Assembly: GCA_000992695.1 (NCBI GenBank)
Contig: LBUS01000006.1
Span: 1-64,000, forward strand
Direction: 5' to 3'
DNA length: 64,000 nucleotides
From: Candidatus Peregrinibacteria bacterium GW2011_GWF2_38_29
GTDB lineage: Bacteria > Patescibacteriota > Gracilibacteria > UBA1369 > UBA12463
The position numbers and the translations under genes are program-made. The notes under the pieces were generated by a model. It made no database searches, had not been told where the DNA came from, and saw only the letters and a list, made by a program, of their open reading frames with translations. Shown here piece by piece: positions 1 to 64,000 of the stretch; the stretch's first letter is position 1; each line of letters starts with the position of its first letter.

Positions 1-198
1 AAAGAAAAATACATTGCGAGCTTGGACAAAGCGATCGGAGAAAAAGACAAATACCTCAAGGACCTTGAAAAAAGCATTAAAGAAAAAGATGAATATATCC
101 TATCTTTAAAAAAAGATCTGGAAGAAAGAAAAGCCTACATAGATAATCTCTGGAAAAATAGATTAAAGAAAAAATTAAAAATTAAATACTATAAATAA
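1..198 (+). CDS. 3' end of truncated CDS with K/E/D-rich coiled-coil C-terminus (upstream glycan-locus gene)
   Basis: Open frame 1 from base 1 to TAA at 196-198: ...EKDKYLKDLEKSIKEKDEYILSLKKDLEERKAYIDNLWKNRLKKKLKIKYYK*. Confidence 0.6.
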   Translation, partial: KEKYIASLDKAIGEKDKYLKDLEKSIKEKDEYILSLKKDLEERKAYIDNLWKNRLKKKLKIKYYK

Positions 199-2721
199 AT
201 GCTAATGGAAAACAATGAACTGAATATTTGTATAATATTTTCAAAAAATTATCTGGCTTTCGCGCGCAATTTAACAAAAAATTTCTTACATTTTCATCCA
301 AAGTCAAAGGTATTTGCCTTATTGGTGGATGAATTAAAAAACGAATTCGATCCGCAAAAAGAACAGTTTGAACTTGTAAGAATAGAAGAATTAAATGTAA
401 AAAATTTAAAATCTTTTACATTCAAATATAACGTGACAGAGCTAAACACAGCCGTAAAACCATATTTTATCGAATATTTATACAATAAATATCCGGAAAT
501 AAATAAAATATGCTATTTCGATCCGGACATTCATTTTTATAAAACCATGACTGAGTTAAGTCAGCTTTTAGACAAACATAATTTCGTCGTGACTCCACAT
601 ACAACATCCCCTATCCCGGAGGACGGATGCAGTCCATCGGAAGTTGATTTATTGCTTTCGGGAAGCTACAACCTGGGATTCATAGGAACGCGTAGAAACG
701 AAGAAACATTCAAAATGCTCAAATGGTGGCAAGAAAGGTTGTACGACAAAGCTGTAAACCGCATAGAAAAAGGACTTTTCACGGATCAAAAATGGATGAT
801 CTTATTGGACAATCTCTTTGATAATGTCTATGTACTGAGAGAACCGGGATATAACGTTGCATACTGGAATCTGCATGAAAGAAGCAATATAACAAAAACC
901 AACGAAGAATATTTCGTTAACGGAAAACCTTTATATTTCTTTCACTTCAGCGGATTTCCAATGAATGAAATGGAATTGGTATCAAAATATCAAACGCGCC
1001 ACCATTTAAAAAATTTAAAACCGGCAATAAAAGAATTGTTTGAAGATTATAAAAAAGGAACACTGGAAAACGGCTTTGAAGAAACAAGAAAGTGGACTTA
1101 CGCATATGGTATTTTTGAAAATAACATAAAAATATCAGATATATTTCGCGCTTTATATTGGGACAGAAAAGATTTACAAAAAAAATTCGAAAATCCATAC
1201 AAAACAAGTGAAAATTCATTCTTAAACTGGTTAATGCAACCGGCGAGAGAAGGCTCAGTGGTAACCAATTTAATGGAATATATTTATAATTCACGCGAAG
1301 ACGTAAAAAGAACCTATCCCGATATTTGGGGGAAAGACCAAATGAATGTTTTTCATTGGGCATGCGGCTCATTTAGAAACGAATATAAATTTAACGTTTA
1401 TTTTTCAAAAAATTGCACAATAGAACCATCAAAAAAACGCACAAGAATCAACAAGCATACCATATTGGCAAAAATTTCAGAACTAATAAAAAAATTAACG
1501 GGACCAAAAGGACATGCGTGGTTTTATAGACAATTCTTAAAATTTCAAGAACTTAAAAATAAAAAAGCCGAATCTGAAAAAAGTAAAAAATTCCTTAAAT
1601 CCATTAAAAACCAAAAAAAACCATTTGGAGTAAATATAATTGGTTATATCAATGCCGAATCGGGCGTCGGAGAAGGAGCAAGAGGCATAATAAGAGCAAT
1701 AGAAACAAGTGAAATACCGTTCAGCTTATACAATATCGACCAAGCATGGACGCGCACTGAAGATAAAACCTACACAAATTTCTCAAATCAATTACCGTAC
1801 GATATAAATATATTAGTCGCAAATGCAGATCAAATTCCATATATAATTAAAGATATTGGACCGGAAAAATTTGCCAACAAATATACGACAAGTTTTTGGG
1901 CTTGGGAATTAACAAAATTCCCGGAAAAGTGGCAAGATCGCTTCAATTATGTAAACGAAATATGGACAATGTCTACCTTTTGTTTAAATGCAATATCAGA
2001 AAAATCCCCTGTTCCGGTTGTAAACACCCCAATACCAATCGAATTTGATGTTAATACAAAATACACGCGAGAACACTTTAAAATTCCTGAAAATCAATTT
2101 GTATTTTTATTTTGTTTTGACGGATTATCGCTTATAGAAAGAAAAAATCCGTTTGCGGTGGCGAAATCATTTGCAAAAGTTTTCGCGAATAAAACAGACG
2201 TCTTATTGATAATAAAATGCCATAATGCACAACCGGACCAACTGAAAGAACTTGAAAACGATCTAAGGGATTGTAATTACAAAATCATCCCCGATTATAT
2301 GAATAGAGAAGAAATGCTTGGACTGTTCAATTGTATGGATTGTTTTGTATCGCTACATAGAGCGGAGGGTTTTGGATACAGTATCGCAGAAGCTATGTAT
2401 CTTGGAAAACATATAATAGTAACCGGATGGTCGGGAAATCTTGATTTTACAAATACAACAAACAGTCACCTTGTTAACTACAAAATGATTGAAATAGAAC
2501 ACGACATTGGACCTTATGAAAAAGGGAATCTATGGGCCGAACCGGATATAAATCATGCATCTGAAATCATGCTAAATGTCTATAAAAATCGTGACAAAAA
2601 TATTACAAAAAAAGGACAAGAACATATAAAAGAAAATTTCAACAGAAAAATTCTGGGAGAAAGATTTAAATCAAGAATATATTTAATAAAAGAAAAGCTG
2701 GAAAAAGCAAAAATTAAGTAA
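199..2721 (+). CDS. Two-domain glycosyltransferase (N-terminal nucleotide-sugar transferase-like region, C-terminal GT4-like domain)
   Basis: 840 aa; N-terminal KICYFDPDIHFY DxD-like; C-terminal HRAEGFGYSIAEAMYLGKHIIVTGWSGNLDF typical of group-1 glycosyltransferases. Confidence 0.85.
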   Translation: MLMENNELNICIIFSKNYLAFARNLTKNFLHFHPKSKVFALLVDELKNEFDPQKEQFELVRIEELNVKNLKSFTFKYNVTELNTAVKPYFIEYLYNKYPEINKICYFDPDIHFYKTMTELSQLLDKHNFVVTPHTTSPIPEDGCSPSEVDLLLSGSYNLGFIGTRRNEETFKMLKWWQERLYDKAVNRIEKGLFTDQKWMILLDNLFDNVYVLREPGYNVAYWNLHERSNITKTNEEYFVNGKPLYFFHFSGFPMNEMELVSKYQTRHHLKNLKPAIKELFEDYKKGTLENGFEETRKWTYAYGIFENNIKISDIFRALYWDRKDLQKKFENPYKTSENSFLNWLMQPAREGSVVTNLMEYIYNSREDVKRTYPDIWGKDQMNVFHWACGSFRNEYKFNVYFSKNCTIEPSKKRTRINKHTILAKISELIKKLTGPKGHAWFYRQFLKFQELKNKKAESEKSKKFLKSIKNQKKPFGVNIIGYINAESGVGEGARGIIRAIETSEIPFSLYNIDQAWTRTEDKTYTNFSNQLPYDINILVANADQIPYIIKDIGPEKFANKYTTSFWAWELTKFPEKWQDRFNYVNEIWTMSTFCLNAISEKSPVPVVNTPIPIEFDVNTKYTREHFKIPENQFVFLFCFDGLSLIERKNPFAVAKSFAKVFANKTDVLLIIKCHNAQPDQLKELENDLRDCNYKIIPDYMNREEMLGLFNCMDCFVSLHRAEGFGYSIAEAMYLGKHIIVTGWSGNLDFTNTTNSHLVNYKMIEIEHDIGPYEKGNLWAEPDINHASEIMLNVYKNRDKNITKKGQEHIKENFNRKILGERFKSRIYLIKEKLEKAKIK

Positions 2722-2730
2722 CGATTCAAC

Positions 2731-3564
2731 ATGTCTGTTTTAATTACAGGAGCAAGCGGATTTATAGGCAAAAAACTAATAAAAACGCTAAAGAGCGATC
2801 TTAAGCCAAAAAGCTTGGATATTAATTTGGAAATTCCGGAAAAATTCAATTACAATCAAATTAAAAAAAATGATTTCATAATTCATTTGGCCGCAATCTC
2901 CTCTCCGGATTTATGTGAAAAAAATTATAAATTGGCTTATAAAATAAATGTAAAAGGAACTTCATATTTTATACAAAAATGTCTTAGAAAAGGCGCAAAA
3001 ATATTATTCTTTTCATCGGATACAATCTACGGAGAAACAAAAAATACCTGCGCAAATGAACTTTCAAAGCCGCACCCATTAGGCAAATATGCAAAAACAA
3101 AACTTGCCATAGAAAAGAAATTTCAAAAAGAAAAAAATTTGAAAATATTCAGATTATCTCTTGTGTTCGCGAAAAACGATAAATTCACAACATATATAAA
3201 TGACTGTTCCAAAAATAAAAAACCCGCCGAAATCTTTAATACATTTTATAGAAACGTTGTTTATGTCGAAGATGTTTTATGTGCAATAAGAAAATTGATA
3301 AAAAAATTCAACAAATTTGATAATCAAATTTTCAATATTTGCGGAGAAAACCTGCTTTCAAGGCAAGATTTGGCTTATTTATACAAGAAGAACATAGATA
3401 AAAATTTAAAAATAAAAATAATAAAACCACCAAAAGAATTTTTAAAAATCCGAGCGGAAAAGACTCACATAAAATCTTTATATCTTAAATCTCTCCTTGG
3501 AAAGCCTACTATAAGCATTGAAAAAGCAATGAGAATGGAGTTTAATAAAAGCACTAAAAATTAA
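2731..3564 (+). CDS. NAD(P)-dependent sugar epimerase/reductase (extended SDR, RmlD-like)
   Basis: Rossmann motif GASGFIGKKLI; IIHLAAISSPDLCE; SSDTIYG...YAKTKLAIE. Confidence 0.8.
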   Translation: MSVLITGASGFIGKKLIKTLKSDLKPKSLDINLEIPEKFNYNQIKKNDFIIHLAAISSPDLCEKNYKLAYKINVKGTSYFIQKCLRKGAKILFFSSDTIYGETKNTCANELSKPHPLGKYAKTKLAIEKKFQKEKNLKIFRLSLVFAKNDKFTTYINDCSKNKKPAEIFNTFYRNVVYVEDVLCAIRKLIKKFNKFDNQIFNICGENLLSRQDLAYLYKKNIDKNLKIKIIKPPKEFLKIRAEKTHIKSLYLKSLLGKPTISIEKAMRMEFNKSTKN

Positions 3565-3573
3565 CAACAACTT

Positions 3574-4587
3574 ATGGAGAAGAAGAAGGCTTTAATAACA
3601 GGCATAACGGGAATGGTTGGATCCCATTTGGCTGATTTTTTGCTTGAAAATACGGATTGGGAAATATACGGCATGTGTAGATGGAGAAGCCCAATGGACA
3701 ACATTGAGCACTTAACGGACAGAGTTAATAGAAAAGATCGTATATCGTTGTTATACGGCGATTTAAACGACTTTGGATCGCTTTTACACGTTTTAAAAGA
3801 ATCCAAACCGGATTATGTATTTCATCTAGCCGCACAAAGCTATCCAAAAACAAGCTTTGAATCACCAATTGAAACGCTTAATACAAACATACTGGGTACG
3901 GCAAAATTACTTGAAGCTATACGCAAATTAGATATGTCACCGGTAATTCATGTATGCGCATCGTCGGAAGTTTTCGGAAGAGTGCCAAAAGAAAAATTAC
4001 CAATTCATGAAGATGTAAATTTTCACCCGGCATCTCCTTACGCAATCTCAAAAACCGGAACGGATTTGATAGGAAGGTTTTACGCCGAAGCATACCAAAT
4101 GAAAATAATGACAACGCGCATGTTCACACACACAGGTCCAAGACGAGGAGATGTTTTCGCGGAATCGACCTTTGCAAAACAAATAGCTATGATAGAAAAC
4201 AACCTATTACCACCGATCGTTAAAGTCGGAAATATAAAATCGCTTCGCACATGGGCGGATGTCAGAGATGCTGTAAGAGCTTATTACATGCTCGTAACAA
4301 CAAATCCAATACCGGGTGAATATTATAATATTGGCGGAACATACACATGTACAGTTGAAGATATGCTTAAATTTTTGCTTAGCATTTCAACTCGAAAAGA
4401 TATAAAAATTGAAACTGACCCTGAAAGATTAAGGCCTCTTGACGCCGATCTTCAAGTGCCGGACACGTCAAAATTTCAAAAACATACAGGATGGAAACCT
4501 GAAATATCGTTTGAAAAAACGATGACGGACTTATTAAATTACTGGCGAGATAAAATTAAAAAAGGTCACACTTTTTGGAACAGATAA
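3574..4587 (+). CDS. GDP-mannose 4,6-dehydratase-like SDR (possibly GDP-heptose 4,6-dehydratase)
   Basis: ALITGITGMVGSHLADFLLE; HLAAQSYPKTSFESP; SPYAISKTGTDLIGRFYAEAYQMKIMTTRMFTHTGPRRGDVFAES. Confidence 0.85.
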   Translation: MEKKKALITGITGMVGSHLADFLLENTDWEIYGMCRWRSPMDNIEHLTDRVNRKDRISLLYGDLNDFGSLLHVLKESKPDYVFHLAAQSYPKTSFESPIETLNTNILGTAKLLEAIRKLDMSPVIHVCASSEVFGRVPKEKLPIHEDVNFHPASPYAISKTGTDLIGRFYAEAYQMKIMTTRMFTHTGPRRGDVFAESTFAKQIAMIENNLLPPIVKVGNIKSLRTWADVRDAVRAYYMLVTTNPIPGEYYNIGGTYTCTVEDMLKFLLSISTRKDIKIETDPERLRPLDADLQVPDTSKFQKHTGWKPEISFEKTMTDLLNYWRDKIKKGHTFWNR

Positions 4588-5146
4588 ATTCAACAGCCTC
4601 CATAAGGGTTTTTATACAAAAATCAGCTTCAACAAGCGCTTTTTTGTTACAACTATCTTGTCCGGTTAAAACAAGAATAGTCTTACAACCGGCTTTTTTA
4701 CCGGCCAAAATATCCGACAACTTATCCCCTATTAACCAACATTTTTTTAAATCAAGATTAAAATCCTTTTCTGCTTTTTTAAACATACCAATATTAGGCT
4801 TTCTGCATTTACACGCTTTTTTATATTTTTTAATAACTCCCTTCGGGTGATGTGGGCAAAAATAAACATTATCAATCTTAATATTATGGCTTTCAAACTG
4901 CTTAATCATCCACTCCATTAAAATGTTATAATCTTTTTCAGTGTACAAACCCTTGGCTACACCTGCCTGATTTGTAATTATTATTTTCTTAAAATCGGGA
5001 GAAAGTTTTTTTAAAGCCAAAAAAACATCATTATAAAATTCAATATCTTCAATCTTATAAACATGATTCTTATCTTTATTAATGACCCCGTCACGATCTA
5101 AAAAAACAGCTCTATTTTTTGTAAAAAGCTTTTTCAACAAGCTCAC
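4556..5146 (-). CDS. gmhB: D-glycero-beta-D-manno-heptose 1,7-bisphosphate 7-phosphatase (HAD family)
   Basis: AVFLDRDGVINKD, ITNQAGVAKGLY, CPHHP...CKCRKPNIGM zinc-loop, IGDKLSDILAGKKAGCKTILV. Confidence 0.88.
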   Translation of the reverse strand: MSLLKKLFTKNRAVFLDRDGVINKDKNHVYKIEDIEFYNDVFLALKKLSPDFKKIIITNQAGVAKGLYTEKDYNILMEWMIKQFESHNIKIDNVYFCPHHPKGVIKKYKKACKCRKPNIGMFKKAEKDFNLDLKKCWLIGDKLSDILAGKKAGCKTILVLTGQDSCNKKALVEADFCIKTLMEAVEFICSKKCDLF

Positions 5147-5684
5147 AGATAATGTGTATTATTAAAATATGAGACTCCTGTATGCGCGGCGTTTCTTTGG
5201 AAGGAACATTGAGCAATAAATCACAATATCCTTTCATTTTGCCACCGGTTTCACCCGTTAACCCAATTAAATACATAGCTTGCTTTTTAGCGCATTTTAA
5301 AGCCTCCAAAACAGCCTCTGAGTTTCCGGAAGTACTTATTGCGAATAAAATATCACCGGAATCTCCAAGGGCTTCAATTTGTCTTGAAAAAACGGTTTTA
5401 AAACTATAATCATTCGAAATTGCGGTAATAATGGAAGAATTCACAGTTAAGGCTATCGCAGGTAAAGCTTTTCTTTCAAGCTTATATTTACTCACAAGTT
5501 CTGCTGCAAAATGCTGACTATCGGACGCGCTGCCGCCGCAACCGCATATTAATATTTTTTTACCTTTTTTAAGCGAAAAAATAATTTTATTTGCCGATTG
5601 CTCTATTTTCTCGATAAGCGTTTCTGGAAACGATTCTTTCACTCGAACGCTCTCTCGAATACAAGATTGTATTATTTTTTTCAT
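5112..5684 (-). CDS. gmhA: Sedoheptulose 7-phosphate isomerase (SIS domain)
   Basis: ILICGCGGSASDSQHFAAELVSKY; ALGDSGDILFAISTSGNSEAVLEAL; TPRIQESHILIIHIICELVE. Confidence 0.88.
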   Translation of the reverse strand: MKKIIQSCIRESVRVKESFPETLIEKIEQSANKIIFSLKKGKKILICGCGGSASDSQHFAAELVSKYKLERKALPAIALTVNSSIITAISNDYSFKTVFSRQIEALGDSGDILFAISTSGNSEAVLEALKCAKKQAMYLIGLTGETGGKMKGYCDLLLNVPSKETPRIQESHILIIHIICELVEKAFYKK

Positions 5685-6729
5685 AATTTGAAGAATGCCA
5701 AGCTGTTAAACCTTCATGATCAAATACAAAAGAAACCTCTTTAAGCCCTAACTCAAGAGCTTTTTTAAGAACATATAATTTCTTGCCTGGAAAACAATAA
5801 AAAATTAGATGACCGCCACCGCCGGCTCCGGTAACTTTACCACCTATCCCGCCAACTTTTTTTAATTCACTATAAATATAATCGATCTGTTGATTTGTAA
5901 TTTGACCACTGAATTTCTTTTTAGCTTGCCATCCGGCATCCAAGATTTCCCCTATCGAATCGATATCACCGCGAAGTAAAGCGTATTTGGCAATAGTTGC
6001 CAACTCTTTTGTCTCATGAAGAGCATCAAGCGAGCCCTTGTTAACACTTATGTTTTTAATTTGCTCATCAATAATATCACCCGAATCCTGACGTTGACCG
6101 ATGTTAAGCAAAAGAAGATTGGATTCAAGCTCTAATATATAATCTCGTTTCAAATTAAATGAATTTACTTTAACAAAATCATTACCTTTAAATTCTATAT
6201 GATTTATACCGCCAAAAACGGAAATATATTGATCTTGCCTGCCCCCTGGATTTTTAACCTTCTCTCTTTCAAGGTGATAAGCAAGCTCGGCAGCATCATA
6301 ATTATCAATCCTATATTCTTTCGCTAATTTATTAAAAATACCAATAACGCTTGCAAACATTGAAGCGGAACTGCCAAGCCCGGATCTCGGTGGAATCTCA
6401 CAGCTTGTATAAATTTCAAAACCTTTGCCGTGCTCTTCAAAAAAATGCGGATGATTTTCTTTAAAATATAAAATTACCGACTTTACAAGGTCCAATTGAC
6501 CGTCAAGCTTTATCTCGGAAATATCATTAAATTCAAGCCTTAAACCCATGTCCAACGAATCAAGAATTATTTTATTATCATCTCGCGCAATAAACGTTGA
6601 ATAAGCATATCTATTTATGGCCGCGCTGACCACGGCACCGCCATAATTTTCAGTATATGGGCTAATATCTGTTCCACCACCCGCGAAACTAATTCTCACC
6701 GGAGCTCTTGAGCGTATTACCAATGACAT
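5587..6729 (-). CDS. hddA: D-glycero-alpha-D-manno-heptose 7-phosphate kinase (GHMP kinase)
   Basis: RAPVRISFAGGGTDISPYTENYGGAVVSAAINRY; PPRSGLGSSASMF; GGIGGKVTGAGGGGHLIFYC. Confidence 0.88.
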   Translation of the reverse strand: MSLVIRSRAPVRISFAGGGTDISPYTENYGGAVVSAAINRYAYSTFIARDDNKIILDSLDMGLRLEFNDISEIKLDGQLDLVKSVILYFKENHPHFFEEHGKGFEIYTSCEIPPRSGLGSSASMFASVIGIFNKLAKEYRIDNYDAAELAYHLEREKVKNPGGRQDQYISVFGGINHIEFKGNDFVKVNSFNLKRDYILELESNLLLLNIGQRQDSGDIIDEQIKNISVNKGSLDALHETKELATIAKYALLRGDIDSIGEILDAGWQAKKKFSGQITNQQIDYIYSELKKVGGIGGKVTGAGGGGHLIFYCFPGKKLYVLKKALELGLKEVSFVFDHEGLTAWHSSNYEKNNTILYSRERSSERIVSRNAYRENRAIGK

Positions 6730-7417
6730 TTTTAACCTTATAAAATTCTCTAGCGAACTGATTATAGGTTTTTACAGTACCAATATCAATAAAATAACCT
6801 TTTTGAATTTTGTAAGCAAAAAGTCCGTTTTTAATTTTCGAAAAAACATCATATTCAAGTGACGATTTACCTTTCGGAAAAAACTCAAATATACGCTTAT
6901 CCATAAGATAAATGCCATTGTTTACATAACCAATTTTGGTATCACCGAAAGACCTAAAATCAATAATACGCCATTTTTTATCAAACTTTACAAAGCCGGA
7001 ATTCTGTTTCCGCATACAATTTGAAACCCCTATAACACACAAAGCATCGCGCTTTTTATAGAATTGTCGCAAATCATTCAAGTTCACCTCGCGAAAAGTA
7101 TCTCCATTAACAACAAAAAAAACATTTTTAAGAATTTTTCTAGCTTTAAATAAAGCCCCACCGGTCCCCAAAGGCACATTCTCTTGCGAATAATTAATCT
7201 TCACCCCAAACTTCTTCCCATTGCCAAAATATTTAATTATCTTTTCCTTCAAATACCCGACGGATAAAACGAATTCATTAATACCCTGCCCCTTGTAATA
7301 CTCGATCAAATACTGCAAAAAAGGCTTATTATCAAAAACAAGCATAGGTTTTGGAATATCTTCCGTTAAAGGACGAAGCCTGGTTCCAAGTCCACCGCAA
7401 AGAATAAGCATTTGCAT
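6689..7417 (-). CDS. hddC: D-glycero-alpha-D-manno-heptose 1-phosphate guanylyltransferase / nucleotidyltransferase
   Basis: LILCGGLGTRLRPLTEDIPKPMLVFDNKPFLQYLIEYY; NTP_transferase fold; adjacent to hddA/gmhA/gmhB. Confidence 0.8.
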   Translation of the reverse strand: MQMLILCGGLGTRLRPLTEDIPKPMLVFDNKPFLQYLIEYYKGQGINEFVLSVGYLKEKIIKYFGNGKKFGVKINYSQENVPLGTGGALFKARKILKNVFFVVNGDTFREVNLNDLRQFYKKRDALCVIGVSNCMRKQNSGFVKFDKKWRIIDFRSFGDTKIGYVNNGIYLMDKRIFEFFPKGKSSLEYDVFSKIKNGLFAYKIQKGYFIDIGTVKTYNQFAREFYKVKNVIGNTLKSSGEN

Positions 7418-7494
7418 AAAATCATTGTAAAGGTCTTTTTATATATTTCAAATAAATACTTGATACAATAACGACAAAAAGATAAAATCCAATC

Positions 7495-8913
7495 ATGGTT
7501 TTCAGCTCAACTGTATTTTTATTTCTTTTTCTGCCGGCGGCTCTTTTCACATATTACGCTGTAAATTTTCTTGCTCCATCGTTAAAAAATCTTACTTTAG
7601 TGCTTTTTAGCATACTTTTCTACGCATGGGGCGCTCCAAATTTCCTTATGATTTTTCTTATCAATATAACCATTGATTATTTTTTAACCATATTGATGGA
7701 TAAAGCCAAAGGGCGAAACGCTAAAAAAATATATCTAATTGCTTCCATAATAATAAATCTTGGAATTCTTATTTATTTTAAATATACAAATTATTTTGAA
7801 GCCGAATTCAACTGGATTTTATCTATAATGGGCATGAAAACCATCGTATGGACAAAAATCATACTTCCAATAGGAATCTCATTCTTTATATTTCACAAAA
7901 TAAGCTACGTAGTGGATATATACAGGGAAAGAGAGAAACCATTTTATAATATTATCGACTACACTCTTTATTTAATGTTTTTTGCTCAACTAATCGCAGG
8001 ACCAATAGTAAGATTCCATGAAATCGCACATCAAATAAAAGAAAGGCTACACACTTCGGATTTATTCTTAGAAGGAATTTGGAGATTTTCCATCGGCCTA
8101 GGTAAAAAAGTCATTATTGCAAACACAATCGGAGCCATGGTTGATGCGATATTCAGCTTCTCTTCTTCCAATATGAGTATGCCAATTGCATGGATTGGAA
8201 TGCTTATGTATGCGCTTCAAATATATTTTGATTTTTCCGGATATTCGGACATGGCAATCGGCATAGGAAAAATGTTTGGCTTCAATCTCCCGGAAAACTT
8301 TAATAGACCATATGTATCAAAAAGCATCACGGAATTCTGGAGAAGATGGCACATGTCTTTATCACGCTTCTTCAAAGATTATTTATATATACCGCTCGGC
8401 GGAAACAGATGTTCAAAAATAAGAAATTATCTAAACTTAATAATTGTTTTTACACTCACGGGGTTTTGGCACGGAGCAAACACTACGTTTTTAATTTGGG
8501 GCATTTATTACGGGATATTAATCGTTATTGAAAAAGCATGGTTATTAAAAAAACTTGAAAATTTTCATCCAATAATATCAAATTTAATAACCTTTTTCTT
8601 TGTTTTAATAGGATGGGCAATATTTAGATCGGAAAACATGGAACAAGCGATAAGCTTCATAGGAAATGCATTCAGCTTTAACTCAAAATCATTATCCCTC
8701 CTATATTATGCGGGAATGAATAATAAAATTATTTTTATAACCATAGTTGCGATTTTATTAAGCTTTATAAATTTCAAATTCATTTATAAAATTTCGGAAA
8801 AATTCAAATTTGCATATGTGACAAAGGGAAGTATGGCAATTATTATATTGGTTTATTCGTATATAACGCTTTCTTCAGGAAGCTTTAATCCGTTTATTTA
8901 TTTTAGATTTTAA
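7495..8913 (+). CDS. MBOAT family O-acyltransferase (AlgI-like)
   Basis: MVFSSTVFLFLFLPAALFTYY; FDFSGYSDMAIGIGKMFGFNLPENFNRPYVSKSITEFWRRWHMSLSRFFKDYLYIPLGGNR; LTGFWHGANTTFLIWG. Confidence 0.93.
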   Translation: MVFSSTVFLFLFLPAALFTYYAVNFLAPSLKNLTLVLFSILFYAWGAPNFLMIFLINITIDYFLTILMDKAKGRNAKKIYLIASIIINLGILIYFKYTNYFEAEFNWILSIMGMKTIVWTKIILPIGISFFIFHKISYVVDIYREREKPFYNIIDYTLYLMFFAQLIAGPIVRFHEIAHQIKERLHTSDLFLEGIWRFSIGLGKKVIIANTIGAMVDAIFSFSSSNMSMPIAWIGMLMYALQIYFDFSGYSDMAIGIGKMFGFNLPENFNRPYVSKSITEFWRRWHMSLSRFFKDYLYIPLGGNRCSKIRNYLNLIIVFTLTGFWHGANTTFLIWGIYYGILIVIEKAWLLKKLENFHPIISNLITFFFVLIGWAIFRSENMEQAISFIGNAFSFNSKSLSLLYYAGMNNKIIFITIVAILLSFINFKFIYKISEKFKFAYVTKGSMAIIILVYSYITLSSGSFNPFIYFRF

Positions 8914-10340
8914 TGAATAACAAGGCTAAACAATTAACAAAGTACGTAATCATTGGAATATTTTTGATATTAACGCTCATGCCATTTATACAAATGCATT
9001 TTGGCATGTTCAAAGCTGGTTTCCTGGAAGAAAAAAGACTAAAAACTCAAATCCCAAAATTCAACATAGAAAACTTAAAAAATGGCTTGTTTATGGAGCA
9101 ATTTCAAAAATATTTTAATGATAATTTTGGATTCCGAGAAACACTAATAAAAATAAACAACATAGTAGACTACAACATTTTTAACAGCACTAATAACGAT
9201 AAGGTTGTTATAGGAAAAAACGATTATTTATTTTACACGGACTATCTTGAAGGCTATGACAAAAGATCTTTACTCACAGACAAAGAAATATCTGAAATTG
9301 TAAAAAATATATACACATTCCAAGCGGAACTGAATAAAAAAGGTATAAAATTTCTTTTTGTAATTACTCCGAATAAAAGCACGATTTATCCGGAACTTAT
9401 GCCGTTTACGTGTGAAAAATGCGATCATAATCACACTGAATTTTTAAAAGAATTAAACAAACAAAACGTAAATCATGTTGACCTGATTCAGTCTTTATCA
9501 AGTTATAAAAATAAATATTCGATTTACTACAAAAGAGATAGCCACTGGAACTACATCGGAGCATTCATAACGGCAAAAACAATAATAAATTATTTATCGG
9601 ATATAAACATAGAAAATGACGTAATATATAAAAATGTAGAAAATCAGAATGGGGACTTGGACAATTTACTTGGAATCCCGACTCAAAAAGAAACGAATAC
9701 AATCCCTGAGATAAAAAACCATAATCACGAAAAATTACCGCCAATCATGCTCTATGGAGACAGTTTTGCGGAAAATCTTGATTATTATATAAATGAATAC
9801 TCAACAAACTTTACAAGCATACGCATATCCATACCAAAGAACTCTTTAGAAAATTACAATATAAAAAATACAAAAATAGTAATTTTCGAAATAGCCGAAA
9901 GGTCTTTAGCCAGATTGAAAGAATATCAATTCGGTAATTTCGAAAATCAAACAAGAATACCATTTGAATCTTATCAATATACAGACCTGGACATGTCAAA
10001 TACAAAAGCTATAAGTTATGACATAAAAACAAATGGCAGAAAAAACAGCGCAATATCTCCAACCGGAGAAAACCCTTCAATGTCTTGGGACATTCCAAAG
10101 CCGGAATACGCTGATTATTTGCAAATAGATTTTCTATTACCGCCAACGGAATCAAACGCCGAAATCGAAGCAACGTCAGAAAACAATAAAACAATCGTGA
10201 AAACAATAAAATTCAAACCGGAAATGACACGATATATAATAAATATAAAATCGCCAAATAAATTAAAGGTCATTACGATAAAAACCGATGGAAAAACCGG
10301 ATATATAACAAGATCCATAAAACTAATGCATAAAATATAA
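8913..10340 (+). CDS. AlgJ/AlgX-like SGNH-type O-acetyltransferase partner
   Basis: Start overlaps stop of MBOAT gene; N-terminal TM; FNDNFGFRETLIKINN; FVITPNKSTIYPELMP; YKRDSHWNYIGAF; MLYGDSFAENL. Confidence 0.8.
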   Translation: MNNKAKQLTKYVIIGIFLILTLMPFIQMHFGMFKAGFLEEKRLKTQIPKFNIENLKNGLFMEQFQKYFNDNFGFRETLIKINNIVDYNIFNSTNNDKVVIGKNDYLFYTDYLEGYDKRSLLTDKEISEIVKNIYTFQAELNKKGIKFLFVITPNKSTIYPELMPFTCEKCDHNHTEFLKELNKQNVNHVDLIQSLSSYKNKYSIYYKRDSHWNYIGAFITAKTIINYLSDINIENDVIYKNVENQNGDLDNLLGIPTQKETNTIPEIKNHNHEKLPPIMLYGDSFAENLDYYINEYSTNFTSIRISIPKNSLENYNIKNTKIVIFEIAERSLARLKEYQFGNFENQTRIPFESYQYTDLDMSNTKAISYDIKTNGRKNSAISPTGENPSMSWDIPKPEYADYLQIDFLLPPTESNAEIEATSENNKTIVKTIKFKPEMTRYIINIKSPNKLKVITIKTDGKTGYITRSIKLMHKI

Positions 10341-10343
10341 TAT

Positions 10344-11306
10344 ATGAAACTCTTAATCACAGGCGGCGCCGGATTCATGGGCTCAAATTTCGTCCATTAC
10401 ATCCTAAAAAAATACCCGGATTATCAAATCGTTAATCTGGATAAGCTCACTTATGCCGGAAACCTGGATAACCTGCGCGATATTGAAAAAAATCCAAATT
10501 ATACATTTATAAAAGGCGATATAACTGACGAAGCGCTTGTCGATAAGCTTTTCCAAGATCACAAGTTCGATACGGTTATAAATTATGCCGCAGAAACACA
10601 CGTGGATCGCTCAATAACGGGCCCGCGCGACTTTGTCATAACCGACGTTGTCGGCACTTGCACGCTGCTTGAAGCCACAAAAAAGCATAACGTAAAAAAA
10701 TACGTTCAAATCAGCACCGATGAAGTATACGGAAGCATAAATAACGGCTCTTTTAACGAGATTTCTCCGTTTATGCCAAATAGTCCTTATAGCGCCTCGA
10801 AAGCGGGCGCAGACCACCTTTGCAGGGCTTATTTTGTAACCTACAACCTACCTGTAATCGTCACGCACTCGTGTAACGTCTTTGGTCCGTATCAATATCC
10901 AGAAAAGGTCATTCCCCTTTTCATCACAAATCTCATGCGCGGACTCAAGGTTCCGCTTTATGGTGATGGAAAAAATGTTCGCGAATGGATTTATGTTGAA
11001 GACCACTGTATTGCAATCGATGAAATTTTACATAAGGGTAGAATCGGCGAAGTTTACAATATTGGCACCGGAAACGAAATTCAAAACATAGATCTTACAA
11101 AAATGGTTTTTGAAAAAATGGGCGCAAATGAAGATCAAATTGAATATGTAAAAGACCGTCTTGGCCATGACAGACGCTATTCCGTAGATTTTTCAAAACT
11201 AAAAAATGAACTTGGCTGGACTCCAAAATTTTCCTTTTCAGAAGCGCTTTCAGAAACGATTAATTGGTATAAAAAAAACGAATCGTGGTGGAAAAAATTA
11301 ATTTAG
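10344..11306 (+). CDS. rfbB: dTDP-glucose 4,6-dehydratase
   Basis: MKLLITGGAGFMGSNFVHYILKKYPDYQIVNLDKLTYAGNLDNL; AAETHVDRSI; STDEVYGS; YSASKAGADHLCRAY. Confidence 0.93.
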   Translation: MKLLITGGAGFMGSNFVHYILKKYPDYQIVNLDKLTYAGNLDNLRDIEKNPNYTFIKGDITDEALVDKLFQDHKFDTVINYAAETHVDRSITGPRDFVITDVVGTCTLLEATKKHNVKKYVQISTDEVYGSINNGSFNEISPFMPNSPYSASKAGADHLCRAYFVTYNLPVIVTHSCNVFGPYQYPEKVIPLFITNLMRGLKVPLYGDGKNVREWIYVEDHCIAIDEILHKGRIGEVYNIGTGNEIQNIDLTKMVFEKMGANEDQIEYVKDRLGHDRRYSVDFSKLKNELGWTPKFSFSEALSETINWYKKNESWWKKLI

Positions 11307-12181
11307 GATTTGTAATAGTCACATACAACAGCGCGGATTGCATTGGTCGTCTTCTTCAAAGTTTACCGACCATAAAAAACGTTATAGTTATAGACAATAA
11401 TTCAACGGATAAAACATGTGAAATTGTTAAAAGCTTTGGCTGTGAATTAATTGCAAACAAGCACAACCAAGGATACGGAGCAGGCGTTAATCAAGGCATA
11501 AAGCTCTTATACGATAAATGTGATTATTTCTTCGTTTTAAACCCGGATATTATTATAAAATCGTTGAAACTCGACATAATTGATTTGCAAAAATACGGCA
11601 TAATCCAACCACTTGTACTTTTGCCAAACAGAAACGTAAACGTGGAAGAACTAAAAATGAATGTTCTTGGCTTTGTATACCCATTAAACTACAACTGCAC
11701 TCCTAAAATAAAATCAAAAAAAGAAACTACATTTTTCAGCGGCTCAGCCTTCGTTTTGAATAAAAAAACGCTCAAAAAAGTCGGATATTTTGATGAATCT
11801 TTATTTTTATATTATGAAGACGTCGATTATGCAATCAGATGCAATAGTGCAAATGAAAAAATCCTATTTAATCCAAATATAATTGTCGAACACGACTATA
11901 AAAATTCGATTGGCAACAAAAATAAAAAAAAATGGATCTTGAAAAATCGCAAAATTATCGCAAACAGATATTTTAAAAATATTTGGCGTAAATTACTTTT
12001 TATCAAAAAACAAAAACAAGACTTACACACTTTAACGGAAAATGAAAAAAACGTATTTACCGCTTATATAAAACCGGAGCTCCTTCTTGGATTCCACACA
12101 AAACAATTTTTTAAAATCACACGCCTACTAATAAACGTAATCGCAATCCCCTATTCGTTTATTATAAAACTTTTTATTTAA
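11285..12181 (+). CDS. Glycosyltransferase family 2 (rhamnosyltransferase-like)
   Basis: FVIVTYNSADCIGRLLQSL; IDNNSTDKT; FFSGSAFVLNKKTLKKVGYFDESLFLYYEDVDYAIR. Confidence 0.88.
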   Translation: MVEKINLGFVIVTYNSADCIGRLLQSLPTIKNVIVIDNNSTDKTCEIVKSFGCELIANKHNQGYGAGVNQGIKLLYDKCDYFFVLNPDIIIKSLKLDIIDLQKYGIIQPLVLLPNRNVNVEELKMNVLGFVYPLNYNCTPKIKSKKETTFFSGSAFVLNKKTLKKVGYFDESLFLYYEDVDYAIRCNSANEKILFNPNIIVEHDYKNSIGNKNKKKWILKNRKIIANRYFKNIWRKLLFIKKQKQDLHTLTENEKNVFTAYIKPELLLGFHTKQFFKITRLLINVIAIPYSFIIKLFI

Positions 12182-13227
12182 ATCTTAACTCTTCCTTGAA
12201 GCGCGGACCCGCGACCTTTCAAAATTATTTCAACAAAATATCTAAAATATTTTTTAAGAAAAAACTTCTGTTTTCGCAAGATGTACCAACTTGAAACATG
12301 TTTATGCTTCATTCGGGCTCGTCTTTCTTTCAAAATAGCCTTCAAATTTCGCAAAAATACAAATCTGGAATGAAGAAAAAGCCTAACGATTTCAAATTTT
12401 AAAAATATTAAATTCGTTAAAATGACAGAGATATCGCGAAATATAAAAAATGGCATATTCAAAAGCAAAACCAAAGCCGGAGTGTTATAAAAATATGCTT
12501 TAAGAAGATTGCCCTGAGATCTTAAAGCATACGCATAATTTCTGACTTTTTTAATCGAAGCATTAACCTTGTGATAAATAATCGATTTTGGCTCATAAAC
12601 ACATTTCCAACCATACAAGATACATCGCATAGACAAATCCGCATCCTCGTAATTTAAAAAAAACGATTCGTCGAAAAGCCCGCATTGCTTAAGTGTCTCA
12701 ACTCGATAAAGACTATCAGCACCGCACGCTCCCAGAATTTCACATCTTCCATTTAATTCTTCGCGCTTAAATCCCCTTCCTCTCGGCACAAAATCACCAC
12801 AATTCAAAAAATCGTGCCCCGCGTTTTCAATCAAATGGCGATTAGCATATTGTAAAGATAATCCCGCAACAACGCCTATCTTTAGATCTTTCTCAGCGGC
12901 TTCAACGGCTTTATTTAAAAAATCCGGCTCAACGATCGTGTCGTTATTCAAAAAATAAATATAATCACTCTTATTTTCTTTCAAAACATACCTGACAACA
13001 AAATTATTTCCACCCGCAAAACCCAAATTTTCTTTGCTAATAAAAGTGCGCAATTTTTCCATTTTAAACTCAAAAATTGCCTTAGACTGGCTTTCTTCCG
13101 AACCATTATCTATAAGCAGAATTTCAAAATTCGGATATACACATTTTTTCAAAGAGCCAAGACACTCAATTGTATCTTGCAGTCCATTATAATTAATCAT
13201 TACTATGGAAACTTTCGGAAAATTCAT
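12178..13227 (-). CDS. Glycosyltransferase family 2
   Basis: VSIVMINYNGLQDTIECLGSL; LLIDNGS; YIYFLNNDTIVEPDFL; GLFDESFFLNYEDADLSMR. Confidence 0.9.
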   Translation of the reverse strand: MNFPKVSIVMINYNGLQDTIECLGSLKKCVYPNFEILLIDNGSEESQSKAIFEFKMEKLRTFISKENLGFAGGNNFVVRYVLKENKSDYIYFLNNDTIVEPDFLNKAVEAAEKDLKIGVVAGLSLQYANRHLIENAGHDFLNCGDFVPRGRGFKREELNGRCEILGACGADSLYRVETLKQCGLFDESFFLNYEDADLSMRCILYGWKCVYEPKSIIYHKVNASIKKVRNYAYALRSQGNLLKAYFYNTPALVLLLNMPFFIFRDISVILTNLIFLKFEIVRLFLHSRFVFLRNLKAILKERRARMKHKHVSSWYILRKQKFFLKKYFRYFVEIILKGRGSALQGRVKI

Positions 13228-13235
13228 AATAAAAT

Positions 13236-13613
13236 TTACTTATCTTTTTTTAAAACCCTATCAATATCATAGCTATCTAAAGCCGCCTTTCGCGTTAAGT
13301 CCGTAATTTTTTTATCTATATGCTCAACAACAACAAATGTACGAAAAAATGCATAGGTTAAAATTATCAACCATATTGCGAAAAATCCACTGGTACCGCT
13401 TTTAACGCCAAAAACTTGCGCAATGTAGTCTATAATAAAAGGGAAAAATGCAAGTCCGCCAATAACTCCCCACGTTACAACCCAAACAATAAGTTCTTTC
13501 AAAGTTCTTTCATGCCTTCTATATCTTGAAATCATTTTAAGAATCATTACTAAACAAAAAATCGTAGTAATAAGTTGATATAAAGCAAACCCATGAAAAG
13601 TAAAAACATTCAT
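13236..13613 (-). CDS. DUF2304-like small membrane protein
   Basis: 125 aa with 3 predicted TM segments ending FVVVEHIDKKITDLTRKAALDS; sits next to a polyprenyl-phosphate-type GT2. Confidence 0.65.
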   Translation of the reverse strand: MNVFTFHGFALYQLITTIFCLVMILKMISRYRRHERTLKELIVWVVTWGVIGGLAFFPFIIDYIAQVFGVKSGTSGFFAIWLIILTYAFFRTFVVVEHIDKKITDLTRKAALDSYDIDRVLKKDK

Positions 13614-13615
13614 AT

Positions 13616-14287
13616 TTATCTCATTAATGATCTAACAATTAATTTAAACCCTGTTTCAAGCCCATGGGCAAAGTTTTGACCCTTTAACTTCGTATAATCG
13701 GTGTAAGAAACCTTAACCGGCACTTCAATAAAACTTAAATGGGTTTCTTTAATTTCACGAAAAATCTCGGAACAATATTCAAACCGATTTGCGGTAATCC
13801 GAATTTTTTTAGCCGCTTCTCGACTAAAAACCTTTATGCCGGATTGACTATCGGTTGAATAAATTCCTGATATCAAATAAGTAAGAAGATTTCCAATTTT
13901 ATTAAACATTTTACGGCTAAATGGAATTTTCTGCTTATTTAAAAAGCGTGAACCTATCACAACATCATATTTTCGCTTTAAAATCGGTTCGATTAAACGC
14001 TCTATATCGTTCGCAAAATGCTGGCAATCCGCATCAAAAGTCACAATCGCGTCTGCGCCGTTTTTTAATGCAAAATCAATGCCGGTTTGCGTTGCCGCAC
14101 CAACACCACAATTAATAACGTGCTTTACGGCACTTGCACCGGCCCTTTCCGCCTCTTCAAAGGTTTTATCCGAACTACCATCGTCCACAACCACAATATG
14201 GTCATACCCGTGCGTTTTTAAATCATGCACAGCGCGACTAACTGTTTTTGCCTCATTGTAAGCCGGAATGACTATAAAAGTTTTCAC
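13616..14287 (-). CDS. Glycosyltransferase family 2 (polyprenol/dolichol-phosphate sugar synthase-like)
   Basis: TFIVIPAYNEAKTVSRAVHDL; IVVVDDGSSDKTFEEAE; VTFDADCQHFANDIERLIEPI; VIGSRFL. Confidence 0.9.
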   Translation of the reverse strand: MKTFIVIPAYNEAKTVSRAVHDLKTHGYDHIVVVDDGSSDKTFEEAERAGASAVKHVINCGVGAATQTGIDFALKNGADAIVTFDADCQHFANDIERLIEPILKRKYDVVIGSRFLNKQKIPFSRKMFNKIGNLLTYLISGIYSTDSQSGIKVFSREAAKKIRITANRFEYCSEIFREIKETHLSFIEVPVKVSYTDYTKLKGQNFAHGLETGFKLIVRSLMR

Positions 14288-14361
14288 GGCGTTAGTTTAT
14301 ACCTTCAAAAACCAATCTGCAATATTTGTGCTAAAATACTCTCGAATTAACAACCCTCACA

Positions 14362-16311
14362 ATGAAAAAACTTTTGATCTTAATACCGTTTGCAATAACA
14401 TTTGTTTTTGCAATATTATATCGTGGCGGAATCTCATTGCACAGCCATTTTTTATGGGCCGGACTATTATTTATACCGGCGTTAACGCTTTTATTTACGC
14501 ACAATAAAATTAAGCAACAAGACAAAAAAAGCCTATTCGCAAACATTTTTCTTATACTTTTTGTTGCAACATTTCTCTTATCAATTGCACTCGCACCAAT
14601 AAACAGCTTTGGAATATATGATTTTTTGACATATATAAGCGGAGCAGTAACGTTTTTAATAATCAGCCAACTTTCATTAAGTCAAAAAACACTTGATAAA
14701 GGGTTTACATTTTTAGTCGCATCAGCATCAGGATTAAGCCTTGCAGGACTCATCTTTTATATTTACCTATCACCAACTCGCCTATTCTCAACATTTGTTG
14801 ATTTCAATATGCTCGCCGTATCTTTTCCAAACGCATTCGCACTATTTTTACTTCTAATTATTCCAATAACAATTTATAAACTTTTGAATGCGGAAGGTGC
14901 AAAATTGAAACTTTATACAATCGCAACGATGCTTCAACTTTCAGCCTTCATTCTAACGTTCTCAAGGACATCATGGCTAATGCTTATCATTGCAGGAATT
15001 ATTGCAATCATCATTCTTATCAAAAAATTAAAAACATCAAAAAACTTTTTAATCTTAAGCGGAAAACGCATAGCATTCACATTATTGATAGCATTGCTTT
15101 TGGCTTATGGATGCTCGCTTTTCAGATCTATAAATCACGAAACGCAAAACCCATACAGCAAAATAACATTCCAAGCCGACGAAGGAAAAACTTCATACAC
15201 AGACCGATTAAACCTGTTTGGAGCTTCAATGAAAATCTTTTCGGAAAATCCATGGATAGGATATGGACCTTCAGCTTTTGATCAAATTGCAAAAAATCAT
15301 CAACACAACTTGTATTTAAAAATCGCTAACGATAGCGGAGTTTTTGCGCTCGCATTTTTCATCGCATTCTTAATCTTCATCGCTCTATCAATTAAAAAAC
15401 TAACACCGGAAATAATAGTCTTAGGAACGTCTATTCTACTTGCACTCGGTCAAAGCGAGATGGATTTTAATTTAAATTTCGTATCAAACTCATTATTATT
15501 TTGGGGATTTTTAGGAATAATCGCATCCCTATCTCAACAAAACAAAATTTCCAAAAAGCTTACGCCTGGATATAAAAACCCGTATATCATTTTAGCCGCA
15601 TTGTTTAGCCTTATTTTACTATTCGTATCCGCGCATGAAGGATTCTATAAATTAAGATACAAAGAAGGCCAAAGTTTATATAAAAATGGTAAATACGAAG
15701 ACGCGTTAATAAAATTCGAGTCCGCCGAACCGCTATTCTTCAAGCAAGATTTAAATTATTTAATTGGCAAAACATACATTCGAATGTCCAAGAAAGCTCC
15801 ACCTTATTCAAACTTAGGAATAAGATTTTTATCAAAGCTTCCACAAAATGAAAAATCAATTGCCGTAAAAACGGTAATATACGAATTATGCCTTATTAAT
15901 GAAAAAAAAGAATGTCTAACATGGGCAGTTCCGGAGCTTAAAAAAATATATGAATACACAAAATCAAACTTAAATTTAAATAAAAATGTTCGCATTTATT
16001 ATGACTATTTAACGGCTTTATATAAATCCAGATTAGACTACGAAATCAAAAATCTTTTACCGGAAATCCATGCATTTTTAGATCAATATCAAGTTGCAAT
16101 AGAACATAATGAACAGCTCGCAATAACTAGCGAAAACCCGGGATATGCTCTAAAAATACACGATCTTATTATTGATTTCGCAAAAAAATTCAAAGAAAGC
16201 GAATCTGAAATAAACAAATTAACACTTACAAAGGCAAGATTAAACCGCGCAATAAATAATGAAACAAGAAAATACAAAACCCTCTACGGCCAAGACCCGG
16301 AAGTTGAATAA
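14362..16311 (+). CDS. O-antigen ligase/polymerase-like membrane protein with C-terminal TPR-like region
   Basis: Polytopic N-terminal two-thirds; MKIFSENPWIGYGPSAFDQIA...HQHNLYLKIANDSGVFAL resembles Wzy_C; C-terminal helical region YKNGKYEDALIKFESAEPLF. Confidence 0.75.
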   Translation: MKKLLILIPFAITFVFAILYRGGISLHSHFLWAGLLFIPALTLLFTHNKIKQQDKKSLFANIFLILFVATFLLSIALAPINSFGIYDFLTYISGAVTFLIISQLSLSQKTLDKGFTFLVASASGLSLAGLIFYIYLSPTRLFSTFVDFNMLAVSFPNAFALFLLLIIPITIYKLLNAEGAKLKLYTIATMLQLSAFILTFSRTSWLMLIIAGIIAIIILIKKLKTSKNFLILSGKRIAFTLLIALLLAYGCSLFRSINHETQNPYSKITFQADEGKTSYTDRLNLFGASMKIFSENPWIGYGPSAFDQIAKNHQHNLYLKIANDSGVFALAFFIAFLIFIALSIKKLTPEIIVLGTSILLALGQSEMDFNLNFVSNSLLFWGFLGIIASLSQQNKISKKLTPGYKNPYIILAALFSLILLFVSAHEGFYKLRYKEGQSLYKNGKYEDALIKFESAEPLFFKQDLNYLIGKTYIRMSKKAPPYSNLGIRFLSKLPQNEKSIAVKTVIYELCLINEKKECLTWAVPELKKIYEYTKSNLNLNKNVRIYYDYLTALYKSRLDYEIKNLLPEIHAFLDQYQVAIEHNEQLAITSENPGYALKIHDLIIDFAKKFKESESEINKLTLTKARLNRAINNETRKYKTLYGQDPEVE

Positions 16312-16933
16312 AAAACCTGCAAGCAAACCGCTCCTCTTAATCGGCACAAGCAATCCTGGAAAATTCAACGAAATAAAAGAAGTTTTACACGGATTACCAT
16401 TGAAATTCATAATGCCGCAAGATCTGGGAATAAAAGATTCTCCGCATGAATCAGGCAAAACATACAAAGCAAACGCAAAAATAAAAGCAAAATTTTATTT
16501 TGAAAAATCAGGCGGAATAAATACGCTCGCAGAGGACTCCGGAATTGAAATTCATGCACTCCCAAACGCGCTCGGCCACAAAACGCGCAGATGGGGCAAA
16601 GGAGAAAAAGCATCAGACGCAGAATGGCTAACGCATTTTCTAAAACAAATGAGTCGTGTATCGGAATCAAAAAGAACTGCTGAATTCAAATGCACAGCCG
16701 TTTTAATTTGGAATAAAAAAACTCACATTTTCGAAGGATCCTGCAAAGGAAAAATAACACACGGGCCTGAGGCACCAATTTTAAAAGGGCTCCCCCTCTC
16801 TTCGTGCTTTAGGCCTGATGGTCAAAAGAAAGTTTATGCAGCGCTTTCCGCGCACGCCAAAAACAAAATCAGCCATAGAGGACAAGCGACATCTAAGGCA
16901 AAAACTAAACTAAAAAAACTATTATTATTTTAA
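16259..16933 (+). CDS. rdgB: Non-canonical purine NTP pyrophosphatase (RdgB/HAM1 family)
   Basis: LLIGTSNPGKFNEIKEVL; LAEDSGIEI; C-terminal KISHRGQA; overlaps 3' end of preceding gene. Confidence 0.85.
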   Translation: MKQENTKPSTAKTRKLNKKPASKPLLLIGTSNPGKFNEIKEVLHGLPLKFIMPQDLGIKDSPHESGKTYKANAKIKAKFYFEKSGGINTLAEDSGIEIHALPNALGHKTRRWGKGEKASDAEWLTHFLKQMSRVSESKRTAEFKCTAVLIWNKKTHIFEGSCKGKITHGPEAPILKGLPLSSCFRPDGQKKVYAALSAHAKNKISHRGQATSKAKTKLKKLLLF

Positions 16934-16981
16934 CGTTTGAACTTTATCGTTCATTTAGATTTTGAGCTTTGGATTTTGTAA

Positions 16982-18376
16982 TTATTTTTCTATCTTCCTC
17001 CACTCTCTCGTCTCCCATCTAAGTCCACTTAATTCTCTATATGTGAACACTTCTGTGCCATCGTTCTTAATATTCACAGCCAAATTCACAAGCTGATTAA
17101 TTTTATTAACTTCCGCGCTATCAACTTTTCTTGGTGGCAAAACTTTTTCAAGAACAGCTTTTCTAAAAGCATTCTTATATTCTTCACTGAAATCCGCAAT
17201 ATATGTAACTCTCGAATAAACATTTGTACCAAAATAAATCGCAATACCAACTGCAATAACAACTATGACCGCAAAAACCGAAATCACCGCGCCTTGAACC
17301 CTTCTCCACAAGTCACCAAAACTAAACGGCTCTTCATCGGAGAATTGCTCTTGCTGAACTTGTTCCGGAACAGCCTCAAATCGCGACTCCATATCCATAT
17401 CTTGCGTAATTTGAGCCATTGGTTGAAAGCCTGAATCTGGTTGAAATTCCGGCTCCGGTTGAAATTGCTGCTCTGGTTGAAAAGAAGCTTCAGGATTAAA
17501 TTGAACCGATTCCTCCGGCTGAAATCGCTCTTCAGCTTGAAAAGCAACCTCCGGTTGAATTAATTGCTCAGATTGAAGTTCAGGCTCCAGTTGAACGGAT
17601 TGCTCTGCTTGAAATTCAGACTCTGCTTGAAAAGAAGCCTCAGGATTAAACTGAGCAGGCTCTTCCGGCTGAAATTGCTGCTCAGGACGAAATTCGACTT
17701 GCGCTTCTTCCGCAGGCTTTCTATCAAACATGTTTTGATTATTTTTTTCTTGCGAAAGCTTCATAACGTTTTCCTTAATTTGGTCTTTTAAACCGGCATT
17801 TTCGGTAATATTTATCGCAAGCTTAATGCTATCAAAAAAATTATTCACATTCCCAAAATAATTTATATGTTTTCCGGCTCCGGACGAAGCGGTAACAAGT
17901 AGCTCACGAACCTTTTGAAGCACATCATATATTTTTCTTGGAGCTTCTTTTGGGTGCATTTGAATCGTTTTAACGATTTCCGAATCAGTCATTTCTTCAA
18001 AAAACTTTAACCATAAAACTTCACGCTCAAGCACGTCCAGGTGCGAAACAAGCTCAAACATAGCCTGTGGAATCATTGCGCTTTCACCACCGGCATCAAC
18101 TTTAAAAGTATTCTGCAAAAAAACCGGTCTTTTGGTCCCACCGGAAACGCTTCCAGGCACAACAATTGGCTCATTTTTAACCAATTTCCAAGAATAGCTA
18201 TACATAAAAGGCAAAAACGGATAAACCGCCATAGGCTCAATATCAGCCTTCTCATAAACATACAAAAACAACTTTTCCATCATCTCGCGCACCTTCACGT
18301 CATCATATATTCTAAGCGTAAAATAACGATACGCGTCCAAGAAATAACGATCATATAATTCATTAAAATCAGCCAT
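16982..18376 (-). CDS. Sigma-70-like (region 2/region 4-like) protein fused through an E/Q/P repeat linker to one TM helix and an extracytoplasmic tail
   Basis: FNELYDRYFLDAYRYFTLRIYDD...; LDVLEREVLWLKFFEEMTDSEIVKTIQMHPKEAPRKIYDVLQKV (region-4-like HTH); repetitive FQPEEPAQFNPEASFQ segment; TM AVISVFAVIVVIAVGIAIYF. Confidence 0.65.
   Translation of the reverse strand: MADFNELYDRYFLDAYRYFTLRIYDDVKVREMMEKLFLYVYEKADIEPMAVYPFLPFMYSYSWKLVKNEPIVVPGSVSGGTKRPVFLQNTFKVDAGGESAMIPQAMFELVSHLDVLEREVLWLKFFEEMTDSEIVKTIQMHPKEAPRKIYDVLQKVRELLVTASSGAGKHINYFGNVNNFFDSIKLAINITENAGLKDQIKENVMKLSQEKNNQNMFDRKPAEEAQVEFRPEQQFQPEEPAQFNPEASFQAESEFQAEQSVQLEPELQSEQLIQPEVAFQAEERFQPEESVQFNPEASFQPEQQFQPEPEFQPDSGFQPMAQITQDMDMESRFEAVPEQVQQEQFSDEEPFSFGDLWRRVQGAVISVFAVIVVIAVGIAIYFGTNVYSRVTYIADFSEEYKNAFRKAVLEKVLPPRKVDSAEVNKINQLVNLAVNIKNDGTEVFTYRELSGLRWETREWRKIEK
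17407..17700 (-). repeat. Degenerate tandem repeat encoding [FQ]QPE-rich linker inside the sigma-like gene
   Basis: Recurrent FQPEEPAQFNPEASFQAE / FQPEESVQFNPEASFQPE units; DNA shows repeated ttgaaa...tc(t/c)ggctgaaattg. Confidence 0.8.
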
Positions 18377-18405
18377 ATTTTTTATAAATTTGTAAAAAGG
18401 AGTTT

Positions 18406-18434
18406 ATTGTAAATCTTATGATGCAATATGTCAA
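18406..18434 (-). promoter_or_regulatory. Sigma70-type promoter for the sigma-like gene
   Basis: Minus strand TTGACA-17 nt-TACAAT; -10 about 30 bp from the start codon at 18376. Confidence 0.65.
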
Positions 18435-18506
18435 GACCGAAATCTTACCTTAACCTCTTAAAAAAATTATAATGAAAAAGATTTAAAACTTTTAACCAAA
18501 AACAAA

Positions 18507-18920
18507 ATGGAAAATCATCCACTAATTCGAAAAATATACCTTTACGGATTTGCTCTTTTAGGGCTTGTTCTTCTCGTTATCGGCAGCGTTGGCTTTGTAA
18601 ATATGGGACTTAAAGCATTCGTATTTACACAAGCGGATGAATATCAAAGACAAACAAGTAAACAGTTTCCGTATCCGGCTTGCGGAATTGAAAAATACGC
18701 AACCGCCACGACAAGCAAAACAACGCTCGTTTTAACAGAAGAAGAAAAGGCCACGTTCACAAATTTCCTGGTCGATTACAAAAACTGGAAAGATTCTCCA
18801 CAGATTGATTATGTCACATCACAGCGCCACCAAGATGCGGCAATGAATCTTGCATTGATTTTGATTGGTTTACCGCTTTATCTTTACCACTGGATTGTTA
18901 TAAAACGTGAAAATAAATAA
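18507..18920 (+). CDS. Small membrane protein of unknown function
   Basis: 137 aa, TM helix at each end flanking a hydrophilic loop. Confidence 0.6.
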   Translation: MENHPLIRKIYLYGFALLGLVLLVIGSVGFVNMGLKAFVFTQADEYQRQTSKQFPYPACGIEKYATATTSKTTLVLTEEEKATFTNFLVDYKNWKDSPQIDYVTSQRHQDAAMNLALILIGLPLYLYHWIVIKRENK

Positions 18921-18925
18921 TCACA

Positions 18926-20599
18926 ATGCAAGAAACACGCGTTTGCAAAAATTGCGCTCAAAATTTCGAAATCACAGATGAAGATTTTGCATTTTATCGC
19001 AAAATTTCACCGATAATTAACGGCAAAACATATGCTATGCCTGCGCCAACTCATTGTCCGGACTGCAGACAAATCCGCAGGCTTTGCAGAAGAAATGAAA
19101 GAATTTTATATTCGCGAAACTGCGATTCCTGCAAGAAAAAAATAATTTCGATCTATCCGGAAAATACTGAATTTCCCGTTTATTGTGGGCATTGCTGGTG
19201 GAACGATTCATTTGATTCGCGAAAACATGGCATGGATTTCGACTTCAATAGACCATTCTTTGAACAATTTAAAATTCTTGAAAAAACCGTTCCACGGATG
19301 ACTTTATATTCTCAGGAGCAAAATAATACAAATTCCGAATATACAAATCATTCCGATTGGAATAAAAACTGTTATATGTGCATGAATTCCGCACACTGCG
19401 AAGATTGCTACTACTGCACAAACTTCAATATTTATAACAAAAACTGCGTTGATTGCCTCGCAATGCAACACGACGAGCTTTGTTATAACTGCGTCAGCAC
19501 AAAAGGATGCTACGCCTCAATTGGACTTTTGGACTGTGAAAACTGCGTTGAATCAGCTTTTTTATACAACTGCATCGGCTGTGAAAACTGCTTCATGTCA
19601 TACAATTTGCGTCACAAAAAATACTACATTCGCAATAAACAAGCCACGAAAGAGGAATATGAAAAAATCCGCACAGAATTATCCGATGCAAAAAACATGG
19701 AAAACGCACGCAAAGAATTTATTGAATTTATCAAAACGGCAGAACGAAAATATTGCACAATTCTTAATTGCGAAATTTCAACAGGAGATCATTTAATCAG
19801 CTGTAAAAACACAAAAAACAGCTTCTACGGCTTCAAATGTAAAGACATAAAATTTGCATATGACTTCGGAGAAATGAAAGATTGCTATGACATATATGAA
19901 CCATGGCAAGGCGAACTTCAATACGAATCGTATGGCGTAAACGAATCATATGGTATGAGATTTGTTAGCGTTGCGTGGAGAAATAACGATTTAACCTATT
20001 GCGATAGTTGCTTTAACGCTCAATACCTTTTTGGATGCGAAGGAATCCACAACCAAAAATATTGCATTTTAAATAAACAATATACGAAAGAAGAATATGA
20101 AGAATTAACCGGAAAAATTATCGAACACATGTTAAAAACCAATGAATATGGAGAGTTTTTTCCAATTAATTTAACGCCATTTCCATACAACGAAAGCGTA
20201 GCACAAGAATACTATCCTTTAACGCGAGAGCAAGCCGTTTCAAAAGGGTTCAAATGGCGTGAAAAAGATGCACGCGAATATCAAAAACAAACATGCGTTT
20301 TACCAACAGACATCAAGTCCACCCTATCAACAATAACGAACGAACTTCTAGCCTGTGAAAAATGTGGAAAAAATTACAAAATCGTTCCACAAGAACTGAA
20401 ATATTATAAAAAAATGAATTTACCGATCCCACGAAAATGCTTTGATTGCCGCCACATGGAAAGAATGTCACTCAGAAATCCTCGCCAGCTTTGGGCTCGC
20501 AAATGCGATAAATGCAGTACGAGCTTGGAATCCTCCTACTCACCAAATCGTCCGGAAAAAATCTACTGTGAAAAATGTTTCGTGGATTTTATTGAATAA
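18926..20599 (+). CDS. Cys-rich protein with zinc-ribbon (zf-trcl-like) domains at both ends
   Basis: ~40 Cys by hand count in 557 aa, many CxxC; N-term CKNCAQNFEITDEDFAFY...PTHCPDCRQIRR, C-term CEKCGKNYKIVPQELKYY...PRKCFDCRHMER. Confidence 0.75.
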   Translation: MQETRVCKNCAQNFEITDEDFAFYRKISPIINGKTYAMPAPTHCPDCRQIRRLCRRNERILYSRNCDSCKKKIISIYPENTEFPVYCGHCWWNDSFDSRKHGMDFDFNRPFFEQFKILEKTVPRMTLYSQEQNNTNSEYTNHSDWNKNCYMCMNSAHCEDCYYCTNFNIYNKNCVDCLAMQHDELCYNCVSTKGCYASIGLLDCENCVESAFLYNCIGCENCFMSYNLRHKKYYIRNKQATKEEYEKIRTELSDAKNMENARKEFIEFIKTAERKYCTILNCEISTGDHLISCKNTKNSFYGFKCKDIKFAYDFGEMKDCYDIYEPWQGELQYESYGVNESYGMRFVSVAWRNNDLTYCDSCFNAQYLFGCEGIHNQKYCILNKQYTKEEYEELTGKIIEHMLKTNEYGEFFPINLTPFPYNESVAQEYYPLTREQAVSKGFKWREKDAREYQKQTCVLPTDIKSTLSTITNELLACEKCGKNYKIVPQELKYYKKMNLPIPRKCFDCRHMERMSLRNPRQLWARKCDKCSTSLESSYSPNRPEKIYCEKCFVDFIE

Positions 20600-20607
20600 A
20601 AACAAAC

Positions 20608-21810
20608 ATGGAAAAAACTGAAAAAATAAATTACCTTGATGGAATTCGCGCAATTTCGGCGATAATTGTTGTATTTCATCATTACATTCTCGCCTTTTTC
20701 CCGGCTCTTTATACGGGAAACGTCGCAGAATCGCATATCAATACGGCTTCCGAAGCATATCTTGCAGGATCCCCTCTTGGAATTTTTTATGCCGGCAATT
20801 TTGCGGTTTGTTTATTTTATATTCTCAGCGGCTTTGTTTTAAGCTACAAGTTTTTAAAATTTAAAAACTATGAGATTATTGTTTCAAGCGCAATTCGAAG
20901 ATATTTCCGACTAGTCGTACCAATTTTACTTTCGGTTTTTGTCGCATATATATTGATGAAACTCGGATTCTTTTTCAACAAAGAAGCATCGGATTTTTCA
21001 AAATCTTCCTGGTGGTTTGCAGGTCAATGGGGTTTTGAAACATCATTTTGGCACATGCTTAAAAGTGGCTTATTTAAAGTCTTTTTCGCATATGATGCAT
21101 CGTACAATACAGCACTCTGGATGATGTCATACATTTTTTATGGATCTTTTATAACGCTCGGCGTAATAGCACTTTTTGGCAAACTAAAACTGCGCTACAT
21201 CGCATATGCATTAACTTATTTAATCCTAATTAACACTTATTATTCAGCGTTTATTCTTGGAATAATTTTAGCCGACATATTCGCAAATTCACCAAATTTT
21301 TTCAAAAAATTCAATCACTTTTACATAACAATCCCATTTATTTTAATCGGAATATTTTTCGGCGCATATCCGTTTGGCGTTTATACAAACGGAACAATAT
21401 ATGAAATTTTTAATCTTAAATTTTTGCCTAGCCCGGGCCAATTTTGGCACATTATCGGTGCGCTTCTAATAATTTTTGCCGCCTTCGCATCAACAGGTTT
21501 TCAAAAATTCCTTTCAAATAAATTCCTTATTTTCACCGGCACAATTTCATTTTCAATTTATCTTATTCACGCGCTCATTCTCGGATCATTTTCAGGTTGG
21601 ATGTTCCTAAAATTAATACCGCACTTTTCATACATCACAAGCTTTTCAATTTCTTTCACAATTTCAATCCCAATCATTTTTATCCTTGCCTTCTATTCAA
21701 CGAAATACATTGATTCAAACGGATTAAAATTCTCGCAATATATATACGAAAAACTCGCAAAACCGACTCTCCTAAAGTTCAAGATTATCCGTACAAAAGA
21801 ATCCCAATAA
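20608..21810 (+). CDS. Acyltransferase 3 family membrane protein
   Basis: INYLDGIRAISAIIVVFHHYILAFFP; FYILSGFVLSYKFLK; ~10 TM segments. Confidence 0.88.
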   Translation: MEKTEKINYLDGIRAISAIIVVFHHYILAFFPALYTGNVAESHINTASEAYLAGSPLGIFYAGNFAVCLFYILSGFVLSYKFLKFKNYEIIVSSAIRRYFRLVVPILLSVFVAYILMKLGFFFNKEASDFSKSSWWFAGQWGFETSFWHMLKSGLFKVFFAYDASYNTALWMMSYIFYGSFITLGVIALFGKLKLRYIAYALTYLILINTYYSAFILGIILADIFANSPNFFKKFNHFYITIPFILIGIFFGAYPFGVYTNGTIYEIFNLKFLPSPGQFWHIIGALLIIFAAFASTGFQKFLSNKFLIFTGTISFSIYLIHALILGSFSGWMFLKLIPHFSYITSFSISFTISIPIIFILAFYSTKYIDSNGLKFSQYIYEKLAKPTLLKFKIIRTKESQ

Positions 21811-22120
21811 AGACGAAGGTATTTATCAAAATCCACAAAACATAAGTAACTATAATCGGCTTTTCTTTATGTGTAATTCCGTATGCCAACCAAAAAATAT
21901 TAAACAAAATATAACTTCCCCAAGAAATCGGAGCAAGCCCGCTTGCATTATGTTCAAACCAAACCTTAAACGCCTGCGGAAGCGTCATAACCGGACCCAA
22001 GATCCCAACAACATAAATCGCCTCATCCAAAAACCTCTTCCACTTATCAGGATTTGGCAATTGTTCGCCCATTTTGCAAACTCGTTTTCGAAGATGATAA
22101 TGATGCAAAGCTCCATTCAT
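21785..22120 (-). CDS. SemiSWEET / PQ-loop-like small membrane protein
   Basis: GILGPVMTLPQAFKVWFEHNASGLAPISWGSYILFNIFWLAYGITHKEKPIIVTYVLWILINTFVFIGI: PQ-loop, 3-TM layout. Confidence 0.75.
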   Translation of the reverse strand: MNGALHHYHLRKRVCKMGEQLPNPDKWKRFLDEAIYVVGILGPVMTLPQAFKVWFEHNASGLAPISWGSYILFNIFWLAYGITHKEKPIIVTYVLWILINTFVFIGILLYG

Positions 22121-22201
22121 AAATATTTTTGTCTTTATTTTACAATATTATACCATAAAAATGGCTTTAAATCAACTTACTAGGCTCAACGCGTACGCGA
22201 A

Positions 22202-22984
22202 CTACGACTTCGGCTCCCTCCAATTAAGAACAAGCTTTATCGTATTTGGAGCTTCACCTTCAACGATCACAAAAGGACAAATATCCTTAGGATATTGATA
22301 AGAAAAAGTATTTCCCAAAGTCGCTTTTAAATTTATTCTAGCCTTATCATAACCACCATCGATTATTTCATCGATTACATCGTCAATCTCAATTTCAACA
22401 TTCAAACCACATTTCTCGGCTAATACATCATAAAACCTGGTCGCCGTTTCTCTCCTATTTTTTTTACCAAGCAAAAAATTAGTTCTAAATGCCAAGTATC
22501 GATCTTTTTCAGAACCCATTGCGTCAAAAGTAAACGAAGGTGGAACGCGTAAATGCCCATTAGCAGAAGAATCTATGCCGGTTAAAACCACAATCACACA
22601 CTTCCTAGCATCCGCGGATAAACAATCCAAAAGCCTTAACTTATAAATATTTTCGGCAAACATCCTTAAAACTTCGGCCACAACATCAATAAAAAATTTA
22701 CAAAAAAATTGATCATTAAAACGACCGTCCATATCCCCTAAAAAAGCTTTTATTTCACCGGAAATCTGCTGAGTATTAACATTGCCGCAAAAGCCAGGAA
22801 CGTCAGACGCTGAAATAGAAGAAAAAATAACTTCAGCCACATAAATAACTAGCATTTTATAAGCCAAATTAACATCTTCCACCCCAAGCGAACGATCTAA
22901 ATAGCTTAAATATATTCTTGCAGCGCCTCCAATATCATGGACGTTGCCGGAAGATAAGTGATGTGTTTCCGCTATTGCTTCCAT
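22202..22984 (-). CDS. Hypothetical protein, family not recognised
   Basis: 260 aa intact ORF with own promoter. Confidence 0.55.
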   Translation of the reverse strand: MEAIAETHHLSSGNVHDIGGAARIYLSYLDRSLGVEDVNLAYKMLVIYVAEVIFSSISASDVPGFCGNVNTQQISGEIKAFLGDMDGRFNDQFFCKFFIDVVAEVLRMFAENIYKLRLLDCLSADARKCVIVVLTGIDSSANGHLRVPPSFTFDAMGSEKDRYLAFRTNFLLGKKNRRETATRFYDVLAEKCGLNVEIEIDDVIDEIIDGGYDKARINLKATLGNTFSYQYPKDICPFVIVEGEAPNTIKLVLNWREPKS

Positions 22985-23008
22985 ATAAATTTTTATAAAT
23001 GGAAAAAT

Positions 23009-23037
23009 AATTTAACAGTAAAATAAGCTCGTGTCAA
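23009..23037 (-). promoter_or_regulatory. Sigma70-type promoter for the 22202-22984 gene
   Basis: Minus strand TTGACA-17 nt-TAAATT. Confidence 0.5.
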
Positions 23038-23061
23038 TTCGAACTATCTTAAAATATAAAC

Positions 23062-24321
23062 CTACTTCTCATTCAGCTTCTTCTTTCTCAACGCCGACTT
23101 GATGAACGCTAAAGCAAAAATCACGCCAACGACACCAATTGCAGAAAAAGCTTTTTCAATACCAAGCGTATCCGCCAAAAATCCGGATAAAATAGGTCCA
23201 ATCACATATCCAATGTTTGTAAAAAAATCTTCCAAACCTTCAACGTCTTTTTCAATTGCAGGAAATTCGGAAATATAATCAGCATAAGATCCGTTCAAAG
23301 AAGGATAAGAAATTGCAATTGTCATAGAAACAAAAAATGTTAGTCCAATTGTCAAAACCGGATTAATCGCCGAAATAAGAGCAAAACAAGAAAGCAAGAT
23401 TGCTCCAATTAAAAATGAAATATATGCAACTTTTAGTTTTCCGCATCTACTTGTTAACTTTGAAACAAAAAATCCAACCAAAATAAAAGGCAATGCATAG
23501 GCAGCCAACAGCAAACCATTAAACCCATCAAGTCCCAATCCTTCAGAATAAATCGGCCCTATTGTCCAAAAAAACGCATCTACTGTATATAAAAAGAATG
23601 TTAAAAATAAAGCAGGAAAAACGTATCCGCCAATTTTTTTCCACAATTTAAATTGGCTCGCTGAATTCGGAAGCTCTTTCACGGCGCAATACCCATCTTC
23701 ACATTTCACATCAACAAGTTTTTTCTTTCTAGTGATGATCATTAATAAAATCAAAAATAAAAATCCAACGAAAAGAAAAATCGCACTTCCGGCAAAAGTT
23801 TTAAAATCAACATATTCAACAATCAATAAACTGGCAACAAGAGGCGCAATAATTTCAGCTAAATACGCAAAAACCTGCACAATCCCAAAACTGGCCGCAT
23901 GCTCTTTTTTTTCCGTATAACAACTTACAAAATCAAAAAGTCCAAAATTATATAAATCATAATAAATGCCCCAAACGAGCATTGCAAGAATATATATCGG
24001 AATCGTTTTTGCCTGCCATAAAATCAAAGGAAAAATGGCCGAAATCGCAAACATAAACATAAAAACCCTTCTAAAATTCACGGTCTTCACAAACCTACAC
24101 ATCAAAAAATCAAACGCTGCACCCGCAATCGAAGAAGAACCAAGAATAAACCCCATTTGCGTCGCCGAAAACCCATGTTCAGTCAAAATCAAAGGAACCG
24201 CATAAGACAATATGCAATCAAAAATCGTCCAGAAAAAAACCATGGCCGAAAGAAAATAAAGCGGTTTATGGCTTTCCTTATACTGCTTAAGCTGTACGTA
24301 TAAATGCTTTAGCGATGACAT
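23062..24321 (-). CDS. MFS transporter
   Basis: 419 aa, ~12 TM; AFDFLMCRFVKTVNFRRVF, YISFLIGAILLSCFAL, IGPILSGFLADTLGIEKAF. Confidence 0.85.
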   Translation of the reverse strand: MSSLKHLYVQLKQYKESHKPLYFLSAMVFFWTIFDCILSYAVPLILTEHGFSATQMGFILGSSSIAGAAFDFLMCRFVKTVNFRRVFMFMFAISAIFPLILWQAKTIPIYILAMLVWGIYYDLYNFGLFDFVSCYTEKKEHAASFGIVQVFAYLAEIIAPLVASLLIVEYVDFKTFAGSAIFLFVGFLFLILLMIITRKKKLVDVKCEDGYCAVKELPNSASQFKLWKKIGGYVFPALFLTFFLYTVDAFFWTIGPIYSEGLGLDGFNGLLLAAYALPFILVGFFVSKLTSRCGKLKVAYISFLIGAILLSCFALISAINPVLTIGLTFFVSMTIAISYPSLNGSYADYISEFPAIEKDVEGLEDFFTNIGYVIGPILSGFLADTLGIEKAFSAIGVVGVIFALAFIKSALRKKKLNEK

Positions 24322-24330
24322 ATAAGCCTT

Positions 24331-25005
24331 TTAATTACCAAAGGAAAATCCATGTTTAGCGGCAAACTCTTCAATACGCTTAAGCTGAAATCGATCCATG
24401 ACGTCTTTAGAATTTTTGCGTCGCGCCTCGGTTAAGGCGGCTTGAATCTTCAAACTATCAGGATTTAAGCGTAAATTAAACCTTTTCGCATTATCTAAAA
24501 TATCGTTAAGCCCATCAAAAAAAACAACGTGTTGCAATTCACTAGCAATAAACGTTTCAAACTTATCGGAAAATTCGGACAAATCCATGCCCGGATAAAA
24601 AAACCTAAACATAATACGAAGATCAACTGATGCATGGCCTTGAGGAGCTGAAGAAGATAAAATATGAGAAACGGTTGAGCGATAAGCCTCAACAACTTCC
24701 GGATCACGCAATAAAGCTAACGCAGCTTTACCCAACTTCGTACGTGGTTTCCCCGCAAAGTGTTGAAATCTTTTGAACACATCGCCGGTTGTATGAACAT
24801 AGGGATTTCTAAAAGCATGAACTAATTCCGTTTTAGAAACCGCTTCAACAGAAGGAACAACTGCCTCAACCCTTTCAGCGACACCGACCTCATTTACAAC
24901 CTGTAATAAATCATCGGCCGATGCATTTGGGCCAACTTCTAGTCTCTTTTTAGGCTCATCCCCTTCTACGCCAACATCAACTCTCCTTGCTTGATTTGGA
25001 TCCAT
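24331..25005 (-). CDS. Hypothetical protein, family not recognised
   Basis: 224 aa intact ORF with upstream promoter. Confidence 0.55.
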   Translation of the reverse strand: MDPNQARRVDVGVEGDEPKKRLEVGPNASADDLLQVVNEVGVAERVEAVVPSVEAVSKTELVHAFRNPYVHTTGDVFKRFQHFAGKPRTKLGKAALALLRDPEVVEAYRSTVSHILSSSAPQGHASVDLRIMFRFFYPGMDLSEFSDKFETFIASELQHVVFFDGLNDILDNAKRFNLRLNPDSLKIQAALTEARRKNSKDVMDRFQLKRIEEFAAKHGFSFGN

Positions 25006-25035
25006 AATTTTTATTGTTATTTTTGTATTATCTAT

Positions 25036-25064
25036 ATTATAGCATAAAAATGACTATATTGCAA
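25036..25064 (-). promoter_or_regulatory. Sigma70-type promoter for the 24331-25005 gene
   Basis: Minus strand TTGCAA-17 nt-TATAAT. Confidence 0.6.
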
Positions 25065-25237
25065 CAAAACGAAGGAAGAGGGTGCTGTGAACACCGACAA
25101 ATAGAATAAAACGCTATAAATCGTAAAATATTCGCATACTTTGTCATCGCCAAATACTTGAATAACGCACCATAAAAGTACGATAATTTAAAATAGATTT
25201 TTAACAAGTCAATATTAATAACCTTACCCCTCCTCAC

Positions 25238-28200
25238 ATGAAAACCTCTACATGGCTTAGTCGTGTTTTGTCGCGCATTTTAACAATCACGTTAATTGCG
25301 ATGATGACAATCCAAATCGCACCGCCTGTAAAAGCGACGATTGTCGCAGGCGATCATTTCACTTTAACAGTTGCAGATGATGCAACCTCAATGGATTCCG
25401 GGGGGACATTGGTTTTTACGGCAAAAAGTTATAACAGTTTAAATGAAGCAAAAGCATTAACCGGAAGTGATAAAGCCTGTGTGGAAATAAATAATCCATC
25501 AACCTTTTCTCCAAGTACATATGTTGACGTAACTGCGGTGGGAGCCGGTTTAACAGTTACAAACGTAGGATCCGGATCAAACCCTCATCAAGGAGGATCG
25601 GGAATGTATCCGACTGAAAGCTCAGATATAAGCGGAAGTAATAATAATTTGGTTTGTTTTAACATGGCCGTAGGAGATTCCGACACAAATACATTTACAG
25701 TAAGAGCAACGTCTAATTTTGGCATTTATGTTTACACAAATGGGGTGACAATAAATGATAATTCAGAAACATATCCCGGAAAAGATTTTGCAATGATAAC
25801 TGTAAATTCCGCATCGGGCGGAGCGGACCATCTGGTTGCAAACATTGCCGCTTCAACGGCTGAAACAAACGCGGAAATACCGGTTACAATAACTCAAGTT
25901 AATGCGGGAGGAGGAATTGTCTCTTCAGCGCTCACAGACGTTATGGTAACTCTTTTATCATCAATACCGTCATCAGCTGAGTCCAACGTGATCACGTCAA
26001 GCTCGGAACATGGATTAAGCGTTAATGATTTTATTAAATTTTCGTTTGCTGCAAACAATACAAGCGCCACCTATCTCGTCAGTACCGTATCCTCTCCAAC
26101 AACGTTTAAAGTTATCGGACCAACAAATAACTTTATAGCGGGAGGATTTACAAAACTAACTCCATCATCAACCTCTTCGGGAGCGTCAAATTCAATGCAT
26201 GCCACAACCCCGGGAACTATATCCTCAAACACCGCATCCACAATAAGCATGCAAGCCACGGGCAACATAACGGTCCCGGGAGGAGTTGCAATACAAGGAT
26301 GTACGGACGCTAAATACATAGCCTCTTCTAAAACAGCGGATTCAATTTCGGTTATCGGACCAACTGCTTGTACGCCAACTCCGGGTGGAAACATTACATC
26401 TCTAACTTTAACACCCGGAACTGAAAGCTCATACACTTTAAACGGAAGCAGTGCATATATTTATTCTATTAACGGAACTCCAACTGGAAATACAACCACA
26501 ACATACGCGGCAGATCAATCTTTAACAAACGGCGTCTTAAACGTGGTCATAAAAGCTTCCGAAGCGGAAACAATTCTAGTTTCAGCATCATCAGACACTC
26601 TTGCCAGCGACGAAACGGATGTCAATGATTCCGTTATTATATCTTCAGCATCTTCACTCACAATTAAAGGATATGGCCCACCAAATAATCAAAACGGAGT
26701 ACCGACAAATGCTCCAATAGACATAATGTTTAATAGAAGTCCAAGTAGCGAAAGCATTACATTCCCTCTTACAAACACGGCAGACAGTGCAATATCAATT
26801 TCATCGGGAGGAGTGCCAACAACAGGGGTATGGGAAGTATTTGCTGAAAACTATGGAGACTTTTCTTTTTACAGAACTAAATTCACTCCAACATCAGGAA
26901 TGTTGACAGCATCAACAGTGTATACGGTTTCAATTCTAAAATCTTTTGTAAGCACCCTGGAATTACCTGAAGGATCTACCTCTCTTACAGATGCCGGATC
27001 TTCATATACATTCGCAATAACAACCGGGACGGGAGGTGGAGATTTCACACAGCCACAAGATGGCGGCAACGCCCCGGGAGGCATGGGTGGCGGTTTCACA
27101 GGAACGTTCGGAGGATCGGTACCGCCAATGGCAAACTTGGGATATCCAAGGCCGGGATCATGGGACGTACCAACCAATATATCAAAAATTTCTATAGATT
27201 TTGATAGACAAATGGACGCAACAACCTTTACAAATACAAATATTTATCTGAAAAAAATTGTAAATGGAGTAGAAGTAGATCCGATCGTAACAACGACGGT
27301 TTCACCAACAACCGGTACAAGCCAAAACGCATCTCTGGCAATAACCGGGACCTTGGCAGCCAACAGCGAATATAGAGTGGTGGTAACAAGAAATGTAAAA
27401 GATCCAAAAGGAACTCAACTGGCGGGTATGCCACTAGACGATGACGGAAATCCATTGCAAAGTTTTGGATTTGGATTTAACAACATGGGATCGTTTAAAG
27501 AAAATTTCCGAACCGGTTCGGGCACGTCAACAATTACAGCAAGTTTAATGGGTTCAAATCTTGATAAATATAACTCATCGGGAACAATCACCGGAGTACC
27601 GACTTCAATAATTCCAAGAGCAAGCTTTAACGGGCCGCTGGATCCATCAACGGTTAATTCTACAAATGTAACTCTTAGAAAAGGGTCATCGCCTGTCACG
27701 GGGACCGTTAATTACAAAGGAGAATCCAATGTAATTGAATTTGCCACATCAACAACTCTCCTGGCAAATACAATTTATACGTTTAACGTTTCGACAAGCG
27801 TTACGAGCGTAACGGGAGCCGCAATATCAGAAGTAACAAAAACATTCACCACAGGGTCTGAAGATATAACAGCTCCTCAATTGGTATTTTCAGAAGCTGA
27901 TAACTATGGATTTAGAGTAAAATTCGACGAAGCAATGGACCAAAGTTTAGCGGAAAATAAAGCCTATTACACTCTAAAAACATGCTCGGGAAGCGCAGTA
28001 TCACCAGACGGAAGTTCTTGCACGGGAGAAGGGAGCGTAACAACAGTAAGTTTAATGACAGGAGTGAATGCTCATTACGATACCTTTGAAAACTCAGTCT
28101 GGTTTGATGGTCTTACATTAACAGCAAATGACGGATTTTATATAGCGATAAATTCAAGCGTAAAAGACGCGGCGGGAAACGCGATTAATTCCTCATATGA

Positions 28201-31200
28201 CACGTTCAACGGAATGATTATGGGCGCTGATAAATTTGCCGGAGGACAAGGAATGCAAACCATGGGAGGCTTGGGAATGCAAGATTTCAACATGGGAACA
28301 ATGGGTATGACTCCTATTTCTGCAATGCCAATGAATTCAATGGCAAGCGCAACAACAAAGTTTTTCATAAGATTCCCTGTAGCGACACAAATCCCAACAG
28401 GTGGGTGGGTGGAACTTACTTTCCCTGCAGGATTTACAGTAACAGGTGTAAAACAAGATGCACAAAGCCCAATGAAAACAGACTTCAATGGACCGGCAAC
28501 GGGCACGCCAACGTTTGCAACAAATCTAACAAGTATAACTCCAACTCCAACTGATGGAGCCGGAGCACAGGCAAATGACGGAGTCGGATATATCGCGGCG
28601 GCAAATAAAGTTTATGTAAAATTATCAGGAGCAACGAGCGCGTCCGACTTTATACAAATTGATTTGGATGGAATCACAAACGCAAGCGAACCAAAAGACT
28701 CTTCAAGCTCCGGATACAGTTTGCAAATTAAAACGTTTAATAGCTCCGGCGCTCTTTTGGAAGGAATGACAACAATGCCATTCTTCATCAGCTCATCGGG
28801 AACAGGCAGTATTGGCGGACGCATAACGGCAAGCTCAACCGGAATAAACGGAGTAACTGTTTATATTGGCTCTCCGTTTACAGGTCCAATGGAAACAACA
28901 ACGGCAAATAATGCCAATGGAGGAGGTGAAGATGGAGAATATAAATTTTCAAATCTTCCATCAGGACAATACATGATCTTTACTCAACCAAACTTCACGG
29001 TTGGAGAAACAACTTATAACGGAAAATCGAATCCGGAACCTATAACTGTAAGCGGAACCACGGTAAAAAATATTTCAATTACAGCTTCAAACGGAACAAC
29101 GGGAGCAACACAACCTATAACCATTAGCTACACATCTGAAAGCCTAGCGGCTATAACAAGCCTTGGATTTAATGACAGCATAGACGTATTCGCCAATAGC
29201 CCAAAAGGATTTGTTTCACAAACAATTGCGCGCGCGTCTTTAACCGGAACAAGCAAAACGGTCAATTTATATTTACCAACAGCAGGAGATTGGATGGTCG
29301 GCATTGGTCCGGCTATGCCAAAAGGCCCAATGGCGGGAACACCATCGCAAATGAACTGGATTCCGGGACCTTCAAGAAATGTAATGATTACACAAAGTGA
29401 TATTGGAGGAGCCTCAAAAAGCGCAATTCCATTTACAATGAGCATAGCGGATAAAGCGATTACAGGAAAAGTTCTCGACGCATCCGGCACGGCAATATCA
29501 AATGCTGAAATTTATGCTTATAACCCAAAAGGAGGAACGGGAAGCCACACAACATCCGCGACAGACGGAACATTCACGTTAAACGTAACAGAGGGAACAT
29601 ATAAAGTCGGTGCATTTTTACCGGGCATGCCAAATTCGGGAGAAATTGCAATATTGGTTTCCGGAAGCAGTTTTTACGTTGACGGCTCCCCAACAGCTTC
29701 AACGGGATCATCCGGAGACAATCCATTCAACTTAAAAATTAATAAATCAAACTCTGCATTAACGATCCAAGGAAGAGTAACTGATGGAACTAATGCAATT
29801 TCAAATTCAGCAGTATGGAGCCATAGAACGGATTCCCCTGCCCCACCAATACATTCCAAAACAGACAACACCGGAAATTACACATTATACGTTTCAGCAG
29901 GAACATGGATGGTTGAAGCGGACGCCCCGGGATATGGGTACATGGGATCAAAAACATTAACCGTCACAACGTCAAATCTCGCAAATCAAGATTTCACAGT
30001 TGCAAACGACCAAGGAAGTATTTCCGGAACAATCAACATCCCCGGCACATCCGATGACTCCGGCGTAATAGTAACCGCGTACTGCACGGATGGTACAAAT
30101 GAAACAACAACGGCCGCAGATGGAACATATACAATGAACGTACCGGACGGAACTTGTACGGTAAGAGCAAATATTCCGGGAACCGGCGAACTTGCTCCTC
30201 AAACGGTAGCGGTGGATGGAACGGAAACAGGAAAAGACTTTGCGGTTGCAACTCCACAAACATTCACAATAACGCTCAACGAAGCGGTTAGTGAAGATAC
30301 CGAAATAAATTTATTCAATGCAACCGGACAAGGAAATGAAATAATAATTCCCGCAGGAAGCACATCAGCATCAGTGACCGTACCGGAAGGAACATATTAC
30401 TTAGATACAGACATCCCGGGAATTCCATTGTCCGATGTGGAAACAACCGGTGCGGAATTTAATAATGTAAACGGAACGCCGGGTGAAAACAACGAAATAA
30501 ATATTGACGGGACCGGTGACAGCATAGTCCTTACCCTCCCAACGATATATTCGGTTTCAGGACAAATAACCAGCTCGAGCACGGGAATCAACGATGTAAC
30601 TATTTCCATTTACAATACAACATCAAAAGAAACCTTTGCCGTCACAACATCGAATGATGCGGCAGGAGGAGGATTAGACGGAGAATATTTAATAAAACTT
30701 CCGGCCGGAACATACAGCATTTCAGCGGATAAATCGGGGTACTCCTCTACTCCAATCGATGTAACGGTAGCAGACACTTCAACGGGAAACAATATAGCTC
30801 TAACTGTAAACTCAAGAACCATAGCCGGAACAGTTTTGGCGGGAGGAGTTGCAGCAGCAGACACAAAAGTTTATGCAGAAGCATCAGGTGGTGGATTTGC
30901 TTCAACTACAACTTCAACAGACGGAACATATATACTATCCGTAAAACCGGGAATCTGGACAATAAACGCAAAATTAGACGGATATGCGGAAGGAACGGCA
31001 CTGCAAGTTGATGTAACCGCAGCCAACGAAACGGGAAAAAACTTTTCATTAACTGCATTAACGGGAGCGGATATTCCAAGCGCTCCACAAAGCGAAACCG
31101 TTGTTCCAAGCACAGGAGGAATTATTAGCGACACAGGAACAAATACAGAAATCCTTGTACCGCCAAATGCTTTGGGATCCGGAACCGACGCGGGACAAGT

Positions 31201-32530
31201 CACTACAAAAGAAATAAGCGATGTATTTGAAACCCCAACAGCAATTCCAATCGGCTACGGACAAGAAATATCCGCATCAGATGCAAACGGAAATCCGATC
31301 ACAACATTAGATAACGAAGTAACATTCTCGCTATATTTAACTGCGGACGAATTAATCGCGGCAGGACTAGACACCCCAGCAGAAGCAGATCAATTAACAG
31401 TTGGATATTGGGACGATGGCGCAAACAACTGGGTGCCTCAATCATCAACAAAAGAATATTACGATGCAAGCGGGAATATTATTCCTTATACAACGGTTGA
31501 AGCTGCGGGAACATTATTAGCGGCAAACGTAGACTACGTATACTTAGTTGCAGAAACGGATCACTTCACGACATTTGCCCCAATCCTCCCAACAGGCCCA
31601 ACTCCACCGGCAACACCGGCAACACCAACTGCAACAGCAGGAAGTGGACAAGTCACATTAACTTGGACAAAAAACAGCGAAGCAGATATGTCCAGCTATA
31701 ACATCTGGGAAGCGAATGTATCAGAAGGAGTTGCAACAACACTACTCCAGTCCGCTTGTGGCACAACAACGTGTACAAAAACGATCACAGGCCTAACAAA
31801 TGGAACTACATATTCATATCAGATTATCGCCGTTGATACAGATGGCAACGAATCTGCAGGATCAACAGCAGCTTCAGTAACTCCGGCAGCCAGCGTAACG
31901 GGAGGTGGCGCCATTATACAGTTAGCATTAACGCCGGAAACCCCTAAAAGCACAAACGAAACAACCATAACACCGTCAATAAAAAGCATAACGGATATTG
32001 CCGGACATTGGGCAAAAACATTTATCGAGGATCTTTTTGCAAAAAAGGTTATATCCGGGACAGACGCAACCCACTATAGTCCTAACAAACCTATAACCAG
32101 AGCCGAGTTCACAAAAATCGCGATAAATATGTTTAACATCCAAGTCAACAACAGCCTCATGACAACTTCATTCAAAGATGTTAAAACGAGCGATTGGTTC
32201 GCACCTTATGTAGAAGCGGCTTACGGCAAACAAATTATTGCGGGCTATGAAAATAATCTGTTTAAACCAAATCAACCGATCAATAGGGCTGAAGCGGTAA
32301 AAATTCTATTCGATGCCGCAAAAATAAAAGTGGATGAAATTGTGTTTAGCGCAAAATTCCCTGATGTAAAAAATACCGACTGGTACGCAAAATACGTTGA
32401 ATACGCCGCAAACAATAAAATCGTTAATGGCTACGAAAACGGCATGTTCAACCCATCCAATAACATAACCAGAGCCGAAGCGGCAAAGATTGCTTCACTT
32501 TTACTTGGATTAACAGTTCAAGCAAAATAA
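25238..32530 (+). CDS. Giant secreted SLH-domain surface protein with Big/Ig-like and carboxypeptidase-regulatory-like repeats and FN3
   Basis: 2430 aa; signal peptide ...ILTITLIAMMTIQIAPPVKA; repeated [I/S]xGxVxxxxG..I..[A/V].V......T..DG.Y.L.V..G.Y modules; FN3 (PATPTATAGSGQVTLTWTKNSEADMSSYNIW); three C-terminal SLH motifs (ITDIAGHWAK..ITRAEF, FKDVKTSDWF..INRAEA, FPDVKNTDWY..ITRAEA). Confidence 0.93.
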   Translation: MKTSTWLSRVLSRILTITLIAMMTIQIAPPVKATIVAGDHFTLTVADDATSMDSGGTLVFTAKSYNSLNEAKALTGSDKACVEINNPSTFSPSTYVDVTAVGAGLTVTNVGSGSNPHQGGSGMYPTESSDISGSNNNLVCFNMAVGDSDTNTFTVRATSNFGIYVYTNGVTINDNSETYPGKDFAMITVNSASGGADHLVANIAASTAETNAEIPVTITQVNAGGGIVSSALTDVMVTLLSSIPSSAESNVITSSSEHGLSVNDFIKFSFAANNTSATYLVSTVSSPTTFKVIGPTNNFIAGGFTKLTPSSTSSGASNSMHATTPGTISSNTASTISMQATGNITVPGGVAIQGCTDAKYIASSKTADSISVIGPTACTPTPGGNITSLTLTPGTESSYTLNGSSAYIYSINGTPTGNTTTTYAADQSLTNGVLNVVIKASEAETILVSASSDTLASDETDVNDSVIISSASSLTIKGYGPPNNQNGVPTNAPIDIMFNRSPSSESITFPLTNTADSAISISSGGVPTTGVWEVFAENYGDFSFYRTKFTPTSGMLTASTVYTVSILKSFVSTLELPEGSTSLTDAGSSYTFAITTGTGGGDFTQPQDGGNAPGGMGGGFTGTFGGSVPPMANLGYPRPGSWDVPTNISKISIDFDRQMDATTFTNTNIYLKKIVNGVEVDPIVTTTVSPTTGTSQNASLAITGTLAANSEYRVVVTRNVKDPKGTQLAGMPLDDDGNPLQSFGFGFNNMGSFKENFRTGSGTSTITASLMGSNLDKYNSSGTITGVPTSIIPRASFNGPLDPSTVNSTNVTLRKGSSPVTGTVNYKGESNVIEFATSTTLLANTIYTFNVSTSVTSVTGAAISEVTKTFTTGSEDITAPQLVFSEADNYGFRVKFDEAMDQSLAENKAYYTLKTCSGSAVSPDGSSCTGEGSVTTVSLMTGVNAHYDTFENSVWFDGLTLTANDGFYIAINSSVKDAAGNAINSSYDTFNGMIMGADKFAGGQGMQTMGGLGMQDFNMGTMGMTPISAMPMNSMASATTKFFIRFPVATQIPTGGWVELTFPAGFTVTGVKQDAQSPMKTDFNGPATGTPTFATNLTSITPTPTDGAGAQANDGVGYIAAANKVYVKLSGATSASDFIQIDLDGITNASEPKDSSSSGYSLQIKTFNSSGALLEGMTTMPFFISSSGTGSIGGRITASSTGINGVTVYIGSPFTGPMETTTANNANGGGEDGEYKFSNLPSGQYMIFTQPNFTVGETTYNGKSNPEPITVSGTTVKNISITASNGTTGATQPITISYTSESLAAITSLGFNDSIDVFANSPKGFVSQTIARASLTGTSKTVNLYLPTAGDWMVGIGPAMPKGPMAGTPSQMNWIPGPSRNVMITQSDIGGASKSAIPFTMSIADKAITGKVLDASGTAISNAEIYAYNPKGGTGSHTTSATDGTFTLNVTEGTYKVGAFLPGMPNSGEIAILVSGSSFYVDGSPTASTGSSGDNPFNLKINKSNSALTIQGRVTDGTNAISNSAVWSHRTDSPAPPIHSKTDNTGNYTLYVSAGTWMVEADAPGYGYMGSKTLTVTTSNLANQDFTVANDQGSISGTINIPGTSDDSGVIVTAYCTDGTNETTTAADGTYTMNVPDGTCTVRANIPGTGELAPQTVAVDGTETGKDFAVATPQTFTITLNEAVSEDTEINLFNATGQGNEIIIPAGSTSASVTVPEGTYYLDTDIPGIPLSDVETTGAEFNNVNGTPGENNEINIDGTGDSIVLTLPTIYSVSGQITSSSTGINDVTISIYNTTSKETFAVTTSNDAAGGGLDGEYLIKLPAGTYSISADKSGYSSTPIDVTVADTSTGNNIALTVNSRTIAGTVLAGGVAAADTKVYAEASGGGFASTTTSTDGTYILSVKPGIWTINAKLDGYAEGTALQVDVTAANETGKNFSLTALTGADIPSAPQSETVVPSTGGIISDTGTNTEILVPPNALGSGTDAGQVTTKEISDVFETPTAIPIGYGQEISASDANGNPITTLDNEVTFSLYLTADELIAAGLDTPAEADQLTVGYWDDGANNWVPQSSTKEYYDASGNIIPYTTVEAAGTLLAANVDYVYLVAETDHFTTFAPILPTGPTPPATPATPTATAGSGQVTLTWTKNSEADMSSYNIWEANVSEGVATTLLQSACGTTTCTKTITGLTNGTTYSYQIIAVDTDGNESAGSTAASVTPAASVTGGGAIIQLALTPETPKSTNETTITPSIKSITDIAGHWAKTFIEDLFAKKVISGTDATHYSPNKPITRAEFTKIAINMFNIQVNNSLMTTSFKDVKTSDWFAPYVEAAYGKQIIAGYENNLFKPNQPINRAEAVKILFDAAKIKVDEIVFSAKFPDVKNTDWYAKYVEYAANNKIVNGYENGMFNPSNNITRAEAAKIASLLLGLTVQAK

Positions 32531-32558
32531 ACCAAATAAATAGATAAACAAAACATCG

Positions 32559-32588
32559 AAAGGGCGCTTAAAAAAGGCGCCCTTTTTA
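32559..32588 (+). terminator. Rho-independent terminator downstream of the SLH gene
   Basis: AAAGGGCGC - ttaaaaaag - GCGCCCTTT followed by TT: 9-bp stem. Confidence 0.85.
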
Positions 32589-32612
32589 AATAACTATAAG
32601 CCTCCAATCTAT

Positions 32613-32641
32613 TTGACAAAATCTATTTTTATAATTATAAT
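32613..32641 (+). promoter_or_regulatory. Perfect-consensus sigma70 promoter upstream of the CYTH gene
   Basis: TTGACA (32613-32618), 17-nt spacer, TATAAT (32636-32641). Confidence 0.75.
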
Positions 32642-32665
32642 TTAACCAACTTAAACAATACACAC

Positions 32666-33814
32666 ATGTTAGACGAAAGTTTTTCAACTCATGACCAACT
32701 TGTAGCAGAAGTTAACGCAAGCATGATAGAGCTTAGAATAAACGCAGAAACAAATACAAGCGTTGCAAGCGTGGCCAGGGATTTGCTAAGTTCAGGCCGT
32801 GAAAGCCTTATTCTTTTTGGCGATGAAACAACAGAAGCATTAAGAGAAGGAATCAATCTTACTTCGGACAGCCCAAAAGCTATTGGAATGTCCCTTAGAT
32901 ACAACGACTCATTAACCGACGATGATGGAAAGCCTGGCCAAATTTCAATACTAAAAACCGTGTTAAAAATTTCCGAAAAAACACGCACAAGAATTGCCAA
33001 GTCTCAACCAAGTGTTGCGCAAAATTTATTAAACACAGAGCGTGATATTTCAGCGGCAATAGATCGCATGGAGGCATTTAACGCAACGGGAGAAAAGGTA
33101 AAAGAACAAAAACCTCAAGAACAATTGATTTTCCTCGCAAGAAGACTGCTTCATCAAATTGCAGACAAACGCACACAAGGAAAGGTTTGCACGGGCTTTA
33201 CAACCGATCCAACGTATGAAGAAAAAGATGCCGAAACAAGTAGATTAAGATATAGACAAGGAGATAAATTCATTAAAGAAAAACAACAAGAGCGCACAGA
33301 ATTAGAAATAAAATATAGCGTTGATCAAACGCACCCTGATTTCCCAGACCTAAGAAAGCTTTATTATGCAGGTCAATTTGAAGATCACGAACAGATCTAT
33401 TTATTCTCGGCACCAACCGAAGGAGATATGCCCGCTTACGAATTTCGCATACGTAAAATAACACATGAAAATGACAGAGAATCGTTTTACGGCACAATAA
33501 AATCCGGGACAGAACAAGCAAGGCAAGAGATTGAATTTGAAATAACTAAAGACCTTTATTATGCGTTTAATGAGATTCGTCCAAAAGAATATAAAAAACT
33601 ACACAAACGCAGATATTTTATAGAAAAAAATGGCGATACTGTCACGACAATTGATAGATTAGAACTTGACGGCAAGGAAGATTTTTCAGCAGAAGTTGAA
33701 TTCACAAATGGCGAAATTCCGGCAAACTATCAAGCCCCATCATGGACGACCGAAGAAAGAAAAGAGAGAAAATACGCCATGGTTTTAGTCGCAAAAGACG
33801 GAATAACCTGGTAG
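32666..33814 (+). CDS. CYTH-domain (triphosphate tunnel metalloenzyme-like) protein with unknown N-terminal domain
   Basis: ELEIK matches the ExExK signature (nt 33299-33313); downstream YEFRIRKI, YGTIKSG, RQEIEFEI, KKLHKRRYFI, IDRLELDGKEDFSAEVEF, APSWTTEE fit CYTH strand order. Confidence 0.7.
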   Translation: MLDESFSTHDQLVAEVNASMIELRINAETNTSVASVARDLLSSGRESLILFGDETTEALREGINLTSDSPKAIGMSLRYNDSLTDDDGKPGQISILKTVLKISEKTRTRIAKSQPSVAQNLLNTERDISAAIDRMEAFNATGEKVKEQKPQEQLIFLARRLLHQIADKRTQGKVCTGFTTDPTYEEKDAETSRLRYRQGDKFIKEKQQERTELEIKYSVDQTHPDFPDLRKLYYAGQFEDHEQIYLFSAPTEGDMPAYEFRIRKITHENDRESFYGTIKSGTEQARQEIEFEITKDLYYAFNEIRPKEYKKLHKRRYFIEKNGDTVTTIDRLELDGKEDFSAEVEFTNGEIPANYQAPSWTTEERKERKYAMVLVAKDGITW

Positions 33815-33842
33815 AACATCTCTAAAGGTTACAAAATTTCGA

Positions 33843-33881
33843 TTGATTTTAAATTATTTTTGTAATACAATTGTAATACAA
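33843..33881 (+). promoter_or_regulatory. TA-operon promoter overlapped by a tandem operator
   Basis: TTGATT-17 nt-TACAAT; exact tandem TTGTAATACAA at 33860-33870 and 33871-33881, each a TTGTA-A-TACAA dyad; overlaps -10. Confidence 0.7.
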
Positions 33882-33898
33882 AATTTAAACAATCCAAT

Positions 33899-34126
33899 AT
33901 GCGTTCAATCTTAAGTATTTCCCTGCCTGCGTCGATAAAAAAAGAAATTGAAAAAAGAGCAAAAAAAGCCAACCAAACCACAAGTTCTTATATTATTCGC
34001 GTTATGAATCTTGAAAAAAGCCTTATTTCCGAGGAAGAATTAGTAAAAATGGCAACCCAAGCGGAAAAAGACTACGAGCTTGGAAAAACAAAAAAATTAG
34101 CTAGTTTAAAAGATTTAATAAGCTAA
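33899..34126 (+). CDS. Ribbon-helix-helix (CopG-like) antitoxin
   Basis: RSILSISLPASIKKEIEKRAKKANQTTSSYIIRVMNLE; directly upstream of a RelE-like ORF. Confidence 0.82.
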   Translation: MRSILSISLPASIKKEIEKRAKKANQTTSSYIIRVMNLEKSLISEEELVKMATQAEKDYELGKTKKLASLKDLIS

Positions 34127-34127
34127 T

Positions 34128-34394
34128 ATGCAAATCAAAGAAATTCACTATAACAGTGAATTCGTCAAACAATTCTCGAGTCTTCCAAAAAATATTCAAA
34201 AAAAAGCCTACGAAAAAGAAGCTCTTTTCAGAAAAAATCTATTTCACCCATCGCTAAGGCTTCACAAATTAAAAGGCAAACTCCAAGGGCTGTGGAGCAT
34301 TTCAATAGACATGAAATACCGAATAATCTTCAAGCCCCTGGAAAACGGCGTAATTTTATTTATCAGCGTTGGAGTGCATGCAATTTACGAATAA
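34128..34394 (+). CDS. RelE/ParE-superfamily toxin
   Basis: FVKQFSSLPKNIQKKAYEKEALFRKNLFHPSLRLHKLKGKLQGLWSISIDMKYRIIFKPLENGVILFISVGVHAIYE. Confidence 0.85.
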   Translation: MQIKEIHYNSEFVKQFSSLPKNIQKKAYEKEALFRKNLFHPSLRLHKLKGKLQGLWSISIDMKYRIIFKPLENGVILFISVGVHAIYE

Positions 34395-34582
34395 TATAAA
34401 AAATCAATATAATGAAAATCGCGTCAAAAGCTCTAAAAAAAGCTATAAAGGCTCATCTTCAAAGTCGTTAGACAAAGGGATCTTCTATAAAACTGATAAA
34501 AATTGTTTCGGAATTAATTTTCCGATTGGAATAGACGCAAAAAAGCTAATTTCAAAACTAAAAAACCAATAAAAAATATCGT

Positions 34583-34963
34583 CTATACTAGCCTAATGCA
34601 TCCCGCAATAGCACCTCTAACTTTTCTACCTCTAGAAAATAATTCGTCGCAAGCGCTTGCATAATCCACAGGCGTGAATTGCGAATCGGGTTGCACTGTT
34701 ACCTCTCTACCATTGTGAACAAATTTAACAACTTTCCCTTGCTCGCGAGCAAGCTTCAAAGCAAACTCTGAAACTTCGCGCAAAGTACAAGCCGAAGGCA
34801 GCCTATCTCCAGTGACCAACTCCCCACCTTCTTCGCGAAAAGCTATTCTGATCATAAATTCTTGAGCAAAACCACCACCGCTAGTACAAGCTGCCTGCAA
34901 TAAATCATTGTCAATCCACGAAGGAATTTGGACATCGCCATAATGAGATAAATCTATAGACAT
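34583..34963 (-). CDS. Hypothetical protein (start taken at MSIDLSHYG)
   Basis: Intact ORF; track start at 35020 adds a low-complexity N-terminus. Confidence 0.5.
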   Translation of the reverse strand: MSIDLSHYGDVQIPSWIDNDLLQAACTSGGGFAQEFMIRIAFREEGGELVTGDRLPSACTLREVSEFALKLAREQGKVVKFVHNGREVTVQPDSQFTPVDYASACDELFSRGRKVRGAIAGCIRLV

Positions 34964-35095
34964 AAAATTTTTATTAATAAATAAGAAGATATAATAAGCC
35001 CTAATGATTCTATAATGCAAGACATTTGACTATAAAAGCATAAGTTGAAGAACTTAAACAAAGCACAAAAACGTTTTTCAAAACAACCATTAAAT

Positions 35096-35124
35096 TTGAC
35101 GTATTCTTAAAAATACGGTATACT
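35096..35124 (+). promoter_or_regulatory. Sigma70-type promoter with dyad in spacer
   Basis: TTGACG-17 nt-TATACT; inverted repeat CGTATT-cttaaa-AATACG at 35100-35117. Confidence 0.6.
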
Positions 35125-35152
35125 ATAAAAGTAATAATAAACTAACAAAATC

Positions 35153-35374
35153 ATGGCCTCAATAACACTAAACGTAAAGACGAAAACCGACTACCCGGAC
35201 ATAGATACAATAGATGCGACAGAAACAGCTATTATAAGAATACAAGATCTAACAAGAAATCCATTAGCTGTACACACAGGGCCTGAGGGTTGGACAATCG
35301 AAACTCCTGAAGAACTAGCCCCAAAAATAAGAAGCATTCTTGAAAGAACAAATCTAAGAATAATTGAAAATTAA
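35153..35374 (+). CDS. Small hypothetical protein
   Basis: 73 aa ORF downstream of a good promoter. Confidence 0.5.
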   Translation: MASITLNVKTKTDYPDIDTIDATETAIIRIQDLTRNPLAVHTGPEGWTIETPEELAPKIRSILERTNLRIIEN

Positions 35375-35379
35375 TTTTT

Positions 35380-35787
35380 TGGTGGAGATGCCGGGAGTCG
35401 AACCCGGGTCCAAAAAGCCACATCTCAAGCGCCTACAATCTTAGTTCGTTTGTTTTGCGCTAAATTGGATTAAAAGCGAACAAAAACCCAAAATAGCGGA
35501 CTGATATTTTTTCGACGTGCAGTATTCAGTTCTAAATTCGCACGCTTATCCTAAAAATTGTCGCCTTATCGCATCTATTAGGCATCAACGCGTAAGACGT
35601 TACCCGAAAAATTCAGGCAATTAGGCAAGGGCCAAAGCTGGTGCAAAAGCACGAGCAGCTCTAACGAATGCCATTTCATTTGCATTTTCTGCATTTGTTT
35701 TGCGCCAGACGGATATACGGGCGGACTAGCGCGACGCCCGGATTGCAACTTGAAAAGTAAAGCTTCCTGTCGAATCCTGTCATCCCC
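35380..35787 (-). ncRNA. ssrA: tmRNA
   Basis: Minus 5' end GGGGATGACAGGATTCGACAGGAAGC; 3' end CCCGGGTTCGACTCCCGGCATCTCCACCA; ends pair GGGGAUG/CAUCUCC; internal reading frame A-rich ending ALALA*. Confidence 0.95.
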
Positions 35788-35862
35788 ATTTGTCAAAAAA
35801 CTATCTAAAAATCTTTACAGCAAATAAAATGTTATAACAAAAATTACTTTACGTCAAGGCTA

Positions 35863-36423
35863 CTAAAATCTATCAAAATCATCACGATCTTCAAGATCAT
35901 CCAAATCATCAAACGAGCCATTGTCCACGCCACCATTAATAACCGGCAAACTTCCCAAGCATTTCAAAAGATCGCCCCTAACACCAGAAACATCTCCTTT
36001 AAGAACTAAAAAAGCTTTAAGCTTATTATACAAATCAACACATTGGCGCTCCAAAGGCGTCATGCTGTCCCCCTTAGCAAGAATCGGAGCCATATATTGA
36101 TCAAGCGCAGACGTATCAACAGGCTGACCGCCATTGCCTTCTATGCCGGGAATACGTACGGTTCTTTGATTTAAAGTAGCATTCAAATCTCCCATCGCAC
36201 CAGCAAGATCTTCCGGACTTTTCATCTCACCCTTTTTATACTTATTCCATAAAACAGACCCGGGTACAATAATCCCCGATAAAGCCAAAAGACCTATTAT
36301 GGCTACTCCCGCTATAACAACACCGCGAAATACCTTAAAACCAGTAGGAAGCTCATCCCTTCGATCAAGCCCGGAAAAATGTTCGCCACATCCCCTATTG
36401 CGCCAACGTTGAATAAGTCCCAT
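35863..36423 (-). CDS. Hypothetical single-TM protein with acidic C-terminus
   Basis: TM VFRGVVIAGVAIIGLLALSGIIV; C-term DDLDDLEDRDDFDRF. Confidence 0.55.
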   Translation of the reverse strand: MGLIQRWRNRGCGEHFSGLDRRDELPTGFKVFRGVVIAGVAIIGLLALSGIIVPGSVLWNKYKKGEMKSPEDLAGAMGDLNATLNQRTVRIPGIEGNGGQPVDTSALDQYMAPILAKGDSMTPLERQCVDLYNKLKAFLVLKGDVSGVRGDLLKCLGSLPVINGGVDNGSFDDLDDLEDRDDFDRF

Positions 36424-36487
36424 ATGGTAATTGTTAATATTTAAGATTTAATATTAACGCCTATATTTAGAATAAAACAAGGGCAAA

Positions 36488-39400
36488 TCAAACCCCGTCG
36501 TTCGAATTTGGAATTTGTTTTGGATTTTGAATTTCGGGTTTCGGATTTGGCGCAGGGTTCGCAACATCCGCTCCCGTAGCCGCACTCAACAAAACCTTAC
36601 CCAATTTTATCAAACATTCTTTTAATTCTTCGGGCCAATCCATACCCAAATCTTTAATCAAAACGCGCAATTTACTTCCGGAAATTTGCCATTTTGGATT
36701 GTAATTCAACAAGCTCGCAATGTTCCCAGCCTTCACTTTATCCGACATATAAAGCACAATTTCCTGCTTCCCGCCGTGCATATTTTCAGTTTTCAAATTC
36801 ACAATTCCCGCCTGTTTTGCATATAATTTCAACTCTATAATTTTAAATAAATTCAAAACTTCACGCGGCATTTGCCCATATTCTTCAACAACATCGTCTT
36901 TGATTTCACCGACGTACTGCAACGTATCCGCCGCAGACATTCTCTGATAAATATTAATTTTATCCTTTGAACTAACGATATAATTATCAGGTATGAAAGC
37001 TGTTAATGGCAATTCAACAGACACTTCCGGAATCTCATCTTTATTATCAGTTGTGCGACCCGCTTTCAAATCTTCAACCGCCTTATTCAGCATACGAATA
37101 AACAAACTCACGCCAACAACGTTCACAACTCCATGCTGATTAACGCCCAAAATATCACCGGCACCGCGAATCTCCAAATCCTTCATCGCAATCTGAAAAC
37201 CGCTGCCCAAATCAGAAGCCTCGACAATCGCTTTTAACCTTCTTTTTGCGTCGAGTGGCAATCTCTGCCCATGATACATAAAGTAAGCGTAAGCTTGTGT
37301 CCTGCTACGTCCCACACGCCCTCGCAATTGATACAACTGTGACAACCCAAACTTCTCCGCATGATTCACAATCAAAGTATTCGCGCTCGCCAAATCAATT
37401 CCATTTTCGATAATCGTAGAAGTAACAAGAACGTCATATTTATGATCTTTAAAATCAATAATTCTCTCCTCCAATTCGTCACTATTTAATTTTCCATGTG
37501 AAACAATAAATCTCGCTTCCGGAACAAGCGATCGTAATTTATCCGCCATTCCATCAATTGTCTGAACTCTATTATGCAAAAAATACATCTGCCCTCCGCG
37601 CTTAACTTCCGCCAAAATTGCCTCGCGAATTAATGTCATAGAAAACTGTCTAACCTCTGTAATAACAGGCAAACGTCCAGGCGGTGGAGTTGTAATTGTC
37701 ACAATATCGCGCAGTTTATTCAAAGCAATGTTCAAAGTTCTTGGAATTGGCGTCGCAGTCAAAACAAGAATATCCATTTCCGTGCGCAATTTTTTCAAAG
37801 CCTCTTTTTGTTTAACCCCAAACCTCTGCTCTTCATCAACAACAAGCAAGCCAAGGTTTTTAAATTTAATATCCGGCTGAAGAAGCCTATGTGTTCCAAT
37901 GACGATATCCAACTCCCCTTTCTCAAGTTTTTTAACAATCACGTCCTGCTCTTTCTTAGTCTTAAATCTGCTCAACATATCAATCCTCACTCCAAATTCA
38001 TCCATGCGTTTTGTAAAAGACCTATAGTGCTGATCTGCCAAAATCGTAATCGGAGAAATAAGCGCAACCTGTTTTCCGCTTCTAACAGCCTTAAACGCCG
38101 CACGCATCGCAACCTCGGTTTTTCCAAATCCAACATCTCCACAAACAAGCAAATCCATTGGCTCCGGAGATTCCATTTTTTTCTTAACTTCTTCAAAAGC
38201 CTTAATTTGTCCAGGCGTTGCTTCATATGGAAATTTTTCTTCAAACCGTGCTTGGGCCTCATCATCAATTTTAAATTTGATTCCATGCGCGACTCTTCTG
38301 GACGCATAAAGTTGCAATAATTCTTTCGCAATCGATTCGGTTTCTTTCTTAACTTTATTCGTTATATTCGTCCACTCAACAGACCCAAGACGCGTCAATT
38401 TCGGCATCAAATCGCTCGATCCAATATATTTACTAACCTTGTCCGACTGATCAATTGGGACAAAAAGCTTATCGTTTTCCGCATATCCAAGAACTAAATA
38501 TTCACGCGTGATTCCTTCAATTGTTTTTTGATCAAGCCCCAAGAATTTCGCAATACCGTGATCCGCATGCACAACAAAGTCCCCGGGTTTAAGCCCGGTT
38601 AAAAAGTCCAAAATAACTTTCTGAGAAATGGCTTTTTTCTTCGCATCCCTAATAATCGAAATTTCTTTATCCGTAATAAGAGCCAACTTTAAAGTGGGAT
38701 TTTGGAACGCATAAGGAAAATTATCCTCTCTGGCAACATCAACAAAGGTAATTCTGCCTGAATCTTTATCAAAAGAGTCAACCTTATCCGAAAAATCCAA
38801 TTTATACTCGTTAAATATATTTCGAAGCTCGTCTTTATTTTTCGTAAAAATCAAAATCTGCCAACCGCTCTCCCTTTTATCACGCAAATCTGTCGTAAAC
38901 TCAAAGGTATCACGATATTTTGTAATACTTAAATAATGCAAACGCGAATGATTGGCTGTATCTTCATGAAAAGGCGTAAATTTCAAATATTGATTATCTC
39001 CAAAAAGACTATTGGACATTTCATTATATTCATCAAAAAAATCGTCCGGGATATCAAGCTCATCCTCAATAACAAAAGTATTTTTATCGATATAATCGGT
39101 TATAGAAACCGTATAGCCACTCGAAATAATCGGATAAATTTCAACCGAATTTACATTTTTTTCGTTCTCGCAAGAAATAGGTTTTAATAAATTTATTTTT
39201 CCAATTTTATCAAAATCAATTTCAATATTAACAAGGCTCTCGCTATTAATAGGCCAAACCGTCATATTGCCGCCGCTCTTAAAATACTGCCCTTGTTTTA
39301 AAGTTTGCATATCGTCACCAACCTCATAGCCAATATCAATCAACCTCTCAAAGGTTTTAACCATATCGACCTCCTCTCTGGAAGTAATTTTAAAAACACC

Positions 39401-39841
39401 ACCCCTAATAACCCCGGGTGCAGGAAAACTTTTCATCAAAAAATAATAAGGAACAATTATAAAATTATTAACCTTGGAAACTATTTTTGATAAAAATCTA
39501 GAAATATTAATAGCATCACTACGCTGTCCATTAAAAACACCGTCCTTCTGGGCAAAAGAATCAGAACTGTACATCGGGGCATCAACAGAAACAGCATTAA
39601 CCCCACCGAGCCTCTCAAGCTCTTTGTGGACAATATCCCTTTCAATACAATTATCAGTAATCCATAAAAAGGTTTTCGGCAAACCGTCAGTGTTCTCGAT
39701 AAAATCAAGAGCAACAAGCGCTTTTGAAGTATGTCCATTCGCTCCGGAAACAATCAAATTGCCGTTTTTTTTGAACGACTCAATAACGCCATTATGTAAT
39801 GGATACGTAAAATGCGTAACGAAAGAGTTTTGCTTAATCAC
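36488..39841 (-). CDS. mfd: Transcription-repair coupling factor Mfd
   Basis: [81 protein letters not shown]; C-terminal TRCF domain. Confidence 0.95.
   Translation of the reverse strand: [1117 protein letters not shown]
36503..36550. repeat. 7-nt periodic low-complexity tract at mfd 3' end
   Basis: gaatttg-gaatttg-ttttgga-ttttgaa-tttcggg-tttcgga-tttgg. Confidence 0.7.
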
Positions 39842-39888
39842 TTACTAAATAACTTTAAATTTTAACTTGTGGATTTGAGTTTTGCCTT

Positions 39889-40995
39889 TTAAATTTTGAG
39901 CGGCATGATGATGTATGTATAATCCGCATTCTTTTGTGGCCTAACAACAACAGGAGAAAGTTTATCATTTATCTCCAAGCACACCTTATCTTCACCTAAA
40001 ACAGGCAAAACGTCAAGTAGATACTGTGCGTTAAAGGCGATTTTGTTATTTTCACCCTCAATTGTGACTGAAATTTCAGCCTTTTCTTCACCAACCTTAG
40101 TTTCTTCCGTGGAAATCATCATCTTCCCATCGTTTGTAACGGAAATCTTAACACTATTACTATCTTCTTTTGCGAACAAGCTAACTCTCTTCATAGCCAA
40201 TTCAAGGTCCGCCGTAGATGTTAAAATTTTAGTTTTACTTGTTTTTGGAATAATCCTTTCGTAATCAGGGAATTTACCCTCAATAAGCCTCGAAGTAAGC
40301 TCAATTGCGCCTATGGCAAATAAAATTTGGTTCTTACTAATCGTAATATCAACATCGCCCGCTGCTTTAGAAAGAAGTTTGCTTAATTCAAAAGCCGTTC
40401 TGGCAGGGACAATACACTCAACCCTAGCGGCGTCTTTATCTTTTTTTGTAGAAATTTTTCTCTCGGAAAGCCTATAGCTATCAGTTGCAACAAGTTTTAA
40501 AGCGTCTTTATCAAATAAAAAATACACACCAGATAAAACCGGCCTTGATGTGTTAAGTGAAGCCGAAAAAACAACTTGATTTAAGGCTTTTTCGAGCTCT
40601 TTCGCTGGTATAGATAATGTGTGATCTTTTTCAGTTTTCGGGATAAGTGGAAATTCGTCTGAATGAATGCCTTTAATCTTTGTTTGTGAACTTGAAGATT
40701 TAATCGCAAGAGTTAGATTGTCGAGAACGCTTAATTCAACTTTCTCGTCTGGTAATAAAGATATGTAATTTGTAAAAAGTTTAGCCGGAACAGTCATAGA
40801 GCCTTCATTTCTAACGTCTGTTTGAAGGTGATATTTAATTGCAATTTCAAGATTTGTAGCTGCAAAAAACATCTCCTTACCTTCTGTTTTTATCAATATA
40901 TTGTTTAAAACAGGCAAAACAACGTTCTGGCTTACAGCCTTACTAACAATATTAAGGGCATTTAAAAGCTCCTTCTGGTTACAAAAGACCTTCAT
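39889..40995 (-). CDS. dnaN: DNA polymerase III beta sliding clamp
   Basis: MKVFCNQKELLNALNIVSKAVSQNVVLPVLNNILIKTEG; KGIHSDEFPLIP; ATDSYRLSERKI; C-term VVRPQKNADYTYIIMPLKI. Confidence 0.95.
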   Translation of the reverse strand: MKVFCNQKELLNALNIVSKAVSQNVVLPVLNNILIKTEGKEMFFAATNLEIAIKYHLQTDVRNEGSMTVPAKLFTNYISLLPDEKVELSVLDNLTLAIKSSSSQTKIKGIHSDEFPLIPKTEKDHTLSIPAKELEKALNQVVFSASLNTSRPVLSGVYFLFDKDALKLVATDSYRLSERKISTKKDKDAARVECIVPARTAFELSKLLSKAAGDVDITISKNQILFAIGAIELTSRLIEGKFPDYERIIPKTSKTKILTSTADLELAMKRVSLFAKEDSNSVKISVTNDGKMMISTEETKVGEEKAEISVTIEGENNKIAFNAQYLLDVLPVLGEDKVCLEINDKLSPVVVRPQKNADYTYIIMPLKI

Positions 40996-41234
40996 AATTA
41001 TAAGTGGTTATTTCTTTAAATTAAATTATACAGATTAACCCATATTAAACAATATAAAGTTAATTAATTAAATTATTATTAATAAAGGGTAAAAAGTTAT
41101 AAACAAACTTTAAACAATAAATCTAATTAAAAGACCCTAAAAACAAAAGAAGACAATATGATTAATTTTTTTATTCAACAGTAAAAGTGTAAAATATGGT
41201 AAAACTTGTTTATAAATATTTTTTAAAACGTCAT
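40996..41234. other. Candidate replication origin (AT-rich dnaN upstream region)
   Basis: Very AT-rich divergent intergenic next to dnaN; inverted pair TTATAAACA (41097-41105) and TGTTTATAA (41207-41215), one mismatch from TTATNCACA. Confidence 0.4.
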
Positions 41235-41606
41235 ATGAGAAAACTTTTGAACATATCACTACTGACTTTTGCACTTTTTCTTCAGGGGTGTGTAGTGAGC
41301 AATCCTGTGTATGATAATTTTGCGAAATGTGTGACAAGTAAAAATACAAAAATATACGGGACTTACTGGTGTCACAACTGTACAAAGCAAAAAAAACTAT
41401 TCGCAGAAGCTTTTCAATATATAGATTATATCGAGTGTGATCCGGGGGGTGAAAGAGCGCAACCGGAAGTTTGTCTTAAAAAAGGGATTCAAGCTTATCC
41501 GACGTGGGAGTTTTCAGATGGGAGTAGGGTTGAAGGGGTAATGCCGCTCGAAAAAATAGCGGAAAAAACAAATTGCAAGCTTGAAGATGAGGGTGTGGTA
41601 AAATAA
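41235..41606 (+). CDS. Thioredoxin-like lipoprotein
   Basis: MRKLLNISLLTFALFLQGC lipobox; YGTYWCHNCTKQKKLF CxxC motif; YPTWEF cis-Pro motif. Confidence 0.78.
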   Translation: MRKLLNISLLTFALFLQGCVVSNPVYDNFAKCVTSKNTKIYGTYWCHNCTKQKKLFAEAFQYIDYIECDPGGERAQPEVCLKKGIQAYPTWEFSDGSRVEGVMPLEKIAEKTNCKLEDEGVVK

Positions 41607-41615
41607 TAAATAAAA

Positions 41616-42305
41616 ATGGAAGAGGTAAAATTTTTAACAGTACTTATAACAGCATTAATTGATTCAATCAACCCATGTGCAATTGGGGTGCTTGTGATAC
41701 TTGCAACCGCAATACTTTCTTTATATGAGAATAAAAGAAAATTAATTGCGATTGGGTTTGTTTACATTGGAGCGGTTTACGTGTCTTATTTGCTCGCAGG
41801 ACTCGGGCTTGTTTATTTCTTATATAAGATAAAAATATCGAACTTTATAGGCATTGCAGTGGCGGTCGTGGTTATTATTTTAGGGTTGATCGAGATGAAG
41901 GATTATTTTTGGTACGGGAAAGGTTTTTCGTTGAAAATTTCGGAATCGAAAATGCAAAAAATTAAAAAATACACAGAGAATATAACGGTTGTGGGCGCGA
42001 TCATTCTCGGGTTTTTTGTTTCAGCGGTGGAGTTGCCTTGCACGGGCGGACCGTATCTTGCAATAACAACGATTTTATCGAAGAACTTCAACCCAACAGC
42101 ATTTTATTACCTGCTTTTTTACAACTTTATTTTTGTATTACCTTTAATAGTTATAATTCTCGCGGTTTATATTGGAGTTTCTGCGGCGCAAGTGGCTAAC
42201 TGGAAAAATAAAAATAAAGCCGTGATGAGGCTCGTGACTGGTGTCGTTATGGTTGCGCTTGGTGTAGCGCTGTTCTTGAATGCGATAGGTTACATTTACC
42301 TTTAA
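41616..42305 (+). CDS. CcdA/DsbD-type transmembrane thiol-disulfide transporter
   Basis: TALIDSINPCAIGVLVIL and SAVELPCTGGPYLAITTIL paired Cys-containing TM motifs. Confidence 0.82.
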   Translation: MEEVKFLTVLITALIDSINPCAIGVLVILATAILSLYENKRKLIAIGFVYIGAVYVSYLLAGLGLVYFLYKIKISNFIGIAVAVVVIILGLIEMKDYFWYGKGFSLKISESKMQKIKKYTENITVVGAIILGFFVSAVELPCTGGPYLAITTILSKNFNPTAFYYLLFYNFIFVLPLIVIILAVYIGVSAAQVANWKNKNKAVMRLVTGVVMVALGVALFLNAIGYIYL

Positions 42306-42343
42306 AGTCTGATATAATAAATATCCGAACGTAAATATACAAT

Positions 42344-43876
42344 ATGGAATTAAATATAATACTGTTGGTCACAGGTTTACTCGCAGGTTTTATAACCGGA
42401 GAAGTTCTAACTCCAAAGAAAAAAATTAATATAGCGGAAACGCGACACAAAGCGGATAAAGCCGTTGAATTAGCGAAAGAAAAAGCCCTTCAAATAAGGG
42501 AAAAAGCGAGGACGCAAACCGACGAGGCAAGAACTAAAACAACAGAAAATTCAAAAACGTATGAATTGTTTTTAAAAGATCTTGAAAAATCGGTAAAGAT
42601 AAAAGAAGAAGCTTCGAGTAAAAGAGAAAAAAGACTTGAGGAGTTAAAGCTCCAAGCCGCGCAAGAGGATGAAAAGTTGATTTCAATACAGAAAAAACAC
42701 GAAGAAATAAAACTGGATCAAGTTAAAACTCTTTCAAATAAGGCGGGCAAAAGCGTGGAGGATGTTAAAAACCAACTCGTAAAAAGTTTTGAGGAGGGGC
42801 TTCAAGCGGAAAATATAGATAAATTAAAGAGACTCGAGAGTTATTACGGAGAAATTGCAGAGAAATACGCGAAAAACATGATACTCGAGACTATGCAAAG
42901 GGTGGCAATGGACACTTCGACTGAAAAGAAAAACGTACAAATTTACGTACCAAAAGACGGCTTAAAAGCTGAACTTGTTGGAAGAACAGGTGAAAATATT
43001 AAAGAACTTGAGAGCTTGGTAGAGGTCAGCATTGTGTTTAATGATTTTCCAGATACGATTTCGGTTTCATCCTATAGTTTATTGCAAAGACACATAGCGG
43101 AAATCGCGATAACAAGATTGTTCGAAAGTAGAAGAAGAATAGATGTGAAAATGGTGCAGGAGGCTGTGAAATTCGCGACCGCGGAAGTTGATAAAGATGT
43201 TTATAAGCTCGGACTTGATGCTATAAAAAAACTTGGCATAAAAAGAGCGTTTCATCCGGATTTGGTGAAGATAGTTGGAAGACTTTATTTCAGAACAAGT
43301 TACGGCCAAAACATTATGCGCCATTCTATGGAGGTTACATATCTTGCAAATATGATAAGTGACGAGCTTGGTTTAGATGGAGAAACATGCCGAATAGCGG
43401 GATTCTTGCACGACCTCGGAAAAGCAATAGATCAAGACCCGGGAGTGACAGGTGGCCACGATTTTATTACAAAAGAATTGATGACAAAATACGGATTTTC
43501 GGAAGATGAAATCCATGCGGCATGGGCGCATCACGAGTCTGAGCCTGCAAGAACTCCGGAAGCAATGGTGATTAAAGCAGCAGACGCGATTTCAGCCGGA
43601 AGGCCTGGTGCAAGACAAGAATCTATAGGTAGATATATTGAAAGGATTAAAGCTTTGGAAGAAATCCCGGGAAGGTTTAATGGTGTTAAAAGAGCATTCG
43701 CGATATCAGCAGGGCGCGAAGTTAGAGTGCTTGTTGATGCGCAAACTTTAAAAGATGAGGATCTTGCCGGACTTGCAAAAACCGTCGCAGAGACCATAGA
43801 AAGCGAGGTTGGTTATCCCGGAAAAGTAAAAATTAACGTGATCAGAAGAACTCAAACTTCTGAATATACAAGATAA
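42344..43876 (+). CDS. rny: Ribonuclease Y
   Basis: N-term TM + coiled coil; KH GRTGENIKELE; HD domain GFLHDLGKAIDQD; HHESEPARTPEAMVIKAADAISAGRPGAR. Confidence 0.95.
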   Translation: MELNIILLVTGLLAGFITGEVLTPKKKINIAETRHKADKAVELAKEKALQIREKARTQTDEARTKTTENSKTYELFLKDLEKSVKIKEEASSKREKRLEELKLQAAQEDEKLISIQKKHEEIKLDQVKTLSNKAGKSVEDVKNQLVKSFEEGLQAENIDKLKRLESYYGEIAEKYAKNMILETMQRVAMDTSTEKKNVQIYVPKDGLKAELVGRTGENIKELESLVEVSIVFNDFPDTISVSSYSLLQRHIAEIAITRLFESRRRIDVKMVQEAVKFATAEVDKDVYKLGLDAIKKLGIKRAFHPDLVKIVGRLYFRTSYGQNIMRHSMEVTYLANMISDELGLDGETCRIAGFLHDLGKAIDQDPGVTGGHDFITKELMTKYGFSEDEIHAAWAHHESEPARTPEAMVIKAADAISAGRPGARQESIGRYIERIKALEEIPGRFNGVKRAFAISAGREVRVLVDAQTLKDEDLAGLAKTVAETIESEVGYPGKVKINVIRRTQTSEYTR

Positions 43877-43897
43877 AAAAAATAACCCTCACAAAAA

Positions 43898-44137
43898 ATG
43901 GCAGACGAAAAAGACTCAGAAGGTATAGTTGATAAATTCATTTTAGGGGCGCTTATCGGTGGAGCAATTGGATCGGTATTAGGCGTAGCTCTTGCTCCAA
44001 AATCAGGCAAGGAGAACAGAAAAACAATCTTCAAAAAATATAAAGAAATAAAAAATAATTTATTGGGCGGCAGAGAACATCAAGGCGTTAAAGAAGAATC
44101 GGTGCAAGAAATAGCTCAAAAACAAGAAGAGGAATAA
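43898..44137 (+). CDS. YtxH-like small membrane protein
   Basis: FILGALIGGAIGSVLGVALAPKSGKENRKTIFKKYKEI. Confidence 0.7.
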   Translation: MADEKDSEGIVDKFILGALIGGAIGSVLGVALAPKSGKENRKTIFKKYKEIKNNLLGGREHQGVKEESVQEIAQKQEEE

Positions 44138-44150
44138 ACACAGCTTTATT

Positions 44151-45956
44151 ATGAGCAGAAAATTAAAAGTGGCAAAATACGTTGGAGCCATTTTGATAAT
44201 TTTAATGATTGTCGCGGCGGTTATCTTCGGAGGCAAGCCGTCATATGTGATTGCGGGAGTTTTAGTCGAAGATGTTAATTCGGCGCAGAAACAAGAGGAA
44301 ATAGCGGTTAAGGTTAAAAACTTTCAGGATAAAAAAATACAAATTACATACAATGATAAAGCGGTTTATATCTCCCCTTCTGATATTGGCGCAGAAATAG
44401 ATTTAAACGAAACGATTAATAAGTTAAGACGGTCAAATCGCATAGGGTTTTTCGTGGATCCGATTTATACGCCACTCGAAAATAAATTTGATCAGGCGAA
44501 ATTAACAGATTTTATAAAAAATGAATTCAAGGACGATATAAGAGAAATGAAAGAGGCGCGTATTGTTGTTAATAAGGGCAACTTCGAGATCGTAAAAGAA
44601 CAAGAGGGTTCAAAGTTAGACGAAAAAAAATTGGCGGACGATATAAAAAGTAAGCTCGAAAAGGCCTCGGAAGAAATTATAAATTTAAATTTTATAAAAA
44701 CACCACCAACCATTTTATCAGAAGATTTAAGCGTAAATTTTGAAAGAATTAAAACGGCGCTTGGCAAGAGTATCGCAGTCAAATACGACCAAAAGCCATA
44801 TCCGTTTTATCCAAAAACTTTTTTAGACGCAGTGTTTTTTCAAAAAGAATATAAGTTAATAACGGACGATGCTGTGGCCGGTCAATTTGTGGGATCGGGA
44901 ATTAAAATTAAGTTAAATTCAGAGCTTGTTAAAAAATCTTTCATTACAAATATAGCGCAAGAAATAGACAAAAAAGCCAATCCGGTAAAAATTTATAAAG
45001 ATAAAAGCGAGAAGATTGTTATTGAAGGACACGGCGATGTTGGCGAAGAGGTTGATCAGGACAAATTAATAGAATTGCTCGAAATTGCAATGAATGAAAA
45101 TGTACAAATTGTAAAAATTCCGATAATCCAGACCAGTCCGGAAGTCTCAATCTCTGAAGATCTGCAAGCGCTTGGCATAAAAGAGCTTATTGGCACAGGG
45201 CATACCTCTTATTACAATTCACCAAAAAATAGAATTCATAATATTGCGAACGGAGTCGCAAAATTCAACGGCGTTTTGATTAAGCCTGATGAAATTTTTT
45301 CTTTTAACAAAACTCTTGGGCGCGTCGATGAAACAACCGGATATTTAAAAGAATTGGTTATTAGACCGGAAGGAACAGTGCCGGAATATGGTGGCGGGCT
45401 TTGCCAAGTTTCAAGCACAATGTATAGAGCCGCGATATACGCAGGCTTGCCGATCATTGAAAGATCCCCTCATTCTTATGCAGTTACTTATTATTCGCAA
45501 ATTGGTGGGCACGGGCTTGATGCAACGATTTATCCGGGCGTGCACGATTTAAAGTTTAAAAACGACACAGGGGCGCATATTCTCGTCCAATCTTATACAG
45601 ACAGCCTTGAAGCATATTACAAATTTTACGGAACCTCAGACGGAAGAAAGGTTGCCATGGACGGACCTTATCTGGGCAATTATAAGGATGCTTTAAAGGA
45701 AGAAATTATAAAAACCGTCAGTTTGGCGCCCGGCGAGAAAAAAATGATTGAGCACGCAGGAAAAGGCTTTGACGCGGTTTGGTATCGAACGATAACTTAT
45801 ATAAGCGGTCTCAGTTCAAAAGAGACGATTTTTAGCCAATATAGACCAACGGCAAACAGATATAACGTTGGATATACAGCCGAAGAATTAGCGCAACAGG
45901 CTGCGCAAAATACACAAGGGGCTTTGCCGATCAAGACTGGAGAGTTTAAAGATTAA
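44151..45956 (+). CDS. VanW-family (YoaR-like) surface protein
   Basis: N-term TM; putative peptidoglycan-binding repeats; KPDEIFSFNKTLGRVDETTGY; PEYGGGLCQVSSTMYRAAIYAGLPIIERSPHSYAVTYY. Confidence 0.92.
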   Translation: MSRKLKVAKYVGAILIILMIVAAVIFGGKPSYVIAGVLVEDVNSAQKQEEIAVKVKNFQDKKIQITYNDKAVYISPSDIGAEIDLNETINKLRRSNRIGFFVDPIYTPLENKFDQAKLTDFIKNEFKDDIREMKEARIVVNKGNFEIVKEQEGSKLDEKKLADDIKSKLEKASEEIINLNFIKTPPTILSEDLSVNFERIKTALGKSIAVKYDQKPYPFYPKTFLDAVFFQKEYKLITDDAVAGQFVGSGIKIKLNSELVKKSFITNIAQEIDKKANPVKIYKDKSEKIVIEGHGDVGEEVDQDKLIELLEIAMNENVQIVKIPIIQTSPEVSISEDLQALGIKELIGTGHTSYYNSPKNRIHNIANGVAKFNGVLIKPDEIFSFNKTLGRVDETTGYLKELVIRPEGTVPEYGGGLCQVSSTMYRAAIYAGLPIIERSPHSYAVTYYSQIGGHGLDATIYPGVHDLKFKNDTGAHILVQSYTDSLEAYYKFYGTSDGRKVAMDGPYLGNYKDALKEEIIKTVSLAPGEKKMIEHAGKGFDAVWYRTITYISGLSSKETIFSQYRPTANRYNVGYTAEELAQQAAQNTQGALPIKTGEFKD

Positions 45957-46839
45957 GGAGCGCAATCCCCGCAAGATTAATTAAAAGTGCGCAGATTTTT
46001 AAGACGACGTTCCTTTTATCCAAATCTTCCCGAAGGTCGACTTTTATAAATAGTGCAAAAACAATAACTAAAATAAAAACAAAGATTGATTGGAACCCTT
46101 CCATGGCATAAACAAGCGCAACTTTACCAAGAGAAAGCGCCCAAACATTTAGCAAGGTGCCGATAATCCCAATTACGATTGCCGCAAGAATAATAAGAAC
46201 GGTTTTGGTGTTAAAAGTTTTCATTTCCGCGGCATGAATATCGCGGATTTTTTTAAAAAAGAAAAATGGGATAGCAAGTAGCATGCCGATTATATGTGTA
46301 TAAATAAACAAATTTATTGTACCGATTTCTTGAGAGACATGCCGCACAGCGGTTCCATATATTGCAAATCCAACGCAAGAAAGCGCCATCCACCAAAAAG
46401 CTTTTGAAAATTTAACAATACCTTTACCAAATTTCATCGAAGCCAAAACGATCCCAAATGTGAGCATGCAAAATGCGATTATTTGATTATTTGTCAGAGT
46501 CTCCCCTATCGTGAAGTAAGCCATTATCAGGCTAAAAAGAGGAATCAAAACCCATAAAATATTTATTCTCGAAACGTCTTCTATCTGCATCGCTTTAACA
46601 TATGGGAATAAAGCTGCAAATTCAAAAGCGGTTGCAAGCAATATCCATAAAAATTGACTCATCGTTGGTATGTACAAGCCAAAAAACGGGATTAACACTA
46701 CGCTAGCTCCTCCAATAAGAAACATCCAAATACAATATATGTAAGGATTTTTTATTTTATTTGTGAGTATAAATTTATCGCCAATGCTTCCAAAAGCCCA
46801 AACGAGATGCGATGAAATTGCAATAAAAATCCAATTCAT
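45946..46839 (-). CDS. EamA/DMT-family transporter
   Basis: 10-TM, two-repeat layout; NWIFIAISSHLVWAFGSIGDKF. Confidence 0.82.
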   Translation of the reverse strand: MNWIFIAISSHLVWAFGSIGDKFILTNKIKNPYIYCIWMFLIGGASVVLIPFFGLYIPTMSQFLWILLATAFEFAALFPYVKAMQIEDVSRINILWVLIPLFSLIMAYFTIGETLTNNQIIAFCMLTFGIVLASMKFGKGIVKFSKAFWWMALSCVGFAIYGTAVRHVSQEIGTINLFIYTHIIGMLLAIPFFFFKKIRDIHAAEMKTFNTKTVLIILAAIVIGIIGTLLNVWALSLGKVALVYAMEGFQSIFVFILVIVFALFIKVDLREDLDKRNVVLKICALLINLAGIALLNL

Positions 46840-46923
46840 AAGCGGATTCTACATAAATATACAAAAAATATCGAGGAAATGGATGAGCTTATAGGGGTTT
46901 GTCGGTTGGATGTTTCGAAGACA

Positions 46924-47030
46924 GTCGCGAGGTTGAGCGACCACGGTGTTTGGCTTTGCCAAACGAGCGAAACCGAGCGCTAGTGCATCTGTGCACGGTG
47001 GGCACAGAAAACGTGTCTGAGAAGCAGACA
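46924..47030. repeat. GC-rich multi-hairpin intergenic element
   Basis: Successive stems: GTCGC/GCGAC, GTTTGGC-TTT-GCCAAAC, GTGCA-TCTG-TGCAC, TGTCTG-AGAAG-CAGACA; direct repeat CGAGCGAAACCGAGCG. Confidence 0.5.
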
Positions 47031-47043
47031 ACCAGCAAACCTT

Positions 47044-47889
47044 CTACTTCCTCGGTTTCTTATGTTTTATTTTCTTCGAAACCGCCTTAAGATTCAAATT
47101 ATTTTTATCAATTTTCAGTCCTTGATCAATCACTTCTTTTGCGCGATCAAGGTTCCCGAGCGAAACATACGCATCCGCAAGAGCCGCGTAAGAATCAGGA
47201 TTATTTGGATCTAACGAGATTGCTTTATTGATATTTTCAATGGTGGCATCATAATTTCCCATCTCATGCGTAACGCGACCAATATTTAAAAATCTTTTTG
47301 GATTTGACGAATCAAGTTCTGCAGATTTAACATAAGCTTCACAAGATTCCGGATATCTTTGTTGCATATAAAACGCATTTCCAAGATTGCTATAAACAAC
47401 GGCGTCGCCGCAGTTTATGCCAAGCAACTTTTTAAAAATCGCTTCCGCCTTCATAGGCAAATTCTTTTTCAAATAAATAACGCCAAGTCTAAGGTTTGCT
47501 TCAACATGGTTTTCATTGAACGATAAAGCCTTGATATAAGCCTTTTCCGCCTCATCTACGTAATCTTTCTTAAAGGCTTTTTCACCTGCCAAAAAATATT
47601 TCTCCATTTCTTTTTGATCATCGGTTTCAAGCCTTGGTTGAACGGTTTCATTCCCAATAACAGCCGCAGGGCAATGCGCAGCATCAGGCGCGGAAGTTTC
47701 AACAGGGATATTTATAAAAGACTTGTTTTGCTTTTTAAATCGCGAAAAAATATATTTTTCTCCATAAGCAAAAAGTTTTTGACCGCTTCCTGTAAAAAAC
47801 CACAAGTTTTTATTGAGCCTTTGGCGTCTTATAAATATTAAAACAAGTCCCAAAACAGAAAATATCGCAAGTAAAATATAAATAAGCAT
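47044..47889 (-). CDS. Membrane-anchored TPR protein
   Basis: N-term TM; TPRs AEKAYIKALSFNENHVEANLRLGVIYLKKN, VVYSNLGNAFYMQQRYPESCEAYVKSAELD, ATIENINKAISLDPNNPDSYAALADAYVSLGN. Confidence 0.85.
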   Translation of the reverse strand: MLIYILLAIFSVLGLVLIFIRRQRLNKNLWFFTGSGQKLFAYGEKYIFSRFKKQNKSFINIPVETSAPDAAHCPAAVIGNETVQPRLETDDQKEMEKYFLAGEKAFKKDYVDEAEKAYIKALSFNENHVEANLRLGVIYLKKNLPMKAEAIFKKLLGINCGDAVVYSNLGNAFYMQQRYPESCEAYVKSAELDSSNPKRFLNIGRVTHEMGNYDATIENINKAISLDPNNPDSYAALADAYVSLGNLDRAKEVIDQGLKIDKNNLNLKAVSKKIKHKKPRK

Positions 47890-47894
47890 ATTTT

Positions 47895-48770
47895 TTAAAT
47901 TAATTCAGGCTCAGCTTCAGGGCTTTCAGAAGCCTGTTTTCTGCCCCCAGCAGGAGTCGAAAGTATTTTTTTAATTTCCTTGTCTTCAATAACCATAAAT
48001 TGTCCTTCGCGCGTGATGATCTTCACTTTTCTATTCAAAACATCAAGACCAATAACTTCAGCTTCATTGTCTTTTGTTGCGACAATGGTGCCAATTTCCG
48101 GCAATCCTTCTCTCATGCGATTATATTCTTCAACTTCAAATCTTAAACAGCAAAGCAATTTTCCACATACGCCTGATAATTTGCTTCCGCCTTTTCCTTC
48201 AAGTCCCTGCACTCTAACCATTTCCATGGTGATGCTTAGCAATTTATCCATCCAGCTTTTACAGCAAACGCGCTTTCCGCATTTTCCGCATGTAGCAAGC
48301 ATTCTTGCGCGATCCCTAGGTCCAACTTGATGTAAGTGAATTTGTTTTTTAAATTGACCGGCGAGTATTTTCACAAGTTCGCGAAAATCAACGCGTTCAT
48401 CAGCTGTGAATAAAAATGCGAGACGTTTTCCATCAAAAGAAAACGACGCGTCAAAAACATGCATATTCAAATTTAATTCCGTGACTTTATCGCAGCACAT
48501 CATAACCGCTTCAGCTTTTCTTTCTTCGTGCGATTCGATTTTTTGCAAATCGTGAGAAGTGGCTTTTCTAAGCACACAAGCGTTTTTCATCAATTTCTCG
48601 GCATCAGAGGCGGGCCCAATATAATTTATTTTTCCGGCATCTTCAGAGCCTTCGTCGTCGCGATAGATTATTATATCGCCCGCAGAGTAATCAGCATCAT
48701 CCTTTTCCGTGCACGGAATTTCAATAAGGTTTTTCTTAAAAAACGAAATTATGTGAAATGTATTTTTCAT
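47895..48770 (-). CDS. PSP1 domain protein (RicT/YaaT-like)
   Basis: FLFTADERVDFRELVKILAGQFKKQIHLHQVGPRDRARMLATCGKCGKRVCC; GKGGSKLSGVCGKLLCCLRFE. Confidence 0.9.
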   Translation of the reverse strand: MKNTFHIISFFKKNLIEIPCTEKDDADYSAGDIIIYRDDEGSEDAGKINYIGPASDAEKLMKNACVLRKATSHDLQKIESHEERKAEAVMMCCDKVTELNLNMHVFDASFSFDGKRLAFLFTADERVDFRELVKILAGQFKKQIHLHQVGPRDRARMLATCGKCGKRVCCKSWMDKLLSITMEMVRVQGLEGKGGSKLSGVCGKLLCCLRFEVEEYNRMREGLPEIGTIVATKDNEAEVIGLDVLNRKVKIITREGQFMVIEDKEIKKILSTPAGGRKQASESPEAEPELI

Positions 48771-49669
48771 ATGTTTAGCATTAAATTTTCAAGCGCTAGC
48801 TTTGGGTTAATATTATGCTTTAAAAGGTAATTTGTATAATCTATTTTTTCCAAAACCTCGACATAAGGTTTTCGATAAGGCGCGCCGGTTATCATCCTTG
48901 TACGGATTATATGCGTTAAAATATCCAGAATGTCTGCAATTTTTCTCGGATCATGTTCGGCTTCTTTTATATATAAAAATCTATCAAAAATGCTTTCATA
49001 ATCAAGGAATCTTTGAAGGTCGGTATATAAAGTCTTATAATTTGATGCAAGTTGCGGGTCGTTGATAAGATCGAACGCTACGCCGGGCTTGCCTAAGGCA
49101 AATTTGCTGATTTGCTCGATCGTCGCCGCATCAGTTTCCGGATACATATTCGTCAGGTGTTTTACCAAAACATCTTCAGGGCAGTGGTGAAATTTCAGAA
49201 CTCTTACGCGTGAAAGAATTGTCGGCATAATGCTTTTTAAAAACAAAGTTGTAAAAAGAAAAATCGTGTTTGGCGGCGGCTCTTCAAGCGTTTTAAGCAA
49301 ACAGTTTCCGGCCTCATCCACCATGCGTTCAATGTTTTCCGCAATAACAATTTTATATTTACTTGGTGCGCTCAAATTAAGTCTATTTATCAATGCGCGA
49401 ATTTCATCTATTTTTATCGATTCGCCATTATCTCGAAAAACAATTGTATCCGGATGCGCATTTTTCTCTATTTGAAGGCAAGTTTGGCATGTATGACAAA
49501 AGCTGTTTTCACACTGAAGAATATGCGCAAAGGTTTTTGCGACAGTAAATTTTCCGACCTTTTCCGGTCCGGCAAAAAGATACGCATGCGCAATATTGCC
49601 GGAAGTAATATCGTCTTCCAGGCCTTGCACAAGCTTTTCATGCCCTACAATTCTCCACGTGTATTTCAT
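48767..49669 (-). CDS. holB: DNA polymerase III delta' subunit
   Basis: GHEKLVQGLEDDITSGNIAHAYLFAGPEKVGKFTVAKTFAHILQC; CHTCQTCLQIEKNAHPDTI; EAGNCLLKTLEEPPPNTIFLF; stop overlaps downstream start (ATGA). Confidence 0.88.
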   Translation of the reverse strand: MKYTWRIVGHEKLVQGLEDDITSGNIAHAYLFAGPEKVGKFTVAKTFAHILQCENSFCHTCQTCLQIEKNAHPDTIVFRDNGESIKIDEIRALINRLNLSAPSKYKIVIAENIERMVDEAGNCLLKTLEEPPPNTIFLFTTLFLKSIMPTILSRVRVLKFHHCPEDVLVKHLTNMYPETDAATIEQISKFALGKPGVAFDLINDPQLASNYKTLYTDLQRFLDYESIFDRFLYIKEAEHDPRKIADILDILTHIIRTRMITGAPYRKPYVEVLEKIDYTNYLLKHNINPKLALENLMLNI

Positions 49670-49682
49670 ATTTTTTCAAACT

Positions 49683-50984
49683 TTATCCGATTTTTTGCCA
49701 AGTTTTTTCTTGTCTACAAAGAAGCTCATCAGCCTTTTCCGGATGTGCCATCAATGCTTTCACAAATCTTTCCAAGCGAACTTTATTTTGAGATCCTTTA
49801 ACGAGTAAAATATCTTCTTTTTTTATTAAATCTTTTGCGAATTCAGCGGCAACCAAGGCTGAACTAAAAAAGCCGACTTTGCTTTTGTCCAAGCCATTTT
49901 GAGTAGCTTCTTCTCCTGCAATTTTTGCAAATTCTCCAACGCAAAGCATAATGTCGGCGGTCTTCGCAGCATGCGCGCCAACCTCTTTATGATATTCCGG
50001 CGACGCCTCTCCTAACTCATTCATATTCCCAAAAACAAAGATTTTTCTCTTTGCTCCGGCAAGGTCTTTCATTGTATTTAAAGCCGCAATCGTTGCCTCG
50101 GGAGATGCATTATAAGAGCTATCAATAATCACAGATCCATTGATTCCTTCAATCAAATTCATTCTCCCCGGTGGCGGGCAAAAATACTTCAAAGATTCGG
50201 CGATATCATTCATATAAAGACCGCATTCAAGCGCGCAAGCGATAACAGGTAAAAAGCAATAAACGTGCTGTTCTCCCAAAATCGGAACTTCAAATTTTGC
50301 GCGCAAATTCCCATAAACAGCAGTAAAAGAAATTCCACTTAAAGTCGTTTTAACGTCTTCAGCATGCAATTTCGCCTCTTTATTAAGCCCAAATCCAATG
50401 AATTTAATCCCCTTCTCGTCATGCAATTTTCCTTGAATTTCATATAATTTTTTCACACGATCATCATCAACATTAATAATTGCGACCCCATTTTTTTTCA
50501 AATTTTTCACAATAATACTTTTTTCTTCATAAACTTCGTCAAGATTTTTAAATTGTCCCGGATTCAAGTGAACGGGCTTAACATTCGAAAAAATTGCAAT
50601 ATCCGGCTGAACAATTGCGGTCAAGTCTCGCATATCCCCGACCTTATCAACACCCATTTCCAAAATAAAGAAGTCAACTTTTTTTCGTGAAAAATAAGCA
50701 TTATATTTCGCTTTCAAAATATTAATCATCCATAAAATCGGTGAAGAAAATCCCGCATCAGCCTCAAGAATCGTTAAAGGCAAGCCAAATTCCGTGTTGT
50801 AACTTTTTTTATTCGCAATCACGCTAAAGTGCGCTTCCAAAACTTTTTTTAAAGCGTCTTTTGTAGTTGTTTTTCCGGCACTACCTGTTACTCCAATAAT
50901 TTTTGCATGCTTCAATCTCTTTAGCCTAACTTTGGTCAAAAAAACAAGCGCTCTATAAACAATATTTCTAAGTATTTTTTTCAT
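49683..50984 (-). CDS. murF: UDP-N-acetylmuramoyl-tripeptide--D-alanyl-D-alanine ligase (MurF)
   Basis: IIGVTGSAGKTTTKDAL; NTEFGLPLTIL; EMGVDKVGDM; NPGQFKNLDEVYEEKS; IDSSYNASPEATIAAL. Confidence 0.92.
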   Translation of the reverse strand: MKKILRNIVYRALVFLTKVRLKRLKHAKIIGVTGSAGKTTTKDALKKVLEAHFSVIANKKSYNTEFGLPLTILEADAGFSSPILWMINILKAKYNAYFSRKKVDFFILEMGVDKVGDMRDLTAIVQPDIAIFSNVKPVHLNPGQFKNLDEVYEEKSIIVKNLKKNGVAIINVDDDRVKKLYEIQGKLHDEKGIKFIGFGLNKEAKLHAEDVKTTLSGISFTAVYGNLRAKFEVPILGEQHVYCFLPVIACALECGLYMNDIAESLKYFCPPPGRMNLIEGINGSVIIDSSYNASPEATIAALNTMKDLAGAKRKIFVFGNMNELGEASPEYHKEVGAHAAKTADIMLCVGEFAKIAGEEATQNGLDKSKVGFFSSALVAAEFAKDLIKKEDILLVKGSQNKVRLERFVKALMAHPEKADELLCRQEKTWQKIG

Positions 50985-51030
50985 AATTCAGGCTTTCATA
51001 CTAGCACTTTTCAGCTTTTTAATCCACGTC

Positions 51031-51091
51031 GAAAATTCAAAAATTGAACATTGAAAATTGAATGTAAATTGGAGCTTGTGAATTGTAAATT
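51031..51091. repeat. Periodic AATTGAA-type tract between murF and rplT
   Basis: aaattcaaaaattgaacattgaaaattgaatgtaaattgg...gaattgtaaattt. Confidence 0.6.
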
Positions 51092-51099
51092 TCTTCAGC

Positions 51100-51450
51100 C
51101 TACGCCTTCAAAACCTCTTCCACGACTTTCTTAAACGTACCAGGTTCGCTAAGCGCAATATCCGCCAGGACTTTTCTATCAAGCAAGATAGCTTTTTTGA
51201 CTAGTCCATTTATGAATCGGCTGTAGTTGATGCCATTTTTCTTGCATTCAGCTTGCATTCTAACGATCCAAGTTGTGCGCATTTGGCGCTTCTTTTGTCT
51301 GCGACCAATATACGAATTCTGACCTTGTTTCATCAAAGCCATTTTTGCGAGTCCGTATTTTCTTGATCTACCTGAACGAAAGCCTTTAGCAGCTTTTAAA
51401 ATACTATTGTGACGTTTTTTTGTATGGACGCCTCCTTTTACTCTTGTCAT
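51100..51450 (-). CDS. rplT: 50S ribosomal protein L20
   Basis: MTRVKGGVHTKKRHNSILKAAKGFRSGRSRKYGLAKMALMKQGQNSYIGRRQKKRQMRTTWI. Confidence 0.95.
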   Translation of the reverse strand: MTRVKGGVHTKKRHNSILKAAKGFRSGRSRKYGLAKMALMKQGQNSYIGRRQKKRQMRTTWIVRMQAECKKNGINYSRFINGLVKKAILLDRKVLADIALSEPGTFKKVVEEVLKA

Positions 51451-51462
51451 ATTATTTTAGGT

Positions 51463-51660
51463 TTACTGATTATTTGGTAACAAAGCGCGGACAGCTTTCA
51501 TGTCTGAAGGCATGCCAACAAGACCCTTTCTATAGGTCCTTTTTTGTCTTTTCGATTTTCCGAAAAGAAGGTGATTTCTGCAAGGTTTCTTGAAAACCAC
51601 TTTTTTCTTCGCAGTCATTCTCATTCTTTTTTTCGCTCCACTATGTGTTCTTTGCTTCAT
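51463..51660 (-). CDS. rpmI: 50S ribosomal protein L35
   Basis: MKQRTHSGAKKRMRMTAKKKVVFKKPCRNHLLFGKSKRQKRTYRK. Confidence 0.92.
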   Translation of the reverse strand: MKQRTHSGAKKRMRMTAKKKVVFKKPCRNHLLFGKSKRQKRTYRKGLVGMPSDMKAVRALLPNNQ

Positions 51661-51688
51661 ATAATTTGAGTTTTTAATTAGTTTTAAG

Positions 51689-52189
51689 TTATTTCCCCAG
51701 TGGGGTTAAGATCGCAATTAATTGATTCCCCTGTCTCTTTGGCATCTCTTCCAGCTTTCCAAAATCCTTAACGAGAGCGTAGAAATCTTCCAACTTTTTC
51801 TTTCCTAAGTCAATATGAGTTATTTCTCTTCCTCTAAACATCATTACAACTTTGACCGTGCATCTGTCTTCCAAGAACTTTTTTGTCTGATTCGCCTTGG
51901 TTTCAAGATCATGTTGTCCGATTTGAAACCCAAGACGTATGCCCTTCACCTCACTTTGCTTATGCATTTTTCTTTGCTTCGTTTCCAGTTTTTGCTGATG
52001 ATACAAATATTTTCCATAATCCAACAATTTGCATATCGGCGGATTTTCATGAGGCGCAACTTCACATAAGTCATATCCTGTTTCTTTGGCCATTTGAAGC
52101 GCTTTTTCAATAGGCACGATTCCAACAGGTCCTCCATCCTGATCAATCAAACGGACGCTATAAGCTCTAATCTGATTGTTGATTCGCAA
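51689..52189 (-). CDS. infC: Translation initiation factor IF-3 (TTG start)
   Basis: RINNQIRAYSVRLIDQDGGPVGIVPIEKALQMAKETGYDLCEVAPHENPPICKLLDYGKYLY. Confidence 0.95.
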   Translation of the reverse strand: MRINNQIRAYSVRLIDQDGGPVGIVPIEKALQMAKETGYDLCEVAPHENPPICKLLDYGKYLYHQQKLETKQRKMHKQSEVKGIRLGFQIGQHDLETKANQTKKFLEDRCTVKVVMMFRGREITHIDLGKKKLEDFYALVKDFGKLEEMPKRQGNQLIAILTPLGK

Positions 52190-52289
52190 GTGTTTTGGTA
52201 TACAGAATTGGTTAAATTTGGCTTAAGCTTGATGGATAATAATAAAAAACCCTCATAAAGTCAATGCAATTCAGGAATTGCAGGAAAAA

Positions 52290-52664
52290 TTATTTAGGAG
52301 GTTCTTCATCTCCACCTTTTGGGAGAGCGATACGATTGGTTAAGGCGCGAATTGTTTCTCGAGGAGAAGCGGACGGCGTAATTTCTACTCCGGTTGTAGC
52401 TTTTAATGATTCAAAGTAATAAAGCGCACTCGGGTCTGGCGCTAAAACTTTATCATCCGCTTCAGATGGAGACTCTACTTCAATAACCACATCGTCAACC
52501 TTGTGCAGTCTAGTGCTAAAGTCTGCCAATAGTCTTGCGGCAATGTTTTCAACTTGAGGAGTAAGCAATTTTCCGCGGTCAAGCATATCGGCAATAGCGC
52601 CGGCGGCTAAAGCTTTATCGTCATCAGTCCAATTGCCATAAGGCTTTTCAAATCGACTATTCAT
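52290..52664 (-). CDS. Hypothetical protein
   Basis: 124 aa intact ORF 6 bp downstream of the 52671-52856 ORF. Confidence 0.5.
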   Translation of the reverse strand: MNSRFEKPYGNWTDDDKALAAGAIADMLDRGKLLTPQVENIAARLLADFSTRLHKVDDVVIEVESPSEADDKVLAPDPSALYYFESLKATTGVEITPSASPRETIRALTNRIALPKGGDEEPPK

Positions 52665-52670
52665 AATAAA

Positions 52671-52856
52671 TTATTTTTCAGATTTATTTCTCGCCTCACC
52701 CATAGCCTCAACGTCAAGAGTTGTATCTATGAATTTGCCGGCTCTTAAAGCTGCTTGTATAGCCGATAGAGGCACTTTGTCCGTAGAAAAGTCCGCAATA
52801 ATGCTTTCATCAAAACCAGCATCATCTTGTTCATTAATATGTTTGTCGGTAGACAT
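52671..52856 (-). CDS. Small acidic hypothetical protein
   Basis: 61 aa; canonical promoter upstream (52884-52912, minus). Confidence 0.5.
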   Translation of the reverse strand: MSTDKHINEQDDAGFDESIIADFSTDKVPLSAIQAALRAGKFIDTTLDVEAMGEARNKSEK

Positions 52857-52883
52857 AATTATATTTTTTAAAATTAGGTATTA

Positions 52884-52912
52884 ACTATACGGTTTTTACA
52901 CCAACTTGTCAA
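52884..52912 (-). promoter_or_regulatory. Sigma70-type promoter for the 52856-52290 minus-strand pair
   Basis: Minus strand TTGACA (52912-52907), 17 nt, TATAGT (52889-52884). Confidence 0.65.
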
Positions 52913-52933
52913 GACCAACCTTTATGCTACAAT
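52906..52933 (+). promoter_or_regulatory. Sigma70-type promoter for ispG, -35 shared with the divergent promoter
   Basis: TTGTCA (52906-52911), 16 nt, TACAAT (52928-52933). Confidence 0.6.
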
Positions 52934-52953
52934 ATCGAAGCTTAATTATTTTT

Positions 52954-53997
52954 ATGATTAAAAGGCGCAAAACCAAGGAAGTAAAAATCGGAGATGTAAA
53001 AATCGGTGGAAAAAATGAAATCGCGATTCAGTCCATGTGTTCAACGAAAACAGTTGATATTAAAAAAACAGTCGCGCAAATTCTTGCACTCGAAAAAGAG
53101 GGTTGTGAAATGATCCGCATAGGCATACCGGATTTAGTCTCTGCCAAAGCCATAAAGCAAATCAAAAAACTTATTCATATTCCACTTGTTGCAGACATTC
53201 ACTTTGATCCAAATCTCGCAATTGCATCAATTGAAAATGGTGCTGATAAAATCCGAATTAATCCTTCGAATATTCCGCAAAAAAGCCTAATTCAGATTAT
53301 CGAAAAAGCAAAAAAGTTTAAAGTTCCAATCAGAATTGGCGTAAACGCAGGCTCAATCAGACCTTTAAAAGAAAAGATCACGGCCGAGGATTTGGTTAAA
53401 GAAGCAAAAAAACAAATCAAATTTTTTGGATCATTAAATTTTCGAAATATTGTTATTTCACTCAAGCACACAGATGTTTTCGAAAATATAAAAGCATACG
53501 AACAGATAAGCAAATTTTGCGATTATCCTTTGCATCTTGGCGTCACAGAGGCCGGCACGCTTTTTCAAGGTTTTGCAAAAAATGCGATTGCGATAAGTAA
53601 TCTATTGATGAGTGGAATCGGCGACACCCTGCGAATTTCTTTGGCGGAAGATCCGATCGAGGAAATAAAAGCTGCAAAAGCTATTTTATCCTCACTGAAT
53701 CTTTATAAAAAGGCACCGATGTTTATTGTTTGCCCGACATGCAGTCGCACAAATATCGATATTATAAAAATCAGTCATATTCTTGAAGAAAAATTGTCGC
53801 ACATCAAAAAACCTATAAAAATTGCAATTATGGGTTGCGCGGTTAATGGTCCGGGTGAGGTTGCACAAGCCAAATATGGCATTATTGGTGGAAATAAATC
53901 TGCTGGAATCTTTAATCACGGAAAATTAATAAAAACTGTTCCGGAAAAAGAAATTGTTAAAGAATTCATAAAACTTGTTGAAGCGAATGAAAAATAA
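52954..53997 (+). CDS. ispG: 4-hydroxy-3-methylbut-2-en-1-yl diphosphate synthase (GcpE)
   Basis: RRKTKEVKIGDVKIGGKNEIAIQSMCSTKT; PLVADIHFDPNLA; CPTCSRTNIDI; GCAVNGPGEVAQAKYGIIGG. Confidence 0.95.
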   Translation: MIKRRKTKEVKIGDVKIGGKNEIAIQSMCSTKTVDIKKTVAQILALEKEGCEMIRIGIPDLVSAKAIKQIKKLIHIPLVADIHFDPNLAIASIENGADKIRINPSNIPQKSLIQIIEKAKKFKVPIRIGVNAGSIRPLKEKITAEDLVKEAKKQIKFFGSLNFRNIVISLKHTDVFENIKAYEQISKFCDYPLHLGVTEAGTLFQGFAKNAIAISNLLMSGIGDTLRISLAEDPIEEIKAAKAILSSLNLYKKAPMFIVCPTCSRTNIDIIKISHILEEKLSHIKKPIKIAIMGCAVNGPGEVAQAKYGIIGGNKSAGIFNHGKLIKTVPEKEIVKEFIKLVEANEK

Positions 53998-55003
53998 AAT
54001 AAAAAATATTGTGATTTTAGGATCAACCGGATCGGTTGGCACGCAAGCGCTCGAAATTGTTAGGCAAAACAAAGATGCTTTCAAGGTGATTGGATTAAGC
54101 TGCCATAAAAACAAAATTTTATTAAAAAAACAGGCAAAAGAATTTGACGTAAAGGATTTTTCGATAACCGGCGATGAAAAAGATTTAATAAAATTAGCGA
54201 CACTTAAAAAAGCGGATTTAATCATCAACGCGCTGGTTGGAGAAATTGGAGTTGCACCAACTCTGGCAGCAATTCACGCAAGGAAAAATATTGCGATCGC
54301 AAATAAAGAAGCCATTTTATGTATAGGCAAAAAACTGGTTAAGGAAGCCAAAAAATACAAGGTAAATTTAATTCCCGTTGATTCTGAGCACACAGGAATT
54401 TTTCAAATTTTGAAAACAAATCCGGGAAGAAAAATCAAAAAAATAATACTCACCTGCTCCGGTGGTCCATTTTATAAAACGCCGATTTCAAAGCTTAAAA
54501 ATATAAAATTGAATCAAGTTTTTGCGCATCCAACTTGGAAAATGGGCGAGAAAGTGACGATTGATTCCGCGACACTCATGAATAAAGGTTTTGAGGTTAT
54601 TGAATGCGGGATTTTGCACGGTGTAAACGAGAAACAGGTTGAAGTTTTATATCATCCGCAAGGAATTTTGCATTGCGCGGTCGAATTTGAAGACGGCAGA
54701 TTTTGCGCAAGCATAAGCCAACCAGACATGAAACTACCAATTGCATATGCGATGAATTATCCATTTCCGCCAAAATTAAAATCAAAAATCCCGAATACTA
54801 AAAATTTGATTCTTGAAGAGATTGTGGATAAATTTGGGTTGATCAAGTTGTGCAGAGGCGCTTCAAAAAGCGAAAAATCAACAAAAAAATTGTGCCGAAT
54901 TGACGAGGATGGAACGCAAAAATTCTTGGATAAAAAATTAAACTTTTTAGGTCTGATAAAATTTATAAAAGATGAATATAGCAATAATACTCGCGGGCGG
55001 TAA
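53975..55003 (+). CDS. dxr: 1-deoxy-D-xylulose 5-phosphate reductoisomerase
   Basis: IVILGSTGSVGTQALEIVRQ; NKEAILCIG; PVDSEHTGIFQIL; HPTWKMGEKVTIDSATLMNKGFEVIE. Confidence 0.95.
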   Translation: MLKRMKNKIKNIVILGSTGSVGTQALEIVRQNKDAFKVIGLSCHKNKILLKKQAKEFDVKDFSITGDEKDLIKLATLKKADLIINALVGEIGVAPTLAAIHARKNIAIANKEAILCIGKKLVKEAKKYKVNLIPVDSEHTGIFQILKTNPGRKIKKIILTCSGGPFYKTPISKLKNIKLNQVFAHPTWKMGEKVTIDSATLMNKGFEVIECGILHGVNEKQVEVLYHPQGILHCAVEFEDGRFCASISQPDMKLPIAYAMNYPFPPKLKSKIPNTKNLILEEIVDKFGLIKLCRGASKSEKSTKKLCRIDEDGTQKFLDKKLNFLGLIKFIKDEYSNNTRGR

Positions 55004-56036
55004 ATCAACAAGATTTGGCTCAGATAAGCCACTTCAAATGATTTCAGATAAGCCGATGATAATGCATTCGGTGGATGCGTTTACATGCGCAAAAATATAT
55101 AAAATTATCGTTGTTGCAAACGTAGAAAATGCGCAAAAAATAAAAAAATTGGTACCAAAATCAGTGCGAATAATTTTAGGCGGCAAAACTCGTCAAGAGT
55201 CCGTTTTTAATGCAATAAAGTTTCTCGAAAAATCGCAGAAAAATGACGATGTCATTTTAATTCACAACGTCGCGAACCCATTTGTTGGCCAAGAAGAAAT
55301 AAAGCATTGCATCCGACTAGTCAAAAAATGCGGCGCATGTATAGCCGGGCATTTGGCTACCGATACAGTAAAAATAATCGACGGAAATTTCATAAAACAA
55401 ACTCTACCTCGTGAAAAAATCCTTCTTGCCGAGACGCCGCAAGGATTTAAGTGGAGTGTTTTATATAAAGCTTATAAAAATGCGGTTACTAAAAAACTTT
55501 CCGCAATAGGCCAAAAAGTCGCATGGACAGAGGCGAGCCCATTAAATAAAAAACTCACATTTGAACACGATTTAAAACCCGATTTAATTGGGGTTGGATC
55601 CGATTTTCACGAATTTTCAAAATCAGGAGCGCTTATTCTCGCCGGAATAAAATTTCCAAAATTTCACAAACTTTCAGCGGATTCTGATGGCGACGCAATT
55701 CTTCACGCAATAACAACATCAATTTCAAGTGCACTTGGAGGCGGCTCGCTCGGAACTTTCGCAACTTCAATGTGCAAATCGGGTATAAAAAACAGCGCAA
55801 AATACCTTGAAAAAGCACTTAAGCAAATGTATGAAAAAGGCTATTCTATCTCAAATTTATCGCTTTCAATTGAATCAAACGAAATAAAAATCGATCCGAT
55901 TTCAAACAAATTAAAATCCGCGCTTTCGCATCTGTTAAAAATAAACCAAAGCCAAATCGGCATCACGGCGATTCGCGGTAAAAACAAAAATGGCTTATAC
56001 TGTATTTCGGCGATTTTATTGCGCCAAAATCATTAA
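54972..56036 (+). CDS. ispDF: Bifunctional IspD/IspF-like protein (divergent)
   Basis: N-term LAGGKSTRFGSDKPLQMISDKPMIMHSVDAF (IspD); C-term GVGSDFHEF and ADSDGDAILHAI (IspF-like); gene context. Confidence 0.85.
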   Translation: MNIAIILAGGKSTRFGSDKPLQMISDKPMIMHSVDAFTCAKIYKIIVVANVENAQKIKKLVPKSVRIILGGKTRQESVFNAIKFLEKSQKNDDVILIHNVANPFVGQEEIKHCIRLVKKCGACIAGHLATDTVKIIDGNFIKQTLPREKILLAETPQGFKWSVLYKAYKNAVTKKLSAIGQKVAWTEASPLNKKLTFEHDLKPDLIGVGSDFHEFSKSGALILAGIKFPKFHKLSADSDGDAILHAITTSISSALGGGSLGTFATSMCKSGIKNSAKYLEKALKQMYEKGYSISNLSLSIESNEIKIDPISNKLKSALSHLLKINQSQIGITAIRGKNKNGLYCISAILLRQNH

Positions 56037-56054
56037 ATTTATTAAACCCCTCAC

Positions 56055-56921
56055 ATGACAAACTCACTCAAAATCAAATCTTTTGCAAAGATCAATCTTG
56101 CATTGGATATTCTTGGAAAGGCCGGTAAATATCACAAAATTCAGACGGTTTATCAGCAAATTTCCCTTCACGACACGCTCATAATCAAAGAAATCGAGAA
56201 AAATAAAATCATTCTAAAATCAAATGATAAAAATCTTTCAGTCACACCAAAAAATCTCGCATATCAGGCTGCGGAAATGATTAAAAAATCTTGCAGAGTC
56301 AAAAAAGGCGTCGAAATTTTTATTGATAAACACATTCCGGTTGCATCCGGTTTTGGCGGAGGATCGGGCAACGGCGCAACCGCACTTAAAGGCTTGAATG
56401 AGCTATTTAAATTAAAACTTTCAAAAGCAAAACTCGAAAAATTTGCAGAAAAACTTGGTATGGACGCACCGTTTTTTATAACCGGCGGCACAGCAATGGG
56501 TACGCATTTTGGCGAAAAAGTTCGCGCTCTCACTCCCCTGACAGGCCTTACACTCGCATTATTTGTTCCAAATAAAAAATCTCCTTTAATCGCAAAAACC
56601 AAGACGGTTTATAAAAAAATTAATACAAAATTAACCGGCAAAGAACAGAAAAAAACCAAGCTTTTACTTAAAGAATTAAAGTCCAAAAAACCGCAGAAGC
56701 AAGCTATTTTAGATAATTTGCACAATGACATAGAAATCGCGATGGACATTTCCGAAATCAAAAAAACACTTCTTCAGGCCGGCGCATCTCAAGTCGTTCT
56801 TTCGGGAAGTGGCCCATCGGTTGTTGCATTTTTCAAAAACAAATTCGAGCGAAAGATGTGCCTAAAAGCGCTGGATGCAAAATTTAAGAAGGCATACAGG
56901 GTGCTTTTGGCGACGACGTAA
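56055..56921 (+). CDS. ispE: 4-diphosphocytidyl-2-C-methyl-D-erythritol kinase
   Basis: IKSFAKINLALDILGKAGKYHKIQTVYQQISLHD; PVASGFGGGSGNGATALKGLNELF; LSGSGPSVVAFF. Confidence 0.92.
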   Translation: MTNSLKIKSFAKINLALDILGKAGKYHKIQTVYQQISLHDTLIIKEIEKNKIILKSNDKNLSVTPKNLAYQAAEMIKKSCRVKKGVEIFIDKHIPVASGFGGGSGNGATALKGLNELFKLKLSKAKLEKFAEKLGMDAPFFITGGTAMGTHFGEKVRALTPLTGLTLALFVPNKKSPLIAKTKTVYKKINTKLTGKEQKKTKLLLKELKSKKPQKQAILDNLHNDIEIAMDISEIKKTLLQAGASQVVLSGSGPSVVAFFKNKFERKMCLKALDAKFKKAYRVLLATT

Positions 56922-56954
56922 GTCCGCGGCGACAAGATCCGGAGGTCAAAACCC

Positions 56955-56983
56955 TTGACAAATTTCCAATTCTAGGGCAAAAT
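56955..56983 (+). promoter_or_regulatory. Putative sigma70-type promoter for the 1366-aa gene
   Basis: TTGACA-17 nt-CAAAAT ~30 bp upstream of start. Confidence 0.45.
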
Positions 56984-57013
56984 ATTTGCCTTAGAATATT
57001 TATTATAGAAAAA

Positions 57014-60000
57014 ATGAACAGACCAAGCGCAGGCGCAGATGAAGGCCGCGACATTTTGCACCAACAAACAATAATGCTTTCTGAAATCGATGAAAAAACC
57101 AGAGATAGGCTGGTGGAGCTTGCGCGTGCGGTTCTTGCAGGGGAAGCGTCGGCGAGTTCAAAACTGAGAATAATGTTTCAACGCACGAAGTTGCCATATC
57201 CTGATGCTGTAGGACTCCAAAACATTATAGACGCAAACGATTTAGAAGTGGTGATTCCGGAGAACACAGATGAAATCGTTGATGCGTGTATTGATGGGAT
57301 GGATGCATTCCAAAATGGTCATTCTCCTTATGGTATACGAGCATTTTTGTCAAAAGCAATATATGAAGTTACGGGAAAGGTGAAAGTAAGATTGGCCGGA
57401 GAGGAGTTCTTTGACTTAATAGCAAAATGTACTTCGGACGAAAGGCGAAAAATTATCAAGAAAATATATTTAAATTGGGAATATGCAGCTTCTTCAGAAT
57501 CAGAAATTCAAGGCGACAATGTGGTAAGGGAAATGTTTATCATTGCGGCATTTATTGCGGCATCAGCACATGCTACGGAGGATGACTTGGCATTTTCGAA
57601 AGAGCTTTACAGGGAAGCTATAGAGTTAAAACCGGAGCTGGAAGAGGAAAAGAAAAAACAAGAAAGAGCTAACGAAGTTCGTAGAAAACTTGCAGAATTT
57701 TTTCAACCAAACGCAAGGAGTAAAGAGTTGCTGGAAAGCGAAGATGCGGCAAAAGAATTTGTAGGATTGATGACCGAATATACTTATATAGCAAGCGAAT
57801 GCAGCGTTGGCGTAGTGCGTATTATGTATGACGTTTTCGCGCTTTCTCTTGAGGCTCAAATGACAAAAGATAGGCTTCAAGGCAAGCCGGTTCCGTCAAA
57901 GGGGAAAACGAAAATAAAATTTGAATCCGCGGAAAAAATATACATGGCTATGCTTTTAGCGGAATATGGCGGCCCGGAATATGCGGACGCTTTTAATAAG
58001 GCTGTGATCGGTGTGGCGCACGAAGATGAGAACAGGGTAAACAGAGAGGCAATGAGAACATATTCTATCAACGGGGGCGAGTTTTCCAGAAGAGTGACTT
58101 ATAAATATTTAACAAAAGAAACCGGCGATCATAAAAAGGCAAAATTTGAAGCTGCGGCGTACGTGCCATATTACAGCAGGGGTTTAAAAAATAGAGTTGA
58201 AGAGGCAATTAAAAGATCACGAGCAAGTGGAAAGGGGTTAGTTGTGGGCGACAGAATGGTGCGTGAAGTAATGGAGAAAAGTATAGTTGAAGAGGCGATA
58301 GAGGCATTATGCAATGAAATAGTTATGGCGAAAAACGAGAGCGGAAAAATTACAAAAGAAGATGTCGAGAGAGTTATGGATAAAGTTAAATTTATGGAAG
58401 CCGCAATGATAATAAAGAAAGGAGAGGTGAGCAGGCTGCGAAACGGGGTAAGAAATTTCTTGGAAAGGGAGGGCGTAGCCAATTTGATAAATGGCGAGAA
58501 TCTAAAAGATTATGGGTATTACGACCCGGATAATTTAGGCGAAAAATTTTATACTGAAGGGGTTGATATATTTATAAATAAATTAGGGAATAGAAACGCA
58601 GAGGTTAACGGGTCTTTGGTGCAGGATCATTACGCGCTGGGGATGGAATATATGCATTATTTAGTTGAAATGAATAAGTTGGGAGAAGGAACTGACGCAG
58701 AGCTTGCATATTTTAGAAAACATAGAAGAAAATACGAAATTTTTGCTCAAAACGTACCGGAAGAAGACATTATAAATGCATATGGTGGAGCAATTACTGG
58801 CATGGCACCAATTATTCAACGCGAAATGTATGAGATGTTTTTTAAAAATTTAAAAACGCACGAAAGGGTTATAAGATATATGACGGCTAGTGTAGTTGGT
58901 AGAGACGTTAACGACGAAAGCCTGCGTGAAAATGCAAAAGCAATATGCAAAGCTTTGTTTATGGGATCATACGCAGATAGAAATATAGATTTTTTAATTC
59001 AACTATTCCACGAAGAAGAACGGGCATCTTTTTATGGCTCAGGGAGAGCGCTGTCAGTTTATATAACCCCACTTTTAAAGGATAGAAAATTGGTGTTTAA
59101 AAAATTATTAACGGGCGCGATTAAAAGCGAAGATGATCTGAAAGATGCAAGAAAAAGTTTAAAAATAAATAGGAGTATTTTAGCTAATCTAGGCGGACGA
59201 TTTAAGCGTGAATTTATGGAAGAATTCTGTACTTTGCCAATATTTTGGGAAGCCGGTGGCGCACGCACGTCAGCAGTCCGGCTTGCGGCTAAATTTTTTG
59301 AAGAAGATGCGGACGTTAAACTGTTTACCAATATAATGACAGAGCAGTCAGACGCAAGAGCGGAACAAGGAAAACCGGATAAAACAGTCCCGGCAACAAG
59401 AGAGTTGGCATCATCTGTTTCGGCGCAAATTGCAGAAGATTTGGAGACATTGAATCGCACAGAGCAAATAAGCGAGATGTCTGGAAGTCTAAAAATATGC
59501 AAAAAACGTGTTATGGGAGATGGAATTAGCTATAAAGGTGCGATGTCCGTTGTTGATACACCTCTTAATAAAGTTTTTAAAAAGATTTCAATCAAAAAGA
59601 CAAGAAACGGGGACGGCAAAATAACATATGCGTGGTTTTTAACGGGGCAAAACGAACAAGGCGCATATACATTTGAAGGAATTTTTGATGAAAACAATAA
59701 AGCGAGTTTTATTTTTAGACGCAAAGGTATGCCATTTGGGAAGAACATATCGCATGAAAACCTTGAAGGGTGTAGCGAGCGGTTTTTACAAGAGATTGAA
59801 TATGTGGTTTTGGTATTTTTAAAAACATTCTATGACGAACAGCCGGAAATGCCGGAAGAGATAGTTGAACCGCCGACACCGGTTATAGAGCAGCCGTCAG
59901 TCACATTGGAAGAGTCGGAAGCGGCAGTTGAAGTACCCTCGGAAGTAGAGCAATTGGTAGAGTCGCAGCAAGAGCTTCTAGAGCCTCCAGAGTCGGATGA

Positions 60001-61114
60001 TGAAATTATTTTTGTTGACGCAGTAACAGCTGAAAGAGATATAACTCCAAGAAAAAGCATGGGGTCCGTAAAAATAGATTTCACAACGGCAAAAGATCGT
60101 GCACAACAAGCAGTAAGAAGAAAAGTAATTTTAGTGCAACAAAAAAGAGCTTTGGAACTTTTCGAATCAGATAATCCGGATATGGATGAATTAAAAGCGA
60201 TGCGCGTTTATAAAAAATATGAAAAAGAAGGTGGCAGAATGGAATATCGTCCATGCAAAGACACTGTTACTGTTTGGCAAGAATATAAAAAAGGACTGAT
60301 TCAGCTTTCAGAAATTTTTGCAGTGGACGTTGATCCATTTTCAAGAATTTTAGGGTATGCGCAAAGAGAAGAAGAAAGGCGTGTTGATCCTGGAGCAAAA
60401 CTTTTGGACGAAGCGTTAAGAAGAGGAGGTTTGGTGCTCCCGGGACAAACAGAAACAGAAGGAAAAAGACTGGAGGGATTTATCTACGAGCATATAGACG
60501 AGGTACCTGGAGCAGGCGTCGTTGAGCTTACAGCAATTGTAAAAAAACAGGCATCAAAAGCGGCACTTGGGCTGCATGATGAAATGGCAATATCAGGCAT
60601 TATAGAAGGCTTGGATTTAAGTCCGGCACCAATGGGGCAATTGGAAGTCAGTTTTGATAGAAATGAAAACCAAGAACGACTTTTTCAAGCCGCGTTAAGA
60701 TTTTTTAGCGATGATCCTGAATTAAAAATAATAGAGCAAGAAAAAAATGAGAAATTAAGGCTAGCGCGAGAAGCTTTAGTCGAAGCGCTTAATAGCGGTA
60801 AGCCAGGCAGAGCGTTCAATATCGTGCAAGAAATAGGAAGAATTGAAGCTGAGGCAATGGTAAAAATGGAAGAACACAGGGCAATCGTTAAAGAAACTTT
60901 GGCAAGATTAAAATCAGATGAAATAAGGATTGTATTGGTTCAGCCTTGCCAATTTGAAGTTCAAAGAACGTACGTTCAAGGTTCATATTTATCATTGCAA
61001 GAGCTAAAGGACGGCAAGAGAAAGCGTGTTAGAAAAACAAAGTCGGGAGAAGCCACGAACGCAGACGGGGCAATAGCGGAAGCGACAGATGTCCCGAACG
61101 CCACGGAAGTCTAA
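57014..61114 (+). CDS. Large cytoplasmic protein of unknown family
   Basis: 1366 aa intact ORF, no signal peptide or TM seen, helical N-terminal ~800 aa, beta-like segment (GDGKITYAWFLTGQNEQGAYTFEGIF), P/E-rich linker, charged C-terminal region. Confidence 0.7.
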   Translation: MNRPSAGADEGRDILHQQTIMLSEIDEKTRDRLVELARAVLAGEASASSKLRIMFQRTKLPYPDAVGLQNIIDANDLEVVIPENTDEIVDACIDGMDAFQNGHSPYGIRAFLSKAIYEVTGKVKVRLAGEEFFDLIAKCTSDERRKIIKKIYLNWEYAASSESEIQGDNVVREMFIIAAFIAASAHATEDDLAFSKELYREAIELKPELEEEKKKQERANEVRRKLAEFFQPNARSKELLESEDAAKEFVGLMTEYTYIASECSVGVVRIMYDVFALSLEAQMTKDRLQGKPVPSKGKTKIKFESAEKIYMAMLLAEYGGPEYADAFNKAVIGVAHEDENRVNREAMRTYSINGGEFSRRVTYKYLTKETGDHKKAKFEAAAYVPYYSRGLKNRVEEAIKRSRASGKGLVVGDRMVREVMEKSIVEEAIEALCNEIVMAKNESGKITKEDVERVMDKVKFMEAAMIIKKGEVSRLRNGVRNFLEREGVANLINGENLKDYGYYDPDNLGEKFYTEGVDIFINKLGNRNAEVNGSLVQDHYALGMEYMHYLVEMNKLGEGTDAELAYFRKHRRKYEIFAQNVPEEDIINAYGGAITGMAPIIQREMYEMFFKNLKTHERVIRYMTASVVGRDVNDESLRENAKAICKALFMGSYADRNIDFLIQLFHEEERASFYGSGRALSVYITPLLKDRKLVFKKLLTGAIKSEDDLKDARKSLKINRSILANLGGRFKREFMEEFCTLPIFWEAGGARTSAVRLAAKFFEEDADVKLFTNIMTEQSDARAEQGKPDKTVPATRELASSVSAQIAEDLETLNRTEQISEMSGSLKICKKRVMGDGISYKGAMSVVDTPLNKVFKKISIKKTRNGDGKITYAWFLTGQNEQGAYTFEGIFDENNKASFIFRRKGMPFGKNISHENLEGCSERFLQEIEYVVLVFLKTFYDEQPEMPEEIVEPPTPVIEQPSVTLEESEAAVEVPSEVEQLVESQQELLEPPESDDEIIFVDAVTAERDITPRKSMGSVKIDFTTAKDRAQQAVRRKVILVQQKRALELFESDNPDMDELKAMRVYKKYEKEGGRMEYRPCKDTVTVWQEYKKGLIQLSEIFAVDVDPFSRILGYAQREEERRVDPGAKLLDEALRRGGLVLPGQTETEGKRLEGFIYEHIDEVPGAGVVELTAIVKKQASKAALGLHDEMAISGIIEGLDLSPAPMGQLEVSFDRNENQERLFQAALRFFSDDPELKIIEQEKNEKLRLAREALVEALNSGKPGRAFNIVQEIGRIEAEAMVKMEEHRAIVKETLARLKSDEIRIVLVQPCQFEVQRTYVQGSYLSLQELKDGKRKRVRKTKSGEATNADGAIAEATDVPNATEV

Positions 61115-61761
61115 GCCGCCATTTTTATAAAATATTCATGCACGCGAATGTCGTTCGTAAGTTCCGGATGGAACGTTGAAATTAGGATGTTGTTTTTTTG
61201 CGCGTTGCCGAATTTTCCTTCAGCCATCACAATTTCATTTTTATATTTCGCCAAAATTTCAACATTTTTTCCAACACTTTTTATTTTTGGCGCACGAATA
61301 AAAATCGCAGGAAAATCGCGCACTTTTTTGCGCGTCACGTTGCCTTTGTAGCCAACTTTTTCCCCGAGCACCGGAATTTCCACGTCTACCTCAAAGCTGT
61401 CAGTTTGTCTTCCATAAGCATTTCTTTCGATCTCCGCATCAATCACGTTAAAAGATTTCACGCCAATGCTCCCGTTATCTCCAAGGATTTTTTTTGCAAG
61501 CAAAATCGCTCCGGCACAAGTTCCATAAACCGCCATTCCGCTTTTAATTTTCTTTTTTATCGTATCAAAAAGTCCGCCACGTTTAAGCATCATGGAAATA
61601 TGCGTACTTTCTCCGCCGGGGATAATCAGTCCGCGAATATTTTCCAAATCGCGCACCGTTTTAACAAAAACGACTTCAGCGCCGCATTCTTCAAGCATCA
61701 TGGCGTGCTCTTCAACGCTTCCCTGAATATCAAGCACGCCAATTTTGACTTTTCGCCCCAC
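61111..61761 (-). CDS. pdxT: Pyridoxal 5'-phosphate synthase glutaminase subunit (GTG start proposed at 61761; ORF open to 61833)
   Basis: KIGVLDIQGSVEEHAMMLEECG; GLIIPGGESTHI; GTCAGAILLA; STFHPELTNDIRVHEYF. Confidence 0.92.
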   Translation of the reverse strand: MGRKVKIGVLDIQGSVEEHAMMLEECGAEVVFVKTVRDLENIRGLIIPGGESTHISMMLKRGGLFDTIKKKIKSGMAVYGTCAGAILLAKKILGDNGSIGVKSFNVIDAEIERNAYGRQTDSFEVDVEIPVLGEKVGYKGNVTRKKVRDFPAIFIRAPKIKSVGKNVEILAKYKNEIVMAEGKFGNAQKNNILISTFHPELTNDIRVHEYFIKMAA

Positions 61762-61820
61762 GGCTTTGACTTTTGAGCTGTGGTTTTGAGCTTTGAGTTT
61801 TGACTTTTGAGTTTTAGTTT
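61762..61820. repeat. 7-nt periodic low-complexity tract (NNTTTGA-like)
   Basis: gctttga-cttttga-gctgtgg...gctttga-gttttga-cttttga-gttttag. Confidence 0.75.
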
Positions 61821-62701
61821 CCGCGTTTCGCATAAAGATCCGTAAGTTTACTAATCTCCAAGCTCTTCATCGGTTCACCAAGCCCTTCTGATACGCGAGC
61901 CAAAACATTCGCATCATTAAAATGCAAAACCGCTTCAACGATAGCTTTCGCGCGTTTTAAAGGATCCGAAGATTTAAAAATTCCGCTTCCAACAAAAACA
62001 CCATCGCAACCCATTTGCATCATCATTGCTGCATCCGCAGGAGTGGCAAGGCCACCGGCTGCAAAATTTACAACAGGTAGTTTTTGATTTTTTGAAACGT
62101 ATTCAACGAGTGCAATAGGAACGCGCATTTCTTTTGCTTTTTCCGCAATCAATTCTTTTCCCGCACCTTTCAAAAATGCAATTTCGTCCTTCACGGCACG
62201 CACATGTCGAACGGCTTCAACAACATTTCCAGTACCCGCCTCCCCTTTTGTGCGAATCATTGCCGCGCCCTCATTTATGCGCCTTAAAGCTTCTCCGAGA
62301 TTTCTGCATCCGCAAACAAACGGAACTTTGAATTTCGATTTATCAACATGATATTGCTCATCCGCAGGTGTAAGCACCTCGCTTTCATCAATATAATCAA
62401 CGCCGAGCGCTTCAAGGATTTGCGCTTCCACGAAATGTCCGATGCGAACTTTTGCCATCACCGGAATCGAAACTGTTTTCATAATTTCTTTTATCATTTT
62501 TGGATCGCTCATTCTTGCAACACCACCTTGCGCACGAATATCCGAAGGAACGCGTTCGAGCGCCATAACCGCAACAGCACCCGCTTGTTCTGCGATTTTT
62601 GCCTGTTTTGCATTTGTCACATCCATAATCACGCCGCCCTTAAGCATCTGCGCGAGCCCGGATTTCAACTTCGGCGTATTTTTCAAAACTTTTTTTATCA
62701 T
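61814..62701 (-). CDS. pdxS: Pyridoxal 5'-phosphate synthase subunit PdxS
   Basis: [89 protein letters not shown]. Confidence 0.97.
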
Positions 62702-62738
62702 AAATATTTTTATTAATTGTTATTGCGTCGGAATTCTA

Positions 62739-63935
62739 TCAAATATGCAGACTCTCAACAACATAATCAATGTCTTTATCTCCGCGACCCGACAAATTCA
62801 CTAAAATCGTTTGATCAGGCGAAAGTTCTGCCGCTAGTTTGCACGCATGAGAAATTGCATGCGCACTTTCGAGTGCAGGAATAATGCCTTCCAGTTGCGA
62901 TAATTCCATAAAAGAATCAAGGCATTCTTTATCACTTGCAAGTTTGTATTCGACGCGTTTTATATCTTTCAAGAAACTGTGTTGTGGCCCAACTCCCGGA
63001 TAATCCAAGCCCGAAGCAATCGAATAAACCGGTTCAGGATTACCGTCTTTGTCTTGCAGTAAATAAGTATGCATTCCATGAATATTTCCCGGTTCTCCCA
63101 AGGTCAAAGTTGCCGCATGATTTCCAGGCTGAAGCCCTTTTCCGCTCGGCTCAACGCCATAAATTTTAACATTTTCATCTTCCAGAAATGCCGAAAACAA
63201 GCCAATAGCGTTACTTCCTCCTCCAACACAAGCCACAAGATTATCAGGCAATTTCCCTGTCATTTCGAGAAATTGTTCGCGGGCTTCTTCTCCAACAATT
63301 CTTTGAAAATCTCGCACCATCATTGGAAAAGGATGCGGACCAACAACGGATCCGATTCCAAAAAATATATTTTGCGGGTCTTTAATAAATTCCATAAAAG
63401 CTGAATCAACAGCGTCCTTAAGCGTTTTCGTGCCCTGCGTAACAGGCACAACTTTTGCGCCAAGAATTTTCATACGCGTAACATTTGGTGCCTGTTTTGC
63501 GATATCGATTTCTCCCATATGGATTTCACACGGAAGTCCGACAACAGCTGCCGCAGTGGCTAGAGCAACACCATGTTGACCCGCTCCGGTTTCCGCGACA
63601 ATTTTATTTTTACCAATTTTTTTTGCAATCAAAGCCTCCCCAATAGTGTGATTTATTTTATGCGCGCCGGTGTGATTCAAATCTTCACGCTTTAAATAAA
63701 TTTTTGCACCGCCATATTTTTTGCTGAGTTTTTCCGCATAATAAATCGGGCTCGGCCTGCCAATATAGTTTTTGCGATAATAATTCATCTCATCTTTGAA
63801 TTCTTTTGTATCCTTGATTTTCGTATAGAAATCAGCAATTTCGTCGAAAATCGGTTTTAATTGATCCGGAATAATTTGTCCGCCATAATTCCCAAAAAAT
63901 CCTTTTTTATCCGGTTGAATATCATATTTTTTCAT
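62739..63935 (-). CDS. trpB: Tryptophan synthase beta chain
   Basis: [72 protein letters not shown]. Confidence 0.96.
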
Positions 63936-64000
63936 GTTTTAATTGGTTAAATTTTAATAAAAATAATAAAAGCAATAATTTAATTCCTTGGCTTATAAGC

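Follow-up and report, generated by a model that had tools for sequence, protein, structure and literature searches.

A fused ECF sigma-like and anti-sigma-like membrane protein in Peregrinibacteria: gene ancestry and possible role as a sigma mimic

Gene and protein at the locus

The window, that is, the whole stretch of 64,000 nucleotides analysed here, corresponds to positions 1 to 64,000 of contig LBUS01000006.1 of Candidatus Peregrinibacteria bacterium GW2011_GWF2_38_29 (genome G000). It contains a complete ORF for a single-pass membrane protein in which a sigma-like and an anti-sigma-like part are fused (Table 1). The first-pass annotation had described an N-terminus resembling sigma regions 2 and 4, followed by degenerate FQPE/FNPEASFQ repeats, one transmembrane (TM) helix, and an extracytoplasmic tail of ~70 aa, with no separate anti-sigma gene adjacent. 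The sigma-like N-terminus is borne out by the family profile presented below, and the other elements are recovered as well: the repeats are detected by TRF, a single hydrophobic segment precedes a tail of about 80 aa predicted to be extracytoplasmic, and the window locus indeed shows no adjacent anti-sigma gene. One TM helix before the tail is also found in the relatives by hydropathy, and in L070 and L080 an additional hydrophobic window (residues 1-19) lies upstream of a conserved MD start; all TM calls are based on a hydropathy window only, and start codons are assumed.

Table 1. Features of the fused gene and its surroundings, in window positions
Feature	Position	Strand	Residues	Basis or remark
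Complete ORF, fused sigma-like/anti-sigma-like single-pass membrane protein	16982..18376	-	464 aa	ATG start
σ2-like domain	18167..18376	-	1-70	ECF sigma profile match; canonical contacts of R2.2 and R2.3/2.4 replaced
σ2-σ4 linker	18071..18166	-	71-102	Alignment, without confident structure
σ4-like HTH domain	17891..18070	-	103-162	Pfam/NCBIfam and profile matches
Anti-sigma-domain-like helical block, motif NYFGNVNNFFDSIK...	17741..17890	-	163-212	Family homology to N-termini of standalone membrane proteins
Variable linker with degenerate FQPE/FNPEASFQ repeats	17321..17740	-	213-352	Missing in G002 and other relatives
Single TM helix	17231..17287	-	364-382	Kyte-Doolittle mean 2.96 over 19 residues
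Conserved tail, predicted extracytoplasmic	16985..17212	-	389-464	Standalone tail HMM match, 4.7e-5
Housekeeping-type promoter-like site, TTGACA-17-TACAAT	18406..18434	-		Upstream of start; 11/12 match
Ham1/RdgB-type NTP pyrophosphatase gene	16259..16933	+		PF01725, 4.2e-40; syntenic marker for fused and two-gene forms

The repeats are real, although degenerate (periods of 18 and 36 nt), and they are present only in G000 and G001. In the congener G002, whose N-terminal half is 53% identical, the linker is short and non-repetitive, while the TM helix and the tail are kept. The repeats were therefore dropped as a key feature, and the repetitive linker is, judging from these comparisons, a recent, lineage-specific, and incidental detail.

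The promoter-like TTGACA is also found in G001, at the aligned place upstream of the fused gene, in a region where TTGACA/TATAAT-like patterns are common by chance. Since sites of this housekeeping type precede both the short sigma genes and the fused genes, and do not discriminate between them, promoter autoregulation was discarded as a test of sigma function. Large cysteine-rich, zinc-ribbon-like proteins recur near these loci (window positions 18926-20599, L051:2-1462, and downstream of the fused gene of L061).

Taken alone, the window protein yields only sub-threshold sigma matches, both in Pfam (Sigma70_r4_2, E=0.036, residues 108-141) and in NCBIfam (residues 4-43 and 96-159, with values of 4e-4 to 2e-3). 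A profile built from the fused family, in turn, matches solved ECF sigma factors over both domains, reaching 2.4e-15 with 6dxo, 8e-11 with AlgU (6in7 and 8z6g), and 3e-10 with SigW (5wuq), and the family presents the layout of group IV (ECF) sigma factors, in which only σ2 and σ4 are found, with a linker joining them. Pfam Sigma70_r2 and Sigma70_r4_2 are both matched by all 16 short sigma factors of relatives, the corresponding figures for fused members being 2/20 and 7/20. AlphaFold models built from two near-identical sequences have low confidence (pLDDT 53 for residues 1-220 and 49 for the tail) and hint at an all-helical pattern in the former and an alpha/beta pattern in the latter; a Foldseek search with the model of residues 1-220 (pLDDT 53) returned only noise.

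Two-gene relatives and the ancestry of the fused gene

In f2, f8, and neighbouring families, a short ECF sigma gene is followed, within about 40 bp or with an overlap, by a gene for a protein with one TM helix. The N-terminus of these standalone membrane proteins shows the pattern YFxx(V/I)...K..ENI.(V/I)...FK..LR, which reads like YFxxVIxKLxxAKKxENIxVDxxFKxxLR. In fused proteins, σ4 is immediately followed by the corresponding motif, and a homologous tail is present as well. In the window protein, residues ~171-205 match this anti-sigma-like helical motif, with a signal that is weak on its own (E=0.009, combined model).

The relationship between the two forms is supported from both directions. 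The HMM of the fused family recognises several of the standalone downstream membrane proteins when these are taken by themselves (E 1e-4 to 1e-10). Conversely, among 213 ORFs, fused proteins are detected with the standalone N-terminal HMM (4e-8 to 3e-6), and the window protein is detected with the HMM of the standalone tail at the value given in Table 1, whereas the best unrelated ORF reaches 0.03 or worse. When fused and standalone alignments are compared with hhalign, the probability is 97.5% for the motif and 91.9% for the tail, against at most 7.7% and 0.5%, respectively, in 200 column shuffles of each.

Gene order points in the same direction. At five f8 loci, the order is sigma gene, membrane gene, and Ham1, while at 18 f14 loci, the fused gene is followed by Ham1 on the same strand. 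In f1, to which the window belongs, Ham1 lies downstream but convergent, with one intervening gene in L061, and no Ham1 gene was found in the sequence examined at the fused loci L026, L062, L063, L065, L066, L070, and L078. Because the homologues of both halves are adjacent separate genes in related families, in the same order and with the same Ham1 neighbour, it is strongly supported by these sequence data that an ECF sigma gene and the adjacent downstream membrane gene merged to give the fused gene. The product of that downstream gene would be an anti-sigma factor, an activity suggested by its position and architecture. The first-pass idea of one protein replacing a sigma/anti-sigma pair consequently holds as a statement on ancestry, given the adjacent two-gene homologues and the shared Ham1, while its other part, a releasable sigma factor, is weakened by the residues described below.

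At several f14 loci (such as L067, L068, L069, L071, and L072), belonging to several genera, the fused gene and the Ham1 gene after it share an overlap of similar size (43-49 nt). The standalone membrane proteins (e.g., L009:345-1493, L021:71-1486, L093:2611-3741, and the rest of alignment A3) constitute a candidate anti-sigma family that matches neither Pfam nor any PDB sequence.

The closest orthologue, the only one found in a search of genome contigs, is encoded in the Peregrinibacteria MAG contig LBWJ01000005.1 and is 87% identical; no relatives were found on viral contigs. A search of 146 related genomes revealed the long architecture in 7 of the 8 genomes of f1 and in many of f14, and short ECF sigma factors of 180-200 aa in others. 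The first-pass annotation had proposed a search for the architecture in related genomes, and it does recur there: profile searches detect the fused form, in one copy each, in 32 of 89 genomes of the order, all of them from f1 and f14, and in a phylum-wide sample of 381 genomes, fused-length matches are likewise restricted to these two families. None of the genomes examined holds both the fused and the two-gene form, and the short-sigma profile scores at most 123 bits in the fused genomes, compared with 304 for a true short orthologue. In the tree, every fused sequence lies on one side of a single branch (99/99), a result that is provisional due to long branches.

The window genome also encodes four ordinary ECF sigma factors (L051, L052, L053, and L054), and a gene for a separate protein with TM segments comes after each of them, which makes the fused protein exceptional within this genome. 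In addition, four tandem sigma-70-type genes of ~300 aa are found on the plus strand of the same contig, outside the window (L055:2676-6316; G000:C6, about 89.2-92.8 kb), and two more sigma-like proteins of 606-615 aa in L056, a number of sigma factors that is unusual for a 1.2-Mb genome.

Sigma contact residues, selection and possible function

Residues were compared in an alignment of 31 canonical ECF sigma factors and 32 fused proteins. In region 2.2, whose positions we take, from general knowledge of the σ70 family and from the alignment, to contact the β’ coiled-coil (clamp) of the RNAP, an acidic residue (D/E) is found in 31/31 canonical but only 4/32 fused proteins, and the next contact (Q/E/D/N) in 30/31 and 0/32, respectively. 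In σH of Mtb, W81, I85, and N88 form the pocket/wedge for the -10 element, and their substitution impairs transcription (PMC6411747). The equivalents of N88 and I85 are Asn and Ile in all 31 canonical proteins and in none of the 32 fused ones, although the alignment of the window protein around R2.3/2.4 is less certain; the W81 equivalent is kept in 29/32 fused proteins, including those of f14. A gap-free HMMER alignment of the fused profile with AlgU places the same proline opposite the same Asn. By alignment, then, the sigma part of the fused proteins has lost the residues for clamping the RNAP and melting the -10 element that are expected of an ECF sigma factor, and has kept the sequence pattern at the level of the fold. 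The first-pass annotation had made its reading depend on both a σ2/σ4-like N-terminus and the residues that contact RNAP and promoter; the profile matches sustain the former, whereas key residues among the latter are missing.

In f14, the replacement residues are themselves conserved (P in 22/25, R in 23/25, and L in 24/25), which suggests repurposing rather than decay. The σ4 domain is better kept in this family than in f1, with most of its features retained, among them the Arg that is invariant in the recognition helix (20/25). Between G000 and G001, dN/dS values are 0.045 for σ2, 0.051 for σ4, 0.029 for the tail, and 0.118 for the repeat linker, in a comparison that leaves out the motif block, for which dS is not computable. 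Values of 0.03-0.05 in σ2, σ4, and tail indicate that the protein is functional, and a pseudogene was therefore rejected.

Because the residues that grip the RNAP and open the promoter are lost, the protein is probably a signalling mimic and not a working sigma factor. In the reading that we prefer, and to which we give about an even chance, it would be a membrane sigma-mimic/anti-sigma module whose gene derives from the fusion described above. The fusion product carries σ2-σ4, the anti-sigma-like motif, the linker, the TM helix, and the conserved tail in one chain, and its sigma part would no longer initiate transcription like an ordinary sigma factor. The degenerate sigma domain would most likely be a built-in ligand, bound by the protein's own anti-sigma domain and/or by the anti-sigma of a partner, in a membrane sensor that the tail switches and in which proteolysis may take part. 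Several points go against this reading, among them, for the window protein, the less certain alignment around R2.3/2.4 and the weak anti-sigma-like motif, and the low confidence of the AlphaFold models. Altered promoter specificity, rather than loss, is possible because the -10 contacts of ECFs vary naturally, with H or R at the position of N88 in some Mtb sigma factors (PMC6411747), and the retention of W81 and of most σ4 features in f14 also counts against it.

The main rival, possible although on the doubtful side, is a working ECF sigma factor of unusual promoter specificity, which, as in the case of IutY, would be held at the membrane and freed by a site-1 cut in the tail and then by an RseP-like protease. 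Its overall design is that of IutY (ECF243) and of ECF48/52/53, with their fused membrane anti-sigmas, both σ2 and σ4 are under strong purifying selection, and σ4 is well kept in f14. The genome also encodes two M50 proteins, one of them a 539-aa RseP-like protease, so that the search for a site-2 protease suggested in the first-pass annotation was successful and release is conceivable, but the freed domain might not function as a sigma factor: -10 residues of the N88 and I85 types and a Q/E-type contact in R2.2 are missing in 32/32 fused proteins, and the proposal of a membrane-held sigma factor released by proteolysis loses weight accordingly. The housekeeping-type promoters might also speak against it, but the short sigma genes have them likewise.

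An ex-sigma module exapted outside transcription control, either structural or as a binder of another cytoplasmic protein, seems improbable. It would agree with the lost core and promoter contacts, the conserved tail and TM helix, the housekeeping-type promoter, and a genomic tie to Ham1 only and to no regulon, but the σ4 HTH pattern and the anti-sigma-like motif retained in f14 suggest that sigma/anti-sigma contacts still matter. That a helical membrane protein merely looks sigma-like by chance is scarcely credible. The sub-threshold single-sequence Pfam match and the uninformative AlphaFold and Foldseek results would fit such a resemblance, but the profile matches over both domains, the alignment of fused and short sequences as one family, and the Ham1 synteny with true ECF pairs led to its rejection at the family level.

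Returning to the sigma-mimic module, a broader and tentative proposal is that it represents a new class of membrane signalling proteins, in which a fused ECF sigma factor became a built-in mimic, with its anti-sigma as target in cis and other ECF systems as targets in trans; in two families of one order of Patescibacteria, it would have taken the place of the ancestral sigma/anti-sigma switch. To our knowledge, few lineages are known to have sigma/anti-sigma fusions. Here, two families of a phylum with reduced genomes have conserved the fusion, and its two-gene counterpart persists at the same locus in relatives. A sigma half that has lost its contacts and is kept under strong selection would offer a natural series for the fate of a sigma factor after permanent tethering, and the fused locus exposes a candidate anti-sigma family without a Pfam model.

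Comparison with known systems

IutY from Pseudomonas putida (ECF243) also joins an ECF sigma factor, a membrane segment, and an extracytoplasmic regulatory part in one chain, and in both cases two genes that are usually separate have been joined; for the fused protein, the anti-sigma role of the second, membrane-protein gene is suggested by position and architecture in the two-gene relatives. However, the sigma factor of IutY, which is processed by Prc and RseP (PMC8999054; PMC5411451), is active after cleavage, while the fused protein has lost the core and -10 residues. IutY takes part in iron-siderophore cell-surface signalling, and no such partner is seen for the fused protein, whose anti-sigma-like part has no Pfam match.

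The actinobacterial groups ECF48, ECF52, and ECF53 share with it a single chain of sigma factor, cytoplasmic anti-sigma-like part, TM segment, and outside domain. One of their members, SCO4117, is a functional regulator in vivo (PMC5826349). These groups belong to a different phylum and hold a zinc-finger anti-sigma domain at the C-terminus, together with TM helices and extracytoplasmic modules, whereas neither fused nor standalone proteins show a Pfam zinc-finger match.

PhyR, from the general stress response of alphaproteobacteria, is a precedent by analogy for a sigma-type domain with degenerate contacts: its sigma-like domain, in which promoter and RNAP contacts are degenerate, titrates NepR (PMC8103513). 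The fused proteins present the same kind of domain, as far as sequence can tell. Nevertheless, PhyR, a response regulator, acts on NepR in trans, while in the fused proteins, which have no Pfam receiver-domain match, the sigma-like domain is joined in cis to a membrane anti-sigma-like part. A further comparison is provided by the standalone pairs of ECF sigma factor and membrane anti-sigma candidate of f2 and f8, which are positional and sequence homologues of the fused halves and differ from them in being encoded by two genes and in having a sigma factor that keeps all the canonical contacts.
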